NCBI GenBank assembly: GCA_017942165.1
Contig: JAGKSB010000001.1
Location: forward strand, 62,001-126,000
DNA length: 64,000 nt
Source: Rhinopithecimicrobium faecis
GTDB lineage: Bacteria; Bacteroidota; Bacteroidia; Sphingobacteriales; Sphingobacteriaceae
Direction: 5' to 3'
The notes beneath the pieces were generated by a model. The model ran no database searches. It saw only the letters and a list, made by a program, of their open reading frames with translations, and was not told the DNA's origin. Positions 1 through 64,000 of the stretch are shown here, one piece after another. Made by a program: the position numbers and the translations under genes. The stretch's first letter is position 1. Each line of letters starts with the position of its first letter.

Positions 1-175
1 TCACTTCTAAGCCTAAATCTGCAGCCATTCGGCTAGCAATTTTCCCTCCCCCATGAACTAAAATTTTCTTTCCAGGGAGAGCAGCAAATTTCTCTAAAAA
101 AGCATTTAAATCATTTTCACTATCAATGACATTACCACCGATTTTAATAATATTTAGTGCGCTATTTGACGACAT
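1..175 (-). CDS. argB: Acetylglutamate (or N-succinylglutamate) kinase, N-terminal part
   Basis: Only the first 58 codons are inside the window; the gene runs off its left edge. The visible protein starts MSSNSALNIIKIGGNVID and has the glycine-rich LVHGGGK motif near residue 45. These are the two N-terminal phosphate-binding signatures of the amino acid kinase family as found in ArgB, which phosphorylates the gamma carboxylate of an N-acylated glutamate in arginine synthesis. It lies 42 bases downstream of argF' in the same direction, so the two are probably co-transcribed with argD. Because the neighbouring transcarbamylase looks succinyl-specific, the physiological substrate may be N-succinylglutamate; that is inference. 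Confidence 0.85.
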   Translation of the reverse strand, partial: MSSNSALNIIKIGGNVIDSENDLNAFLEKFAALPGKKILVHGGGKIASRMAADLGLEV

Positions 176-217
176 GTATTCTCAATTATCACTTATTAAA
201 CGTTCAATTAAGAGCTC

Positions 218-1186
218 TTATTTGCTAAGCTCTTCAAGCATTCTTTTTAAGACCACTTGCGCAGCCCATACACGGTTTCCTGCTTCCTTAACGACTAATG
301 AATTAGGGCCATCTAAAATTTCTGAGGCAAGCTCTAAATCACGACGTACAGGTAAACAGTGCATTACTTTAGCGTCATTAGTCAACGCTAACTTTTCATT
401 ATCTAACATCCAGTTTTCAGAAACGGGATATACTTGGCCATATTCCTTATAAGAAGACCAGTTTTTAACATATACAAAATCTGCATCCGCAAGACTTTCA
501 GTAAGATTATTGGAAATATTCGCTCCAGGAGTGAACTCTTCCGCTAATTCATAACCCGAAGGATGCACGACTGTAAAGTCTATTAATCCCTCAGCTTGCG
601 CTTGACACATCCATTCAGAGAAGGAGTTAGGCACAGCCTGCGGGAGTGCCTTAACATGCGGAGCCCAGGCCAATACAACCTTCGGTTTTCCAGGCTTCGA
701 CCAATTCTCAGTGATGGTAATGATATCTGTTAAACTTTGTAAAGGGTGTCTTGTAGCAGATTCTAAAGACACGACAGGAACTTTACAGAAGTTCATAAAT
801 TTATTGAATAGATCTTCCGAGTAGTCTTCTTCACGATCCTTTAATTTAGGAAAAGAACGGAGTCCTAAAATATCACAGTACTCCCCCATCACAGCAGCCG
901 CTTCACGGATATGCTCTACAGTCGTACCATTCATCACTACGCCATCCTGAGTTTCTAAAGCCCAACCATCCTTGTCCATATTCATGACAATGACATTCAT
1001 ACCGAGGTTGAGTGCCGCCTTTTGCGTACTCATACGTGTACGTAGACTAGGGTTTAAGAATACTAAACCTAACATCTTATGTTTACCTAAAGCTTCATGG
1101 GCATTAGGTGCAGCTTTTAGCGCTAAGGCTTCATTTACAATCTCACCTATATTAGGGACATCTTTTACGGAGAAAAACTTGTTCAT
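218..1186 (-). CDS. argF': N-succinylornithine carbamoyltransferase (SOTCase type)
   Basis: A 322-residue cytoplasmic transcarbamylase that transfers the carbamoyl group of carbamoyl phosphate to an N-acylated ornithine. The carbamoyl-phosphate loop is seen as NPSLRTR at residues 45-51, HPLQSLTD lies mid-protein, and the C-terminal signature is HCLPVRRD. It aligns much better with the Bacteroides fragilis N-succinylornithine enzyme than with classical OTCase. The residue separating acetyl- from succinyl-ornithine users (Glu92 in the Xanthomonas enzyme, Pro90 in the Bacteroides enzyme) is Val90 here, in the segment GTTVEHIRE. Published swaps of Glu92 to Pro, Ser, Val or Ala gave succinylornithine specificity, so a succinyl enzyme is predicted. 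It sits 8 bases after argD and before argB. Confidence 0.92.
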   Translation of the reverse strand: MNKFFSVKDVPNIGEIVNEALALKAAPNAHEALGKHKMLGLVFLNPSLRTRMSTQKAALNLGMNVIVMNMDKDGWALETQDGVVMNGTTVEHIREAAAVMGEYCDILGLRSFPKLKDREEDYSEDLFNKFMNFCKVPVVSLESATRHPLQSLTDIITITENWSKPGKPKVVLAWAPHVKALPQAVPNSFSEWMCQAQAEGLIDFTVVHPSGYELAEEFTPGANISNNLTESLADADFVYVKNWSSYKEYGQVYPVSENWMLDNEKLALTNDAKVMHCLPVRRDLELASEILDGPNSLVVKEAGNRVWAAQVVLKRMLEELSK

Positions 1187-1194
1187 AATTAATA

Positions 1195-2331
1195 TTAAGC
1201 TTGTTCTAAACGTTCTTTTAAAGCGGCTAAAAATTGATCAGCATGCGCTTTCGTAATATTTAAGGCAGGAAGTAAACGAATAACATTGGGCTTCGCTTCC
1301 CCTGTAAAAATTCTATTTTTCACTAAAAGATCTTTCTTGATATGGGCTAATTCTACCGGTAGTTCAATACCGATCATTAGTCCACGGCCACGAACTTCCA
1401 ATATTTGGTCAAACTTCTTTAACTCCGCGATTAGATAGTCCCCTACTTCAGTAGCATTGGCTAATAAGTTATCCTGTTTGATCACTTCCAACACTGCAAC
1501 AGCGGCAGCACATGCTAGGTGGTTACCACCAAAAGTAGTGCCTAACAAACCATAAGAAGCTTTAAATTTTGGAGCGATGGAGATGGCACCAAGAGGAAAT
1601 CCATTTCCAATACCCTTAGCCATCGAATAGATATCCGCTTCTACCCCTGCCCAATCGTGGGCGTAAAACTGTCCCGTACGGCCATAACCACATTGTACAG
1701 AATCAGCAATATATACCGCATTATAGGCGGTCGTTAACGAGCGAATTAACTGTAGGAAGGATTTTGAGGCTTCGCGAATACCACCAACACCTTGAATACC
1801 TTCAATAATTACAGCGGAGATTTCATTTCCATAGCTTTCAAAAGCTGCTTGTAGGGCTGCTTCATCATTAAATGGCAAGAAGATAACATTATCAGTTTCA
1901 TTTACTGGCGCTATGATACTAGGGTTATCAGTAGCAGCTACGGCTAAAGAAGTACGTCCATGAAAAGCTTTTGTGAAAGCGATTATTTTTTTACGACCGT
2001 TATAGAAAGAGGCTAATTTTAGCGCATTTTCATTTGCTTCAGCACCGGAGTTACATAAGAAAAGGTGGTAATCTTCCTTTCCAGAAACTTCACCTAGGAG
2101 CTGCGCTAATTGTTTTTGAATGGGAATTTCAATCGAATTGGAATAGAAGCCAATTTGATTTAACTGTTCCGTGATACGTTTTACATAGTGAGGGTGCGTG
2201 TGACCAATAGAGATTACCGCATGACCTCCGTAAAGGTCTAAATATTCATTTCCTTGCTCATCCCATACAGTGGAGCCTGCAGCTTTTACAATGTTAATGG
2301 GATTGACTGGATATACGTTAAATAAGTCCAT
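1195..2331 (-). CDS. argD: Acetylornithine/N-succinylornithine aminotransferase
   Basis: A class III PLP-dependent aminotransferase of 378 residues making the N-acylated ornithine of arginine synthesis. The Schiff-base lysine is in SMAKGIGNGFPLGA, the PLP-contacting aspartate in YIADSVQCGYGRTG, and the N-terminal LDLYGGHAVISIGHTHP block is typical of ArgD. The reading frame stays open another 30 codons upstream, but the family N-terminus begins at MDLFNVYPVNPINI. The upstream stretch contains a Bacteroidota -7 promoter element (2379-2386), so the start at 2331 was chosen. First visible gene of an argD-argF'-argB unit that follows the ribosomal protein terminator. Confidence 0.92.
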   Translation of the reverse strand: MDLFNVYPVNPINIVKAAGSTVWDEQGNEYLDLYGGHAVISIGHTHPHYVKRITEQLNQIGFYSNSIEIPIQKQLAQLLGEVSGKEDYHLFLCNSGAEANENALKLASFYNGRKKIIAFTKAFHGRTSLAVAATDNPSIIAPVNETDNVIFLPFNDEAALQAAFESYGNEISAVIIEGIQGVGGIREASKSFLQLIRSLTTAYNAVYIADSVQCGYGRTGQFYAHDWAGVEADIYSMAKGIGNGFPLGAISIAPKFKASYGLLGTTFGGNHLACAAAVAVLEVIKQDNLLANATEVGDYLIAELKKFDQILEVRGRGLMIGIELPVELAHIKKDLLVKNRIFTGEAKPNVIRLLPALNITKAHADQFLAALKERLEQA

Positions 2332-2378
2332 TCTTAATAGATAAAATAGAAAGCCGACGAAAATAGATTCGATTATGG

Positions 2379-2386
2379 CAAATATA
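2379..2386 (-). promoter_or_regulatory. Putative promoter -7 element for argD
   Basis: On the minus strand the sequence reads TATATTTG, a full match to the Bacteroidota -7 consensus TAnnTTTG, 47 bases before the argD start. I see no good TTTG at the expected -33 distance. A start about 40 bases before the ATG would follow. Confidence 0.45.
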
Positions 2387-2422
2387 GGTAAGTTAAAAAA
2401 TAAAAGCCTATTAAAAATCAAA

Positions 2423-2451
2423 AAAGCCTATCATCAGAGATGATAGGCTTT
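2423..2451 (-). terminator. Rho-independent terminator after rplQ
   Basis: A perfect 13-bp stem (AAAGCCTATCATC with GATGATAGGCTTT) around a 3-base loop, followed on the minus strand by a T-run. It closes the ribosomal protein transcript 24 bases after the rplQ stop codon and separates it from argD. Confidence 0.9.
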
Positions 2452-2474
2452 CTATTTCTTTAAAAAGGGTTAAA

Positions 2475-2969
2475 TTAACCTTCTTTTTCTTCAGTTGCTG
2501 GAGCATCAGGAGTTGCATTTTCAGCAGCTTCTGGAGCTTCTTCAGTTTTTTTCGCTGCACGACGACGTGTAGTTTTCTTAACTGGAGCTTCAACTTTTGT
2601 AGTGTATACTTCGTTGTAATCTACTAATTCGATGAACGCCATTTCCGCGTTATCACCTAAACGGTTTTCCATTTTGATGATACGTGTATAACCTCCTGGA
2701 CGAGTAGCTACTTTCTCAGAGATCTCACGGAACAAGATTGTTACCGCTTCTTTATCTTTTAAGTAAGAGAATACTGTACGACGAGAGTGCGTAGTATCGT
2801 TTTTAGCTTTTGTAATCAAAGGCTCCACATATTTACGTAAAGCTTTTGCTTTCGCTAATGTAGTAATAATACGTTTGTGTAATACCAATGAAGTAGCCAT
2901 ATTCGCTAACATCGCCTTACGGTGACTGTCAGTACGACCTAAATGGTTAATTTTTTTTCCGTGTCTCAT
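2475..2969 (-). CDS. rplQ: 50S ribosomal protein L17
   Basis: A 164-residue L17, last gene of the alpha part of the cluster. The conserved N-terminus [20 protein letters not shown] is present, as is the [22 protein letters not shown] helix. About the first 125 residues are the normal L17 fold. The last 40 or so residues are a low-complexity Ala/Glu/Lys tail ([20 protein letters not shown] and onward) that bacterial L17 of 116-130 residues lacks and that is probably disordered. It ends just before the cluster terminator. Confidence 0.97.
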
Positions 2970-2986
2970 GTTTATTTACGTGTTTG

Positions 2987-3017
2987 TGCATACCGTCTCT
3001 TACGAGGGAATTATGCA
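2987..3017 (-). other. Intergenic hairpin between rpoA and rplQ
   Basis: TGCATA and TATGCA pair across an imperfect inner stem in the 70-base rpoA-rplQ gap. There is no T-run, so this is an RNA processing or translation element at most; function unknown. Confidence 0.4.
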
Positions 3018-3039
3018 GCAGGTCGTTTAATTTTATTAA

Positions 3040-4032
3040 TTATTCTTCGTCTAATTTATATTTAGACAAGTTCATTCCGAATGATAAACCTTTCGATTTA
3101 ACCAATTCTTGAATTTCACTTAAAGATTTTTTACCAAAGTTTCTGAATTTCAACATATCAGCTACATCGTAAGTTACTAACTCCGATAATGAGCGAATGT
3201 CAGCTGCTTTTAAACAGTTTAAAGCACGTACAGAAAGATCTAAGTCAACTAATTCAGTTTTCAAGATTTTTCTCATATGTAAGATCTCTTCATCGACAAC
3301 TTTTGTTTCTTCTTTCGTTTGAGACTCAAGAAGCATATTCTCATCAGAGAATAAGATAAAGTGTTGAATAAGGATTTTTGCTGCTTCTTTTAAAGCTTCC
3401 TCTGGGTGAATAGAACCATCAGTAGTAATATCTAACAACAATTTCTCGTAGTCAGTTTTTTGTTCTACACGGTAGTTTTCAATGGTATACTTAACATTCT
3501 TAATCGGCGTAAAGATAGAGTCGATAGCGATAATACCAACAGGTCCATCTACAACTTTATTCTCATCTGCATTTACATAACCACGACCTTTTGCTACACT
3601 CAATTCTACCTCGATGGTAACAGCGCTATCCATATTACAGATAACCATGTCTGGGTTTAAAACCGTAAAGTTGTTTGAGAATTTTGTGATATCTCCAGCT
3701 AAGAATTGATCTTGACCATTGATTACTACAAATATCTTTTCGTTATCACCTTGGTCACCAGTTTTCTTAAAACGGATTTGTTTTAAGTTTAAGATGATCT
3801 CAGTAACGTCTTCCACTACACCTTTGATAGTAGAAAATTCGTGAGAAACTCCTGAAAACCTTATCGACGTAATTGCATATCCTTCTAAAGAGGACAATAA
3901 AATACGGCGCAAAGCATTACCAATGGTCACACCAAAACCAGGCTCTAATGGACGAAATTCGAACGTACCATCAAAATCTGTAGACTTTTGCATGATAACT
4001 TTATCCGGTCTTTGAAATGCTAAAATTGCCAT
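3040..4032 (-). CDS. rpoA: DNA-directed RNA polymerase subunit alpha
   Basis: A full-length alpha subunit of 330 residues. Residues 1 to about 230 form the N-terminal dimerisation and assembly domain ([20 protein letters not shown], with the [14 protein letters not shown] stretch). After an acidic linker, the C-terminal helix-hairpin-helix domain is seen in [20 protein letters not shown] and [15 protein letters not shown]. It lies between rpsD and rplQ as in the alpha operon of most bacteria. A strong hairpin lies in the 94-base gap upstream. Confidence 0.98.
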
Positions 4033-4084
4033 TTATATTCTTTTAAAGTTTTATTTGTAATAATAATTCCAATAGAATAGCAGA

Positions 4085-4109
4085 TGCATAGTCCTATTTG
4101 GACTATGCA
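4085..4109 (-). other. Perfect intergenic hairpin between rpsD and rpoA
   Basis: A 10-bp perfect stem (TGCATAGTCC with GGACTATGCA) around a 5-base loop in the rpsD-rpoA gap. No T-run follows on the minus strand, so it does not look like a terminator. A processing site or an S4-responsive element is possible but not shown. Confidence 0.55.
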
Positions 4110-4126
4110 AGCTACTATTTTATTTA

Positions 4127-4735
4127 TTATTTAGAGTATAACTCTACGATTAAGTTTTCTTTGATGTTCTCTGGAATCTCAGTTCTTTCAGGGTAGCTTA
4201 AGAAAGTACCAGAAAGTTCTTTAGCATTCCACTCTAACCAACTGAATTTGTTGATAGTGCGACCAGCTACAGAAGTAGCGATAGCTTCTAACGTTTGAGA
4301 ACGCTCACGTACAGCGATTACATCACCTGGACGTAAGCTATATGATGGAATGTTAACAACTTCGCCGTTAACAGTAACGTGCTTGTGCGATACTAACTGA
4401 CGAGCAGCAGAACGCGTAGGAGCGATACCTAAACGGTAAACCGTGTTATCTAAACGAGCTTCTAATAATTTTAAGAAGATCTCTCCTGTAATACCTTGTT
4501 TAGAGGCAGCTTTAGCGAATAAGTTAGCGAATTGACGCTCTAATACACCGTAAGTGTATTTTGCTTTTTGCTTTTCTAACAACTGAACTGCGTATTCAGA
4601 TTGTTTACCTCTGCGTTTAGATGCTCCATGTTGTCCAGGAGGGTAATTTTTTTTCTCTAACGCTTTATCCGGGCCGAAAATCGGCTCTCTAAATTTACGG
4701 GCTATTTTGGACTTTGGTCCTGTATATCTTGCCAT
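4127..4735 (-). CDS. rpsD: 30S ribosomal protein S4
   Basis: A 202-residue S4, a primary 16S rRNA binder of the small subunit body. It begins [19 protein letters not shown] and contains the S4 RNA-binding domain ([20 protein letters not shown] followed by [19 protein letters not shown]). The N-terminal zinc-binding cysteines of some S4 proteins are absent, so this is the zinc-free form. It follows rpsK and precedes rpoA, the canonical order. In enterobacteria S4 autoregulates this operon; whether it does so here cannot be told from sequence. Confidence 0.98.
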
Positions 4736-4758
4736 TTCTTTTGTAATTTAAAGTATCA

Positions 4759-4775
4759 GTCAACCTGAAGTTGAC
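4759..4775 (-). other. Short intergenic hairpin between rpsK and rpsD
   Basis: A perfect 6-bp stem GTCAAC/GTTGAC with a 5-base loop in the 60-base gap. No T-run. One of several hairpins in the gaps of this cluster. Confidence 0.35.
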
Positions 4776-4795
4776 GAATCTTATCTTTAAAAAAA

Positions 4796-5185
4796 TTAAA
4801 CTCTTCTACGTTTTGGAGGACGACAACCGTTGTGAGGTAGTGGTGTAATATCTTTAATAAGAGTTACATCGATACCGACAGTTTGTAACGTTCTGATTGC
4901 TGATTCACGACCAGCACCAGGTCCTTTTACGAATACTTCTACTTTACGTAGACCTAAATCGTAAGCAACTTTACCACAGTCATTAGCTGCTTGACCAGCT
5001 GCGTACGGAGTATTCTTTTTAGAACCTCTGAAACCCATCTTACCAGCGCTTGACCAAGAGATTGTTTGACCTTGATTATTAGTCAAAGTAACAATGATAT
5101 TGTTAAACGTCGCGTTGATATGAGCTTGACCAACAGGCTCAATAACTACGATACGTTTTTTGGTAGCTTTTTTAGTTTTAGCCAT
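4796..5185 (-). CDS. rpsK: 30S ribosomal protein S11
   Basis: A 129-residue S11, part of the small-subunit platform. Typical blocks are [39 protein letters not shown] and the C-terminal [20 protein letters not shown] with an Arg/Lys-rich end. The N-terminus is slightly Lys-rich. It is 11 bases after rpsM and upstream of rpsD in the conserved order. Confidence 0.98.
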
Positions 5186-5196
5186 TTCAAAAATTA

Positions 5197-5574
5197 TTAT
5201 TTAGTAGCTTTTTTCTTGTTTGCAACAGTCTTACGTTTTCCTTTACGGGTACGTGAGTTGTTCTTAGTTCTTTGACCACGAAGTGGTAAGTGTTTACGGT
5301 GACGTAAACCACGGTAACAACCAATATCCATTAGACGTTTAATGTTCAATTGAATTTCCGAGCGTAAAGCGCCTTCTACTTTCAACTCATCGTTGATTAA
5401 AGTACGAATTGCACCTAATTGCTCATCATTCCAATCTTGAACTTTAACATCATGACTGATTCCCGCCTTATCTAAGATAAGCTCTGCTGTTGGACGACCG
5501 ATACCAAAAATATAGGTAAGGCCGATAACACCTCTTTTGTTTTTAGGTAAATCTATACCTGCTATCCTTGCCAT
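5197..5574 (-). CDS. rpsM: 30S ribosomal protein S13
   Basis: A 125-residue S13, which contacts tRNA and the L5 bridge in the small-subunit head. It starts [20 protein letters not shown] and carries [20 protein letters not shown] plus the basic C-terminal tail [14 protein letters not shown]. It follows rpmJ in the bacterial order infA-rpmJ-rpsM-rpsK. Confidence 0.98.
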
Positions 5575-5607
5575 ATAATATTAAGCGATTATTTTTAATT
5601 TCTAGAC

Positions 5608-5627
5608 CTGGGGATACTCCTCCCACA
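5608..5627 (-). other. Imperfect hairpin between rpmJ and rpsM
   Basis: CTGGGGA and TCCCACAG pair with one bulged base around a 5-base loop in the 91-base gap. No T-run. Listed with the other gap hairpins of the cluster. Confidence 0.3.
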
Positions 5628-5665
5628 GATCGTTATTAGTTTACAGAAAATAGTGTTAGTAAGAA

Positions 5666-5782
5666 TTAACCTTGACGTTGTTTGTACTTAGGGTTCTTCT
5701 TGTTAATCACATAAACTTTTCCATTACGACGGATGATCTTACAGTCCGCGCTACGTTTTTTTATAGATGCTCTTACTTTCAT
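5666..5782 (-). CDS. rpmJ: 50S ribosomal protein L36, zinc-ligand-poor form
   Basis: A 38-codon gene translated by eye: it begins [20 protein letters not shown] and ends in NPKYKQRQG. This is the normal size of L36 and it lies exactly where rpmJ belongs, between infA and rpsM. The classical L36 zinc ribbon uses three cysteines and a histidine. Here only the second cysteine (Cys14) remains; the others are Ser, Lys or Asn and Tyr, so the protein should not bind zinc. Confidence 0.95.
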
Positions 5783-5819
5783 GATATTAATTTCTTTTAA
5801 AAGCTTGCCTTAGTGAAGC

Positions 5820-6038
5820 TTACTTATAGCGATAAGTAATACGACCTTTAGACAAATCATATGGAGACATTTCTAATTTAACCTTATCTCCAGGTAAAAT
5901 CTTGATATAATGCATGCGCATTTTACCAGAAATATGTGCAATAATTTCATGCCCATTTTCCAATTCTACCCTAAACATAGCATTAGAAAGTGCCTCTCTA
6001 ATTATACCGTCTTGTTCAATTGAGGCTTGTTTAGCCAT
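5820..6038 (-). CDS. infA: Translation initiation factor IF-1
   Basis: A 72-residue OB-fold protein, standard for IF-1, which binds the A site of the 30S subunit during initiation. It begins [20 protein letters not shown] and contains the conserved [19 protein letters not shown] and ISP-like [15 protein letters not shown] end. It is transcribed from a promoter found right after map (6084-6114). Confidence 0.98.
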
Positions 6039-6083
6039 ATCTTCTTGATTATTTTACGTTAAATAGCCTGATTAACAGGAGTG

Positions 6084-6114
6084 CAAAGATATACAAAAAA
6101 TATTGTAAACCAAT
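6084..6114 (-). promoter_or_regulatory. Promoter for infA and the alpha-operon genes
   Basis: On the minus strand ATTG, then 19 bases, then TATCTTTG. The -7 element is a full match to TAnnTTTG, and TTG sits at the right spacing for -33. It begins where the map gene ends and lies about 45 bases before the infA ATG, so it can supply infA-rpmJ-rpsM-rpsK-rpsD-rpoA-rplQ independently of the upstream cluster. Confidence 0.75.
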
Positions 6115-6896
6115 TACTTTTTGTTTAAAACTTTTTCGACTTCATCAAAGGTTAGCAAGACATCGGGTTTCCCTTTTCGAATTGCGACCATCTGTTCAAA
6201 GTGTGCTGAAAGCTTTCCATCTACGGTACTCACGGTCCATCCGTCTTCCCAAAATTTCACGCCAGCCTGACCAGCATTCACCATAGGTTCAATACAAATC
6301 ACCAATCCTTCTTCTAATTTCGGACCTGAACCACGTTTACCAAAGTTTGGAACTTCCGGTTTCTCATGTAAATGATAGCCTACTCCGTGCCCTACTAACT
6401 CGCGTACAATACCGAAACCAAAGGGAGCGATATGCTCCTGAATGGCCGATGAAATATCCCCTACGCGTCTCCCAGCTACCGCTTGTTCAATTCCCTTGTA
6501 CATGGACTCCTTGGTAACATCCAGAAGCAACTGTGCTTCTGCAGAGATCTCGCCTATCCCGAAGGTGTAGGCAGAGTCTGAAATAAACCCATTGAGGTTT
6601 ACCCCACCATCTACAGAAACGAGGTCTCCCTCTTGGATAATATAATCCGAAGGAAAGCCGTGTACGATTTGATCATTCACTGAAATACACAGGGAATAAG
6701 GAAATCCGTGATAATTTAAGAACGCTGGCGTACCCCCATTGTCATGGGTAAAATCGTAAGCCAATTTATCAAGAGATAATGTACTGATACCAGGTTTAAT
6801 TACCTTGGCAATTTCAGCAAGCAGGCTGGAAAGCACATTTGCTGACTTTCTAACCTGCTCAATATCTTCCTCAGATTTGTAATATACTTTAGACAT
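6114..6896 (-). CDS. map: Methionine aminopeptidase, type I
   Basis: A 260-residue cytosolic metallopeptidase that removes the initiator methionine from nascent proteins. All five metal ligands of the pita-bread fold are visible: the Asp pair in VDGGVNLNGFISDSAYTF, His in GHGVGYHLHEKP, Glu in CIEPMVN and the last Glu in HFEQMVAI. It lacks an N-terminal extension, as in other type Ia enzymes. It lies 11 bases after secY, a common arrangement in the spc cluster. Confidence 0.97.
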   Translation of the reverse strand: MSKVYYKSEEDIEQVRKSANVLSSLLAEIAKVIKPGISTLSLDKLAYDFTHDNGGTPAFLNYHGFPYSLCISVNDQIVHGFPSDYIIQEGDLVSVDGGVNLNGFISDSAYTFGIGEISAEAQLLLDVTKESMYKGIEQAVAGRRVGDISSAIQEHIAPFGFGIVRELVGHGVGYHLHEKPEVPNFGKRGSGPKLEEGLVICIEPMVNAGQAGVKFWEDGWTVSTVDGKLSAHFEQMVAIRKGKPDVLLTFDEVEKVLNKK

Positions 6897-6907
6897 GCTA
6901 AAGAGTT

Positions 6908-8245
6908 TTAAATTGCTGATTGATCAACACCTTCTACTGCTGCAGGCGTGCGCCCTTTAATGCGGCCAGTTTTCATTAACCCGTCATAGTGACGCATTAA
7001 TAAGTGACTTTCAATTTGTTGCAAAGTATCCAACACAACTCCTACCAAAATCAATAGCGAGGTACCTCCGTAGAAGTGCGCAAATTGATTATTAATCCCA
7101 AATAAACTTGCGATTGCAGGTAAAATAGCGATGATAGCTAAGAAAATTGCTCCTGGAAAAGTAATGTTTGAAATTACTTGATCAATAAAAGAGCTCGTTT
7201 CTAATCCGGGTTTAATTCCGGGTACAAATCCACCATTTTTCTTCATGTCTTCCGACATCTGCTGAGGATTCACCATAATTGCCGTATAGAAGAACGTGAA
7301 CGCGATAATTAAGAACGCGAAGGTTACATTATAGGCAACCGAAGTATAATCGCTTAGCGAGGTTAAAAACGGCGACTGTAGGGACGGAAAAAATTGGCTT
7401 AGCGACATCGGCACAAACATAATAGCTTGGGCGAAGATAATCGGCATGACACCGGCAGCATTAACCTTTAACGGAATATACTGTCTTACCCCACCTACTT
7501 GTTTATTTCCGACAATTTTCTTGGCGTATTGAACCGGAATTTTACGTACACCTTGGACGATTAATATCGTAAAGATTACGACAAAGAACAAGGCTAAAAA
7601 CTCAAGTAATAAAGGAATTGGACCACCACCACCTTGACTCAAACGTGAAACCCATTCCGCAGTAACACCCGAAGGTAATTGCGCAATAATACCCGACATA
7701 ATGATTAGGGAAATTCCATTACCGATACCTTTATCAGTAATTTTTTCACCTAACCACATAACGAATAATGTACCGGCCGTTAAAACGAATGCAGCTAAGA
7801 TTGTAAACATTGGGTCAGCGATTGTTTTCGCCGAAGCATCCACTTGTGTTTTCACATAAGCGACAGCTTGAACGACCGTAATTGCTAACGTTAGGTAACG
7901 AGTAATCTGGGTCATTTTTTTACGACCAGACTCCCCTTCTTTCTGCATTTTCTGGAAATAAGGTACCGCGATGCCCAGTAATTGGACAACGATAGACGCC
8001 GAGATATAGGGCATAACACCTAAAGCAAAGATTGCTGAGCGGGAGAATGAACCTCCGGCAAACATATCTAAAAGGCCTAGAAGACCTTCTTTATTGCCAG
8101 CAACAAGCGCGTTAGGATCAACACCTGGTAATACCACGTGACATCCAATACGGTAAATCAGAAGGAATAAGAAGGTATTTAGAATACGCGTTCTTAGGTC
8201 TTCAATTTTCCAAATATTGGTTAAGGTTGTGATTAGTTTCTTCAT
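6908..8245 (-). CDS. secY: Preprotein translocase subunit SecY
   Basis: A 445-residue inner-membrane protein with about ten hydrophobic segments that forms the protein-conducting channel with SecE and SecG. Family blocks visible are GLLDMFAGGSFSRSAIFALG near residue 60, GNGISLIIMSGI, and NPQQMSEDMKKNGGFVPGIK before TM8. The C-terminal end has the RIKGRTPAAVEG stretch. It lies between rplO and map, as in the spc operon. Confidence 0.98.
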   Translation of the reverse strand: MKKLITTLTNIWKIEDLRTRILNTFLFLLIYRIGCHVVLPGVDPNALVAGNKEGLLGLLDMFAGGSFSRSAIFALGVMPYISASIVVQLLGIAVPYFQKMQKEGESGRKKMTQITRYLTLAITVVQAVAYVKTQVDASAKTIADPMFTILAAFVLTAGTLFVMWLGEKITDKGIGNGISLIIMSGIIAQLPSGVTAEWVSRLSQGGGGPIPLLLEFLALFFVVIFTILIVQGVRKIPVQYAKKIVGNKQVGGVRQYIPLKVNAAGVMPIIFAQAIMFVPMSLSQFFPSLQSPFLTSLSDYTSVAYNVTFAFLIIAFTFFYTAIMVNPQQMSEDMKKNGGFVPGIKPGLETSSFIDQVISNITFPGAIFLAIIAILPAIASLFGINNQFAHFYGGTSLLILVGVVLDTLQQIESHLLMRHYDGLMKTGRIKGRTPAAVEGVDQSAI

Positions 8246-8248
8246 GTA

Positions 8249-8695
8249 TTAAAGGGTTACGATAGAACCGCCTGCAGCTTCAATAGCTTTTTGAGCAGAA
8301 GCGGAGAACGCATGCGCTTTAACTTCAACTTTTGCTGTTACTTCACCACGACCTAAAATTTTGATTTTATCATTTTTAGATACAAGGCCTGAAGTTTTTA
8401 AGAATTCGAAATCTACAATCGTTAAACTGTGTTTCTCAACTAAAGCTTGTACAACATCTAAGTTAATACCTACATATTCTACACGGTTTAAGCTTTTGAA
8501 ACCAAATTTAGGCACGCGACGTTGTAATGGCATTTGACCACCTTCGAAACCAATTTTCGTTGAGTGACCTGAACGAGAACCAGCACCTTTGTGACCACGA
8601 GTGGAAGTACCACCACGACCAGAACCAGTACCACGACCAATACGTTTGCTAGATTTAATCGAACCTTTTGCAGGTTTTAAATTACTTAAATTCAT
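8249..8695 (-). CDS. rplO: 50S ribosomal protein L15
   Basis: A 148-residue L15. The Gly/Arg-rich N-terminal extension that reaches into 23S rRNA is clear ([20 protein letters not shown], then [20 protein letters not shown]). The C-terminal globular part ends [20 protein letters not shown]. It stops 3 bases before secY, suggesting translational coupling. Confidence 0.98.
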
Positions 8696-8709
8696 TTTTA
8701 CTTGATTGT

Positions 8710-8743
8710 GTTATGCCTTCGCTTTCACTAAACAGGACATAAC
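8710..8743 (-). other. Hairpin in the rpmD-rplO gap, proximal
   Basis: GTTATG and CATAAC enclose a loop in which CCT and AGG can pair as well. It lies just before the rplO start, with no T-run. It is the second hairpin in this 113-base gap. Confidence 0.3.
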
Positions 8744-8771
8744 GATTAAACATTATTTATTAATAACAAGG

Positions 8772-8801
8772 AATGGAAAGGTCCCGAGAGTCCTTTCCAT
8801 T
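8772..8801 (-). other. Perfect hairpin in the rpmD-rplO gap, distal
   Basis: A 10-bp perfect stem (AATGGAAAGG with CCTTTCCATT) around a 10-base loop right after the rpmD stop codon. No T-run follows, so a processing or protein-binding role is more likely than termination. Confidence 0.5.
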
Positions 8802-8808
8802 TGTAATA

Positions 8809-8988
8809 TTAAATAGTTTCGATAGCTACTAAGTGGTTCACTTTACGCACCATACCAATGATGGATGCTGTAGCTTCAACTTCTACTGAGTGGTTGATAC
8901 GTTTCAAACCTAAAGCCTCAATAGTTTTCTTTTGGCGCTCGCTTCTGTCGATAACGCTCTTTATCTGGGTGATTTTAATTTTTGCCAT
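8809..8988 (-). CDS. rpmD: 50S ribosomal protein L30
   Basis: A 59-codon gene translated by eye, starting MAKIKITQIKSVIDRSERQK and ending VRKVNHLVAIETI. Length and the ALGLKRINHSVE block fit bacterial L30. It is 4 bases after rpsE and precedes rplO, the standard spc order. Confidence 0.95.
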   Translation of the reverse strand: MAKIKITQIKSVIDRSERQKKTIEALGLKRINHSVEVEATASIIGMVRKVNHLVAIETI

Positions 8989-8992
8989 GATA

Positions 8993-9511
8993 TTAACCGT
9001 TAAATACTTTGTTTAAATCGACACCGCGGTGTTGTGCTACTGTGTATGCATCGCGCATTTGTGCTAACGCTAAGATCGTTGCTTTAACCACGTTGTGTGG
9101 GTTAGAAGATCCTAAAGATTTCGCTAATACGTCTTTGATACCAGCAGACTCTAATACTGCACGCATCGCACCACCTGCTAAAACACCTGTACCATTGATA
9201 GCTGGTTTAATTAAAACCGAGCCACCAGAGTATTTACCGTGTTGAGGGTGAGGTACTGTACCATTAATAATAGGAACTTTTACTAAGTTTTTCTTAGCGT
9301 CATCAATTCCTTTAGTGATAGCTTCTGTAACCTCTTTTGCTTTACCTAAACCGTAACCTACGATACCGTTTTCGTCACCTACAACAACGATTGCAGAGAA
9401 ACTGAAAGTACGACCACCTTTGGTTACTTTAGCTACACGTTGGATACTTACTAAGCGATCTTTTAATTCGATTTCGCTTGCTTTTACTCTTTTTATATTG
9501 CTTAATGCCAT
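8993..9511 (-). CDS. rpsE: 30S ribosomal protein S5
   Basis: A 172-residue S5, involved in decoding accuracy at the back of the small subunit. It has the double-stranded RNA binding-like N-terminal domain ([20 protein letters not shown] and [15 protein letters not shown]). The signature loop follows in [20 protein letters not shown] and ends at [13 protein letters not shown]. It sits 12 bases after rplR. Confidence 0.98.
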
Positions 9512-9523
9512 TTCTCTTTGTGA

Positions 9524-9877
9524 TTAAAAGTCTAAACCGCCTTCGCGAGCACCTTCAGCCAAAGATTTGATACGGCCATGGTATAAGTACCCATTACGGT
9601 CAAAAACTACTTTACTAATTCCTGCAGCTACTGCTTTTTCGGCAACTAATTTACCGACAGCTTTAGATTGCTCAACTTTATTTCCTGTTACCGTGAAGTC
9701 TTTAGATAAAGATGAAGCAGATACTAAAGTAATACCAGCAACGTCATCAATAATTTGCGCATAAATTGCTTTATTGCTTCTAAAAACTGATAAACGAGGA
9801 CGTGCAGTTGATCCACTCAGGTGTTTTCTGATTCCTTTTTTAATTCGCTCTCTGCGAGATGATTTTTTTACTGCCAT
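9524..9877 (-). CDS. rplR: 50S ribosomal protein L18
   Basis: A 117-residue L18, a 5S rRNA-binding protein. The basic N-terminus [20 protein letters not shown] is followed by [20 protein letters not shown] and the [20 protein letters not shown] end, all diagnostic. It begins 5 bases after rplF. Confidence 0.98.
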
Positions 9878-9882
9878 GGTTA

Positions 9883-10437
9883 TTATTTTTTAGCTGATTT
9901 ACCTGCTTTTCTTCTTAATACTTCACCTGCAAACTTGATACCTTTTCCTTTGTAAGGCTCTGGTTTACGGAATCCACGGATTTTCGCCGCGATTTGACCT
10001 ACTAATTGTTTGTCAACAGATTCTAATGTGATAACTGGGTTTTTACCCTTTTCAGCAGTAGTAGTAACTGTAATTTCCTTCGGCAATACAAAAACGATCT
10101 GGTGAGAGAAACCTAAAGTTAACTCTAAAACGTTACCAGTGTTTGAAGCACGGTAACCCACACCTACTAATTCTTGTGTAGTTTTGTAACCTTCAGTTAC
10201 ACCGATTACCATGTTGTTCAATAAAGAACGGTATAATCCGTGTAAAGCTTTGTGTTTCTTTTGTTCAGTTGGACGTGTTACTAATAAGTTGCCCTCTTCT
10301 TGAGCTACTGTAATATCACGGTCAACTTGTTGCGTTAATTCGCCTTTTGGCCCTTTAACTGTAACTAAATTTTTATCAGATACAGTTACCGTTACACCCG
10401 CAGGTATAGCGATAGGCGCTTTTCCAATTCTTGACAT
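9883..10437 (-). CDS. rplF: 50S ribosomal protein L6
   Basis: A 184-residue L6 with its two tandem alpha/beta domains. It starts [20 protein letters not shown]; the second domain carries the family signature [19 protein letters not shown] at the C-terminus. It lies between rpsH and rplR. Confidence 0.98.
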
Positions 10438-10458
10438 TCTGTGTGTGTTTTTCCTAGA

Positions 10459-10857
10459 TTAATAAACGTAACATAAAACTTCACCACCAACATTTTGTAA
10501 GCGAGCTTCTTTATCTGTCATTACACCTTTCGATGTAGATAAGATAGCGATACCCAAGCCATTCAAAACTCTTGGCATGTTGTCAATACCTGCATATTTT
10601 CTTAAACCAGGTTTACTCACACGTGTCAATGTGCGAATAGCCGGGATTTTGCTAATTGGATTGTATTTCAAAGCGATTTTAATCGTTCCTTGTACAGCCG
10701 CTTCTTCGAATTTGTAATTAGCAATGTAACCTTTGTCAAAAAGTACTTTCGTAATTTCTTTCTTTAGGTTCGATGCAGGAATTTCTACAACCCTGTGGTT
10801 GGCCTTAATGGCATTCCTTACTCGTGTAAGGTAATCCGCTATTGGATCTGTATTCAT
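10459..10857 (-). CDS. rpsH: 30S ribosomal protein S8
   Basis: A 132-residue S8, a primary 16S rRNA binder. The frame is open 12 codons further upstream, but S8 proteins begin with a motif like [19 protein letters not shown], so the start was placed at that Met. The C-terminal signature [20 protein letters not shown] and the GGEVLCYVY end are present. A terminator-like hairpin lies in the 133 bases upstream. In enterobacteria S8 represses spc-operon translation; no such element can be proved here. Confidence 0.97.
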
Positions 10858-10930
10858 TGTATGATTGAGATTGTGACACCGGTTTCCACGCATTTGCGGG
10901 GACCTATTGTCGGTTAATAATTTTTAACAT

Positions 10931-10966
10931 AAAAAACCCTGATGATATCCGAAGGATATCACCGGG
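10931..10966 (-). terminator. Terminator or attenuator hairpin between rpsN and rpsH
   Basis: On the minus strand CCCCGGTGATATCC pairs with GGATATCATCAGGG across a 3-base loop (13 of 14 positions pair, one as G-U), directly followed by six T. This is the form of an intrinsic terminator inside an otherwise continuous ribosomal protein operon. No consensus promoter was found between it and rpsH. Confidence 0.7.
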
Positions 10967-10990
10967 GCAAAATTAAGTATTTTATTGATA

Positions 10991-11260
10991 TTACCAAGAA
11001 GCTTTTTTCACCCCTGGGATTTTTCCGTCTAAAGCCATCTCACGGAATGTTACACGAGAGATACCGAATTGACGCATATATCCTTTAGGACGTCCTGTTA
11101 ATTTACAACGGTTGTGTAAACGAACTGGAGAAGCATTTTTAGGTAATTTGTCTAAAGCTACATAATCACCAGCTGCTTTTAAAGCAGCACGTTTATCAGC
11201 ATATTTAGCTACCAATTTAGCGCGTTTTACTTCGCGAGCTTTTAAACCTTCCTTAGCCAT
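10991..11260 (-). CDS. rpsN: 30S ribosomal protein S14, zinc-free type
   Basis: An 89-residue S14. It begins [20 protein letters not shown] and ends with [20 protein letters not shown] and [10 protein letters not shown]. Only one cysteine of the CxxC pairs is left, so this is the long zinc-independent class. Its first bases overlap the end of rplE by 8 nucleotides, implying coupled translation. Confidence 0.98.
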
Positions 11261-11822
11261 TGTCTTGAGTATTTTGATTTTTAAATGGTAAACCGAATTG
11301 TTTCAACAATTCTAAAGCTTCTACATCTGTTCCAGCTGAAGTAACAAATGTAATATCCATACCTTGGATTTTATTGATTTTGTCAATATTAATCTCAGGG
11401 AAGATAATTTGTTCAGTGATACCTAAGTTATAGTTACCTCTACCGTCAAAACCTTTTTCGTTAATACCACGGAAATCGCGGATACGAGGAAGAGAAACAG
11501 CGATTAAACGATCTAAGAATTCGTACATGTTGTTATCGCGTAAAGTTACACGTACACCAACAGGCATACCTTTACGTAATTTAAAGTTCGAGATATCTTT
11601 TTTCGATTTCGTTGATACTGCTTGTTGACCTGTGATCGTTGAAATTTCAGAGATAGCAGCATCGATTAACTTCTTGTCAGAAGTCGCACCACCTACACCT
11701 TGTGAAATAACAATTTTCTCAAGTTTAGGAACTTGCATAACGCTTTTATACTGGAATTTTTCTTTAAGTGCTGTACGGATATCTTCCGCATATTTCACTT
11801 TTAATCTTGGTACGTAAGTCAT
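11253..11822 (-). CDS. rplE: 50S ribosomal protein L5
   Basis: A 189-residue L5 that binds 5S rRNA and forms a bridge to S13. Typical segments are [32 protein letters not shown] and [20 protein letters not shown]. The start codon shares a base with the rplX stop and the end overlaps rpsN, so translation of the three is probably coupled. Confidence 0.98.
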
Positions 11823-12163
11823 TATTTAATTTCCTCCCCTGATTTTTTTGCGATACGAACAATTTTACCATCTGCATTCACTTTACGACCTACGCGAGTA
11901 GGAGTTCCTGTTTTAGGATCGATTAAAGCGATGTTAGAAATGTTAATAGCAGCTTCTTTTTCAATAATACCACCATTAGGGTTAGCTGCACTAGGTTTAG
12001 TGTGTTTTTTCACTTTATTAGCACCTTCCACGATAGCGCGGTTAGAATCTACTAATACCTGTAAAACTACTCCCTGAACACCTTTAGAGCTACCAGCGAT
12101 AACTTTCACTAAATCACCTTTTTTAATCTTGATTTTGTGAGTTGTTGTTTGTTTTGTTGCCAT
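11822..12163 (-). CDS. rplX: 50S ribosomal protein L24
   Basis: A 113-residue L24, an assembly initiator of the large subunit. The KOW motif is seen in [20 protein letters not shown] near the N-terminus and is followed by [20 protein letters not shown]. It lies 2 bases after rplN. Confidence 0.98.
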
Positions 12164-12165
12164 AA

Positions 12166-12534
12166 TTATAAAACCTCCGGTGCTAGTGATACAATTTTCA
12201 TGAACTGTTTTTCACGTAACTCTCTAGCAACTGGGCCAAAGATACGTGTTCCACGTGGTTCATCATTATTATTTAATAATACCGCTGCATTGTCATCGAA
12301 ACGAATGTAAGAACCATCTTTACGACGGATTTCTTTTTTCGTACGAACAACTACTGCTTTAGAAACCGAACCTTTTTTCACGTTTCCAGAAGGTATTGCG
12401 CTTTTCACGGTAACAACGATTTTATCACCGATCGATGCATAACGCTTGCGCGTTCCGCCCAATACACGGATTACTAAAACTTCTTTAGCACCGCTATTGT
12501 CAGCTACATTTAGTCTTGATTCCTGTTGTACCAT
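12166..12534 (-). CDS. rplN: 50S ribosomal protein L14
   Basis: A 122-residue L14, almost invariant in length. [20 protein letters not shown] and [20 protein letters not shown] mark the two ends. It contacts the small subunit in the 70S ribosome. Its start shares a base with the rpsQ stop codon. Confidence 0.98.
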
Positions 12535-12788
12535 TATTTAGCTCTTTCTAAAATTTCTACTAATCTCCAATTCTTAGTCTTACTCAGCGGACGAGTTTCC
12601 ATAATTAATACCGTATCGCCGATACCGCAGGTATTAGTTTCGTCATGAGCTTTAAATTTAGTAGTTTTTTTAACGAACTTACCATAGATCGGGTGTTTCA
12701 CTTTACGTTCAACCGTTACTACGATAGACTTGTCCATTTTGTTGCTAACTACTAAGCCGATTCTTGTTTTTCTTAATTGTCTTTCCAT
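12534..12788 (-). CDS. rpsQ: 30S ribosomal protein S17
   Basis: An 84-residue OB-fold protein of the small subunit. [20 protein letters not shown] and the [20 protein letters not shown] end match S17. It is 11 bases after rpmC and touches rplN. Confidence 0.98.
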
Positions 12789-12799
12789 TACGACTTCAA

Positions 12800-13021
12800 T
12801 TATAGTGCCTCAGCGGCTGTTTCAACTTTGGCTGCTGCAGTACGTTTCGTTTGCTCAGTCGTTAAACGAGCGATGCTACGACGTGCTACTTTGATCACAC
12901 TAGGGTTCTCAATTGCAGAAACAGCATGTGCAAATTTCAATTTGCTAAGGGCAGCTTTCTCTTCAACAAGACGTGCTGCTAATTCCTCATTTGATAATTC
13001 TAAAATTTCTGAATTTTTCAT
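12800..13021 (-). CDS. rpmC: 50S ribosomal protein L29
   Basis: A 73-residue helical hairpin protein at the peptide exit. The frame is open 10 codons further upstream (MITQTNTEIQ), but L29 proteins begin at the equivalent of [20 protein letters not shown], so that Met was used. The [19 protein letters not shown] block is typical. A slightly extended Ala-rich C-terminus follows. Confidence 0.95.
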
Positions 13022-13065
13022 TTGTATTTCAGTATTAGTTTGGGTTATCACGTAAGTTTTATAGT

Positions 13066-13092
13066 AGCCTTAGGAGTAACGGTCCTAAGGCT
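13066..13092 (-). other. Perfect hairpin between rplP and rpmC
   Basis: A 10-bp perfect stem (AGCCTTAGGA with TCCTAAGGCT) around a 7-base loop in the 95-base gap. No T-run. One of the strongest non-terminator hairpins of this cluster. Confidence 0.5.
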
Positions 13093-13116
13093 TAAACTGT
13101 ATGACATTACCAAAAT

Positions 13117-13539
13117 TTATGCTTCTACGAAGTCTCTTCGTATCACAAACTTAGTTTGAACCGGAAGTTTTTGAGCTGCAAGACGTAATGCTTCTTTAGC
13201 TACTTCTAAAGATACACCTTCTGCTTCAAATAACATACGGCCTGGGCGTACGACTGCAACCCAGTATTCTGGAGCACCCTTACCTTTACCCATACGTACC
13301 TCTGCAGGCTTTTTCGTAACGGGTTTGTCAGGGAAAATACGGATCCACACTTGACCTTCACGTTTCATAAAACGAGTCACCGCAATACGCGCTGCTTCGA
13401 TTTGACGAGAAGTGATCCATGCGGCCTCCATTGACTTGATACCAAAAGATCCGAAAGCTAACTCCGCTCCACGAGAAGCGTTACCTTTCATGCGGCCTTT
13501 TTGCATCTTTCTGAACTTTGTTCTTTTTGGCTGTAACAT
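13117..13539 (-). CDS. rplP: 50S ribosomal protein L16
   Basis: A 140-residue L16, located near the A site of the large subunit. [20 protein letters not shown] and [20 protein letters not shown] are diagnostic. It follows rpsC after a 58-base gap holding a small hairpin. Confidence 0.98.
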
Positions 13540-13559
13540 GTTCGTATTCTAATTAAATA

Positions 13560-13575
13560 TCTGCCTTGCGGCAGA
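13560..13575 (-). other. Short GC hairpin between rpsC and rplP
   Basis: TCTGCC and GGCAGA pair perfectly around TTGC in the 58-base gap. No T-run beyond ATATTT on the minus strand. Possible processing element. Confidence 0.4.
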
Positions 13576-13597
13576 ATTTTGTTGAAATCTATTTAAA

Positions 13598-14377
13598 TTA
13601 ACCTCTTTTAGCACCACCACCACGGTTTTGGCCTTGACCACCGCGATTGTTACCACCACGACCACCTTTACGGTTGTCACGACGTTGCTCACCACCTTCA
13701 GTACGTGATTTTACACCCGCACCAGCACCTTGATTTGGCGATAAGTCAGGTTTACCATAAACCTCACCTTTACAGATCCAAACTTTGATACCGATTTTAC
13801 CGTATGTAGTCAACGCTTCTGCTAATGCATAGTCGATGTCAGCACGTAATGTATGAAGTGGAGTTCTACCTTCTTTGTACTGCTCAGAGCGCGCCATTTC
13901 AGCACCACCTAAACGACCAGAACACATGATTTTGATACCCTCAGCACCCATACGCATTGTCGAAGCGATTGATGTTTTCATTGCACGACGGAATGAAATT
14001 CTTGCTTCTAATTGCTTAGCGACACCTTCTGCTACTAATTTAGCATCTAATTCAGGACGTTTGATCTCGAAAATGTTAATTTGAACATCTTTCTTAGTGA
14101 TTTTCTTTAACTCTTCTTTGATCTTGTCAACTTCCTGACCGCCTTTACCGATAACGATACCTGGACGGGCTGTGTGAATAGTAACTGTGATACGTTTTAA
14201 AGTTCTTTCAATAACAACTTTTGCTACGCCACCTTTTGCTATACGAACAGAAAGATATTTTCTGATTTTTTCGTCTTCAACTAATTTATCGGAATAGTTT
14301 TTTCCTCCGAACCAATTAGAATCCCAACCTTTGATGATTCCTAATCTGCTTCCTATTGGATTTGCTTTTTGTCCCAT
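13598..14377 (-). CDS. rpsC: 30S ribosomal protein S3
   Basis: A 259-residue S3 at the mRNA entry. The start was placed at [20 protein letters not shown], the family N-terminus; the upstream 14 open codons overlap rplV and are not conserved. The KH domain is visible around [20 protein letters not shown], and the C-terminal domain has [20 protein letters not shown]. The last 36 or so residues form a Gly/Arg/Asn-rich tail ([15 protein letters not shown]) not found in most bacterial S3 proteins, probably an RNA-contacting disordered extension. Confidence 0.97.
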
Positions 14378-14387
14378 TTCTAATAAA

Positions 14388-14822
14388 TTAGTTTTGTTGA
14401 ATATTATTAACGCTATCAACGATCAAAGTTACGTGATTCGAACGTTTACGAATTCTGTAACCACGACCTTGTGGAGCTGGACGTAATCTTTTCAATTGAC
14501 GACCACCACCTACTGATACTTCTTTAACAACTAACTGGCTAGCCTCTACAGACTCACCTTCATTTTTAGATTCCCAATTCTTGATCGCAGATAATAATAA
14601 TTTCTCTACGCGAATTGCAGCTTCTTTACTTGAGTGTTTCAAAATGTATAAAGCATTTTCTACTTTCTCACCACGAATTAAGTCTACCACTAAACGCATC
14701 TTACGAGGCGAAGTAGGGCAGTTTAATAATTTGGCAGTAGAAGCTCCACCTACTTGAGCTTTCTCTTGCTCTTTACGCTGTCTAATGATGACAGACTTCT
14801 TTAGTTTTTTTGTTGCTTCCAT
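14388..14822 (-). CDS. rplV: 50S ribosomal protein L22
   Basis: A 144-residue L22 whose beta hairpin lines the peptide exit tunnel. The core starts at [20 protein letters not shown], preceded by about 25 extra Lys/Gln-rich residues. It ends with the tunnel hairpin and [18 protein letters not shown]. It follows rpsS by 6 bases. Confidence 0.97.
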
Positions 14823-14828
14823 TACCTA

Positions 14829-15095
14829 TTATTTTTTCTTTTCTGCGTGGCCTCTGAATGTACGCGTAGGCGCGAATTCACCAAGTTTGTGACCTACCAT
14901 ATTCTCTGTTACATAAACAGGGATAAATTTATTCCCGTTGTGCACTGCGAAGGTGTGGTTAACAAAATCCGGAGAAATCATTGATCTACGAGACCAAGTT
15001 TTGATAACTGACTTTTTGTTAGTTTCATTCATAGAAAGAACTTTTCTCTCTAAGTTGTGATCGATATAAGGACCTTTTTTAATTGAACGAGCCAT
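14829..15095 (-). CDS. rpsS: 30S ribosomal protein S19
   Basis: An 88-residue S19 of the small-subunit head. [20 protein letters not shown] and [20 protein letters not shown] are family signatures. The start codon shares one base with the rplB stop codon. Confidence 0.98.
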
Positions 15096-15922
15096 TATTT
15101 TTTCCTTCTCTCAATGATGTAACGATTCGATGTTTTCTTCTTGTAACGTGTCTTGAAGCCTTTAGCTAACACGCCTGTACGTGAGCGTGGTTGACCTCCT
15201 GAAGTACGACCTTCACCACCACCCATAGGGTGATCGACAGGGTTCATAGCAACACCACGAACGCGTGGACGACGACCTAACCAACGTTTACGACCAGCTT
15301 TACCTAACACTTGGATAGAACGCTCACCGTTAGAAACGGATCCGATTGTAGCCACACAAGTTAATAAGATCATACGAGTCTCACTTGAAGGTAACTTAAT
15401 GATCGCATACTTTCCATCACGAGCTGACAATTGCGCGTACGTACCTGCCGAACGAGCGATTGAACCACCTTGACCTGGGTTTAATTCAATATTGTGAATG
15501 ATTGAACCCAATGGAATGTTTGCTAATGGTATTGTATTTCCAATTTCTGGAGCTGCTGTTTCGCTCGCTACTACTGTCATACCTACAGTTAAACCTGTTG
15601 GTGCGATAATGTAACGTTTCTCACCATCTGCATAATGCAATAATGCAATACGTGCAGTACGGTTAGGATCGTATTCGATCGTAGCTACTGTTGCTGGAAT
15701 CTCTTTTTTATCACGTTTGAAATCGATTAAGCGGTACACTTTTTTGTGACCACCACCAATATAACGCATTGTCATTTTACCGGACTGATTACGTCCACCT
15801 GATCTTTTGTTGCTTCCTACTACTAACGTTTTTTCAGGAACGTTTGTAGTAACGTCAGAATAGTCAGCGCCTACTCTGAAACGGGTACCAGGGGTTACCG
15901 GTTTGAATCTTTTAACTGCCAT
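15095..15922 (-). CDS. rplB: 50S ribosomal protein L2
   Basis: A 275-residue L2, required for subunit joining and near the peptidyl transferase centre. The universally conserved [18 protein letters not shown] block with the functional His lies near residue 230. It begins [20 protein letters not shown]. It sits between rplW and rpsS. Confidence 0.98.
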
Positions 15923-15928
15923 CTCTTA

Positions 15929-16219
15929 TTATATAGTACTGTAAAAGTCAATAGTTTCGCCGTCTTTAACTGTAACGACAGCTTTTTTATACTTAGGGCT
16001 TCTTCCAGATACGAAACCTGCTTTTGTGTAACGGCTTTTTGCTTTACCAGCAACAACCGAAGTGTTAATCGCGGTAACAGTTACACCAAACATTGCTTCA
16101 ACAGCTGTTTTAATCTGAATTTTGTTTGCTCTGTGATCCACTTTGAAAGCGTAACGGTTGAATTTCTCCGTTAATTGTGAAGCTTTCTCAGTTAAGATAG
16201 GTTTTTTAATAATGTCCAT
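15929..16219 (-). CDS. rplW: 50S ribosomal protein L23
   Basis: A 96-residue L23, docking site for trigger factor and SRP at the exit tunnel. MDIIKKPILTEKASQLTEKF and YAFKVDHRANKIQIKTAVEA are typical. It is 1 base after rplD. Confidence 0.98.
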   Translation of the reverse strand: MDIIKKPILTEKASQLTEKFNRYAFKVDHRANKIQIKTAVEAMFGVTVTAINTSVVAGKAKSRYTKAGFVSGRSPKYKKAVVTVKDGETIDFYSTI

Positions 16220-16220
16220 A

Positions 16221-16850
16221 TTACTTAGCTAGTGCCTCCTCCAAAGTTTTAACAGAATCTGTCGTTAATAACAATTTAGTTGCGTTTAACACATCAAATG
16301 TATTCAATTGATCTGCCGTTACAACTTTTGCTTTCTTCAAGTTTCTGCTTGATAAATAAACGTTGTTATTTTGCGCTGGTAAAACTAATAAAGTTTTTTC
16401 CGTAGCTACATTTAACGCTGCTACTAAAGACGCATAGTTTTTAGTTTTTGCATCGCTAAAGTCAACTGCATCTAAAACAACGATGTTGTTTTCAGCAGCC
16501 TTGTAACTTAACGCTGATTTACGTGCTAATTGTTTCAATTTTTTGTTCAATTTGAAAGAATAGTCACGTGGTTGAGGACCGAATACACGACCACCACCAT
16601 TAAACAATGGAGACTTAATAGAACCCGCACGAGCACCACCAGTACCTTTTTGTTTGTGTAATTTACGAGTTGAACCCGCGATCTCATTACGTTGCTTAGA
16701 CTTGTGAGTACCTTGGCGTTGATTCGCTAAATACTGTTTAACATCTAAATAAATTGCGTGATCGTTAGGCTCTACAGCGAAAACTGACTCAGGAAGCTGC
16801 ACCTTGGCACCTGTTTCTTGTCCTGATAAATTTAATACTTTTACTTCCAT
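16221..16850 (-). CDS. rplD: 50S ribosomal protein L4
   Basis: A 209-residue L4 with the long tunnel loop seen in QRQGTHKSKQRNEIAGSTRK and KLHKQKGTGGARAGSIKSPL. In Escherichia coli L4 autoregulates the S10 operon; there is no way to tell that from this sequence. It follows rplC by 3 bases. Confidence 0.98.
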   Translation of the reverse strand: MEVKVLNLSGQETGAKVQLPESVFAVEPNDHAIYLDVKQYLANQRQGTHKSKQRNEIAGSTRKLHKQKGTGGARAGSIKSPLFNGGGRVFGPQPRDYSFKLNKKLKQLARKSALSYKAAENNIVVLDAVDFSDAKTKNYASLVAALNVATEKTLLVLPAQNNNVYLSSRNLKKAKVVTADQLNTFDVLNATKLLLTTDSVKTLEEALAK

Positions 16851-16853
16851 CTC

Positions 16854-17471
16854 TTATTTGTCTAAGATTACGTAAGAACCTTTAGCTCCTGGAATGGAAC
16901 CACTAACAACGATTAAGTTTTGATCAGCGTATACTTTCAATACTTGTAAGTTTTGAACTTTTACTCTGTCGCCACCCATACGACCTGCCATACGCATTCC
17001 TTTGAATACGCGAGAAGGCCAAGATGAAGCACCTAACGAACCCGGCGCACGTAAACGATTGTGCTGACCGTGAGTCGCACCACCTACACCACCAAATCCA
17101 TGACGTTTCATTACACCTTGGAAACCTTTACCTTTTGAAGTACCGACTACGTCAACGTATTCGCCTTCTTCGAAAAGTGTAACGTCAATAACGTCACCAA
17201 GTTGTTTTGCATCTGGGAAAGTTTTAAACTCAACCAGCTTACGCTTAGGCGTTGTGTCTGCTTTCGCAAAATGCCCTTTTAAAGACGCCGTAGTGTTCTT
17301 CTCTTTCTTCTCATCGAAGCCTAGTTGAACAGCGGAATAGCCATCTTTGTCTTCCGTACGTATCTGCGTAACCACGCACGGTCCAGCTTGTATCACTGTA
17401 CATGGGATGTTTTTCCCATCAGTATCGAACAAGCTTGTCATTCCTACTTTTTTACCAATAATTCCTGACAT
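16854..17471 (-). CDS. rplC: 50S ribosomal protein L3
   Basis: A 205-residue L3, an early assembly protein near the peptidyl transferase centre. [20 protein letters not shown] opens the protein, and the extended loop signature [20 protein letters not shown] is present. It is the first gene of the cluster here. rpsJ, which normally precedes it, is absent, and a full consensus promoter lies 80-110 bases upstream. Confidence 0.98.
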
Positions 17472-17499
17472 GTTGTAAATTAATTAATTAAAAGTCCAT

Positions 17500-17517
17500 C
17501 GAAGCAGTAGGGCTTCG
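17500..17517 (-). other. Stem-loop in the rplC 5' untranslated leader
   Basis: CGAAGC and GCTTCG pair around AGTAGG between the rplC promoter and its start codon. It could be a target of feedback by a ribosomal protein; that is inference only. Confidence 0.4.
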
Positions 17518-17548
17518 TTCAAGACATACTATCCCCATTAAGGGACTG

Positions 17549-17579
17549 CAAAATTACAAAGTTTTTTCTAAGTATCAAA
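17549..17579 (-). promoter_or_regulatory. Consensus promoter for the rplC-initiated cluster
   Basis: Minus strand: TTTG, exactly 19 bases, then TAATTTTG, both elements matching the Bacteroidota primary sigma consensus. Transcription would start around 17540, giving a leader of about 70 bases with one stem-loop. Confidence 0.85.
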
Positions 17580-17646
17580 GAATTAGTCAATTATTTTTTA
17601 AATTTATTTAGTTCCCCCCCCTGATCTGCAGCGAAATTTCTTTTCC

Positions 17647-20600
17647 TTAAGCCCCACCGTTTTTTCGACTGCGCTCCATATATTCGGAAGGATTTAACGA
17701 AAAATGTTTTTTGAATTCCTTGCTAAAGTATTTTCGATCGGAAAATCCTACGCTATAAGCGACCTCAGCAACAGCCATCCCCTGCTCCAATAAGGAAGCC
17801 CCCGCAGTCAACCGCATGGCCTTAACGTAATTATGAACGGAATAGCCCGTTATAAACTTCAGCTTCTTATATAATACCGGCTGACTCATGCCCATCTCCC
17901 GTGCGATGTCCTCCACCTGTAGATCCGTCTGCGAAAGCTGCTCATTAATATAGGTATTCAGCTGATGGATAAATTCCTGATCTGGACCTGCCCCAACCTG
18001 TGGCTTAGCAATTTCAAAAGAAGCACGATTCTGCGCTGTAAGGCGTAAGAGATTTTGAATTGTCAGTAACAGGATATGCGCCGAAAATGGCTTTGAAAGA
18101 TAGGCGTTTGCTCCCGCAGCCAAGCCCTCAATCTGCTGCTCCTCGGCAGATAGTGCCGTCAGCATAATAATAGGAATATGAGACGTGCTGGAGTCAGCCT
18201 TTAACTTCTTAGCTAAACTTAAGCCCGACTCCAAGGGCATCATTACATCCGTCACAATCAGGTCTGGCAAGCGGCGCTTAGCCAGCGCAAAGCCCTCCTG
18301 CCCATCGGCAGCCTCCAAGACCTCATAGTAACTCCCCACAATACTTTTTATCAACTCCCGCAGCTCCCGATTGTCCTCTACCAAAAGGAGTGTGCTCTGC
18401 AAACTATTTTCAAGAAACCCCTCCATATAAAGGGAATCATCACGCTTCACAACAGGCTCCCCCACGGCCTCCTGAATAACCGCATGCCCCAGCGCCGTAT
18501 AATGCGCCGTTCCCAAGGGTAGGCTCAGTGTAAATGTCGTTGTATAAAGCCCATCTACGGGAATGCTCTCAAAAGTTAATGTCCCCCCGTGAAGCTCCAT
18601 AATCTCCTTCGACAATAGCAGCCCGATACCCGTACTGCCATCTTCCATAATCCCTGCATGTGCACGGTAGAAAGGGCTGAATATCGCTGCCTGCTGAGCG
18701 GCTGCAATACCCAGCCCATTATCGACCACCTGAATCTGCAAGTGCTGGCCCTGCGTCCGCACCTGTAGGTACACCGTACCATTTTCAGCACTATATTTAA
18801 TCGCATTAGACAATAAATTATTAATTACTTTACGCAGCTGCCGCTCATCGAAGTAAACGGCGGATACCGGCGGGATATCAGCCAGGAAATAATGGATATT
18901 CTTCTGCCATGCCAAGTCTGAGAACAAATAGAAAATCTCCTCTAAATAGGTAGGTAAATCCACCTGTTGCACATCCAACTTTTGCTTGCCGGCCTCTATT
19001 TTCCTAAAATCTAAAATCTCATTTATTAAAAACCGCAAGCTTTGTGCATTCTTATGTACATTCCGCAGTTTGAGCTGCGTGGCAGGCAGCGCCTCCGTCT
19101 CCCGTAAAAGCTGCTCCATAGGCGCTAAGATCAATGTCAACGGCGTACGGATCTCATGCGAAATCATAGAAAAGAAATGAAGCCTAAATTTCAGCTCCTT
19201 CTCCGATTTCTGATGCAGTGCGCGAGCGATACGGGTATTTATAATGTATCGAAGCAGCATCACCAGCAGCAGCAGATACGTCAAATAAGCCCACCAGGTC
19301 TTCCAAGGGGCTGGCAGCACCTCAATGACCAACTCCTGCGCCCGCGGATTCCACAAGCCATCATTATTGGCACCATTAATATATAAGGTGTAGGTCCCCG
19401 CAGGAATATTCATATAGGTAATATGTGGCTGCTGCGTAGTCTTCCAATCGCTGTCCACCCCTTTTAGAAAATAGGCATACTGATTCTTCTGGGGGATGGT
19501 ATAGTTGAGGACAGCAAAATCGATACTGAAGACATCCTGATTATATGCTAAGCGTATTTTCTTTGTTTCAGCAAGCGATTTCTTTAGGATCCCTGTCGCA
19601 TCTCCAATGCTAACTTTACGATCCAAGAGTGCGAGCCCTGTAAAAAGAACTTTTGGAGCCTCCCTATTAAATTTTATTTGTGTGGGGTCTATAATAACGA
19701 GTCCATCTAGGCTACCAAAATATAAATTGCCACGCGCATCTTTATAGTAAGAGCGCTCATTAAACTCATTTGTTGGCAACCCATCCTCTTTACTCAGGAA
19801 ATGTTGCTGATGCGTCTTTAAGTGATAACTGTATAAGCCATTCTGTGTACTTATCCAAAGCATATCCTGACTTTTTAAAAGCCCTACAAGATTGACATTC
19901 GGATGTATCTTCGGCTGATAGCTGGTGGCCTGCCCCGTCTTACGATGGATATATAGGATACGCTTATCATCGATGATAGCCAAGAGATTTTGCTGCTCAT
20001 CAAATGTTAAGGCGGTCACATTATGTGCCTTCCCTGCAGCGACTCTATAGATATAGGGGGCATCTGGCTTCTTGTAAAAAAGCCCTGCTGAGGTCGCTAT
20101 GTACAATAGGCCATCTTGCGCTTGCAGCAACTTATGAATGGTGCGCCCTTGCAGGCTGACACTTTTAATTTTCTTTGTCTGCTCATCAAATTCAAGAAGC
20201 CCGGCATTACTTCCCAGCCACAGCTGCTTATTGCGATCCTTAAAAATGGAGAATAGATAGTTTTGGGGAGCGCCTATGGCAGTCCTATCGAGGTAAGATT
20301 GCAGTGTTCCTGTAGCACGCGCATAGGTGTTAAAGCCTCCGCCATAGGTCGCCATATAAACCTGCTGCTGCAGGCTGTCGACATAGATGTCTTTGACCAA
20401 ATTGGAGGATAGCTGCTTGCTAATATGCAAAATTTTGGAGCCATCTTTAGGGAAATAGTTTACCCCCTCGGCCTCTGTACACACCCATAATCCATCAGCG
20501 TCCTCTTGCATAGCAGAAATAATATTACTTGATGCAGCATGCAGATCAGCGGGTTTAATTATGGAAAATGGTTTGCTTACCGGATTTAGGATGGTTAAAC

Positions 20601-21579
20601 CCCCATAATAGGTACCAATAAAAATAATCCCTTGCTTAGACTCATAGATATCATAAATAGAATTCTGACTTAAGCCTTTTTTATCGGGAGAGCTCTGATA
20701 ATGACGCACGCTCTTACGCTTATAGTCGTAAGAAGTCATGCCTCGCAAAGTACCTATAAGCACCCGTTGCTTGGCATCTATATGCACTTTACGTACTTTA
20801 TTGGAAGTCAACAATCCATTTTCCTGAGATAGTTGCTGTAAGACACCCTGATCGTCCTGATAAAATACCCCCGCATTGGCCGTGCCCAACCACAGCCGAT
20901 GTGAGCTATCAAAAGCAATGCTGCTGACATAATCTTTATGTTGCTTATAAATGCGGTCTTCTACCTGCTGCGTAAGCTTTGAGTTTGCTTCCCCAAGGAT
21001 GGAAAACTTCGCCTTACCGGCCATATAAAGTGCTTTGCGAACAGGGTGTGCCGCAATATCAGTCGCAGTAAATGCGGTTAGTAGCGGTGTTAGCTTAAAG
21101 GTTTGGTTTTCCACCCGATAGACAGCGTGACTAGTGCCGACATAAATCTGCCCCTGCGGAAGCTTCGTGATAGCAGTGATATTATCAGCTAACAGCAGTT
21201 TTCCACGAGGGTCAAAGCCCTTTATATAACGCTCATGGCGCTGATCATAGATTAACAACCCTTCATTGGTACCAATATAAAGGTTATTGTCAGCGTCAAA
21301 GCCAATTTTTGTGATGTAATACCTTGGGGGAATTCCTAGTTCATCCAGCATGGGCACTAAGGTTGCGGCATTATAGCGATGGATTTGATTTACCCCGGCA
21401 AACCAAAGCATGCCATCGGCATCGGCACTAATAGAGAGAATAGCGCTCTTTGCGAGTCCCTGCTCCACGCCAATATAGGAAAACTGATAGTTTTCCTGCG
21501 CAATTGCAGGCCTACAGAAAAAACTGAGAATGACCCCTAACAAAATTGACTTGCAGAGAATCGCACGCTTATGCATCAT
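17647..21579 (-). CDS. Hybrid two-component system regulator (HTCS)
   Basis: A 1310-residue one-protein two-component system as used by Bacteroidota to sense glycan fragments. After a signal peptide (cleavage likely after AIAQ near residue 28) come about 650 residues of repeated propeller blades (motifs like LWFAGVNQIHRYN and LYIGTNEGLLIYD), then a Y_Y_Y domain near 690-755. A membrane helix lies at about 761-783. The histidine kinase core has the phosphorylated His808 in SHEIRTP and an ATPase domain ending near 1023. A receiver domain has Asp1111 in VTDVMMP, and a C-terminal AraC-type helix-turn-helix spans about 1205-1305. It is divergent from susC with 180 bases between them, so it most likely activates that locus. 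Confidence 0.95.
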   Translation of the reverse strand: MMHKRAILCKSILLGVILSFFCRPAIAQENYQFSYIGVEQGLAKSAILSISADADGMLWFAGVNQIHRYNAATLVPMLDELGIPPRYYITKIGFDADNNLYIGTNEGLLIYDQRHERYIKGFDPRGKLLLADNITAITKLPQGQIYVGTSHAVYRVENQTFKLTPLLTAFTATDIAAHPVRKALYMAGKAKFSILGEANSKLTQQVEDRIYKQHKDYVSSIAFDSSHRLWLGTANAGVFYQDDQGVLQQLSQENGLLTSNKVRKVHIDAKQRVLIGTLRGMTSYDYKRKSVRHYQSSPDKKGLSQNSIYDIYESKQGIIFIGTYYGGLTILNPVSKPFSIIKPADLHAASSNIISAMQEDADGLWVCTEAEGVNYFPKDGSKILHISKQLSSNLVKDIYVDSLQQQVYMATYGGGFNTYARATGTLQSYLDRTAIGAPQNYLFSIFKDRNKQLWLGSNAGLLEFDEQTKKIKSVSLQGRTIHKLLQAQDGLLYIATSAGLFYKKPDAPYIYRVAAGKAHNVTALTFDEQQNLLAIIDDKRILYIHRKTGQATSYQPKIHPNVNLVGLLKSQDMLWISTQNGLYSYHLKTHQQHFLSKEDGLPTNEFNERSYYKDARGNLYFGSLDGLVIIDPTQIKFNREAPKVLFTGLALLDRKVSIGDATGILKKSLAETKKIRLAYNQDVFSIDFAVLNYTIPQKNQYAYFLKGVDSDWKTTQQPHITYMNIPAGTYTLYINGANNDGLWNPRAQELVIEVLPAPWKTWWAYLTYLLLLVMLLRYIINTRIARALHQKSEKELKFRLHFFSMISHEIRTPLTLILAPMEQLLRETEALPATQLKLRNVHKNAQSLRFLINEILDFRKIEAGKQKLDVQQVDLPTYLEEIFYLFSDLAWQKNIHYFLADIPPVSAVYFDERQLRKVINNLLSNAIKYSAENGTVYLQVRTQGQHLQIQVVDNGLGIAAAQQAAIFSPFYRAHAGIMEDGSTGIGLLLSKEIMELHGGTLTFESIPVDGLYTTTFTLSLPLGTAHYTALGHAVIQEAVGEPVVKRDDSLYMEGFLENSLQSTLLLVEDNRELRELIKSIVGSYYEVLEAADGQEGFALAKRRLPDLIVTDVMMPLESGLSLAKKLKADSSTSHIPIIMLTALSAEEQQIEGLAAGANAYLSKPFSAHILLLTIQNLLRLTAQNRASFEIAKPQVGAGPDQEFIHQLNTYINEQLSQTDLQVEDIAREMGMSQPVLYKKLKFITGYSVHNYVKAMRLTAGASLLEQGMAVAEVAYSVGFSDRKYFSKEFKKHFSLNPSEYMERSRKNGGA

Positions 21580-21719
21580 GATTTATAAATTGGTAATTCT
21601 TCATAAAGTACTAAAAAATATCACTTTAAAGAAGAATATTTAGAAATTTACCCCTATTTACTTAGATTATTACCCTTTCAGAACAACAGCTTTTCGACAA
21701 TTTTGTGCTATAAACTTAG

Positions 21720-21743
21720 CCATGCATACGCCAATATGCATGG
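21720..21743. promoter_or_regulatory. Inverted repeat upstream of susC
   Basis: CCATGCATA and TATGCATGG form a perfect 9-bp inverted repeat around six bases, 17 bases before the susC ATG. It may be a leader hairpin or an operator. HTCS sites are usually further upstream, so a leader element is somewhat more likely. Confidence 0.45.
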
Positions 21744-21759
21744 TACAAACCCCTAAATT

Positions 21760-24700
21760 ATGAAGCATACTTATCATTTTTTAAGCATGTTCCTTTTACT
21801 TGTATTTTGTAGCCACAGCTATGGGCAGAATTATACGGTAACAGGGACTGTAAAGATTGCATCCGGCGAAGCTATTGCGGGTGCTTCCATCAAAATCGTG
21901 GGCGCCTCCACATCGGCCTCCACCAATGCCGAAGGACGCTTCACACTACAAGTGGAGCCCAACGCGACCTTAGAAGTGAGCTACCTGGGGTTTCTAACTC
22001 AAAAGGTTGCTGTAAACAACCAAAAAGAAGTCTCCATAACCTTAACACAAAATGAATCCTCCCTAGAGGAAGTAGTAATTGTAGGATATGGGGCCCAGAA
22101 GAAGGAAAACCTCACAGGCTCCGTCGCCGCGATTTCTGGAAAAGCCCTGGAAAATAGATCCCTGACCAATGTTTCCTCTGCCCTTGCGGGGCAAGCTGCT
22201 GGCGTCTTTGTGCGCCAAGGGTCTGGAAGACCGGGATCGGATGGCGCCACCATTCGTATTCGTGGAACAGGAACGCTAAATAATGCTGACGCCCTAGTCG
22301 TCGTGGATGGGATTATTGGTGTCATGGATGCTGTAAACCCCAATGACATCGAGTCTATATCCGTCTTGAAAGATGCCGCTTCGGCAGCTATCTATGGGGC
22401 GCAGGCAGCGAATGGCGTAATTCTAATAACAACGAAAAAAGGTCGAAATGCGCAGCCTCAGATAAACTACACAGGCATTGTCTCCATGACTCAGCCCAGC
22501 AATATGCCGGAGTTTATTGCTGACTATGTACGCCATATGGAGCTCTATAACGAAGGAGCGACGAATATTGGACAGGCAGCACCCTACCAACAAAGTACCG
22601 TAGACTTATGGAAAGAAAAAAATAAAGACCCCAATGCGCTCAATGAATTTGGGTACCCCAATTACGTCGCTTACCCCAATACCAACTGGGGGAAAGAAAT
22701 TTTTGAGAACAACCTGATTCAGAATCATAATATCTCCGTCCTTGGGGGCGCAGAACGTGTCAGCTATAATATCTCCAGCAGATTTATGAATAACCCTGGA
22801 ATTATGGCTAAAACAGGATTTAAACGCTATGAAACACGTGCTAATATTGAAACTAAAGTCAAAGACTTCTTAGTCCTTGGGACCCAAACTTTCGCATCCA
22901 TAGAAAATAGAGAAAAGGGAAACGTCGACAATTTATTTAACTTCTTACGTCAGTCTACACCGGGGGTATACCCTTTTTATGATGGAAAATATGGGGGTGC
23001 CGCAGCGCCTGATGAAGCCCCAATATTGAATAATCTACAAACGTATCTCGATGGAACAAGTGGTAAAGACCAACGTACACGTATTAACAGCACCTTATAC
23101 GGCCGTCTAAATTTTATGAAAGGCTTAACCTTGGAGTCTAAAGTCAACTACCAAATGCGGATGCAGGAGGAGACTTCTTACACAAACCCCATCTCAAGAT
23201 GGAACTTTAACACCAATAGCATCGTCGCTGAGGGATTAATCCCTTCCTCGCTAACGACAGCACAAGGGTATAATAAGAATTACACCTTAACATTCGATAA
23301 TGTCCTACGCTACTCGGCGGAGGTAAATAAGCATCAGTTTGGCGCCTTGGTAGGTCATAATGAATACTATTACAACTACTATGACTTTTCCGCTACAAAA
23401 CGTGGGCTTATTGATGCTTCTATTAATAATATTGGCTCCGGCACAGAAATGGCGGGCATAACAGGCACAGAATATGACCGCAGCATGCGCTCTTTCTTTG
23501 GGCGTGTAAACTACAACTATGCGAATAAATACCTCGTTGAAGTAAATGTCCGTCGCGATGCTTCCTCCCGCTTTGGATCGGACTTCCAGTGGGGAACATT
23601 CCCTTCCTTCTCGGCAGCATGGCGCCTTTCGGAAGAGCCTTTTATGCAAGGTGTAAACCGCTATATCCAAAACTTAAAAATCCGTGCCTCCTGGGGTAAA
23701 TTAGGAAACGACGCTGCGGGAGATTACGATTGGCAAGCAACTTACGGACCTGTAAATTACTCCTTCGGGGGAGCGCAGACGGCAGCATTGCGCCAAAGTA
23801 AGATCGCCAATCCGCAATTAAAGTGGGAGACATCAACGGTATCTGGCATAGCCACAGAGTTTAACTTATTTAAGAATAAAGCTACTGTAGAAATAGAATA
23901 TTATAACCGCCATACGAGTGATATCCTAACGGTACTTCCTATTCCACTTACCAATGGAACCATTAGTGCTGCAACCGTAAATGCGGGCGCTGTATTAAAC
24001 CGAGGTGTGGAGGTAAACTTAGGCTGGAAGGATCAGCGTGGAGACTTCAGCTATGGATTCGCCGGAAACTTTGCCTATAATTTCAATCAGGTAACCAAGT
24101 TTAAGGGAAAATTAACGGAAGGCTGGCAAACGGTCAATAATGCTGAAGTCTACCAAAGTAATATCGGGGATGTTTCCAGTGGCGACCTCAACCGCATCCT
24201 AGAAGGTTACGGTATTAATGAATATTACTTACGCAGCGTCTACAAAGGCGATGGCAGCTATCAGCATTCCGATGGTTCCGTCAATATCCTTGGGGGACCG
24301 GAATCAGGAATGATCCGTACGCAGGCAGATATGGAATGGGTAGAAGCGATGAAGACTGCGGGCTATTCATTTTCACCTATCAATAATCTTGGTAAAGCGC
24401 AGCTCTATTACGGGGATTTAATCTTCGCCGATTTAAATGGGGATAAAATCTATGGTAATAATTTCGATAGACGCTTTACCGGAACGCGCTCGGAGCCGAA
24501 ATATACCGTTGGATTTTCAGCAAATATGGCCTTCAAAGGGATTGACATCTCCATGGTCTGGTCTGGTGGATTCGGCATGCAATATTATTGGAATGCGGAA
24601 GGGTATAACAATTCGATTGTCAGAAATGGTAATGGTATAGCCACCCGCATTGCTGATGATCATTACTACTACAATGATGCAGACCCTATGGATAGTAAAA

Positions 24701-24996
24701 ACAGCGTAAATGGGCAGTTTCCACGTTTAAAATACAATGGTGACAATATCAATAATGCGCTCAGTGACTTTTGGCTATACAATGCTTCTTACATTAAGCT
24801 GAGAAATATTCAGGTAGGCTATACATTGCCGAAAACATGGCTTAACAACTTAAAATTACAGAACGCAAGAATTTATTTTACCGGAGAGAATCTATTTACA
24901 ATAACAAAGTTTCCAGGTCTAGATCCTGAAATTGGCGCAGGGGTAGGCTACCCTACGATGCGTCAGTATGCCTTAGGTTTAACGATAGGCTTTTAA
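21760..24996 (+). CDS. SusC/RagA-family TonB-linked outer membrane transporter
   Basis: A 1078-residue beta-barrel transporter that imports oligosaccharides with its SusD partner. A signal peptide ends near SYGQ (residue 23). It is followed by a carboxypeptidase-regulatory-like domain (about 24-105, VTGTVKIASGEAIAGASIKI) and the SusC-typical EEVVIVGYGAQKKENLTGSV region. The plug domain follows (VRQGSGRPGSDGATIRIRG to NGVILITTKKG, about 115-225) and then the barrel, ending in an aromatic strand (ALGLTIGF). It opens the glycan locus and lies 18 bases before susD. Confidence 0.96.
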   Translation: MKHTYHFLSMFLLLVFCSHSYGQNYTVTGTVKIASGEAIAGASIKIVGASTSASTNAEGRFTLQVEPNATLEVSYLGFLTQKVAVNNQKEVSITLTQNESSLEEVVIVGYGAQKKENLTGSVAAISGKALENRSLTNVSSALAGQAAGVFVRQGSGRPGSDGATIRIRGTGTLNNADALVVVDGIIGVMDAVNPNDIESISVLKDAASAAIYGAQAANGVILITTKKGRNAQPQINYTGIVSMTQPSNMPEFIADYVRHMELYNEGATNIGQAAPYQQSTVDLWKEKNKDPNALNEFGYPNYVAYPNTNWGKEIFENNLIQNHNISVLGGAERVSYNISSRFMNNPGIMAKTGFKRYETRANIETKVKDFLVLGTQTFASIENREKGNVDNLFNFLRQSTPGVYPFYDGKYGGAAAPDEAPILNNLQTYLDGTSGKDQRTRINSTLYGRLNFMKGLTLESKVNYQMRMQEETSYTNPISRWNFNTNSIVAEGLIPSSLTTAQGYNKNYTLTFDNVLRYSAEVNKHQFGALVGHNEYYYNYYDFSATKRGLIDASINNIGSGTEMAGITGTEYDRSMRSFFGRVNYNYANKYLVEVNVRRDASSRFGSDFQWGTFPSFSAAWRLSEEPFMQGVNRYIQNLKIRASWGKLGNDAAGDYDWQATYGPVNYSFGGAQTAALRQSKIANPQLKWETSTVSGIATEFNLFKNKATVEIEYYNRHTSDILTVLPIPLTNGTISAATVNAGAVLNRGVEVNLGWKDQRGDFSYGFAGNFAYNFNQVTKFKGKLTEGWQTVNNAEVYQSNIGDVSSGDLNRILEGYGINEYYLRSVYKGDGSYQHSDGSVNILGGPESGMIRTQADMEWVEAMKTAGYSFSPINNLGKAQLYYGDLIFADLNGDKIYGNNFDRRFTGTRSEPKYTVGFSANMAFKGIDISMVWSGGFGMQYYWNAEGYNNSIVRNGNGIATRIADDHYYYNDADPMDSKNSVNGQFPRLKYNGDNINNALSDFWLYNASYIKLRNIQVGYTLPKTWLNNLKLQNARIYFTGENLFTITKFPGLDPEIGAGVGYPTMRQYALGLTIGF

Positions 24997-25014
24997 TTTT
25001 TAGAATTTTAACGT

Positions 25015-26814
25015 ATGAACTCCTCAACAACTCAAGGCAATGCCTTAACCAACTATATCAGTAAGAAAAAACTTCTTATTATTTTCGCTGCGACCACGCT
25101 CTGCTTAAGCGCCTGTCAAAAGGATCTCTTAAAGACGGATCCCTACGGCTCGCTAGGCTCCACAAATATGTGGTCTACAGATAACCTGACCGATCTTGGC
25201 GTAAATGGCGTCTACCAGGCCCTACGCCTAAATATTAACTCCGGAGGAGCTTCTGGCAGAGAGATGTATCAATTCGACCGCTTTGTGACCTCCCAAGGGA
25301 GGGATGCTGACGACCTATTATTAGGGAACGCAACTACAGGAAATGGGAATTTCTCCGCTGTCTGGCAAGAGCTCTATGAAGGCATTCATCGTGCCAATGA
25401 TGCACTGCTAAATATCACGGCGAAGTCCCCTTCCGCAGCCAATAAAAAAGCGCGTCTAACGGCTGAAGTGAAATACTTACGCGCCTATTTCTACTTCCGC
25501 TTAAATCAGCTCTACAAAGGGGTACCTATCTATTTGACTCCAGTAACTGTCGCGCAGACCATCTTGCCGCGCGCGACTGAAGAAGAGGTTTGGAAGCAGG
25601 TCCTCAGCGACCTCAGTGAGGTGATTAATGAAGGCGAACTACCCAATCGCTACACAAAAGGGAACGCCAACTATGGCCGTATCACGAAGTCTGCAGCCTA
25701 TGCACTCCGTGGAAAAGTATATCTGTATACCAAGCAGTGGGAATTAGCGCTTGCTGACTTCCAAAAAGTGGGCGATCTAGGACACAACCTATTTCCCAAC
25801 TATGCCAATTTATTTACAGAAGCAAACGAGCAAGCGGATGAGATGATCTTCTCCATACAGAATCTGCCTATTGAAGGCTTTGGCTCCACGACCCAGTTTA
25901 TGCTGGGCACCAGGTCTGCCTTTGGCTCCAACTGGAACACCTATAATGTGCACAACGATTTGGTGGATAATTACGACAATCTCGACGGCAGCAAATTTAA
26001 CTGGGACAAGGTTATTCCTGGCTACTCCACCATGGATGTCCGCAAAAGGGAAGTCTTCTTTCTACGTAATAATTTAACAGAAACAGAAATTCGTAACAGT
26101 AGCAACCGCGGTTTGGATATGTCCCTTTATTTACCCACAGGCAATGAGGAGCGTATCAAGCAGGCTTACGCCAATCGTGACCCCCGCTTAAAAGCAAATG
26201 TCATTACGCCATACTCCGAATTTTTAGGACGCATTATCGAGGGATCTGAGCGCATATTTACCTCCCGCTGGCCACATAGAAATGAAAGTGGGCCGCAATA
26301 TGATTTAACGACCGATACACGTACCTTTTTCTACTACCTACACCGGAAGTTTGTCTACCCTGGAGGAGCCCCAATCCCAAGCCGCACTGCTGGAGGAATT
26401 GACTTCCCATTAATTCGCTATGGCGATGTGGTACTGATGGAGGCGGAAGCTTTAGCGGAATTAAATAGACTCCCTGAAGCCGTAGCAAAGGTGAATACCA
26501 TCCGTAGTCGTGCAGGCGTTGGCACCCTAGTTGCGGGCAGTAATGTCCAGCTGACAAAAGAGGGCGTAACGACACGCATCCGTCAGGAACGCCGTGCAGA
26601 ACTAGCGAATGAGGGAATATCCTACTTTGATGAGCTCCGCTGGAAGACCCTCAAGGAAACTATCTTCTATACCGGATCGGGAATTAAACAAATTTGGGGA
26701 GCCGTGGTTATTCCATATGTTTGGTCAGGTGATGAATTATATACTTGGGCGATTCCACGTGTAGAGCGTGAGAGAAATACCTCGCTGACGCAAAACCCTG
26801 GCTGGCAAGATTAA
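25015..26814 (+). CDS. SusD/RagB-family outer membrane glycan-binding lipoprotein
   Basis: A 599-residue surface lipoprotein capping the SusC channel. The lipobox LSAC gives an acylated Cys34. The first 15 residues before the hydrophobic stretch are unusually long, and a start at an internal codon cannot be excluded, though none is obvious. SusD-like TPR helices include RLTAEVKYLRAYFYFRLNQL, and the C-terminal family block is PLIRYGDVVLMEAEALAELN with RQERRAELANEGISYFDELR. Paired with the preceding susC. Confidence 0.95.
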   Translation: MNSSTTQGNALTNYISKKKLLIIFAATTLCLSACQKDLLKTDPYGSLGSTNMWSTDNLTDLGVNGVYQALRLNINSGGASGREMYQFDRFVTSQGRDADDLLLGNATTGNGNFSAVWQELYEGIHRANDALLNITAKSPSAANKKARLTAEVKYLRAYFYFRLNQLYKGVPIYLTPVTVAQTILPRATEEEVWKQVLSDLSEVINEGELPNRYTKGNANYGRITKSAAYALRGKVYLYTKQWELALADFQKVGDLGHNLFPNYANLFTEANEQADEMIFSIQNLPIEGFGSTTQFMLGTRSAFGSNWNTYNVHNDLVDNYDNLDGSKFNWDKVIPGYSTMDVRKREVFFLRNNLTETEIRNSSNRGLDMSLYLPTGNEERIKQAYANRDPRLKANVITPYSEFLGRIIEGSERIFTSRWPHRNESGPQYDLTTDTRTFFYYLHRKFVYPGGAPIPSRTAGGIDFPLIRYGDVVLMEAEALAELNRLPEAVAKVNTIRSRAGVGTLVAGSNVQLTKEGVTTRIRQERRAELANEGISYFDELRWKTLKETIFYTGSGIKQIWGAVVIPYVWSGDELYTWAIPRVERERNTSLTQNPGWQD

Positions 26815-26838
26815 TTAAATTATAAACTAACAGCGATT

Positions 26839-29016
26839 ATGTTGAAGTATTTTAGTGCGCTACTAGGGTTTTTAATCCCCCTGCTTCCAATGGCACAGGC
26901 AGCCTTGGATACAGGGGAAATAAACCAACCCACTATTTTTAAATTAGCCAAACTTGGAAGCACCATTTATGAAGGTGTCTTTACGGGAAATGGATTACTT
27001 GGAACGATGGCTTACGCGCAGGGGGACACAGCCCTGCGTGTAGACATTGGGCGCACGGATGTCTACGACCATCGACCTGAAGCGGATCTCTTTGGTGCGC
27101 CACGCTTACCAATCGGGCATCTGTTGATAACCTTTCAGAAACCCTTACTTCAGCTTTCTGGGGAAATTCACCTCCAAGAGGCCGAGAATAAAATACATAT
27201 TCTAACGGATCAAGGGTCCCTGACATTCACCCTAGTGACCTTTTATGAGGAGGACTATATGTATATCCATGCTGCGGAAGAAGACTTCCATGGGGAATAT
27301 ACGATTCGCTGGGTGCCAGAGGAAGCTAAAAGCCCACGATTGCAGTTTGACTATGCAAAAAAGCCTAGCCACTACCCCTTAAATCCTCCCATTGTAACCC
27401 ATCACTCGAAGGAGGCCCTTATCTATCAGCAAGCACTCCTTGCTGGCGGGGGCTATGTCACGGGCATACGTACCCAAAAGGAGCATCATAGCACAGCATG
27501 GCTCATTACCGTAGCCTATAGCCGGGAAAATGCCCTTCCTATGGATTCCGTACGTCAGCAATTAGCAGCATTCGATTTTACGCGTTTGCCTGAGAAAATA
27601 GCGCGCCATCGAGCGTGGTGGAAAGCCTTTTATCAGCAGTCATCCTACAGCATGCCTGACAGGGAGTTACAGGAGTTTTATCAGATGCAACGCTATAAGA
27701 TTGCGAGTGCCACAGGTGCGAAAAAACCCGCATTAGACTTACAAGGCCCCTGGACAGCGCCGACACCTTGGCCCGGATACTGGTTTAACTTAAATATACA
27801 GCTAGCTTATTCCCCACTTTATACCGCTAACCATCTGGATGTAGCCTCATCGCTCTTAGCTATTATTGATCAACATACGGAACAACTTATCCGCAATGTA
27901 CCCGAAAAATATCAAAAAGATGCTGCCGGAATAGGGCGCAATGCGGGGGCTAATTTAATAGCTCCTATCCAACTTACGACCGAGAATAATGGGCGTATAG
28001 AAAATATGGGCGATGCTGAATTAAGTAATCTCACGTGGGTCTTATACTACTATTGGCAGCATTATCGCTACAGCATGGACGAGCGTATCTTCGAACGACT
28101 GTACCCCCTATTAAAGCGTTCAATTAATTACGCCTTATATTTTATTGCGAAAAACAACGATACTGGAGACTACGAATTCCAAATAAAGACCTATTCCCCA
28201 GAATATCCTAATGCCTATGACTATAATACCAATTACGACCTGTCGCTTTTAAAATGGGGTTTACAAACATTGATGGCACTGGCCGATCAACACAAGCTTA
28301 CTGATGTTGACTATCCGAGGTGGAAGGAGATCGCTACGCATTTAAAACATTTTCCAAAAGATGAAACGGGCTTTAAAATTTCCGATAACATCGCCTATAC
28401 AGAATCTCATAGACACTATTCACACCTTATGATGATCTACCCCTTGCATTTACTGCTGGCGGACTCCCCTGAAAACAATCAGTTAATAGATCGTTCGCTG
28501 GCACATTGGCAAAGTAAAAATCAATCCCTTCAGGGCTATTCATTTACGGGATTAGCATCCATAGAAGCCATCCGTGGGCATGGTAACAAAGCCCGTGATG
28601 CCATCAAGCTGCTCCTTAAGAAGTATATTAAGCCGAATACACTCTATGCGGAATCTGGACCTGTGATAGAAACGCCCTTAGCTGCTGCCACCAGCTTGCA
28701 GGAATTAGCCTTACAGTTTTGGGGAGGCACAATTCGCGTGTTCCCTGCGGTACCTTCGGATTGGGAATCGCTACATTTTAAATCCTTCCGTACAGATGGG
28801 GCCTTTCTAATTTCAGGGACACGTGAAAATTACGCTAATAAGGAAGTAAAAGTCACGGCAGAAAAGGGAGGGAAATTAAAAATTAAGGTAAATTTAACAG
28901 GTGAAAGTCAATACCTTGTAAAAGGAAAAGCACAGTTCATAGCGAAGGCTGGAGATATTTACAGCTTCGAAACATTTCCTGGAGATACAATCCATTTTTA
29001 CCAATTGGAAAAATAA
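26839..29016 (+). CDS. GH95-like glycoside hydrolase, divergent active site
   Basis: A 725-residue secreted protein (signal peptide ending near MAQA). It has an N-terminal beta-sandwich (GNGLLGTMAYAQGDTALRVD) and an (alpha/alpha)6-barrel ending in the GH95-style TIRVFPAVPSDWESLHFKSF block. HRHYSHLMMIYPL corresponds to the GH95 HRHxSHL motif. The two Asn that activate water in Bifidobacterium AfcA appear as Asn317 and Asn319 (FNLN), and a Glu in SPEY is residue 455. The catalytic-base region, normally IDGNFG, is instead VIETPL with Glu611. The fold assignment is fairly safe; fucosidase activity is not, given this change and the uronide-related neighbours. Confidence 0.72.
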   Translation: MLKYFSALLGFLIPLLPMAQAALDTGEINQPTIFKLAKLGSTIYEGVFTGNGLLGTMAYAQGDTALRVDIGRTDVYDHRPEADLFGAPRLPIGHLLITFQKPLLQLSGEIHLQEAENKIHILTDQGSLTFTLVTFYEEDYMYIHAAEEDFHGEYTIRWVPEEAKSPRLQFDYAKKPSHYPLNPPIVTHHSKEALIYQQALLAGGGYVTGIRTQKEHHSTAWLITVAYSRENALPMDSVRQQLAAFDFTRLPEKIARHRAWWKAFYQQSSYSMPDRELQEFYQMQRYKIASATGAKKPALDLQGPWTAPTPWPGYWFNLNIQLAYSPLYTANHLDVASSLLAIIDQHTEQLIRNVPEKYQKDAAGIGRNAGANLIAPIQLTTENNGRIENMGDAELSNLTWVLYYYWQHYRYSMDERIFERLYPLLKRSINYALYFIAKNNDTGDYEFQIKTYSPEYPNAYDYNTNYDLSLLKWGLQTLMALADQHKLTDVDYPRWKEIATHLKHFPKDETGFKISDNIAYTESHRHYSHLMMIYPLHLLLADSPENNQLIDRSLAHWQSKNQSLQGYSFTGLASIEAIRGHGNKARDAIKLLLKKYIKPNTLYAESGPVIETPLAAATSLQELALQFWGGTIRVFPAVPSDWESLHFKSFRTDGAFLISGTRENYANKEVKVTAEKGGKLKIKVNLTGESQYLVKGKAQFIAKAGDIYSFETFPGDTIHFYQLEK

Positions 29017-29055
29017 AATAAACTAATCAACCATAAATCTAACTTTTAAAAGTTC

Positions 29056-30366
29056 ATGAATCGGAGATCTATTTTAAAAAATATAGGCATTCTGGGACTA
29101 TCCAGCATGTCCTTCAAGTTCGCAAAAGGAAGCTCCCAAGATTTCGTAAAAGAAAGCTCCCAAGCTCCGGAACACCGAAACGCAGCGCAGGTCGATCGAC
29201 GCCCCATGGAGCCACAGAATGACCGCGCATACTGGGTAGCACTTATCACGCAGATAGCTTCCCCCATACTCTCGACACTGAGTAAACAACAACTCCGACT
29301 ACAGATGCCAATGGAAGTGAGTCCAAGCTTTGATAAGCGGGATCCTGGTGTTGGATACCTTGAAGCCTTTGGGCGCTTAATAGCAGGAATAGCGCCGTGG
29401 CTGGCACTTCCTGATGACAGCAGTACCGAAGGGCAGTTGCGGGTTAAACTTCGTAAACAAGCCCTCCTAGGGATTCAGTATGGTGTGGATCCCGGGAGTC
29501 CTGATTATTTCTCTTGGCGGGTTAATTCCTCACAACCATTAGTGGATGCCGCTCACTTGGCGCAAGCATTTTTGCGGGCTCCAAAAGCCTTGTGGGAGCC
29601 CCTTCCAGCGCTGACAAAAGCACAGGTTGTCACGGAGTTCAAGCTGCTTCGAGCGATTAAGCCTAATGAGAGCAACTGGCTTTTATTTTCCGCTATGGTA
29701 GAGACTTTTTTAGCATCAGTTGGTGAATCTCCAGTGGTAGCGAAAATAGATTATGCCATCGAAAAATTTGACAGTGAATGGTATGTTGGTGACGGCTGGT
29801 ACTCCGATGGTGCCAGCTTCAGCTTCGACCATTATAATGGTCATGTTATTCATTCCATGCTCGTAGATACCTTACAGCATAACCGCATGCGTGGTGCGGA
29901 GTTTGAAGTCTTATACGAACGTGCTTACAAACGGATGCAGCGCTATGGACATCACCTAGAGCGCATGATTTCCCCTGAAGGGACCTACTTAGTCGTAGGG
30001 CGCTCTTCAACATATCGTACGGCAGCTTTTCAACCCCTATCGCAATTAGTCTTGGATCAGCGCCTACCTGAGGACCTTTCCAATGGACAAATTCGCGCTG
30101 CCTTAACGGCGATAAAAAAACGACTATTTATCCCAGAGACATTTTCGAAATCAGGTTGGCTGACAATGGGACTGATCGGTGCTGAGCAGCAGAATTTAGC
30201 CGACTACTACACCAATGCGGGTTCCATGTATGTGACCTCCTTATCCTTTCTACCCTTAGGTTTACCCGCGGATCATGACTTCTGGACATGCCCTGCGGAG
30301 AAATGGACGAGTCAAAAAGCTTGGTCTGGGGAACAATTTCCAAAAGATTATTACGTAACCTATTAA
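29056..30366 (+). CDS. DUF2264 family protein, candidate GH154 hydrolase
   Basis: A 436-residue protein matching the DUF2264 family in outline: NDRAYWVALITQIASPILST, YLEAFGRLIAGIAPWLALPD, NWLLFSAMVETFL, WYVGDGWYSDGASFSFDHYN and YLVVGRSSTYRTAAFQPL. From memory, members of this family founded CAZy GH154 with beta-glucuronidase activity, which would suit the GH88 neighbour. The N-terminus MNRRSILKNIGILGL resembles a Tat signal with twin Arg, so export in folded form is possible. It is 40 bases after the GH95-like gene and 10 before the GH88 gene. Confidence 0.75.
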   Translation: MNRRSILKNIGILGLSSMSFKFAKGSSQDFVKESSQAPEHRNAAQVDRRPMEPQNDRAYWVALITQIASPILSTLSKQQLRLQMPMEVSPSFDKRDPGVGYLEAFGRLIAGIAPWLALPDDSSTEGQLRVKLRKQALLGIQYGVDPGSPDYFSWRVNSSQPLVDAAHLAQAFLRAPKALWEPLPALTKAQVVTEFKLLRAIKPNESNWLLFSAMVETFLASVGESPVVAKIDYAIEKFDSEWYVGDGWYSDGASFSFDHYNGHVIHSMLVDTLQHNRMRGAEFEVLYERAYKRMQRYGHHLERMISPEGTYLVVGRSSTYRTAAFQPLSQLVLDQRLPEDLSNGQIRAALTAIKKRLFIPETFSKSGWLTMGLIGAEQQNLADYYTNAGSMYVTSLSFLPLGLPADHDFWTCPAEKWTSQKAWSGEQFPKDYYVTY

Positions 30367-30375
30367 TAGTAAATC

Positions 30376-31611
30376 ATGAAAAGAATATTTTTAACGGCAG
30401 TGAGTATGCTCTTATGTATGACAGCTACGCAAGCACAATTCAAAGGGGAGCTTGCGCTCTCCCAAGAGTTTATTAATAAAAATCTCCATGATGGCGGAAA
30501 GCAGCTTAAATATTTAGCCGAGCAGACACCCGAAGACCGCATGCCTAGAACCTTTCAAAATGGAAAACAACAACCTTCAAATACCGGATGGTGGACCTCT
30601 GGATTTTTTCCGGGAACGCTCTTATATGCTTATGAAGGAACAGGAGATACAACCTTCCTAGCGCTATCAAAAGATAAATTGCGCATCTTAGAAAAAGAAA
30701 AAAATAATAAATCAACACATGACTTAGGTTTTATGATTTTTTGCTCTTTTGGAAATGCTTTACGCCTAACCGGAGATTCCACAGCATATAAGGAAATCCT
30801 AACAACAGGAGCAGCATCCTTAGCTACCCGATTCAGCCCCGTAACGAAGACCATCCGATCGTGGGATCACGGCAAATGGAGCTTCCCAGTAATTATTGAC
30901 AATATGATGAACTTAGAGTTCCTTACTCAAGTCAGCAAGATTACGGGAGACAAGAAATATGCTACTCTCGCAAAAGTCCATGCCAACACCACCATGGCCA
31001 ATCATTTTCGGAAAGATTACAGCTCTTACCATGTTGTGGATTATGACACCCTGTCGGGAAAAGCTCGTGCTTTTGAAACGGCACAAGGTGCATTTGATGA
31101 ATCTGCATGGGCTAGAGGACAAGCCTGGGCCTTATATGGCTATACCATGATGTTCCGCGAAACGAAGGACAAAAAATATTTGAAATTCGCGCGCCATATA
31201 GCGAATTTTTATTTAACGCATCCCAACTTACCTAAAGACTTAATCCCCTACTGGGATTTCAACCAAGATAAGATTAGCTCGGACAGCAAATACTACCCAT
31301 ACAAAGATCTAAGAGATGTTTCTACAGCATCTGTCGTGGCTTCATCATTATTGGAATTAAGCAGCTACACCAAGGGGGAGGAAGCAACAAATTATATGCG
31401 TAAAGCGGAGCATATGCTCAAAAGCTTATCCTCACCAGCTTATCAAGCAGCATATGGTGAAAATGGAGGCTTTATATTAAAGCATTCTGTAGGCTCTATT
31501 CCTCATAATACGGAAATTGATGTACCCTTAACCTACGCCGATTACTATTATCTAGAAGCGCTAATTAGGTATGACAGACTGCTAAAAGGAAAGCCTGTCA
31601 TTCTGTTTTAA
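30376..31611 (+). CDS. GH88 unsaturated uronyl hydrolase
   Basis: A 411-residue (alpha/alpha)6-barrel enzyme that hydrates and releases the 4,5-unsaturated uronic acid left at the non-reducing end by polysaccharide lyases. A signal peptide ends near ATQA. The two catalytic Asp of the family are seen as Asp116 (STHDLGFM) and Asp175 (PVIIDNMMNLE), 59 residues apart, close to the 61 in the Bacillus enzyme. SAWARGQAWALYGYTMMF and NTEIDVPLTYADYYYLEALI are further GH88 signatures. GH105 is the alternative family but fits less well. Last gene of the glycan locus, followed by a terminator. Confidence 0.88.
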   Translation: MKRIFLTAVSMLLCMTATQAQFKGELALSQEFINKNLHDGGKQLKYLAEQTPEDRMPRTFQNGKQQPSNTGWWTSGFFPGTLLYAYEGTGDTTFLALSKDKLRILEKEKNNKSTHDLGFMIFCSFGNALRLTGDSTAYKEILTTGAASLATRFSPVTKTIRSWDHGKWSFPVIIDNMMNLEFLTQVSKITGDKKYATLAKVHANTTMANHFRKDYSSYHVVDYDTLSGKARAFETAQGAFDESAWARGQAWALYGYTMMFRETKDKKYLKFARHIANFYLTHPNLPKDLIPYWDFNQDKISSDSKYYPYKDLRDVSTASVVASSLLELSSYTKGEEATNYMRKAEHMLKSLSSPAYQAAYGENGGFILKHSVGSIPHNTEIDVPLTYADYYYLEALIRYDRLLKGKPVILF

Positions 31612-31614
31612 AAA

Positions 31615-31654
31615 AAAAGGCGCTGCAAGCTTCGAGATAGCTTACAGCGCCTTT
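31615..31654. terminator. Bidirectional terminator between the glycan locus and the CoA-binding gene
   Basis: AAGGCGCTGCAAGC pairs with GCTTACAGCGCCTT (one mismatch). On the minus strand a long T-run follows; on the plus strand TTTAATAG follows. It serves both convergent transcripts. Confidence 0.8.
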
Positions 31655-31710
31655 AATAGATTATTTTATAAACGATGAGACTCGTCCCCTAGTCTATCGT
31701 GCAGGGCGCA

Positions 31711-32070
31711 TTAATATTGGCCAGTGCTCAACAGGACAAGCGTACAAGCTTCCACAGGCTCGATAGCATGCTCCCTCAATAGCAGCGCTAACTCGGGGTT
31801 TTCTGCGCCTGGATTAAAGATTACACGCTTAGGTTTCGTCGTTAATAAATAATCGTAATAAGCCGCTTGCTTTCCTGCCGACAAATATAAGGTCACGGTG
31901 TCAATATCATTAAAAATCTCTTTTGGACTTTGAATAGGCTGCCCTGCAACTTCCCCTTGTTTCAGGCCTATATTAATCAATTCATGTCCATGCTTTACCA
32001 GCTGATGTGCCGCTTTATAGGCATATCGTTCTGGGTTTGTGCTCGCTCCAATAATTAGCGTTTTTTTCAT
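31711..32070 (-). CDS. CoA-binding domain protein, single-domain Rossmann type
   Basis: A 119-residue protein with the CoA_binding_2 fold: LIIGASTNPERYAYKAAHQL at the N-terminus is the dinucleotide or CoA loop, followed by SPKEIFNDIDTVTLYLSAG and IFNPGAENPEL. Small stand-alone members are common; their role is unknown, but the fold binds CoA in succinyl-CoA synthetase and related enzymes. It lies 20 bases after the serine hydrolase gene in the same direction. Confidence 0.8.
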   Translation of the reverse strand: MKKTLIIGASTNPERYAYKAAHQLVKHGHELINIGLKQGEVAGQPIQSPKEIFNDIDTVTLYLSAGKQAAYYDYLLTTKPKRVIFNPGAENPELALLLREHAIEPVEACTLVLLSTGQY

Positions 32071-32090
32071 AATTGGTTATAATTAAGTTT

Positions 32091-33278
32091 TTAATTGACT
32101 ACAAAATCCCCATTCGCATTATAGGCATTCTGACGAAGTACAGGCATACCTAATAAGCTATAGAGCTCATCTAACTTTGTCAAACTTCCATTGGTCATAT
32201 TGGAGAGTAAGACGATCGTAATATTTCTTTTCAGATCCCGTACATAAATATTACGAAAACCATGCCACCAACCTGTATGATAGACAATACGATCTTCTCC
32301 AGGGCTGAATGTGCGCCAGCCTAATCCATAGCTAAATACCCCGCGCTTAGCGTCAGAATAAGTCGTGTAAGCGGAATCTAATAAAGACTGTCTTATAATT
32401 CTTCCTTCGCGGAGTGCAATATCCAGGAGGAACATGTCCTGCACGGTACTATAAACTCCCTTATCACCCAAGGGGCCATCTAGGAAATTTTGAACGACTG
32501 AACGGCGCCAAACTTTATCATGTCCGATAACATCGGTAGGAATTTTGGCATACTTCACCTTGGAAAGGCCTGCGGTATTTTTCATTCCAGCAGGCTTGAA
32601 AATATTTTCCTCCATAAAAGTAGCATAGTCTTGACCTGAGACTTTCTCTATGATAGCTCCCAGAACCATGTAGTTACTGTTGTTATAAAAAAAGCGCGCA
32701 TCGGGTTTTCCATAAGTTGCAGGCTTATGTTCAATTAATAAGTTGATGGCATCTTGATTACTCATTCCTTTCTTTTTATCCTTCCATACACCATCAGAAA
32801 AATAGACATAGTTAGGCAGGCCCGAACGATGTGAAAGCAAGTGTTTTATTTTCACCCCCGGATAAGGAAAGGTCGGATAGAAGTCATTGACAGTTTGTTC
32901 AAGGGTTAACTTCCCCTGCTCCACCAGTTTTAAAACCCCTAAGGAAGTCAGGGGCTTGGAAACGGAGGCTAACTCAAACTTCGAATTGAGCTTCAAAGAA
33001 TCTTTCATCAGGTAGTTAGCCCATCCAAAAGTATTCTGATAAATGATCTTCCCTTCTTTAGCAATCAGCACATTCCCATTGAAGCCTGATTTCTGATGCA
33101 GCTTCTTCATATAGGCATCGATACGTGGATCCGCATCCGCAGGATTATATAAGAGGCTTATGCTATCTTTTTGCACTTGTTGTACTTCCGCTTGAATACG
33201 TTTTTCTTCAGCAGAGGTACAGGCGGCAAATTGCGTAGTTAGGAGGGCCATAAGCCCGGACAAGAATATTAATTTCAC
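32091..33278 (-). CDS. Serine hydrolase of the beta-lactamase class C family, lipoprotein
   Basis: A 395-residue penicillin-binding-protein-like enzyme. The lipobox (FAAC, Cys near residue 20) predicts membrane anchoring in the periplasm. The nucleophile motif SVSK (ELASVSKPLTSLG), the YNN motif (FYNNSNYMVLGAII) and the third motif HTG (VYHTGWWHGFRN) are all present, so it should be catalytically competent. Substrate is unknown; candidates are D-amino peptides or esters. No resistance role is implied by the context. Confidence 0.88.
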   Translation of the reverse strand: MKLIFLSGLMALLTTQFAACTSAEEKRIQAEVQQVQKDSISLLYNPADADPRIDAYMKKLHQKSGFNGNVLIAKEGKIIYQNTFGWANYLMKDSLKLNSKFELASVSKPLTSLGVLKLVEQGKLTLEQTVNDFYPTFPYPGVKIKHLLSHRSGLPNYVYFSDGVWKDKKKGMSNQDAINLLIEHKPATYGKPDARFFYNNSNYMVLGAIIEKVSGQDYATFMEENIFKPAGMKNTAGLSKVKYAKIPTDVIGHDKVWRRSVVQNFLDGPLGDKGVYSTVQDMFLLDIALREGRIIRQSLLDSAYTTYSDAKRGVFSYGLGWRTFSPGEDRIVYHTGWWHGFRNIYVRDLKRNITIVLLSNMTNGSLTKLDELYSLLGMPVLRQNAYNANGDFVVN

Positions 33279-33450
33279 AAATATGTATTTTATGTTATAG
33301 CTATACTATAATTAATGCTAAAACGATGAATTTAGTATAAAAAACTGAATTATAATACCACTTTAAGCTAATTTTTTATAAATAACTGTTATTTATGGCC
33401 TTTTAGTTTATCCTTTTATAGCTCCTATTTTATGGAAAATACTTTAAACA

Positions 33451-33484
33451 AAAGAGGCTACCAAATTACTTTGGTAGCCTCTTT
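33451..33484 (-). terminator. Terminator after pdhC
   Basis: A perfect 15-bp stem (AAAGAGGCTACCAAA with TTTGGTAGCCTCTTT) around TTAC, followed on the minus strand by TTGTTT. It lies 18 bases after the pdhC stop codon. Confidence 0.85.
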
Positions 33485-33502
33485 ATTATAAGTTGGTAAG
33501 TA

Positions 33503-35146
33503 TTATGCCAATAAACGAATTGGCGCTTCTAATAAACCTTTTAATGTTTGTAGGAACTGTGCACCTGTTGCACCATCTACGACACGGTGGTCACAGCCTA
33601 ATGTCAACTTCATCACGTTTCCAGGTACTACAGCACCATTCTTAACGACAGGAACTTGTTGAATTGCTCCTACTGAAAGGATCGCTCCATCTGGGGAGTT
33701 GATAATAGATGTAAATTCATCTATACCGAACATGCCTAAGTTGGAAACCGTGAAAGTAGAACCTTCCCAATCTGCAGGAGTTAATTTTTTCGATTTCGCT
33801 TTACCAGCGAAGTCTTTCACTTCTGCAGAGATATGAGACAATGATTTACCGTCAGCAAAACGTACTACAGGAACTAACAAACCGTCTTCTACAGCCATAG
33901 CAACACCGATGTTGGTATGTTGGTTAAAACGGATTTTGTCACCACCCCATGAAGAGTTTACTGCAGGATGTTGTTTCAATGCTACCGCTACCGCTTTCAC
34001 GACGATATCATTAAAAGAAACTTTCACTGGAGCTACCGCATTGATTTGCGTACGCGCTTCCATGGCATTATCCATATCAATACTTACTGTTAAGTAGAAA
34101 TGTGGAGCTGTGAATAAGCTTTCCCCTAAGCGGCGAGCGATTGTTTTCCGCATTTGGGAAACAGGCACTTCCGTAAAGGACTCCTCCCCTACAAACTGTG
34201 GTAGGACTACAGCTTTTGTTTCAGGAGCGGCTTTTGTTTCCGCTGCTGGCGCAGGCGCTGCTGCTTTAGCTGCTACAGGAACGTAAGTTTCCACATCGCG
34301 TTTAACGATACGTCCACCTTCGGCCGAACCTTTTACATCATTTAAATTGATTCCTTTCTCTTGGGCAATTTTACGCGCTAAAGGCGAAGCTTTAACACGC
34401 GAATCATCCGCCGTAGAAGTTGTTGCTGCTGCTGTTTCCGAAGGAGTTGCTACAGGAGCTTCCTCTTTCGCCGCTACAGGAGCTGCTGCCGCTGTACTTG
34501 TAGAACTTTGATTTAACAAAGGAGTAATATCTGTTCCCGCAGGACCAACAATAGCAATGATAGCATTAACTTTTGCTGCCTCACCCGCTTCCAGACCGAT
34601 ATGTAATAACGTTCCATCTGCATAGGCCGTTACTTCCATTGTTGCTTTATCTGTTTCTACATCTGCGATAGAATCGTCAGATTTAATAGTATCCCCTACT
34701 TTGAAGTTCCACTGTGCAATAACACCTTCAGTCATCGTATCCGATAATAAAGGCATTGTAATTACAGTTACACCTAATTCTTCAGGCGTTACTGTTGCTG
34801 CAGCAGGAGCTGCTGCAGAAGTCGCTACAGGAGCTTCCTCTTTCGCTGTGGACGTCTCTTCAGAAGTCGCATTTGAGTCACCTGCTAAAAGTGCTTGAAA
34901 GTCTTCACCTTCCTCACCTAACACCGCAATAACGGCATTAATAGCAACTGCTTCACCCTCTTTAGGGCCAATATATAAAATCGTACCCTCTTGGTAAGAT
35001 TCAAAATCCATCGTAGCTTTATCAGTTTCTACTTCAGCAATTAAATCTCCAGAGTTAACTTTATCACCAACATTTTTGTGCCATTTAGCGATGACCCCTT
35101 CGGTCATAGTATCGCTCATTTTCGGCATTCTTACTACTTCAGCCAT
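33503..35146 (-). CDS. pdhC: Pyruvate dehydrogenase complex E2, dihydrolipoamide acetyltransferase
   Basis: A 547-residue E2 core subunit that transfers acetyl groups to CoA. Two lipoyl domains are present, each with a lipoylated Lys (ETDKATMDF near residue 43 and ETDKATMEV in the second). They are joined by Ala/Pro-rich linkers. The E1/E3-binding domain (VKASPLARKIAQEKGINLND) follows. The catalytic domain ends in CDHRVVDGATGAQFLQTLKG with the active-site His. It lies 31 bases after pdhA. E1 beta is not adjacent. Confidence 0.96.
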   Translation of the reverse strand: MAEVVRMPKMSDTMTEGVIAKWHKNVGDKVNSGDLIAEVETDKATMDFESYQEGTILYIGPKEGEAVAINAVIAVLGEEGEDFQALLAGDSNATSEETSTAKEEAPVATSAAAPAAATVTPEELGVTVITMPLLSDTMTEGVIAQWNFKVGDTIKSDDSIADVETDKATMEVTAYADGTLLHIGLEAGEAAKVNAIIAIVGPAGTDITPLLNQSSTSTAAAAPVAAKEEAPVATPSETAAATTSTADDSRVKASPLARKIAQEKGINLNDVKGSAEGGRIVKRDVETYVPVAAKAAAPAPAAETKAAPETKAVVLPQFVGEESFTEVPVSQMRKTIARRLGESLFTAPHFYLTVSIDMDNAMEARTQINAVAPVKVSFNDIVVKAVAVALKQHPAVNSSWGGDKIRFNQHTNIGVAMAVEDGLLVPVVRFADGKSLSHISAEVKDFAGKAKSKKLTPADWEGSTFTVSNLGMFGIDEFTSIINSPDGAILSVGAIQQVPVVKNGAVVPGNVMKLTLGCDHRVVDGATGAQFLQTLKGLLEAPIRLLA

Positions 35147-35177
35147 TTGCTTTAAAAATTTCTTAGTTAAAGTATTA

Positions 35178-36173
35178 TTAATCTAAAATAAAAGGATAGT
35201 CCTCTTGTACATAAACATCTTCATAGATTTCTTCTGCACGTGGATAAGGAGACTCTTCAGCAAATTTCACAGCTTCATCTACTACTTGTTTTACTTCGGC
35301 TTCTTGCGCTGCAAACCAAGCATCATCTGCGTAGTTATTCTCTACAATAGCAGCTCTACAAGCTAATAAAGGATCACGTCCTTTATATTCTTCTAATTCT
35401 TCTTTCGTACGGTATTTTGCAGGGTCAGACATTGAGTGACCTTTGTAACGGTATGTACGAATTTCTAAGAATGTAGGACCTTCACCTGCACGTGCACGAC
35501 GTACAGCTTCGTCCATCGCATTGTGTACAGCTACGACATCCATTCCATCAACAGGTGCTGAAGGCATATCGAATCCAAGACCCATTTTGTAGATCTCTTG
35601 CATATTCGTTGTACGTTGTACAGAAGTACCCATGGCATAACCGTTATTTTCACAAACAAAGATTACAGGTAATTTCCATAACATCGCCATATTTAACGTT
35701 TCGTTAAAAGCTCCTTGGCGCACAGCACCATCACCCATATAACAAACGTTTACGTTATCAGTACCATTATATTTCTCGGCAAAAGCAATACCAGCACCTA
35801 AAGGAATTTGACCTCCAACGATACCATGTCCGCCCATAAATTTGTGCTCTTTAGAGAAAAAGTGCATAGAACCACCTTTTCCTTTTGAACAACCTGTCGC
35901 TTTACCATACATCTCTGCCATACATGCTGCTGGAGATACTCCTTTAGCAATTGCATGAGCGTGGTCGCGATACGCAGTAATCAAAGAATCTTCAGGTTTT
36001 AAAACAGACATAGTTCCTGCTACAACGGCTTCTTGACCAATGTATAAATGACAAAAACCACGAATTTTTTGTTGACCGTAAAGTTGACCTGTTTTCTCTT
36101 CAAACTTACGCATAAGTAGCATAGATTTATACCACTCTAAATATGTCTCTTTTGTTATAGGTGTTGAACTCAT
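35178..36173 (-). CDS. pdhA: Pyruvate dehydrogenase E1 component, alpha subunit
   Basis: A 331-residue E1 alpha of the heterotetrameric type. The thiamine diphosphate motif is seen as MGDGAVRQGAFNETLNMAML with ENNGYAMGTS, and the phosphorylation-loop region as RTYRYKGHSMSDPAKYRTKE. It acts with an E1 beta encoded elsewhere to decarboxylate pyruvate and load the E2 lipoyl arms. It heads a pdhA-pdhC operon. Confidence 0.96.
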   Translation of the reverse strand: MSSTPITKETYLEWYKSMLLMRKFEEKTGQLYGQQKIRGFCHLYIGQEAVVAGTMSVLKPEDSLITAYRDHAHAIAKGVSPAACMAEMYGKATGCSKGKGGSMHFFSKEHKFMGGHGIVGGQIPLGAGIAFAEKYNGTDNVNVCYMGDGAVRQGAFNETLNMAMLWKLPVIFVCENNGYAMGTSVQRTTNMQEIYKMGLGFDMPSAPVDGMDVVAVHNAMDEAVRRARAGEGPTFLEIRTYRYKGHSMSDPAKYRTKEELEEYKGRDPLLACRAAIVENNYADDAWFAAQEAEVKQVVDEAVKFAEESPYPRAEEIYEDVYVQEDYPFILD

Positions 36174-36207
36174 CTCAAAGTTTTGAATTTCTTACTAATC
36201 TAATGTA

Positions 36208-36215
36208 CAAATCTA
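36208..36215 (-). promoter_or_regulatory. Putative promoter -7 element for pdhA
   Basis: Minus strand TAGATTTG matches TAnnTTTG, 34 bases before the pdhA ATG. No convincing -33 element at 19 bases. Confidence 0.4.
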
Positions 36216-36360
36216 ATAATTTTGACTGATATTATAGATAGGATTAAACAATTTTATTACAACTTTAAATTTGCGTAATGTATTTTAAATAAATACAATA
36301 ATGCGAATGACCAAATAAATGAACGGCGAGAATTAATAAGTTGAAAAACAAATATCACAA

Positions 36361-36394
36361 AAAAGCCAAATGACTTTGCAATCATTTGGCTTTT
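36361..36394. terminator. Terminator after hisS
   Basis: A perfect 13-bp stem (AAAAGCCAAATGA with TCATTTGGCTTTT) around 8 bases. On the minus strand TTTTTT follows, so it ends hisS transcription before the pdhA promoter. Confidence 0.85.
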
Positions 36395-36418
36395 ACATTT
36401 TTTATTGAATGATAATAA

Positions 36419-37801
36419 TTATTTCAAATGCTTAATCAATTCTTCTTGCGACAATTTAACTTGCTCTCCAGAATCCATATTTTTCAATGAAAGCATACCC
36501 GAAGCGGCCTCTTCCTCTCCGACTAAGAGTACATAGGGAATCGCTTTCGCATCGGCGTAGCTCATTTGCTTTTTCAATTTCACTGCTGAAGGGTATAATT
36601 CTACAGCAATATCAGCTTGTCTAAGGGCAAATAATAAGGGCAGCGTATAAGCTTCTAGGGCTTTTTCAAAGTTTACAATTAACAGTTTGGTGCCTGCAAT
36701 TTGTTGTTTAGGGTAAAGATCTAACTCCAATAACACATCATAAATACGGTCTGCCCCGAAGGAAACCCCTACACCTGTTAAATCTTTCAATCCAAACATA
36801 CCCGTAAGGTCGTCATAACGGCCACCACCACCGATGGATCCCATGGCTACTTCATTCGTTTTAACCTCGAATATACAGCCCGTATAATAGTTTAATCCAC
36901 GGGCTAAGGTAATATCCAACTCCACGAAATTTGTCAGCACCTGCGCTGAAGCATCTAGCGCAGCGACATAGGCAAAAGTTTCCTCCAATTCTTGAATTCC
37001 CTTTAAGCCGACCTCAGAACTTGCCAAAATCTCTTTTAACTGACCCAGTTTTTCCAATGTTGAGCCTTCCAAAAGGATGATGGGCTTTAAGGTTGCGATA
37101 TCATCTTGTGTAAAACCGCGTTCTAGCAATTCCTTATTGACACCTTCCAAGCCTATCTTATCTAATTTGTCGATGGCTACCGTCATGTCTATAATTAATT
37201 CGGGCTTGCCGAGTACTTCAGCAATACCTGAAAGAATCTTTCTATTATTAATTTTTATTGTAAAATCTTTTAGACCTAGGTTACTCAGTGCTTCCTGATA
37301 AATCAATATAAATTCGGCTTCATTCAATAAACTTGGGGAGCCTACAACATCGACATCACACTGATAGAACTCGCGATAGCGTCCACGTTGCGGTCTATCT
37401 GCGCGCCATACAGGTTGGATTTGAAAACGCTTAAAAGGTAAGGTAATATCATTTTGGTGCATGACTACATACCGTGCAAAAGGCACAGTTAAGTCATAGC
37501 GCAATGCTTTTTCAGAAAGATGGGGGATTAATTTTGTCGCGGCTTTTTCAGCTAATAAATCAGCTGGAGCTTTCGATAAATAATCTCCAGAATTTAAAAT
37601 CTTAAAGATTAATTTATCACCCTCATCCCCGTATTTTCCGGTTAGGGTACTTAAATTTTCAAAAGAAGGGGTTTGAATTTCACGGTAACCATATTTCATA
37701 AACACCTTTTTTAAGGTATTAAAAATATAATTCCGTTTTTCCATTTCTGCTGGAGAGAAGTCTCTCGTACCCTTTGCTAAGGAAGGTTTCACTATTGCCA
37801 T
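36419..37801 (-). CDS. hisS: Histidyl-tRNA synthetase
   Basis: A 460-residue class II synthetase. Motif 1 lies around [17 protein letters not shown], the histidine loop [13 protein letters not shown] and [20 protein letters not shown] are diagnostic, and the anticodon-binding domain is at the C-terminus. The N-terminal [18 protein letters not shown] is typical. The ATG is only 4 bases after a consensus -7 promoter element, so its mRNA is probably leaderless. Confidence 0.97.
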
Positions 37802-37805
37802 AGCG

Positions 37806-37813
37806 CAAAGTTA
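37806..37813 (-). promoter_or_regulatory. hisS promoter -7 element, 4 bases from ATG
   Basis: Minus strand TAACTTTG followed by CGCT and the hisS ATG. With transcription normally starting 5-8 bases after this box, the start site would coincide with or lie within the first codon. No clear -33 box. Confidence 0.6.
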
Positions 37814-37864
37814 GTATATCTAGTGGAATTCCACAGTCTAAAGGCTGAATATTAGCGATTAATT

Positions 37865-38605
37865 TTAGAGAACTTCTAAAATTTTCAAGTTTTCACAAGC
37901 CTTCTCAGCAGCAAGTTTTTCCGCAGACTTTTTATTAAAGTCACGACCTAAACCGACCACCTTACCGTCTACAAGCGCTTCAATGCTAAACATTTTCACA
38001 GACTCCCCTTCTGGGTTGTCAACTTGCTGAAATTGCACGTCCTTACCATTGTGCTGGCACCATTCAATTAAGCGGCTTTTGAAGTTCGTTTCCGTAATTT
38101 CTAAGAGGTGAATATCTACGTGAGGCTTAATTATACGATTTAGCAAAAAGTTCTTCGTAAATACATAGCCACGATCGAGATATACGGCACCTATTAAAGC
38201 TTCAAAAGCATCCCCTAATAAAGAACCTTGTTTATTCGGAAAGGAAATCATGCGCGCGTCATATTCAATAAGCTCATTGAATCCTAACTTGCGTGATAGT
38301 TGATTGAGATTTACCCGAGATACGATTTTGGAACGCATCTCCGTTAAGAAGCCTTCATCTTTATAGGGATATAACTTGAAAAGTAATTCTGCAACGACAG
38401 AACCTAACACAGCATCTCCTAAAAACTCTAGGCGTTCATTACTGTTCTTTGCGCCATCTTTAATAGTCACCGCTACAGACTTATGTCTGAAAGCCATCTT
38501 ATAAAGACGTACATTTCCAGGTGTAAACCCGAGAATATTACTTAATTTCCGAACGTAAAAGCGATCGGAAGAGATGTATTTGTTATAAATCCTAGAAAAA
38601 GGCAT
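37865..38605 (-). CDS. rnc: Ribonuclease III
   Basis: A 246-residue double-strand-specific endoribonuclease acting in rRNA and mRNA processing. The catalytic signature NERLEFLGDAVLG is present, followed by the second acidic cluster (LLGDAFEALIGAVYLDRG). The C-terminal dsRNA-binding domain starts near SRLIEWCQHNGKDVQFQQV. It lies 79 bases after fabF; an fabF-rnc pair is a common bacterial arrangement. Confidence 0.96.
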   Translation of the reverse strand: MPFSRIYNKYISSDRFYVRKLSNILGFTPGNVRLYKMAFRHKSVAVTIKDGAKNSNERLEFLGDAVLGSVVAELLFKLYPYKDEGFLTEMRSKIVSRVNLNQLSRKLGFNELIEYDARMISFPNKQGSLLGDAFEALIGAVYLDRGYVFTKNFLLNRIIKPHVDIHLLEITETNFKSRLIEWCQHNGKDVQFQQVDNPEGESVKMFSIEALVDGKVVGLGRDFNKKSAEKLAAEKACENLKILEVL

Positions 38606-38684
38606 GAGTCTTTAAAAAAAAGGTGACAGATCTCTATGAAATCTGCCTCCCTAATTACTTTATAATGTCTTCAATTATGAAAAC

Positions 38685-39938
38685 TTACGCTTTGTACTTT
38701 TTAACAATCACGGAAGCATTGTGGCCACCGAAACCAAAAGTATTACTCATTGCGGCATTCACAACACGCTTTTGTGGTTTGTTGAATGTAAAATTCAACT
38801 TATTGTCTAACTCTGGATCATCCGTAAAGTGGTTGATTGTTGGAGGGACAATATCATGATACACAGCTAAGATGGAAGCAATAGCCTCTACCGCACCAGC
38901 AGCACCTAATAGGTGACCTGTCATGGATTTGGTCGAACTGATGTTAAGCTCATATGCATGATCTCCAAAAAGTTCTCTAATAGCTTTTGTTTCTGATAGA
39001 TCGCCTAGCGGTGTTGAGGTTCCATGCACATTGATATAATCAATATCTGTCACATCCATTTGTGCGTCACGTAGGGCATTGGACATCACTAAGCGTGCGC
39101 CTAAGCCTTCCGGGTGAGGAGCTGTGATATGGTTTGCATCTGCTGATAAACCACCTCCAATTACCTCCGCATAAATCTTCGCACCACGTGCTAAAGCATG
39201 CTCTAAACTTTCTAAAATAATCGTACCTGAGCCTTCTCCTGCCACGAAACCATCCCGATCCTTATCAAAAGGTCTAGAGGCTGTCTGCGGGTCGTCATTA
39301 CGTGTCGAAAGGGCGTGTAAAGCATTAAAGCCTCCCATACCTGCTTCGTTGATAATGGCTTCAGAACCACCGGTAACAATAATATCTGCAACACCCGTAC
39401 GGATGTAATTAAATGCATCGATCATTGCGTTTGTTGACGAAGCACAAGCCGAAACACATGAAAAGTTCGGTCCGCGCAGCCCATAACGCATTGAAATATG
39501 ACCAGGAGCGATATCCACGATCATTTTTGGAATGAAGAAAGGGTTAAATCGTGGTGTTCCATCGCCTAGCACGAAGGATTTCACTTCATCTAAGAATGTC
39601 TTTAAACCACCAATTCCCGATCCCCAGATTACGCCAATTCGATTGGTGTCCAATTGCTCAAAATCAAGAGCCGCATCTTTGACAGCTTCATCTGTAGAAG
39701 CTAACGCATAGTGCACAAAAGGGTCTACCTTACGTGCTTCTTTGCGATCCATAAAGTCCAGAATATCGAAATCCTTCACTTCACAGGCAAATTTTGTCTT
39801 AAATTTTGACGCATCAAATTGGGTAATAGGAGCAGCACCGCTTACACCATTTAGCAACCCGTCCCAGTAAGCTGGAACCGTGTTGCCAATTGGTGTAAGT
39901 GCGCCTAATCCTGTTACTACTACTCTTTTAAGCTCCAT
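38685..39938 (-). CDS. fabF: Beta-ketoacyl-ACP synthase II
   Basis: A 417-residue condensing enzyme of fatty acid elongation. The catalytic triad is visible: Cys in CVSACASSTNAM, His in NVHGTSTPLGD and His in STKSMTGHLLGAAG. The C-terminal NTFGFGGHNASVIVKKY is typical. It follows acpP by 27 bases, so its carrier-protein substrate is co-expressed. Confidence 0.97.
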   Translation of the reverse strand: MELKRVVVTGLGALTPIGNTVPAYWDGLLNGVSGAAPITQFDASKFKTKFACEVKDFDILDFMDRKEARKVDPFVHYALASTDEAVKDAALDFEQLDTNRIGVIWGSGIGGLKTFLDEVKSFVLGDGTPRFNPFFIPKMIVDIAPGHISMRYGLRGPNFSCVSACASSTNAMIDAFNYIRTGVADIIVTGGSEAIINEAGMGGFNALHALSTRNDDPQTASRPFDKDRDGFVAGEGSGTIILESLEHALARGAKIYAEVIGGGLSADANHITAPHPEGLGARLVMSNALRDAQMDVTDIDYINVHGTSTPLGDLSETKAIRELFGDHAYELNISSTKSMTGHLLGAAGAVEAIASILAVYHDIVPPTINHFTDDPELDNKLNFTFNKPQKRVVNAAMSNTFGFGGHNASVIVKKYKA

Positions 39939-39965
39939 TTATTACGATTGGCCTAATTAAATTAG

Positions 39966-40202
39966 TTAGTTAACGTTTTTTTCTAAATAAGCGATTGCTT
40001 GACCAACTGTACCGATAGTTTCAGCTTGATCATCAGGAATAGCTACGTTGAATTCTTTTTCAAACTCCATGATTAACTCAACAGTGTCAAGTGAATCAGC
40101 ACCTAAATCATTAGTGAATGAAGCTTCTGGTGTTACTTCGTTTTCGTCAACACCTAACTTTTCAACGATAATTGCTTTTACTCTTGAAGCGATATCTGAC
40201 AT
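39966..40202 (-). CDS. acpP: Acyl carrier protein
   Basis: A 78-residue acidic four-helix carrier for fatty acid synthesis. The phosphopantetheine Ser lies in [19 protein letters not shown]. Length and charge are standard. It starts an acpP-fabF-rnc unit from a promoter 35-65 bases upstream. Confidence 0.97.
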
Positions 40203-40236
40203 GATTTTTATAGTTTAATTGTTTAATAAATCAGTG

Positions 40237-40267
40237 CAAAGAAAAATAAATTTCATCAAAATTCAAA
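40237..40267 (-). promoter_or_regulatory. Promoter for acpP-fabF
   Basis: Minus strand TTTG, exactly 19 bases, TTTCTTTG: a full -33 element and a -7 element with one mismatch (TT for TA). The transcript would have a leader of roughly 30 bases. Confidence 0.6.
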
Positions 40268-40456
40268 CCTTATTTCATTATTAGATTTTTCAACTGACAT
40301 AAATAGACTCCCATTTGACACCCTAAGGGCCTAATAATAAACCATATTCAATGATAATAATAATAATTTTTAATTACAAATAACTGGTAACATAATATAA
40401 AATTTACAGAGCAAATCCTGCATTTCTGCCAAAAATTTATTAATTTCGTAATATTA

Positions 40457-40906
40457 ATGAAAGTCAAAGAGGTGAGTAAAATAACAATATTAAAGACAGA
40501 ATTTGACTTAGAACTAGAATTTAAGCTAATTGCGATTAACAGTGCTTTGAAAGACTATCGTCTGTGTCATTTTATCAATAAATTTGCAAATTTAAATCTA
40601 CAACGGGCTAACTATGAACATAGTACAGCTGATCGCACGAAAAACAGCTCGTATTATTTCACGCTATTTGAGCATATTACCGACGATTTTGAGAAAGAGC
40701 AGTATTTAATTAGCAATAAAGGCATTCAAGGGGGCCTTCTAATCCCTGAAAACCCCAATTTTGACTACTTCTTATTGATAAAAAACTTCATCGATGAGGA
40801 GGATTTGCACGCCTTAGTCGAGGCCCTAAATAAGATCCCTGATGTCGTGCTTGCAAAAGAAATTTTGCCAAAAAAATTGAAATCTAAAGAAAATCTAATA
40901 TTTTAG
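40457..40906 (+). CDS. IPExxxVDY family protein
   Basis: A 149-residue protein with the name-giving motif as IPENPNFDY near residue 96, preceded by a region like FDLEFDFKLIAINSALKDYR. The family is restricted to Bacteroidota and its function is unknown. It typically lies next to pyruvate kinase and acyl carrier/RNase III genes, as here, where pyk follows 141 bases downstream. No signal peptide or membrane segment is visible. Confidence 0.88.
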   Translation: MKVKEVSKITILKTEFDLELEFKLIAINSALKDYRLCHFINKFANLNLQRANYEHSTADRTKNSSYYFTLFEHITDDFEKEQYLISNKGIQGGLLIPENPNFDYFLLIKNFIDEEDLHALVEALNKIPDVVLAKEILPKKLKSKENLIF

Positions 40907-41047
40907 CTTTTCTAACTAGTGTTATAAATACACTATGCTGTTTATGTACGTAAATTAGACAGTTGATAAATCTAAATGTGTCGCATGTTTTACAACGCGT
41001 AAAATGCTTGTTACACAAAATAAAAATAGTTTAAAATAGAATACTTA

Positions 41048-42475
41048 ATGGAAAAAGTTCAAAAACGGACTAAAATTGTTGCAACTTTAGGCCCTGCTTC
41101 GGCACAAAAAGAGGTCCTAACCAACATGATAGCAAAAGGTGTGGATGTTTGTCGCTTAAATTTTTCACATGGAAGTCAAGAAGACCACTTAAAGGTTATT
41201 CAGACGATCAATGAAATTAATGCTGAGAATCCATTTAATGTAGGAATTTTAGCCGATCTTCAAGGTCCTAAAATCAGAATCGGAAAAATGAAAGAAGGCG
41301 GTGCCATCTTAGTAAACGGTTCGACGATAAAAATGACCAATACGGAATGTATCGGTGATGAAAATCAAGTCTATATCTCTTATGAAAACTTCCCGAATGA
41401 TGTTGCTGAAGGAGAGATTATCTTATTAGATGACGGAAAGTTACAATTACGTGTAGTACATACTAACCATAAAGATACTGTAACCTGTGAAGTTGTACAC
41501 GGGGGCGTATTAACATCTCGTAAAGGGGTAAATTTACCGAATACAAAAGTTTCCATCCCTTCGCTAACGGAAGAAGATTTAGATAATTTAGACTTCGCCT
41601 TAGAGCATGGTGCAGATTGGATTGCCATGTCCTTTGTACGCTCTGCAGAAGATATTTACCAATGTAAAGAGATCATCGCGAAAAAAGGTTCACATGCTCG
41701 CATCATTGCGAAAATTGAAAAACCAGAAGCGATTGAAAATATCGATGCCATCATCGAAGCAACAGACGGTATCATGGTAGCTCGTGGTGACCTCGGTGTG
41801 GAAATGCCGATGGAAGAAGTTCCAGGTCTTCAGAAAATGATCGTTCAAAAATGTCGTAACCTTTCGAAACCTGTTATCATCGCAACACAAATGTTGGAGT
41901 CTATGATCACTACACCACGCCCAACGCGCGCGGAAGTAAATGATGTTGCAAACTCCGTGTTAGATGGCGCTGATGCTGTTATGCTTTCTGGTGAAACTTC
42001 CGTTGGAGAATTCCCTGAAATCGTTATCGAAACGATGTCTAAAATTATTATCCACGTGGAACAAACTTCGTATCCATATTACGCTCAGAAAGTTGAAGCT
42101 ACTGAAAAAAATAATTTAATCCCTGATTCTATCTGTGGTTCTTCTATTTACTTAGCTGAAAAAACAAAAGCTGCAGCAATTGTAGCCATGACTTCTTCTG
42201 GATATACAGCCTTCGAAATCTCTTCTTACCGCCCTAATACAGACATCTTTATCTTCACAGGTAACAAGTCTTTATTGAAAATGTTAAGTTTAGTTTGGGG
42301 AGTGAAAACATACTCTTACGACAAATTCGAAAGTACGGATGGCTCTATTCATGATGTAAATGAAATCTTAGCGAAAGATAACTTAGTATCCCCAGGATCA
42401 ATTATTATCAATACTGCTTCGACACCTTTACATGAAAAAGGTAAAACGAATACGATTAAAGTATCTCAAATTTAA
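41048..42475 (+). CDS. pyk: Pyruvate kinase
   Basis: A 475-residue glycolytic enzyme converting phosphoenolpyruvate and ADP to pyruvate and ATP. Visible are RTKIVATLGPAS at the N-terminus, ILADLQGPKIRIG, the metal and substrate signature IIAKIEKPEAIENIDAII, and MVARGDLGVEMP, then the IATQMLESM helix. The C-terminal regulatory domain is complete. The stop codon is part of a tandem repeat unit (see the repeat at 42461-42550), and a terminator follows. Confidence 0.97.
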   Translation: MEKVQKRTKIVATLGPASAQKEVLTNMIAKGVDVCRLNFSHGSQEDHLKVIQTINEINAENPFNVGILADLQGPKIRIGKMKEGGAILVNGSTIKMTNTECIGDENQVYISYENFPNDVAEGEIILLDDGKLQLRVVHTNHKDTVTCEVVHGGVLTSRKGVNLPNTKVSIPSLTEEDLDNLDFALEHGADWIAMSFVRSAEDIYQCKEIIAKKGSHARIIAKIEKPEAIENIDAIIEATDGIMVARGDLGVEMPMEEVPGLQKMIVQKCRNLSKPVIIATQMLESMITTPRPTRAEVNDVANSVLDGADAVMLSGETSVGEFPEIVIETMSKIIIHVEQTSYPYYAQKVEATEKNNLIPDSICGSSIYLAEKTKAAAIVAMTSSGYTAFEISSYRPNTDIFIFTGNKSLLKMLSLVWGVKTYSYDKFESTDGSIHDVNEILAKDNLVSPGSIIINTASTPLHEKGKTNTIKVSQI

Positions 42476-42550
42476 TTGATACTTTTTATCAAGATTTATT
42501 GATACTTTTTATCAAGATTTATTGATACTTTTTATCAAAATTATTGGAGC
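42461..42550. repeat. 23-bp tandem repeat array seeded in the pyk stop region
   Basis: Two identical 23-bp units (42483-42505 and 42506-42528) plus a diverged third, each carrying the small palindrome TTGATAC-tttt-TATCAA across the junction. The preceding 22 bases, which contain the last pyk codons and the stop, align with the unit with two indels. This suggests the array arose by duplication of the gene's own 3' end. Confidence 0.85.
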
Positions 42551-42562
42551 TAAATCATAGCG

Positions 42563-42595
42563 AAAAAGAGTTGCTCCTGAGCAACTCTTTTTTTT
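42563..42595 (+). terminator. Terminator after pyk
   Basis: AAAAAGAGTTGCTC pairs with GAGCAACTCTTTTT, with eight T at the end. It lies 88 bases after the stop because of the repeat array. Confidence 0.9.
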
Positions 42596-42703
42596 GATAA
42601 ATCCCGCAATCCTACCCTACCTAAATCTGCTTAAATCACCAGTAACTACCTAAAAAAGGTAGTTAAATAGTGTTAAAAGCAGTAGATTAACCTAAAGCAT
42701 TTC

Positions 42704-42711
42704 TATTTTTG
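42704..42711 (+). promoter_or_regulatory. Promoter -7 element 5 bases before the kinase ATG
   Basis: TATTTTTG, then CAATT, then ATG. A full -7 match so close to the start implies a leaderless or nearly leaderless mRNA. No clear -33 element. Confidence 0.55.
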
Positions 42712-42716
42712 CAATT

Positions 42717-44525
42717 ATGAAAAAGAAAAGTATAGCTCTTATCATTGGCTTAATGACGCTAGCACTCGCTGGAGTAATGGCTATGCAATTTTATTTCATT
42801 AAAGAGTCCTATATTCAGAAGTCACAACTGTTTGATGAGTCTGTCAAAGCTTCCATGCTTTCCGTAGCTTCCAAAATCGAAAAGATGGAAGTGATGAATC
42901 TTGCGAAAACCCAACAGAAGTCGAACCGTGAAAAATATGAAAGGGAGCAAAAAAAGCTTGAAAACCAGCTGAAACTGCAAAATCGTATTGAGCAGTTACG
43001 CGTACAACAGTATGCGGCCCACCAAGCATTCAAGAATGATGAAGATGAACTAAAGAGCAGATACCCCCTTGTGGTATCGATCGACAATTCATTTTATGAA
43101 ACCTATATTAAATCCCCAAAATACCGCAATTTAGTACGTGTACGTATTAATCCAGGACGTGTTGTAGAAGATCTTTTTCAGGAAAATACCATAGACATCT
43201 ATGCCGTAGGTGATCCCATAAAACTCATACGCGCGAAGGATGACAGCATACGCTATGCGGCCTTCTTAAACTCCCAACTAAACTCCTGGGATTATACCAT
43301 TAAGTCCATTGCACCACGTAAGGATTTGAAAATCGCACAAAATATCCAAGAGCTCGAACGTCAATTGAAGTTGGAACAAGCAAATAACTTGTTTGATTCC
43401 ATCGCTATTATTGGGGGTAAGCAATCGAAGATGATCGAAGACTTCGCTGCAGGACTCGAGTTATCAAAACTTCCACTACGCGATCGTGTAAACTTAGGGG
43501 TCCTCAAGAAAGAACTTACAAAAGCCTTAACTGATCGGGATATCATCAGCAACTTTAACTTAGAAGTACATGACCGGAATATGCTTGTCTACAGTCAGTA
43601 CGTATTTACTAACGACATTAATGATAAAGATAATGCCTACTCTACGCTACTCTTTCAAGGAGATATTGAACGGTCACCAGGGAAGTTAACACTCTATTTT
43701 CCGAATAAGCGCAACCTGATTATCGAGAATATGCGCAATCTCTTGGTGCCGATGATCACCCTATTATTTGTGCTTATAGGCTGCTTTGCCTACACACTTA
43801 CCACAATCTTCCGTCAGAAAAAAATCTCGGAGATGAAAACAGATTTCATAAATAATATGACCCATGAGTTTAAAACTCCTGTAGCAACCGTCATGATAGC
43901 CGCTGAATCACTTAGGGATCCCGAAATTAACGCGGATCAGAAACGTGTCACACGCCTGGCAAATATTATATATGATGAAAATGTACGTCTCGGAGGACAT
44001 ATCGAACGTGTCCTTAATATCGCAAAATTAGATAAAGAGAATTTGAAGCTGGAACAAACACCGGTAGCCATACACAAGCTCACAAACACGGTGCTAGAAT
44101 CCATGAATCTACAGCTACAGAAGGTAAATGGTACTTTTGAAACCTCCCTCCTTGCGAAGAACGATATAATTATTGGTGATGAGCTTCATCTTTCAAACGT
44201 TTTATTTAACTTAGTAGATAATGCTATTAAATATAGCAACCACGAACCGTTTATAAAAATAAGTACCTTCAACACAAAGTCTACGCTTGTGATCACTGTA
44301 GCTGACAAAGGAATCGGCATGAGCAAAGAACATACGCAACGAATATTTGAACAGTTCTATCGGATTCCTACAGGAAATATACACAACGTAAAAGGCTTTG
44401 GACTCGGCCTAAGTTATGTGCACGATATCATTAAACGTTTAAATGGTACCATACAAGTGAAGAGTGAAAAGGATAAGGGAACACAGTTTGAAATCACCTT
44501 TCCGATAGCAAAAAATAGTTTTTAA
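42717..44525 (+). CDS. Sensor histidine kinase
   Basis: A 602-residue inner-membrane kinase. An N-terminal membrane helix (about 5-27) and a second near residues 340-362 bracket a roughly 310-residue periplasmic domain with a long charged coiled-coil-like stretch (QKSNREKYEREQKKLENQLK). The dimerisation domain has the phosphorylated His383 in NMTHEFKTPVATVM. The ATPase domain shows LVDNAIKYSNHEP, ADKGIGM and GFGLGLSYV. The periplasmic sensor matches nothing I recognise, so the signal is unknown. The cognate regulator follows 14 bases downstream. Confidence 0.93.
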   Translation: MKKKSIALIIGLMTLALAGVMAMQFYFIKESYIQKSQLFDESVKASMLSVASKIEKMEVMNLAKTQQKSNREKYEREQKKLENQLKLQNRIEQLRVQQYAAHQAFKNDEDELKSRYPLVVSIDNSFYETYIKSPKYRNLVRVRINPGRVVEDLFQENTIDIYAVGDPIKLIRAKDDSIRYAAFLNSQLNSWDYTIKSIAPRKDLKIAQNIQELERQLKLEQANNLFDSIAIIGGKQSKMIEDFAAGLELSKLPLRDRVNLGVLKKELTKALTDRDIISNFNLEVHDRNMLVYSQYVFTNDINDKDNAYSTLLFQGDIERSPGKLTLYFPNKRNLIIENMRNLLVPMITLLFVLIGCFAYTLTTIFRQKKISEMKTDFINNMTHEFKTPVATVMIAAESLRDPEINADQKRVTRLANIIYDENVRLGGHIERVLNIAKLDKENLKLEQTPVAIHKLTNTVLESMNLQLQKVNGTFETSLLAKNDIIIGDELHLSNVLFNLVDNAIKYSNHEPFIKISTFNTKSTLVITVADKGIGMSKEHTQRIFEQFYRIPTGNIHNVKGFGLGLSYVHDIIKRLNGTIQVKSEKDKGTQFEITFPIAKNSF

Positions 44526-44539
44526 AAAAAAACCAAACC

Positions 44540-45226
44540 ATGCAAAAGATATTATTAGCCGAAGATGACCCAAATTTAGGAGAGTTATTAAAAGACTACT
44601 TAGAACTTAAAGGGAAATTTGATGTGACACTCTGCCAAGATGGGGAACTTGCCTTAACGCAATTTCAAAAGACAAAATTTGATCTTTGCATTTTCGATGT
44701 TATGATGCCTAAAAAAGATGGTTTTACCCTCGGAAAAGACATCCGTAAAGTGAACGCACATATTCCCATAATTTATGCTACAGCCAAAGGCATGATGGAA
44801 GATAAGTCCGAAGCCTTCGGTCTAGGTGGTGACGATTATATCACCAAACCCTTTCGCGTAGAAGAATTATTATTGCGTATCCAAGCACTCTTAAAACGCG
44901 TGGGTAGAGATAAGGAAGAGTCTACAGAAGATAAGTTTGACATAGGTAGCTATTTCTTTGACTATACAAGTCAGCAAATAACATTCAAGGGTGTCAATCA
45001 AAAGCTCTCGACAAAGGAAGCCGAATTATTACGCCTTCTCTGCTTAAAAAAGAATGAAGTACTCACACGTGAGGAAGCCCTCCTGAAAATATGGCATGAT
45101 GATAATTATTTCACCGGAAGGAGCATGGATGTCTTCTTAAGTAAACTCAGGAAATATCTCAAGGAAGACCCCCAAGTCGAAATTGTCAATGTACACGGTA
45201 AGGGTTATAAATTACTCGTAAGCTAA
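44540..45226 (+). CDS. OmpR/PhoB-family response regulator
   Basis: A 228-residue DNA-binding regulator. The receiver domain has acidic residues Asp9 and Asp10 (AEDD), the phosphoacceptor Asp53 (IFDVMMPK) and Lys103 (YITKPF). The C-terminal winged helix carries LSTKEAELLRLLCLKKNEVL and SMDVFLSKLRKYL. Partner of the preceding kinase. A terminator begins at its stop codon. Confidence 0.95.
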   Translation: MQKILLAEDDPNLGELLKDYLELKGKFDVTLCQDGELALTQFQKTKFDLCIFDVMMPKKDGFTLGKDIRKVNAHIPIIYATAKGMMEDKSEAFGLGGDDYITKPFRVEELLLRIQALLKRVGRDKEESTEDKFDIGSYFFDYTSQQITFKGVNQKLSTKEAELLRLLCLKKNEVLTREEALLKIWHDDNYFTGRSMDVFLSKLRKYLKEDPQVEIVNVHGKGYKLLVS

Positions 45227-45257
45227 AAGGAAAGATCTCAGATCTTTCCTTTTTTTT
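45225..45257 (+). terminator. Terminator overlapping the response regulator stop codon
   Basis: AAGGAAAGATC pairs with GATCTTTCCTT around TCA and is followed by a T-run of eight. Confidence 0.9.
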
Positions 45258-45283
45258 ATTGCTAAAATTTCATCAGAAAGAAA

Positions 45284-46090
45284 ATGATAATATTTGCTAA
45301 AACACTGTTTTTAATTACTCTTTTACAACAGGAAGAGGTCGCTGCGAAATTCGACAGCATCGAAAACTATACCCATCACCGGCAGCATACCACAGCCTTT
45401 ATTCCCCCAATAATAATTCAAAATTCCAACGAACAGGTCAGTCGGAGATTTAACTACCAACAATTTATAGCACCTACAGCACTACTTATAACAGGGATTA
45501 TTGGCGTTGAAAGCCCCGCCATCATTCAAGTTAATAAAAGGGTTAAGAGTCAACTACAGAAACCGGCACTGCTGAAAACAAAGGTAGACGACTACATACA
45601 GTATATGCCTGCAATAAGCATCTTTGCTTTAGATGCGCTAGGTCTCCCTGCAGCACACACACTCAAAGAGCGCCTTGAATTGAGCACCATGGCACATCTC
45701 ATAATGGGAATTACAGTAGCCACGATAAAGCAGACAGGAACCGTTATGCGGCCTGATGGATCAAAACGAAACTCCTTCCCTTCGGGACATACCTCCCTCG
45801 CTTTTGTCGGCGCAGAGCTCCTTTGGCAAGAATATCATCAACACTCGCCCTGGATTGGGGTCGCCGGATACCTGGTCGCAGGAACTACGGGATTCTTACG
45901 GATGTACAATAATAGGCATTGGCTAACGGATGTCTTGGCAGGTGCAGGGATTGGCATTCTCAGCACCAAACTCGCCTATTTTCTTCATCCTTATATTTTT
46001 AGTTACAAGAACAGTAAATTTCGGCAATTGACGTTCTATCCAATAAAAAATAATGAGGGTATTCAGCTGGCGGCACAATTTAGGTTTTAA
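45284..46090 (+). CDS. PAP2-family phosphatase
   Basis: A 268-residue membrane phosphatase of the type 2 phosphatidic acid phosphatase family. The three motifs are present: KQTGTVMRP (K-x6-RP), FPSGHTS (PSGH) and RMYNNRHWLTD (R-x5-H-x3-D). Hydrophobic helices fall around residues 60-75, 145-160 and 195-235. Likely substrates are lipid phosphates such as undecaprenyl pyrophosphate or phosphatidylglycerophosphate. It is independent of the two-component pair because a terminator separates them. Confidence 0.9.
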   Translation: MIIFAKTLFLITLLQQEEVAAKFDSIENYTHHRQHTTAFIPPIIIQNSNEQVSRRFNYQQFIAPTALLITGIIGVESPAIIQVNKRVKSQLQKPALLKTKVDDYIQYMPAISIFALDALGLPAAHTLKERLELSTMAHLIMGITVATIKQTGTVMRPDGSKRNSFPSGHTSLAFVGAELLWQEYHQHSPWIGVAGYLVAGTTGFLRMYNNRHWLTDVLAGAGIGILSTKLAYFLHPYIFSYKNSKFRQLTFYPIKNNEGIQLAAQFRF

Positions 46091-46180
46091 TACATTAAAG
46101 GCTACTTTAAGTTAATTTACTAACTATCAGTACGCTAATAATTAAAGTTCTTAGCCAGAATTTGAATTATTTTTTTCAAT

Positions 46181-46188
46181 TATTTTTG
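46181..46188 (+). promoter_or_regulatory. Putative metE promoter -7 element
   Basis: TATTTTTG is a full TAnnTTTG match 33 bases before the riboswitch. TTTG occurs 16 bases upstream rather than the usual 19, so the -33 assignment is weak. Confidence 0.5.
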
Positions 46189-46220
46189 GAATTACGAACC
46201 TTATTACGATATTAGCCTTC

Positions 46221-46316
46221 GCTTATAGAGAAAGGCTGAGGGAATGGACCCGATGAAGCCTTAGCAACCTGTCCCTTGACAAGGTGCTGCATTCTACCCA
46301 ATTGGGAAAGATAAGC
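46221..46316 (+). promoter_or_regulatory. SAM-I (S-box) riboswitch
   Basis: P1 is GCTTAT with ATAAGC at the ends. Between them are the S-box core elements AGAAAGGCTGAGGGAATGG, CCCGATGAAGCCTTAGCAAC and AAGGTGCTGCATTCTACCC, with the kink-turn and pseudoknot segments in the right order. It lies directly upstream of metE, whose product pathway makes S-adenosylmethionine, so repression by SAM is expected. Confidence 0.93.
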
Positions 46317-46429
46317 TTGACACTACAAACCTAGTGCCCCTCTCTCTGTAACCACCATAATTCCGTTTTTTTAAAATGAGTTAAACGTGATGTGTGTGAT
46401 TTTTTTGAATTATAAATTTTTTTAAAGAT

Positions 46430-48742
46430 ATGTTACTAACGAACAACCTAGGTTACCCACGCGTGGGTGCATTCCGTGAATTGAAAAAAGCTAACGAAGC
46501 TTATTGGGCAAAAAAAATCTCTGCTGAAGAGTTATTAGCTGTAGGCCAAAAAATCCGTGAAGGAAATTGGAAAACACAACAGGAAGCAGGAATAGATCTA
46601 ATCCCTTCGAATGATTTTTCTTTCTATGATCAAGTTTTAGACCTATCCTTAACTGTAGGGAATATCCCAACACAATATCAATCTTTATTAAAGAAAGATG
46701 ATAAAGGGTATAACTTAGATTTATACTATGCAATGGCTCGTGGTTTCCAACAGGATGGCGTTGATGTAACGGCCTTGGAGATGACAAAGTGGTTTGACAC
46801 AAACTACCACTACATCGTTCCGGAGTTTGTAAAAGATCAAACTTTCACCCTAACTTCTGAAAAATCTATAAACGAGTATAACGAAGCTAAAAACTTAGGA
46901 ATTGAAACCAAACCGGTATTATTAGGTCCTATTACCTACTTACTAATCGGTAAAGAAAAGGAAGCTGGATTTAATAGAATCGACCTAATTGATAAGTTAG
47001 TACCCGTATACGAAGCGATCTTATCGAAATTAGCCGCAGCTGGCGCAAAATATATCCAACTGGATGAGCCTTACTTAGCATTAGATATCACAGCTGAAAC
47101 ACGGGCTTTATACGCACGCGTTTACGAAAAATTAGCCGCTGCTGCCAAAGACGTTAAATTAATTGTCGCTACTTATTTCGAAGCATTAAAAGATAATGAG
47201 GAGACTGCTGTCAACTTACCTATCCACGCTTTACATATTGACCTTGTTCGTGGTCCACAGCAATTAGATACCTTACTAGCAAAAGTTCCGGCATCTTTAA
47301 CGCTCTCCTTAGGAGTTGTTGAAGGTCGTAATATTTGGAAAAATGATTATGAAAAATCGTTACAGCAGATCCAAAAAGCCGTCGACACATTAGGTAAAGA
47401 TCGTGTATGGGTGGCGCCATCTTCCTCTTTACTGCATGTACCTTTTGACTTAGAAAATGAGGATAATGAGGAGTCTTTACCAAAGGCCGTAAAAAATTGG
47501 CTTGCTTTTGCAAAACAAAAATTAGCGGAAGTGAAAGATTTAGCAATTCTTGCTGAAGGTGATGTAAGTACCCTAACGGCGGAACGCTTCGAAGCTAATA
47601 AAGCTGCCGCAGAAGATCGTCGTACTTCCACTTTAATTCACAAGCCTGAGGTAAAAGACCGCACAGCGAATATCACTGACGACGATGCCACACGTACCTC
47701 GCCCTTTGCTGCACGTAAAGATGCACAACAAACATTATTCAACTTACCTGCATTCCCTACGACAACGATAGGTTCCTTCCCACAAACTAAAGATGTCCGT
47801 AAATGGCGTGCAGATTTGAAAAAGGGATTAATCACACAAGCACAATACGATAAAGAAATCGCCGAAGAAACAGAACGAACTATTCGCCTACAAGAGCAGC
47901 TAGATATCGATGTATTGGTACACGGAGAATTTGAGCGTAATGACATGGTTGAATATTTTGGGGAGCAATTAGCGGGCTATGCCTTCACGAAAAATGGTTG
48001 GGTGCAGTCCTATGGTTCACGTTGTGTGAAACCTCCGGTGATCTATGGCGATGTATACCGTCCAGCAGATATGACTGTACGCTGGTCATCATTTGCGCAA
48101 ACATTAACAAATCGTCCCGTAAAAGGTATGTTAACGGGTCCGGTAACAATATTACAATGGTCATTCGTCCGTAACGATCAGCCTCGTGAAACAACGACTT
48201 ACCAAATTGCATTAGCCATCTTAGATGAGGTGCAAGCCTTAGAAAAAGCCGGCATTAAGATTATACAAATTGATGAGCCTGCTATTCGCGAAGGATTACC
48301 TTTACGTAAATCAGATCAACAAGCTTACTTAGATTGGGCTGTTCGTGCGTTCCGTGTATCCTCATCCAATGTAGCTGACGACACACAGATTCACACACAT
48401 ATGTGCTATTCGGAGTTCAATGATATTATCGAAGATATCGCAGCCATGGATGCCGATGTTATCACCATTGAAACTTCACGTTCTCAAATGGAATTATTAG
48501 ACGCCTTTGCTGCAGACTTTAAATATCCAAATGATATCGGCCCTGGGGTTTATGATATTCACTCGCCACGTGTTCCTTCCACAGAAGAGATGGTTGAATT
48601 ATTACGTAAAGCTAAGGCGGTAGTTCCAGCGGAGCAACTATGGGTTAATCCAGACTGTGGATTAAAAACTCGCGCTTGGCCAGAAACGAAAGCCGCGTTA
48701 GAGTCTATGGTAGAAGCTGCGAAAATACTACGCGCCGAATAA
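46430..48742 (+). CDS. metE: Cobalamin-independent methionine synthase
   Basis: A 770-residue enzyme that transfers the methyl group of methyl-tetrahydropteroyl-glutamate to homocysteine. Two homologous barrels are present: the N-terminal begins TNNLGYPRVGAFRELKKANE and the catalytic one TTTIGSFPQTKDVRKWRADL. Zinc ligands are seen in IHTHMCYSEF (His, Cys), a Glu nearby, and VNPDCGLKTR (Cys). It is controlled by the upstream SAM riboswitch. Its stop codon lies in the first unit of a 16-bp repeat array. Confidence 0.97.
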   Translation: MLLTNNLGYPRVGAFRELKKANEAYWAKKISAEELLAVGQKIREGNWKTQQEAGIDLIPSNDFSFYDQVLDLSLTVGNIPTQYQSLLKKDDKGYNLDLYYAMARGFQQDGVDVTALEMTKWFDTNYHYIVPEFVKDQTFTLTSEKSINEYNEAKNLGIETKPVLLGPITYLLIGKEKEAGFNRIDLIDKLVPVYEAILSKLAAAGAKYIQLDEPYLALDITAETRALYARVYEKLAAAAKDVKLIVATYFEALKDNEETAVNLPIHALHIDLVRGPQQLDTLLAKVPASLTLSLGVVEGRNIWKNDYEKSLQQIQKAVDTLGKDRVWVAPSSSLLHVPFDLENEDNEESLPKAVKNWLAFAKQKLAEVKDLAILAEGDVSTLTAERFEANKAAAEDRRTSTLIHKPEVKDRTANITDDDATRTSPFAARKDAQQTLFNLPAFPTTTIGSFPQTKDVRKWRADLKKGLITQAQYDKEIAEETERTIRLQEQLDIDVLVHGEFERNDMVEYFGEQLAGYAFTKNGWVQSYGSRCVKPPVIYGDVYRPADMTVRWSSFAQTLTNRPVKGMLTGPVTILQWSFVRNDQPRETTTYQIALAILDEVQALEKAGIKIIQIDEPAIREGLPLRKSDQQAYLDWAVRAFRVSSSNVADDTQIHTHMCYSEFNDIIEDIAAMDADVITIETSRSQMELLDAFAADFKYPNDIGPGVYDIHSPRVPSTEEMVELLRKAKAVVPAEQLWVNPDCGLKTRAWPETKAALESMVEAAKILRAE

Positions 48743-48800
48743 TATAAACTTGGGATAATATAACCTTAGGATAATATAACCCTTGAATAATATCAGCATA
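48737..48800. repeat. 16-bp tandem repeat array overlapping the metE stop codon
   Basis: Four units in exact 16-base register, each with the core ATAATATAA (at 48739, 48755, 48771, and diverged at 48787). The first unit starts GAATAA and so contains the last metE codon and the stop codon. An inverted TTATATTATC copy follows at about 48804. Confidence 0.85.
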
Positions 48801-48828
48801 GCTTTATATTATCGAAACTTATCTATAC

Positions 48829-48865
48829 AAGAAAGCCCTGTAAGCAATGCTTACAGGGTTTTCTT
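48829..48865. terminator. Bidirectional terminator between metE and the M14 gene
   Basis: A 17-bp stem with CCCTGTAAGC/GCTTACAGGG as its GC-rich part, flanked by AAGAAAG on the left and TTTTCTT on the right. It serves both converging genes. Confidence 0.88.
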
Positions 48866-48895
48866 TTAAGTTTACGATGCTACTTATTTCACGTT

Positions 48896-48996
48896 AGCAT
48901 CTTACTCTTTAGTATCGTAACTAATAGTCTCGTAACTAATAGCATCGTAATCTAATAGCATCGTACTTTTAAAAATCGTATTTTTTAGCATCTTAC
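48896..48996. repeat. 15-bp tandem repeat array overlapping the M14 peptidase stop codon
   Basis: Seven units with the core AGCATCGTAA or variants begin at 48896, 48911, 48926, 48941, 48957, 48972 and 48987, a period of 15 bases with one 16. The unit at 48987 includes the stop codon of the minus-strand M14 gene (48993-48995). An inverted copy, TACGATGCTA, lies at about 48873. Confidence 0.85.
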
Positions 48997-51698
48997 TTAT
49001 AGAGTTGATTAAAGAGCATTTTAAATGTTCCATGAGCTTGCGCTCTATTGGTAATCTCTGGACCTAGGGCTACTATTTTCCCTTGACCATAATTTGCTGC
49101 TAAGCCAATATGTGTATCCTTTAAATAAGATTGCCCATGCGCCCAACCACTTAAAAGGGATGTTGCTGAGCTAATCTTCCCTAAAGAGTATACAGCCGCA
49201 GATTCTTGAAATTTAAATACTGGGCTATTATTAAAGACGATATTAGCCTTTGCTGGCATACCATAATTTTCCGCTTTCGTCGTATCAATATCTGCCGCTA
49301 ATATACTTGTAGGAATATAGTATTTGGTACTTGACAGTGGTACTTGCTTGCCTTCCGGACTTGTCTCAACTAATGGATTCGTAATGGCAAGGCCTAAATC
49401 ATAGACCCAAGTACTGGAGCTACCGATGGTAACTACCTTCCCGCCATTTTGCACAAACTCTTTAAGAATAGGCAACGATTTGTCGGCTGTCAAGCTGCCT
49501 AATAAATGATGGTAGGACGCTGGCACAAGTTCTCCTTTAGGCTGACGTGAAGAATACCCTCCCGCAGCTGGATTAGCGCTAGGAATTCCCGCTCCTACAA
49601 ATAATAACAAATCATAGTTTTTTATATTCTTAGCAGCTACATCTTTGGGGTAGAATAGCTCGTAATCAAAGTCATACTGCTCTAAAATCCAGCGTACCCA
49701 GCCTGAAGGCATAGAGCCTCCATATTGATCAAAGAGGCCAATTTTTAATTTTTCCACCGGTTTTAATTGCGTAGGCTTTTGGTTCAGAGCGACAATCTGT
49801 ATTCCATACTTTTTCGCGGCTTCCGCTAGCGTAGCTTGCGCTGAAGCAGCGACATAAAAATTAGCACGCTGACTGTCACGAAATACCTTAACGCCTTTTT
49901 TCAATAAGTCATTCACAACAATAAAAGCGTCATTAGCACGCGCATCAATCAAATAGCCCGCAGCGCTTTTGGCAACTGTAGTACTTGGGGGAGTTAGCAG
50001 AACACCGTAAGGCTGCTTGCTTAAAGGCGCTTGAAAATCCTCAAATACGCGGTCGTAGCTTATCCCCATCTGCATCGCTAAGGTCCACCCTGCGGCATCA
50101 TATGGGCGTACAGGAGGCCCTCCAGGATATTGCACATCATGGGGATGATCTTGCGCTTCAAACATATCAATTACCTGCGGACGGAAGGATTGATTAGTCT
50201 TTACAATAATTGAATTTTTGGGATACTGCTTACCATTGAGCTGAAAGTCTGCGGTACTTTGATAGACATAGACCCCTCCTTTAATAAGGGCATTAGCAAA
50301 TTTTATAGCCGTTCCAAAATCTGGCTGATCGGCCGATAGGATATATGCACGCGGATCCCTATTCGCTGCATTTTCATAAACACGATCATAATATGCTTTT
50401 GGAATATGCTTGGAGCGGTAATAGCCTGTCAATTCCTTCTTTTCTTCCTGACCAGTACGCAAGGCCTCCTCATAGAGCTGGCTTACCTGATCCGCATATT
50501 TAGAATAGCGGGTCCAGGTATCTTGATTACCTCTTTCAATAGAATTCTTTCCCATTTTATAGAAGTTGTATAACAACTTATCACCATTGCGCGCAGCATA
50601 GTCTATAATCGCAAGATTTAAGGATACAGAATAATCTATCGACTGACGGAAATGCCATTCTTGAGGCTTTACAGGGTATGGCAGGCCATTACGTGGGGTT
50701 AATCGCTCCGCGACAACAGGGATCGCTGAAGGTGTGGGTCCCCCTGTAATTTCCGTTAGAATACCGATCATATTACGGAAGTAAGGCGCCGTACGTAGCC
50801 CACCATTCCACCATGTGGAGAATGTCGACTGATCAGAACGTACATAACCAGGTTTATCCTCCTCATGTAATCTATTAATCATGGATATACCTACCCCATC
50901 AATGCCAGTAACTAAAAGAGGGTCAAAGACGTAGTTAAAAGGATCTCTGTAAGGAGGGCCAGCGACGACCGTCCCATCGGGTGATGTTTGGTGATGGTTA
51001 TAAACAATTTGTGGAAGCCAGTCGACATACATCACTTTGGCTAAATTTTCAGCTTCCTTCATATTAAACATAAAGAAATCGCGGTTATTATCATGACCTA
51101 CATATTTATGGTAAAGGCGCGGAATATCCATGTTGCGTTGCTGCTGATCCGGATACTGCATATACCAATCCGCGAGCAGCTCCTGCCCATCAGGGTTCAC
51201 ATGCCACATCAATACGACCACTTTATCTAAATAGTTGACAATTTCAGGATCTTTACTCTGTGCCAGTTGGTAGAAGGTCTCCACTAACTGATGCGAGCCC
51301 ACAGTTTCATTCGAGTGCATACCCCCATCTATCCATACCAGGGGTTTCCCTGCTAATGCTAGCTCCTTCGCTTGGGCATCAGAAAGCCCTTCAGCACGCC
51401 CCAACTGCTGAGATATGGAACGATATTTCTCAATATTCTTTAAGTTTTCAGGCGAGGAAAGCACCATTAAATACTGCTGTCTTCCCTCTTCAGTAAGGCC
51501 TGCAGGTTGGATAAGAACACGATTGGATTCCTTCGCTACTTGGAGGAAATAACTTTCCATCTTGGTATAATTTGCGAGCATATAGTCATCGCCCATATTA
51601 AATCCAAAATGTACCTTAGGGCTGGTCACCTCTTGGGCTATCCCCAGACCGAGGTGCAGGGCCAAAAGTGTTGTTAAGATCGGTTTTATTATTTTCAT
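48993..51698 (-). CDS. M14-family zinc carboxypeptidase, secreted
   Basis: A 901-residue exported metallopeptidase. A signal peptide ends near GIAQ (residue 21). The zinc-binding HxxE pair is His128 and Glu131 (DGGMHSNETVGSH). The third ligand is probably His235 or His236 in VYNHHQTSPDG, and the catalytic Glu is in GILTEITGG near residue 330. The C-terminal 300 residues resemble a class I glutamine-amidotransferase-like fold (KLKIGLFDQYGGSMPSGWVR to VTIGSSSTWVYD) that is common in this M14 subgroup. Specific substrate unknown. Probably monocistronic. Confidence 0.9.
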   Translation of the reverse strand: MKIIKPILTTLLALHLGLGIAQEVTSPKVHFGFNMGDDYMLANYTKMESYFLQVAKESNRVLIQPAGLTEEGRQQYLMVLSSPENLKNIEKYRSISQQLGRAEGLSDAQAKELALAGKPLVWIDGGMHSNETVGSHQLVETFYQLAQSKDPEIVNYLDKVVVLMWHVNPDGQELLADWYMQYPDQQQRNMDIPRLYHKYVGHDNNRDFFMFNMKEAENLAKVMYVDWLPQIVYNHHQTSPDGTVVAGPPYRDPFNYVFDPLLVTGIDGVGISMINRLHEEDKPGYVRSDQSTFSTWWNGGLRTAPYFRNMIGILTEITGGPTPSAIPVVAERLTPRNGLPYPVKPQEWHFRQSIDYSVSLNLAIIDYAARNGDKLLYNFYKMGKNSIERGNQDTWTRYSKYADQVSQLYEEALRTGQEEKKELTGYYRSKHIPKAYYDRVYENAANRDPRAYILSADQPDFGTAIKFANALIKGGVYVYQSTADFQLNGKQYPKNSIIVKTNQSFRPQVIDMFEAQDHPHDVQYPGGPPVRPYDAAGWTLAMQMGISYDRVFEDFQAPLSKQPYGVLLTPPSTTVAKSAAGYLIDARANDAFIVVNDLLKKGVKVFRDSQRANFYVAASAQATLAEAAKKYGIQIVALNQKPTQLKPVEKLKIGLFDQYGGSMPSGWVRWILEQYDFDYELFYPKDVAAKNIKNYDLLLFVGAGIPSANPAAGGYSSRQPKGELVPASYHHLLGSLTADKSLPILKEFVQNGGKVVTIGSSSTWVYDLGLAITNPLVETSPEGKQVPLSSTKYYIPTSILAADIDTTKAENYGMPAKANIVFNNSPVFKFQESAAVYSLGKISSATSLLSGWAHGQSYLKDTHIGLAANYGQGKIVALGPEITNRAQAHGTFKMLFNQLYK

Positions 51699-51787
51699 AG
51701 TATATACTGGTATTCTTTAAGGTGTTAGGCAGTAGCAAGGCTAGCTATAATTGGGAGCTTAAAAGATCAATAATACGAAATTCATCG

Positions 51788-51822
51788 AAAAAAAACCCCA
51801 AAAAGTAGTTAACTTTTTGGGG
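51788..51822 (-). terminator. Terminator after the ABC-F gene
   Basis: CCCCAAAAAGT pairs with ACTTTTTGGGG around 5 bases. On the minus strand nine T follow. It lies 43 bases after the ABC-F stop codon. Confidence 0.88.
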
Positions 51823-51864
51823 TATATCCACTTTTTGGGACTTTTTTATGCTAACAAGTAGAAA

Positions 51865-53496
51865 TTACTTCTCAATATCTTTTAAGCTACTCATTTTCTT
51901 ATATTCTAAGAAACCTTTAATATCTTCAAAATGCTCACGTACACGCTTGTTTCCGAATTCAAAAACTTTCTTCGCTAAGCCGTCTAAGAAATCACGATCG
52001 TGAGATACGAGGATTAACGTACCATCAAAATCTTGCAAGGCATCTTTAATAATATCCTTAGTCTTCATATCCAGGTGGTTGGTAGGCTCATCGAGGATTA
52101 ATACATTGACAGGCTCAAGTAATAATTTAATCATCGCTAAACGCGTCTTTTCACCCCCAGATAAGACTTTAACTTTCTTATTCATATCATCTCCGGAAAA
52201 CATAAAGGCGCCCAGTAAATCCTTAATTTTCACACGTACATCACCGACCGCAATTTGGTCGATGGTATCGAATACAGAGAGTTCACCATCTAATAAAGCG
52301 GCTTGATTTTGCGCGAAATAGCCAATCTTTGCGTTATGTCCTACTTTTAACGTTCCTTCAATATCAATTTCACCCATAATAGCTTTTATCATGGTCGACT
52401 TCCCTTCCCCATTCTTACCTACGAAAGCAACTTTCTCGCCCCGTTCGATCACCATATTTGCTTTTTGAAATACGACATGGTCACCATAGGATTTTGTTAG
52501 GTCTTCGACGATTACAGGATATTGTCCCGAGCGTGGTGAAGGCGGAAATTTAAGACGTAAAGCGGAAGTATCTACCTCATCGATTTCTATCACTTCGAGC
52601 TTCTCCAGCATTTTCACACGAGATTGCACTTGTAGCGTCTTGGAATAAGTACCACGGAAGCGGTCTATAAACTCTTGATTGTCGGCTATAAAACGCTGTT
52701 GCTCCTCATAAGCTTTTAGCTGATGTAGGCGGCGATCTTTGCGTAACTCTAAATAATGTGTATACTTCGCTTTGTAATCATAGATACGCCCCATAGTAAC
52801 TTCAATCGTTCTATTGGTGATATTATCTACAAAAGCACGGTCATGGGAAATTACGATAACGGCTTTGGCTGAGTTTATTAAGAAATCTTCTAACCACTGA
52901 ATACTTTCAATATCCATGTGGTTGGTAGGCTCATCGAGGAGGATTAAATCCGGTTTTTTCAATAAGATCTTCGCGAGCTCAATACGCATGCGCCATCCCC
53001 CTGAGAACTCGGAAGTCTGACGGGTGAAGTCGCTACGGTCGAAGCCTAAGCCCTTTAACACTTTTTCTACTTCAGCATCATAGTTTGTCTCTTCAATAGA
53101 ATAAAATTTCTCACTTAATTCTGATACACGTTCAATAAGCTTCATATAATCATCCGTCTCGTAGTCGGTACGGATATTCAGCTGCTCATTCAACTGCTCC
53201 AACTCATCGCGCATACCGTATACTTCCCCAAACGCTTTCGAAGTCTCTTCAAAGACTGTTACGTTATCTGCTGTTAGTAAATGCTGCGGAAGGTAGGCAA
53301 TCACGGCCTCCTTAGGGCCCGAGATATTTCCTGTTGTAGGCTTTCCAGCACCGGCAATAATCTTCAAAAGCGTCGATTTTCCAGCACCGTTTTTACCCAT
53401 TAGCGCGATTTTATCATTTTCATTGATTGAGAATGAAACATCTGAAAAAAGTGTTGTTCCCCCGAAGGAAACAGAAATATTATTTACGTTAATCAC
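51865..53496 (-). CDS. ABC-F family ATPase
   Basis: A 543-residue soluble protein with two ABC cassettes and no membrane segment. Walker A motifs are GKNGAGKST (near 35) and GKNGEGKST (near 350). Signature motifs are SGGWRMRIELAKILL and LSGGEKTRLAMIKLL, and the Walker B parts are LILLDEPTNHMD and LILDEPTNHLD. The basic inter-domain linker (YLELRKDRRLHQLKAYEEQQ) is that of ribosome-binding ABC-F factors. It resembles the housekeeping YbiT type, which is thought to rescue or modulate stalled ribosomes. Antibiotic protection cannot be inferred. Divergent from trmD. Confidence 0.93.
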   Translation of the reverse strand: MINVNNISVSFGGTTLFSDVSFSINENDKIALMGKNGAGKSTLLKIIAGAGKPTTGNISGPKEAVIAYLPQHLLTADNVTVFEETSKAFGEVYGMRDELEQLNEQLNIRTDYETDDYMKLIERVSELSEKFYSIEETNYDAEVEKVLKGLGFDRSDFTRQTSEFSGGWRMRIELAKILLKKPDLILLDEPTNHMDIESIQWLEDFLINSAKAVIVISHDRAFVDNITNRTIEVTMGRIYDYKAKYTHYLELRKDRRLHQLKAYEEQQRFIADNQEFIDRFRGTYSKTLQVQSRVKMLEKLEVIEIDEVDTSALRLKFPPSPRSGQYPVIVEDLTKSYGDHVVFQKANMVIERGEKVAFVGKNGEGKSTMIKAIMGEIDIEGTLKVGHNAKIGYFAQNQAALLDGELSVFDTIDQIAVGDVRVKIKDLLGAFMFSGDDMNKKVKVLSGGEKTRLAMIKLLLEPVNVLILDEPTNHLDMKTKDIIKDALQDFDGTLILVSHDRDFLDGLAKKVFEFGNKRVREHFEDIKGFLEYKKMSSLKDIEK

Positions 53497-53518
53497 TATA
53501 TAAGCTATTAGATTTCTG

Positions 53519-53526
53519 CAAAGATA
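53519..53526 (-). promoter_or_regulatory. ABC-F gene promoter -7 element
   Basis: Minus strand TATCTTTG, a full -7 match 22 bases before the ATG. With the trmD box it forms a 10-base inverted repeat, giving mirrored divergent promoters. Confidence 0.6.
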
Positions 53527-53571
53527 AGAGAATCAACTTAGTTTATGACTATAAAGAATGCGCTAAATGCG

Positions 53572-53579
53572 TATCTTTG
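53572..53579 (+). promoter_or_regulatory. trmD promoter -7 element, 4 bases from ATG
   Basis: TATCTTTG, then CAGC, then ATG. The expected transcription start falls on or beside the start codon, so a leaderless transcript is predicted. No -33 consensus at 19 bases. Confidence 0.6.
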
Positions 53580-53583
53580 CAGC

Positions 53584-54261
53584 ATGCGTTTTGATATTAT
53601 TACGGTACTTCCGAGTCTATTAGACAGCCCCTTTGCACACTCTATTCTACAGCGTGCACAAAATAAAGGTTTGGCAGAAATCCATGTGCACAATCTAAGA
53701 GATTATTCGACAAATAAGCAAAAGTCTGTAGATGACTACCCCTATGGTGGTGGCTCGGGCATGGTGATGCAAATCGAACCCTTTGCTGCTTGCATTGAAA
53801 AACTTCAAGCGGAGCGCAGCTACGATGAAATCATCTATATGACGCCAGATGGGGAGACGCTAAATCAAAAGATTGCTAACAACCTTTCTACAAAAGGAAA
53901 TATGATTATCCTTTGTGGTCACTACAAAGGTATTGACCAGCGTATTCGCGATGTCTTTGTAACAAAAGAGATTTCCATTGGTGACTATGTGCTTTCCGGA
54001 GGTGAACTTCCAGCAGCGATTTTAACAGATGCAATTATCCGTTTGATTCCTGGTGTACTTTCGGACGAGACTTCAGCCCTTTCAGATTCATTTCAAGATG
54101 GCCTTTTAGATTCACCGATTTATACCAGACCGAAAGAATGGCGCGGTCATAAAGTTCCTGACATCCTACTTTCAGGCCATGAGGCAAAAATTGCTGCTTG
54201 GCGTGATGAGCAACAACTGGCCAGAACGAGAGAACGCCGACCAGATTTATTAAATGATTAA
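53584..54261 (+). CDS. trmD: tRNA (guanine-N1)-methyltransferase
   Basis: A 225-residue SPOUT methyltransferase that makes m1G37 in tRNAs to prevent frameshifting. The frame is open 13 codons further upstream, but TrmD proteins begin at [20 protein letters not shown] and the upstream part contains the promoter box, so this start is used. Family signatures are [19 protein letters not shown], the knot loop [15 protein letters not shown] and [16 protein letters not shown]. The usual rpsP-rimM-trmD-rplS grouping is absent here. Confidence 0.96.
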
Positions 54262-54298
54262 AAAAGAAACGCTTTTTTTGTTTTTTTGACATAAAAAG

Positions 54299-54328
54299 TT
54301 TGCAATACCAATTTTTTTTATAAATTTG
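54299..54328 (+). promoter_or_regulatory. Promoter of the trp leader and trpEGC
   Basis: TTTG, 18 bases, TAAATTTG: both elements match the Bacteroidota consensus, with the spacer one short of 19. The -7 box ends 7 bases before the leader ATG, so the leader mRNA is nearly or fully leaderless. Confidence 0.8.
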
Positions 54329-54335
54329 TGATACA

Positions 54336-54398
54336 ATGAAAATGAGCAATACAAATACAAGTTGGTGGTGGCCTGAAGCAATAAGCGTCGGGACATAA
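54336..54398 (+). CDS. trpL: Trp operon leader peptide
   Basis: A 20-codon reading frame encoding MKMSNTNTSWWWPEAISVGT with three consecutive Trp codons at 54363-54371, upstream of trpE. Runs of the regulated amino acid are the hallmark of attenuator leader peptides. The codons for Ser-Val-Gly near the end contain CGTCGGG, identical to the 3' arm of the downstream terminator. The frame ends 55 bases before the terminator stem. Translation would couple tryptophan supply to terminator formation. Confidence 0.9.
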   Translation: MKMSNTNTSWWWPEAISVGT

Positions 54399-54477
54399 CT
54401 TGTGTTTACATAATATTTCATAATCAACCAAAACCATTTGTGGAAATTATAGCCCGACGATCCCCCGTCGGGTTTTT
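54386..54477 (+). promoter_or_regulatory. Trp attenuator: antiterminator and terminator
   Basis: The terminator stem is CCCGACG (54453-54459) with CGTCGGG (54466-54472), loop ATCCCC, then five T. The segment CGTCGGG at 54386-54392, inside trpL, can pair with the same CCCGACG. It extends by four more pairs (ATAA with TTAT) beyond a 2x2 mismatch, forming the antiterminator. An additional pairing of AATACAAGTT (54354-54363) with AACTTGTGTT (54397-54406) can form the upstream 1:2-type hairpin. A ribosome stalled at the Trp codons leaves 54386 free; one that reaches the stop covers it. Confidence 0.88.
54453..54477 (+). terminator. Attenuator terminator before trpE
   Basis: A 7-bp GC-rich stem with a 6-base loop and TTTTT, 33 bases before the trpE ATG. 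It is the conditional part of the attenuator. Confidence 0.9.
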
Positions 54478-54510
54478 CTATTTTAGGACTCTTTTAAAAA
54501 TATTATTAGT

Positions 54511-55917
54511 ATGAAATTTAACTTTAACACCAAATACACGCAACTCCTAGCAGACACCACAACACCCGTGAGTATCTACCTACGTATGCGTGATGTATTC
54601 CCGAATAGCCTACTGCTGGAGAGCTCGGAATACCAATCCCGTGATAATAACATCTCCTATATCTGTTGCCAGCCTATTGCCGGCATCGTCTTAGATAAGC
54701 AGGAGCTACGCATTGACTACCCACAGCAGGAAACAATTGTTAAGCCCCGTGGAGCGATAAATCTGAAGGAGGAGGTTTCTACCTTCCGTAAAGCATTTTC
54801 CAATGACCCTTTAGACCCTAGCATCCAAGTGATAAATAATGGTCTTTTCGGCTATTTCTCCTTCGACAGTATTGAGCATTTTGAAGATATAAAACTTACT
54901 AAAGAGCAAGATCCAGCGAAAGAAATCCCTTTCTTGCAATATCATATTTACAAATATGTGATCGCCATTGATCACTTCCGTAATCAGCTTTATATCTTCG
55001 AACATCTCTTAGAAGATGAAAAATCAGAGCTTGAAAAAATTCAATACCTGATACAGAATAAAAATTTCCCAGAGTACTCTTTTGCCACGAAAAGTGCGGA
55101 GCAATCGACGATGACGGATCAGGAATTTAGAGATTTAGTCGTGAAGATGAAGGAGCATATCCAGCGTGGTGACGTCTTTCAGATTGTGCCTTCAAGAGGC
55201 TTCTCTACCGCTTTTGAAGGGGACGAATTTAATGTTTACCGCGCACTGCGCTCCATAAACCCCTCTCCATACTTATTCTACTTTGACTTCGGCGACTTCA
55301 AGCTCTTTGGCTCCTCACCTGAAGCACAGCTAACGATAAAAGATGAGGTTGCCTCCATCTTCCCTATTGCTGGAACTTTCAAGCGTACAGGAAATATTGA
55401 GCAAGATAAATTAGTCGCTCAAGACCTACAGAATGACCCTAAAGAGTCGGCTGAACATGTTATGTTAGTAGACCTCGCACGCAATGATTTGAGTAGACAT
55501 TGCACGGAGGTATCGGTAAAATCCTATAAGGAAGCACAATATTACTCGCACGTCATACACTTAGTATCTAAAGTATCGGGAAAATTACTCCCTGGAGCTT
55601 CCCCTTTTGATGTGGTGGGCGACACCTACCCTGCAGGCACGCTGTCCGGCGCTCCCAAGCATATGGCACTAACGCTGATCGACCGCTATGAAAAGCAACA
55701 GCGCTCCTTCTATTCTGGCGCCCTTGGATATATGGGGTTTAATGGAGATTTCAACCATGCCATTATGATACGCTCCTTTTTGAGTAAGCGCAATGTCCTC
55801 CACTATCAGGCTGGCGCAGGGATCGTCTTAGACTCGGATCCAGAAAAAGAATTACAAGAAGTAAATAATAAAATTGCGGCATTACGAAAGGCCTTAACCT
55901 TAGCTGAAACTATTTAA
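54511..55917 (+). CDS. trpE: Anthranilate synthase component I
   Basis: A 468-residue enzyme that converts chorismate and ammonia to anthranilate, using glutamine through TrpG. The N-terminal tryptophan feedback element LLESSEYQS is present near residue 30. Catalytic blocks are FQIVPSRGFSTAFEGDEF, GSSPEAQLTIKD, IFPIAGTFKRTG, PAGTLSGAPKHMAL and YQAGAGIVLDSDPEKELQEV. It is controlled by the trpL attenuator and is 1 base from trpG. Confidence 0.96.
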   Translation: MKFNFNTKYTQLLADTTTPVSIYLRMRDVFPNSLLLESSEYQSRDNNISYICCQPIAGIVLDKQELRIDYPQQETIVKPRGAINLKEEVSTFRKAFSNDPLDPSIQVINNGLFGYFSFDSIEHFEDIKLTKEQDPAKEIPFLQYHIYKYVIAIDHFRNQLYIFEHLLEDEKSELEKIQYLIQNKNFPEYSFATKSAEQSTMTDQEFRDLVVKMKEHIQRGDVFQIVPSRGFSTAFEGDEFNVYRALRSINPSPYLFYFDFGDFKLFGSSPEAQLTIKDEVASIFPIAGTFKRTGNIEQDKLVAQDLQNDPKESAEHVMLVDLARNDLSRHCTEVSVKSYKEAQYYSHVIHLVSKVSGKLLPGASPFDVVGDTYPAGTLSGAPKHMALTLIDRYEKQQRSFYSGALGYMGFNGDFNHAIMIRSFLSKRNVLHYQAGAGIVLDSDPEKELQEVNNKIAALRKALTLAETI

Positions 55918-55918
55918 G

Positions 55919-56494
55919 ATGAAAAATTCAACTATTTTAGTGATCGACAACTACGACTCTTTTACCTACAACTTAGTGCATTTACTACAGGAGTGTGGTC
56001 AAGAATATACTGTATGGAGAAATGATAAATTCAAGATCGAAGATGTCGCAGCCTTTGATAAGATTCTGCTGTCTCCAGGACCCGGTATTCCTGAGGAGGC
56101 GGGCCTTTTATTAGAGGTTATACGCACCTATGCTCCTACGAAGAGTATCCTGGGGATTTGCTTAGGCTTACAAGCGATTGCTGAGGTGTTCGGTGGAAAG
56201 CTTTACAACCTGGCAAAACCCTTACATGGCGTCGCTACAGACTTAATTATTACCGATGAGACGGAGCCCCTATTTCAAGGGTATGCGCAGCATGCTAAAA
56301 TTGCACGTTACCACTCTTGGGCCGTTGCTAAAGAGAGTCTCCCGGCGGTATTAAAGGTTACTGCTGAAGATGAGCACGGCGTAATTATGGCCCTTACACA
56401 CCGTGACTTAGATATCCGTGGTATGCAGTTCCACCCGGAGTCCATCCTGACGGAAAATGGAAAACGACTCATTGAAAACTGGATTAATAACTAG
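55919..56494 (+). CDS. trpG: Anthranilate synthase component II, glutamine amidotransferase
   Basis: A 191-residue class I amidotransferase. The triad is visible as Cys in GICLGLQAIAEVFGG and His-Glu in GMQFHPESILTENG. LVIDNYDSFTYNLVHLLQE and LSPGPGIPEEAG are TrpG/PabA signatures. Direct coupling to trpE supports TrpG; use for p-aminobenzoate synthesis as well cannot be excluded. Confidence 0.96.
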   Translation: MKNSTILVIDNYDSFTYNLVHLLQECGQEYTVWRNDKFKIEDVAAFDKILLSPGPGIPEEAGLLLEVIRTYAPTKSILGICLGLQAIAEVFGGKLYNLAKPLHGVATDLIITDETEPLFQGYAQHAKIARYHSWAVAKESLPAVLKVTAEDEHGVIMALTHRDLDIRGMQFHPESILTENGKRLIENWINN

Positions 56495-56496
56495 CC

Positions 56497-57279
56497 ATGA
56501 CTATACTAGATAAAATTGTTGCAAGAAAGAAAGTGGAGGTCGCTGAAGCGAAGATTAGAGTTTCACTAGCAGAACTGGAAGGTTACCCCCTTTTCAAGCG
56601 TACATGCTACTCCCTTCAAGAGTCTGCAGCCACAGCAGGACGCACGGGAATTATTGCTGAATATAAAAGAGCCTCCCCTTCAAAAGGGCTGATCAACGGC
56701 ACCTCAACGGTACAAGATGTCGTAAAGGGCTATCAAGATGCTGGGGCTATTGCAATCTCTGTATTGACAGATTCGGACTTCTTTCAGGGCTCCCTCGCCG
56801 ACTTAAGCGCAGCACGTGAAGTGCTTAGCATCCCTTTATTGCGGAAGGAATTTATTGTTGACAGCTACCAGATTGCCGAAGCGAAAGCTTATGGTGCAGA
56901 TATCATCCTTTTAATTGCAGCCTGCCTGTCCGATGAAGAGCTTACAGCATTAGCACATTATGCCAAATCACTCGGCTTAAATATCCTCTTGGAGGTGCAC
57001 GATGAAGCAGAATTAAACCGCAGCTTACACCTTCCTGTAGATGCAATTGGGGTGAATAATAGAAACTTAAAAGATTTTGTTGTTACCCTGGATCATTCTT
57101 ATTCCCTGGTCAATAAAATTCCCGCTACTGTATTGAAAGTTTCGGAATCGGGCATCTCAGATCCCAAAACCATCCGGGAGCTTAAAGAAGCCGGGTTTCA
57201 GGCTTTTTTAATCGGTGAAAATTTTATGAAGACTTCAGACCCTGCTTTTGCCATACAATCATTTGTGAAAGAAATTTAA
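56497..57279 (+). CDS. trpC: Indole-3-glycerol phosphate synthase
   Basis: A 260-residue TIM barrel that closes the indole ring. IIAEYKRASPSKGLI, LLRKEFIVDSYQIAEAKAYG, LEVHDEAELNRSL and GVNNRNLKDF are family signatures with the catalytic Lys and Glu residues. It is 2 bases after trpG. trpD, which usually sits between trpG and trpC, and trpF, trpB and trpA are not here, so the pathway is split over more than one locus. Confidence 0.96.
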   Translation: MTILDKIVARKKVEVAEAKIRVSLAELEGYPLFKRTCYSLQESAATAGRTGIIAEYKRASPSKGLINGTSTVQDVVKGYQDAGAIAISVLTDSDFFQGSLADLSAAREVLSIPLLRKEFIVDSYQIAEAKAYGADIILLIAACLSDEELTALAHYAKSLGLNILLEVHDEAELNRSLHLPVDAIGVNNRNLKDFVVTLDHSYSLVNKIPATVLKVSESGISDPKTIRELKEAGFQAFLIGENFMKTSDPAFAIQSFVKEI

Positions 57280-57308
57280 ATTTTATTTAAAACGAATCTA
57301 AATAAGAT

Positions 57309-57316
57309 TATATTTG
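57309..57316 (+). promoter_or_regulatory. Promoter -7 element for the ECF sigma gene
   Basis: TATATTTG matches TAnnTTTG. TTTA sits exactly 19 bases upstream, one mismatch from the -33 element. The gene start follows 25 bases later. Confidence 0.55.
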
Positions 57317-57341
57317 ATGCTTTAATCAGCGATCAATAGAC

Positions 57342-57857
57342 TTGGAAAAAGATATATTTACAATAAATAAAGCTAGCTTCGAGCAAATATACCTTCAACA
57401 TTGGGAAGGTATGTTTGCTTATTGCTTAAAGAATATTCAGGACGAAGATCTAGCCAAAGAGATTGTGCAAGAAGTGTTCAAATCCCTATGGGAACGACGC
57501 GAAAAATTGGAAATTAATGAGGTAGACCGCTACTTGATTCGATCCGTAAAGCTAAAGACTTTCGAATATATTCGTAACAGGCAGACAAGACAACAACATC
57601 ACGAAAAAATAAGCATTCAAACGCAAACTCATTATTCCGAAGATCATCTCGTCACGGATGAACTATCCCTTCAGATAACAAAGCTCATAAACAACTTACC
57701 GAAACAATGTAAAAATGTGTTTAATATGAGCCGAAATCAAGGACTCACCAATAAAGAAATCGCTCGACAATTATATATTTCTGAAAGGGCTGTAGAGTAT
57801 CATATTTCTAAGGCTTTACATACCCTTAGGATAGAACTAGATAAATATATTCACTGA
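57342..57857 (+). CDS. ECF-type RNA polymerase sigma factor
   Basis: A 171-residue sigma factor with only regions 2 and 4. Region 2 is around LQHWEGMFAYCLKNIQDEDL and AKEIVQEVFKSLWERREKL. Region 4 is LPKQCKNVFNMSRNQGLTNK followed by EIARQLYISERAVEYHISKA. It is of the Bacteroidota FecI-like kind, usually paired with a FecR anti-sigma and a TonB receptor, as here. The start is a TTG; no ATG lies near enough to replace it. It probably drives the downstream uptake genes. Confidence 0.9.
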   Translation: MEKDIFTINKASFEQIYLQHWEGMFAYCLKNIQDEDLAKEIVQEVFKSLWERREKLEINEVDRYLIRSVKLKTFEYIRNRQTRQQHHEKISIQTQTHYSEDHLVTDELSLQITKLINNLPKQCKNVFNMSRNQGLTNKEIARQLYISERAVEYHISKALHTLRIELDKYIH

Positions 57858-57886
57858 TGAAAATTCCTAGTATTAAAGTATTTATG

Positions 57887-57894
57887 TATTTTTG
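57887..57894 (+). promoter_or_regulatory. Putative promoter -7 element before the anti-sigma-like gene
   Basis: TATTTTTG is a full match, ending 12 bases before the preferred ATG. It overlaps an alternative TTG start, which argues against that start. Confidence 0.45.
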
Positions 57895-57906
57895 TTAGCG
57901 CCATCA

Positions 57907-58548
57907 ATGAATATGAAAATAGATTACAAGGTCATAGAACGCTATCATTTAAACCAATGCACACCCCAGGAACGTCTGATGGTGGAACAATGGCTAGATG
58001 AGGGATTGGATGATTTTGAGACGCCATTCGCTACTGTAAATGAAAAAAAACAAGTAGGCGAAGAAATTTGGAATGAGCTGCATGCCTTTATGGAGGAAGA
58101 CACCAATAGGCCAAAGACTAAAAATCTATTTTCTTTTAAAAGAGTAAGCGTGGCAGCCGCTATACTAGCTATAGTTAGTTTAGCTGCTATAACCCTTAAA
58201 AATAATGCTCATTTCTCAGACGCCTTATTTGACAATAGCACTAACAGCAATTTAAAATACATTGACAAGAATAATTACGAACTAATCTTGGGAAGCTATG
58301 CTTCGGCAAGGGTGAATATAAAAACTGGCGTCTTCGATACATCAGGAGATATAATGCTGATACCTAAAAAAGATTTTCTATTTAGCTTTTCCAAAAATAG
58401 CGTCAAGAAAGCCTTAAAAAATGGCGAAATTTACTTTTTGCTTAAATCATCAAGTATTGGAAGACCAATTATAATATCCAAAACAGAATTAACATTCTTA
58501 GCGCCTACTATTCAACAGCAATTAAAAATGCAATTTAATATCAGCTAA
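57907..58548 (+). CDS. Short FecR-like anti-sigma candidate
   Basis: A 213-residue protein right after the sigma gene. The N-terminal 55 residues (KVIERYHLNQCTPQERLMVE followed by QWLDEGLDDFE) resemble the cytoplasmic anti-sigma part of FecR proteins. One membrane helix is seen near residues 80-97 (VAAAILAIVSLAAITL). The periplasmic part is only about 115 residues, whereas Bacteroidota FecR proteins have a FecR domain plus a further C-terminal domain, 320-390 residues in total. It may therefore be a reduced or different type. An upstream TTG start (57892) is possible but overlaps a promoter box. Confidence 0.65.
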   Translation: MNMKIDYKVIERYHLNQCTPQERLMVEQWLDEGLDDFETPFATVNEKKQVGEEIWNELHAFMEEDTNRPKTKNLFSFKRVSVAAAILAIVSLAAITLKNNAHFSDALFDNSTNSNLKYIDKNNYELILGSYASARVNIKTGVFDTSGDIMLIPKKDFLFSFSKNSVKKALKNGEIYFLLKSSSIGRPIIISKTELTFLAPTIQQQLKMQFNIS

Positions 58549-58585
58549 TTCTCTTCATTAGTACATTTATGTTATCAAAAAAATC

Positions 58586-59794
58586 ATGCAGCAAAAAAAA
58601 GTTTTATTTGCGCTCTTACTGATTATTTGTTGTTTTATGACTAGCTGCACGGAGCAAGCTACAACAAGGCAAACTCAGGGGAAATACAGTCTTTTTACTA
58701 TGAATAAAGATTTGGGAAATACCTTGCTTATAACCGATAACATCTCCTCAGACTCCTTAGCAATCAATCCCCACGGAATCACTGTACCCAACACCGACTT
58801 CGACCGCAGTGTGATTGTGCACAAAGGATATTATTATCAGATTGATGCCATCAATGAAGTCTTCGCGAAATATAAGTTAACACCCAAAGGTGTCGAGAAA
58901 GTTGATCAGCTTCCAATGGTGAATAGGCATATTGAAAATGTTAGTTGGCTGAGTCCTGATACATTATTCTTAATAACCCTTGATGACAAAAGTTACAGCT
59001 ACATAAATTATTATATTATTGCTGTCAATGATTTCAAAATCGTCAAGCAAGGACAAATTAATCTGCCGATAGATAATCCAGAATTCCCTATTATATCCAT
59101 TGGATTTAGTATTATAAAAAATAGCAAACTTCTAATAGGCTACTGCTTCAATAAAATCTATAACACGACTGATTTCACGACGAGTGATTATATGTATTTA
59201 GCGGAAATAGACACCACAAATATGCAGGTTGAAAAGATCCTGAAAGATGCACGTTCTTCCTACCCTGGAGGGATTAATACCGTGCAGTCTTACAGTTTTA
59301 AAGATTCCTCCGGTGATTTCTATTTTATGAGCTGCCCAGGTGTTGCTTTAGGAAATAACACAAAAATGCCAACGGCTATTTTTAGAATAAAAGATAAGGC
59401 ATCGATTATAGATCCTACATATATGATAAATCTTTCCGAAAAGACAGGAAATCATGCTTATGGCTTTTGGTTCTTGGGGAAGGATCAGGCAATAATACGT
59501 TCAGAAAGAAAAGACTTATATACCGATTTTTCCGACCATCACTCAACATATCAGTTTGAATACTACCTAATAAATTTAAAAAGTCAGGAGATAGCTAAAT
59601 TAGCGCTGCCATATGATAAAGGCACTCGCAAGGAATCCGTACTTGTTAGCAACAATAAAGCATATATTACAATTGACGATAAAGATGATAATCATCAGGT
59701 ATGGATCTATGATATACTAACAAGAAAAATTAGTGAAGGATTAAAACTTGATAATCAAGTAGATTTTATTGTTAGAATAGACAAGTTCAATTAA
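58586..59794 (+). CDS. DUF4374-like lipoprotein (first copy)
   Basis: A 402-residue lipoprotein with lipobox TSC (Cys near residue 21). The body looks like a beta-propeller of the DUF4374 kind: KYSLFTMNKDLGNTLLITDN, GYYYQIDAINEVFAKYKLTP, VSWLSPDTLFLITLDD and YFMSCPGVALGNNTKMPTAI. It is clearly related to the copy at 62464, sharing the fragment MPTxxFRIKDxxxxxDPxYxxN. DUF4374 genes often sit beside TonB receptors and PepSY proteins in iron-uptake loci; the molecular role is unknown. Confidence 0.75.
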   Translation: MQQKKVLFALLLIICCFMTSCTEQATTRQTQGKYSLFTMNKDLGNTLLITDNISSDSLAINPHGITVPNTDFDRSVIVHKGYYYQIDAINEVFAKYKLTPKGVEKVDQLPMVNRHIENVSWLSPDTLFLITLDDKSYSYINYYIIAVNDFKIVKQGQINLPIDNPEFPIISIGFSIIKNSKLLIGYCFNKIYNTTDFTTSDYMYLAEIDTTNMQVEKILKDARSSYPGGINTVQSYSFKDSSGDFYFMSCPGVALGNNTKMPTAIFRIKDKASIIDPTYMINLSEKTGNHAYGFWFLGKDQAIIRSERKDLYTDFSDHHSTYQFEYYLINLKSQEIAKLALPYDKGTRKESVLVSNNKAYITIDDKDDNHQVWIYDILTRKISEGLKLDNQVDFIVRIDKFN

Positions 59795-59838
59795 TAAAAC
59801 AACATTAATCTTCAAGAAGATAAACTTGAAAACCCCTT

Positions 59839-59879
59839 TAAAAGCTACCACTTTCATAATAGAATGGTAGCTTTTTTTA
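59839..59879 (+). terminator. Terminator after the first DUF4374 gene
   Basis: AAAGCTACCA pairs with TGGTAGCTTT, with an extra TTC/GAA pairing in the loop, and is followed by TTTT. It separates the sigma-proximal genes from the receptor gene. Confidence 0.85.
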
Positions 59880-60046
59880 TATCCCTGTAATTTCAGAAAA
59901 TTACACTCGCTAAAGCGCAAATTAATAAGCTTGATTATCAACGCATTACGCAACAAAAACTTATCCTAGAAATTATTTTAAGATTTAACCTTCGGTAAAA
60001 GGAAGATTAGGCAACATACTTATGTATAATCAATCTAAATAAGGTA

Positions 60047-62443
60047 ATGTTAAAATTAAATACGATATGCTTAACTCTTTTAATCATCCTTTCTCTCCCA
60101 GCTTTCGCCCAACAAGGCACACTAATTGGTAAGCTGACGAATCACAAGAGTCAGCCTATTGATGGCGCTTCCATACGCATAGCAGCGACTACGAAAGGCA
60201 CCCTTACGGATAAAAATGGATTATTCTTCTTTAAGAGTCTACCTTATGGAAGATATACGATCCATATCTCGGCAGTAGGCTACAAAACAAAAGAGTTGCA
60301 AATAAACCTGCAAGAGAAATTAGAAAATTCACTGAATATCGCTCTTACTGAAAATCCAAATACCTTAGCGGAAGTTCAAATCCAAGGGAAGACTGTCGCT
60401 CGGAAAATTAAGGAAACAGGTTTTAATGTCAACGTCATAGAGACTAAACGGTTTGCAAATACGAATACTGATATCAACCAAATTTTAAACCGAAGTACTG
60501 GAATACGTATTCGTCAACAAGGAGGATTAGGTTCTAACTACAGCTTTTCACTAAATGGTCTTTCCGGGGATCACGTAAAATTTTTTATTGATGGGATACC
60601 AATAGAATCCTACGGATCGGGAATGTCATTTAATAATATGCCCGTAAATCTTGCGGAGCGTATTGAAGTATATAAGGGCGTAGTACCCGCTCATCTAGGT
60701 TCTGACGCCCTAGGAGGAGCAATAAATATTGTAACCAATCGTGATAAAGTAAAATTTATAGATGCCAGCTATAGTTATGGCTCTTTCAACACACACCGAG
60801 CTGCGTTAAGTGCAGGAAGGAAATTTAATAAATCCGGTTTAAATTTAAATGTGAACACTTATTATAATTACTCCAACAATGATTATCGAATGAGGACTAA
60901 TCCAAAGGCCAATATTTATTTAGAAGTTCCCTCCAAAACCGTTCCCAATCAATTGGACACCATCCGTTCAGCCAGACGCTTTCATGATAATTATGAGTCC
61001 TTTATGACACAGGTAGAATTGGGTGTCCATAATAAGAAATATGCGGATATTGCTGTTGTAGGACTAACATTTAATCAAGTAAATAATCAAGTACAGACTG
61101 GAGCAACGCAAGAGAAAGTAATAGGGGGCATACAACACAGCAGCAATAGTTTTACACCTAGCATACGCTACCGTAAAGAACATTTTTTACTGAAGAATTT
61201 ATCAGCGAGTCTCTTTTCAAACTTTTCTACGAGTAAATCAATAATCACAGATACAAGTTCCATTAATTATTATTACTGGGATGGGAGTACATTCGGGCTG
61301 AGCAAGACCCAAGGGGAGTTAAATGTTAAATCTATTCGTCATCAAAAAATAAATAATAGTTTTTCTCAAGTAAATTTAAACTATCAACTAAGGCCTCAAC
61401 ATGTATTCGCTTTAAATTATAATTTAAAAACTAACGATCGAGAAGAATATAACGAGATCGATCCCTATAATGATACCTTCAATAAGACAAATAGAATTAC
61501 TCAACATATCGTCGGGTTGAACTATCAACAAATCCTATTGAAAGGTAGATTAAACAACTCCTTCTTTTTAAAAAGATATACGCTGGCGGGAAATTCAACG
61601 GCTAACGATAATAACTCAAATAGAGAAGCTAGATCTTACACTGGTTATGGAGCGGCTACAAACTACCGTATAATCCGCCATGGGGGCGTTAAGCTTTCCT
61701 ATGAGCATGCCTATCGCCTTCCGTCCTTCACAGAACTCTTTGGCAATGGCATTGAAGTGATTGGAAATCCCAATCTAGAGCCCGCAAATAGTGATAACTA
61801 CAACCTAGGACTCTATTATAAATTCCACTTGAAAGACCACGCCTTTAGTGTTGAGGCATCCACTTTTTATCGCAATGCCAAGAATTATATCATTACCACT
61901 CGTTACAGTGATGCTGAAAGAAACTATTCCTACTCCAGAAACGAAGGAGGCATAAAGGTCAATGGCGCAGACTTCGAAATTAAATATGACTATAAGGGCC
62001 TATTACAAGCTATGGTCAATATGAGTTATTATAATGCCGTAGATAGAGCGCGCTTTGTGGAGGGCACAAATCGGGAGAAGATCACCTATAATAGCCGTAC
62101 GCCAAATGAACCTTGGCTATTTGGAAACGCCGATATCAGCACGGGATTTAACAATCTTTTCGGCACAAAGCACACACGCTTACAGTTCAATTATTATTTA
62201 CAATTCGTAAATAACTATTCCCTTTCCTGGTCTAAACTAGGAGATAAAAGAACGAAAGACTATATCCCAGAGCAGTGGCTACATAACCTAGCAATTAGCT
62301 ATTCGTTAAAACAAAACAAGTACCATATCACAGTAGAAGGTCATAATCTCAGCAATGAAATTGCCTATGATGTATTCAAACAACAACGTCCCGGAAGATC
62401 CATATTTGTGAAATTAAGATATAGCTTACAATCCTTCAAATAA
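60047..62443 (+). CDS. TonB-dependent receptor
   Basis: A 798-residue outer membrane receptor, smaller than SusC. A signal peptide ends near AFAQ. It has a carboxypeptidase-regulatory-like N-terminal domain (GTLIGKLTNHKSQPIDGASI) and a plug with NQILNRSTGIRIRQQGGLGS, FFIDGIPIESYGSG and HLGSDALGGAINIVTN. The barrel ends GRSIFVKLRYSLQSF. Such receptors import iron complexes, heme or vitamins. With the ECF sigma factor, DUF4374 and PepSY neighbours an iron-related ligand is most likely, but the ligand cannot be read from sequence. Confidence 0.92.
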   Translation: MLKLNTICLTLLIILSLPAFAQQGTLIGKLTNHKSQPIDGASIRIAATTKGTLTDKNGLFFFKSLPYGRYTIHISAVGYKTKELQINLQEKLENSLNIALTENPNTLAEVQIQGKTVARKIKETGFNVNVIETKRFANTNTDINQILNRSTGIRIRQQGGLGSNYSFSLNGLSGDHVKFFIDGIPIESYGSGMSFNNMPVNLAERIEVYKGVVPAHLGSDALGGAINIVTNRDKVKFIDASYSYGSFNTHRAALSAGRKFNKSGLNLNVNTYYNYSNNDYRMRTNPKANIYLEVPSKTVPNQLDTIRSARRFHDNYESFMTQVELGVHNKKYADIAVVGLTFNQVNNQVQTGATQEKVIGGIQHSSNSFTPSIRYRKEHFLLKNLSASLFSNFSTSKSIITDTSSINYYYWDGSTFGLSKTQGELNVKSIRHQKINNSFSQVNLNYQLRPQHVFALNYNLKTNDREEYNEIDPYNDTFNKTNRITQHIVGLNYQQILLKGRLNNSFFLKRYTLAGNSTANDNNSNREARSYTGYGAATNYRIIRHGGVKLSYEHAYRLPSFTELFGNGIEVIGNPNLEPANSDNYNLGLYYKFHLKDHAFSVEASTFYRNAKNYIITTRYSDAERNYSYSRNEGGIKVNGADFEIKYDYKGLLQAMVNMSYYNAVDRARFVEGTNREKITYNSRTPNEPWLFGNADISTGFNNLFGTKHTRLQFNYYLQFVNNYSLSWSKLGDKRTKDYIPEQWLHNLAISYSLKQNKYHITVEGHNLSNEIAYDVFKQQRPGRSIFVKLRYSLQSFK

Positions 62444-62463
62444 CTATAATTCAATATTTAACC

Positions 62464-63699
62464 ATGTCTATTAAACTCAAAAAACACATTAAAGTTGCTG
62501 CACTGCTAGCGTGTACAGCAATCAGCATCAGCAGTTGCAATAAAACTGACAAGCCCAATGACCCGGCCCCTATTGATGATAAAGATCCTAAATATGCCAT
62601 TTCCTATAGTACGAAAAATGGTTCATTTATGCTGCCAATTTCAGATTTAATGAAAGGCACCATTAGTCCCATTGGAACAGGAACGGATGTATCAAGTATA
62701 TTTACATGGGAAGAAAATAGAATTCAAAAAGGCAAATACTTCTACCACTTAGACCCGAATGCATCCAAATTTGGAAAGTATGTCCTCGAAAATGGAATCG
62801 TTCAAATAATTAAGGCTATTCCCCTGAATACATTATCTAACTTATATTTAGGATGGCACTCTTGGCTAGATGAAGAAACATTAGCCTTTGGACCTCGAAG
62901 CTCAAATGAATATACAATAGTCAATGTTAAAGACATGACTATTAAAGCTAGTGGGAAGATTGATACCGGTAAAGATGTCCCTAAGGATCACCAATTAAAT
63001 TTATATACCTTCTTACCTCAGGGAAACAAAATATTGATTGGCTATAGTCTTTACAATAAACTTAATAAGGTTACTTATGACACAACTTATACCGCGACTT
63101 TAGATTACCCTACTTTTAATAATTTTAAAATTACAGGAAAAGACCTACGTTCAAATCCAATTGGTCCCTTGAGAAATGGGTACTTTCATAAATTTAAGGA
63201 GAATGGCTACACCTACCTACTAACCTATCCTATGCCTGTATTAGGTGGTAACAAACCCAATATGCCTACAGGATTTTTCCGCATAAAAGATGGAGAAACT
63301 AAATTAGACCCTGAATATTTCTTCAATGTTTCCAAATTAAGAAATGGTGATAACCAATTAGGGGTAGAATATTTAGGTAATGGAAAAGCGCTATTAATTA
63401 GTGCCAACGACGCTACTACGAATGTAAAAGAATTTGATGACTGGTGGTATGCCGTAATGTGGGAATATTTAATTGTAGATATCAATACGCAGACAATCGT
63501 CAAAAAACTAGATTTCCCGCTAGTTAGCAACTCTAGGTCAGCCATTGTCGACAATGGAAAAGTTTATATTGCTGTAAATGATCCGAAGGCTGATGCGATC
63601 TATATTTGGCAATATGACCCTATAAAAGATCAGTTAACGCGTGGTGCTAAGATTGTCGGTGGAGACAATGATACTCCTATGCTATTCAAGCTGAAGTAA
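62464..63699 (+). CDS. DUF4374-like lipoprotein (second copy)
   Basis: A 411-residue lipoprotein with lipobox SSC (Cys near residue 25, SISSCNKTDKP). It shares order and motifs with the copy at 58586 (MPTGFFRIKDGETKLDPEYF, WEYLIVDINTQTIVKKLDFP, SNSRSAIVDNGKVYIAVNDP), so the two are paralogs. It is 20 bases after the receptor gene and likely forms an operon with it. Confidence 0.78.
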   Translation: MSIKLKKHIKVAALLACTAISISSCNKTDKPNDPAPIDDKDPKYAISYSTKNGSFMLPISDLMKGTISPIGTGTDVSSIFTWEENRIQKGKYFYHLDPNASKFGKYVLENGIVQIIKAIPLNTLSNLYLGWHSWLDEETLAFGPRSSNEYTIVNVKDMTIKASGKIDTGKDVPKDHQLNLYTFLPQGNKILIGYSLYNKLNKVTYDTTYTATLDYPTFNNFKITGKDLRSNPIGPLRNGYFHKFKENGYTYLLTYPMPVLGGNKPNMPTGFFRIKDGETKLDPEYFFNVSKLRNGDNQLGVEYLGNGKALLISANDATTNVKEFDDWWYAVMWEYLIVDINTQTIVKKLDFPLVSNSRSAIVDNGKVYIAVNDPKADAIYIWQYDPIKDQLTRGAKIVGGDNDTPMLFKLK

Positions 63700-63717
63700 A
63701 CACAGCAATTAAACCAT

Positions 63718-63750
63718 TAAGGTTGGTTTGAAAACTACAAACCAACCTTA
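63718..63750 (+). terminator. Hairpin between the second DUF4374 gene and the PepSY gene
   Basis: A perfect 13-bp stem (TAAGGTTGGTTTG with CAAACCAACCTTA) around 7 bases, followed by CTTTTAC. The T-run is short, so it is either a weak terminator or an operon-internal element. Confidence 0.55.
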
Positions 63751-63768
63751 CTTTTACAATAGACCGTT

Positions 63769-64000
63769 ATGTTTAGTAAAATTAACGCTTGGCTACATCT
63801 GTGGCTGGGCATAGCTGCAGGCGTCCCTGTAATCATCCTAAGTATTACAGGTAGTGTATTGGTATTTGAGCAAGAGATAAAAGAGCTAAGTACTGATTAC
63901 ATCCGTGTTGAAGCCCAACAAGCAGCACATCAGTTACCACCATCAGTGATCTACCAAGCCGTTAAGGAACGACTCCCTGAAAAGGAAATTACAAGTGCTT
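63769..64000 (+). CDS. PepSY-associated membrane protein, N-terminal part
   Basis: The first 77 codons are visible and the gene continues past the window. It begins MFSKINAWLHLWLGIAAGVP, followed by a hydrophobic helix VIILSITGSVLVFEQEIKEL, the typical N-terminus of PepSY-associated TM proteins (sometimes called iron-regulated or siderophore reductase-like membrane proteins). It lies downstream of the receptor and DUF4374 genes, in line with an iron uptake locus in which it would reduce or process the ligand at the inner membrane. Confidence 0.85.
   Translation, partial: MFSKINAWLHLWLGIAAGVPVIILSITGSVLVFEQEIKELSTDYIRVEAQQAAHQLPPSVIYQAVKERLPEKEITSA

Follow-up and report, generated by a model that had tools for sequence, protein, structure and literature searches.

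Does the DNA between trmD and trpE sense tryptophan and, if it does, would such a switch be new to its phylum? In the window, that is, the whole stretch of 64,000 nucleotides that we analyzed, trmD (ORF 53545-54261) is the upstream neighbor of the trp leader, and the + strand between trmD and trpE carries a promoter, a 20-codon leader ORF and a terminator, in that order. The genes downstream are trpE, for anthranilate synthase component I (54511-55917), trpG, for the anthranilate synthase glutamine amidotransferase (55919-56494), and trpC, for indole-3-glycerol phosphate synthase (56497-57279), the last gene of this half operon, all of them on the + strand. The named relatives that we examined (L177-L256), among them Sphingobacterium, Parapedobacter, Olivibacter, Pedobacter and Mucilaginibacter, keep the trpE-G-C order. 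Further 3' of trpC, at 57342-62443 of the window, the translations show by eye ORFs resembling an ECF-type sigma factor, an anti-sigma factor and a TonB-dependent receptor. From the sequence of the leader and its comparison among relatives, we consider it highly probable that trpE-G-C is controlled by a ribosome-mediated, tryptophan-sensing transcription attenuator of the classical four-segment type.

A first-pass annotation of this DNA had described a near-consensus promoter ahead of the leader. We located it at 54299-54328 (+ strand) and, by its sequence and the published consensus, assigned it to the Bacteroidota type, with a -33 TTTG (54299-54302), an 18-nt spacer and a -7 box, TAAATTTG (54321-54328). 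As expected for a promoter of this type, a scan for E. coli sigma-70 promoters gave no match to it. Because TAnnTTTG is placed at -12 to -5 in the Bacteroidota consensus (PMC9723704, PMC7366714), transcription of the trp leader is predicted to start around 54333, three bases 5' of the ATG, and the leader ORF would be almost leaderless, with a 5' UTR of about 3 nt. Few mRNAs in the phylum have 5' UTRs this short: leaderless mRNAs account for 5.5% in F. psychrophilum, and 5' UTRs shorter than 10 nt for 3.7% in B. thetaiotaomicron (PMC9723704, PMC7366714). The box and the leader ATG were 6-10 nt apart in 77 of the 78 genus loci where a box was recognized; in the other genera, the spacing was 3-10 nt. 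Here and in all counts, genus refers to the genus-level group of the window genome, for which the name Sphingobacterium was taken from its named relatives.

The leader ORF (54336-54398, + strand) encodes the peptide MKMSNTNTSWWWPEAISVGT in 20 codons, has a second in-frame ATG at 54342 and ends in a stop codon at 54396-54398. It holds three Trp codons, TGGTGGTGG (54363-54371, + strand), which are the proposed sensor, and both the ORF and these codons agree with what had been read at first pass. The putative leader ORF is thus a short frame in which codons for the regulated amino acid stand in tandem, as in trp-type attenuators. The first-pass annotation had also proposed a comparison with relatives, so we gathered TrpE loci from 94 genus genomes and 151 family genomes and extracted their upstream regions. 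Tandem Trp codons lay 5' of trpE in all 85 genus loci examined. Using the ORF script alone, a short ORF with tandem Trp codons was detected in 83 of these 85 loci and in 65 of 71 loci from other genera, where shuffling predicts about 0.5 and 1, respectively; in the two genus loci missed by the script, the start of the ORF fell outside the extracted stretch and TGGTGGTGG was present.

Regarding the RNA structures, the 7-mer CGTCGGG had been reported to occur twice in the leader region, with both copies competing for the same CCCGACG, and we found both copies where described. One is segment 2 (54386-54392, + strand), the 5' arm of the antiterminator, which lies inside the leader ORF and pairs with 54453-54459. 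The other is the 3' arm of an intrinsic terminator (54451-54477, + strand) formed by segment 3 (CCCGACG, 54453-54459), a loop, segment 4 (CGTCGGG, 54466-54472) and a T-rich tail; a terminator scan also detected this stem (54451-54474) followed by a T-rich stretch. Folded in isolation, the terminator gave -17.6 kcal/mol (z -4.9). Shuffling the 115-nt leader produced the 7-mer 0.06% of the time, and in the 64-kb window CGTCGGG occurs three times and CCCGACG once. When the entire leader was folded, the minimum-energy structure contained a 1:2 hairpin (CCUGA:UCGGG), in which segment 1 (CCTGA, 54372-54376) pairs with TCGGG (54388-54392) and sequesters the antiterminator arm (54372-54392, + strand). 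Folding from 54360 or 54372 onward, which mimics the covering of the 5' part by a stalled ribosome, gave the 7-bp antiterminator. Hence, a terminator stands ahead of biosynthesis genes and an antiterminator uses its 5' arm; the 1:2, 2:3 and 3:4 pairings are predicted to be mutually exclusive and, since a 1:2 hairpin is also present, the leader has the full four-segment design known from E. coli.

By the usual ribosome footprints, segment 1 is covered and segment 2 left exposed when a ribosome sits on the Trp codons, and it is segment 2 that is covered when the ribosome sits at the stop codon. At low levels of charged tRNA-Trp, a ribosome would stall at 54363-54371 and cover segment 1, so that segment 2 (54386-54392) could pair with segment 3 (54453-54459) and allow read-through into trpE. 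With plentiful tryptophan, the ribosome would reach the stop codon at 54396-54398 and cover segment 2, or the 1:2 hairpin would re-form behind it, and the 3:4 terminator would then form. Read-through into trpE-G-C would in this way depend on tryptophan. The first-pass annotation had put forward the same sequence of events, from stalling to antiterminator and from stop codon to terminator; the geometry of the leader fits it, and the comparative test gave it further support. Some relatives have longer leader ORFs, with the stop codon about 25 nt beyond segment 2; there, occlusion by a ribosome at the stop is not a sufficient explanation, and the 1:2 hairpin must act.

We then counted pairs in an alignment of 71 distinct genus sequences, taking slid pairings as a control. 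The antiterminator was paired in 94.2% of cells, compared to 18-46% for slid pairings, and three of its pairs were altered on both sides, with 22 such cells, a value that no shuffle equaled. The terminator was paired in 98.7% of cells, with five pairs altered on both sides. As for the 1:2 hairpin, it was paired in 85.7% of cells (28-53% when slid), and its covariation in this alignment was not above that of shuffles; it is found in most relatives, with mean z values of about -1.4 in the genus and -1.2 in other genera. By the score of our script, the antiterminator was weak in several other genera. Single loci also carried compensatory changes: in L080, the segment 2 copy and the 5' arm of the terminator changed together (CGTCAG with CTGACG) and the 3' arm is still CGTCGGG, and L138 combines GCGCCGGG with CCCGGCGC. 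The main antiterminator change, from G-C to A-T, had 3-4 origins when mapped on a trpE tree built from 36 members of the genus; by alignment columns, the partner changed likewise in two of four independent pairs and never in the opposite direction, which with so few events is not significant. As to the covarying stems that the first-pass annotation suggested looking for, the pairing is kept and a few changes are compensatory, but the independent events are too few to reach significance.

The position of the pairing elements is also maintained. In almost all genus sequences, the segment 2 copy lies +19 to +24 nt past the first tandem Trp codon, despite their differing C-termini and stop codons. 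The residues after WWW vary among relatives, and in a clade with leaders ending in NRWWLLTK the stop codon precedes the antiterminator arm, which is nevertheless retained. Since the arm persists while the sequence and stop after WWW vary, the conserved entity is the RNA and not the end of the peptide.

The hairpin does sit between trmD and trpE, and one could argue that it is merely the terminator of trmD and that the short WWW ORF is a coincidence. We regard this as extremely improbable: a promoter intervenes between trmD and the hairpin, the WWW leader is retained in relatives, even at loci that have no trmD upstream, and the segment 2 copy is co-conserved with the terminator. Besides, bacteria in general are known to use leaders to control translation, and the leader could work mainly through occlusion or coupling at the trpE start instead of termination. 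We hold this to be very improbable as well, given that the intrinsic terminator before trpE is strong (z -4.9) and carries a T tract, that its 5' arm doubles as the partner of the antiterminator, and that the trpE start takes no part in the predicted pairings. Promoter, WWW leader ORF, predicted exclusive pairings, terminator before trpE and conservation in the family, all drawn from sequence and comparison, point to what is very probably a working leader-peptide attenuator.

Attenuation by the ribosome could be supplemented, and not replaced, by a second input. Between the antiterminator arm and the terminator lies a conserved block, TAATCAACCAAAACCA (54421-54436, + strand), most of which falls in the loop of a hairpin predicted at 54410-54450. 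It is near-invariant in the genus, and exact in most genus loci, while the flanking sequence varies, and of 68 leaders from other genera, 37 carried derivatives of it, compared to 1.2 expected by shuffling. It occurs once in the genome, where matches with two mismatches stayed at the level of the reversed-pattern control, and it is conserved as sequence rather than as a stem. These observations would suit an attenuator that senses tryptophan via the ribosome and also responds to a hypothetical factor recognizing TAATCAACCAAAACCA. However, the block is lost in a clade that keeps the WWW leader (L075, L097, L119 and L123), and it could instead be a pausing or spacing element, so we consider a two-input attenuator rather unlikely. 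We are similarly doubtful that the block is a sequence-specific recognition site, be it for an RNA-binding protein, a small RNA or as a polymerase pausing signal; if it were, trpE attenuation in Sphingobacteriaceae would have a second input beyond ribosome stalling.

Other roles proposed for the block failed as general explanations. A conserved stem around it was clear in about half of the lineages and absent from others. The best duplexes of the block often overlap the Trp codons, but they were no stronger than with shuffled versions of it (median p 0.225). The idea that the block mimics the anticodon arm of tRNA-Trp (CTCCAAAACC, L303) was also rejected, as distant relatives have TAATCAATTGTAAACC, without CCA. 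The anticodon arm of the tRNA-Trp gene at L303:1469-1540 holds CTCCAAAACC and has CCAAAACC in common with the block, probably by coincidence. In several members of family genus g4 (L082-L089), the TAA stop of the leader forms the first three bases of the conserved TAATCAACC block.

The first-pass annotation had been unable to confirm that leader-peptide attenuation was described for this lineage; for Bacteroidetes, such leaders are already on record. Vitreschak reportedly listed some attenuators from Bacteroidetes/Chlorobi in 2004. The Rfam family RF01692 (Bacteroid-trp, Bacteroidete tryptophan peptide leader RNA) was published in 2010 (PMC2864571), it was noted 5' of the F. psychrophilum trp operon in 2019 and likened to the E. 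coli trp leader (PMC6414381), and a map of transcription starts from 2021 gave strong clues for leader-peptide attenuation ahead of amino-acid operons (PMC9723704). In our survey, RF01692 matches were located 5' of trpD in Sphingobacterium and 5' of trpE in other families belonging to the class. Sites above its cut-off were found in only 12 of 94 genus genomes, and the best 30 genus loci by RF01692 score were all 5' of trpD, none of trpE. The trpE leader itself scored 31.8 bits, below the gathering cut-off of 49, and yet the model aligned to it in full (1-131) with AUG and UGGUGGUGG in register; it is therefore of a known kind, but not a formal RF01692 match. The gene context and layout that it has in common with the RF01692 leaders of other families hint at common descent, but the score is weak and the sequence short. 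The trpE attenuator is thus ordinary in kind, such switches having been predicted in the phylum since 2010, and it extends this phylum-level prediction to a form that the Rfam model misses.

The other trp genes of this genome, trpD-F-B-A, are found on a separate contig and are preceded by a WWW leader of their own (MKKNVVNNAWWWHNS, followed by a stop) and a terminator (G000 C30:80806-80933; L039:4829-4957). Therefore, each half of the split trp pathway has an attenuator to itself, and the one before trpD speaks for the reading given above for trpE. Like the trpE leader, the trpD leader combines a WWW peptide with a terminator ahead of the first gene; unlike it, it is RF01692-like in sequence (37.8 vs 31.8 bits), has no TAATCAACCAAAACCA block and, as read by eye in relatives, has a CACAAC/GTTGTG hairpin and a GGCAA-type antiterminator arm. 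A search of this genome for His leader peptides, by runs of five His codons, found none near a suitable ORF. The trpE leader provides a clean setting in which to test how transcription and translation are coupled in a phylum without Shine-Dalgarno sequences.

Compared with known systems, the trpE leader is, like RF01692, a Trp leader peptide RNA of Bacteroidetes, aligning ATG on ATG and WWW on WWW, but it differs in the sequence of its antiterminator and terminator, in a shorter 5' UTR and in the conserved block TAATCAACCAAAACCA, which is not part of the RF01692 consensus and is missing from the trpD leaders. With E. coli trpL it shares the Trp codons of a leader peptide, four competing RNA segments and a terminator before trpE. 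There is no recognizable sequence relation between the two, as compared through the Rfam scan only, and the trpE leader departs from trpL in its Bacteroidota promoter, its almost leaderless ORF and a segment 1 placed just after the Trp codons and not over them.
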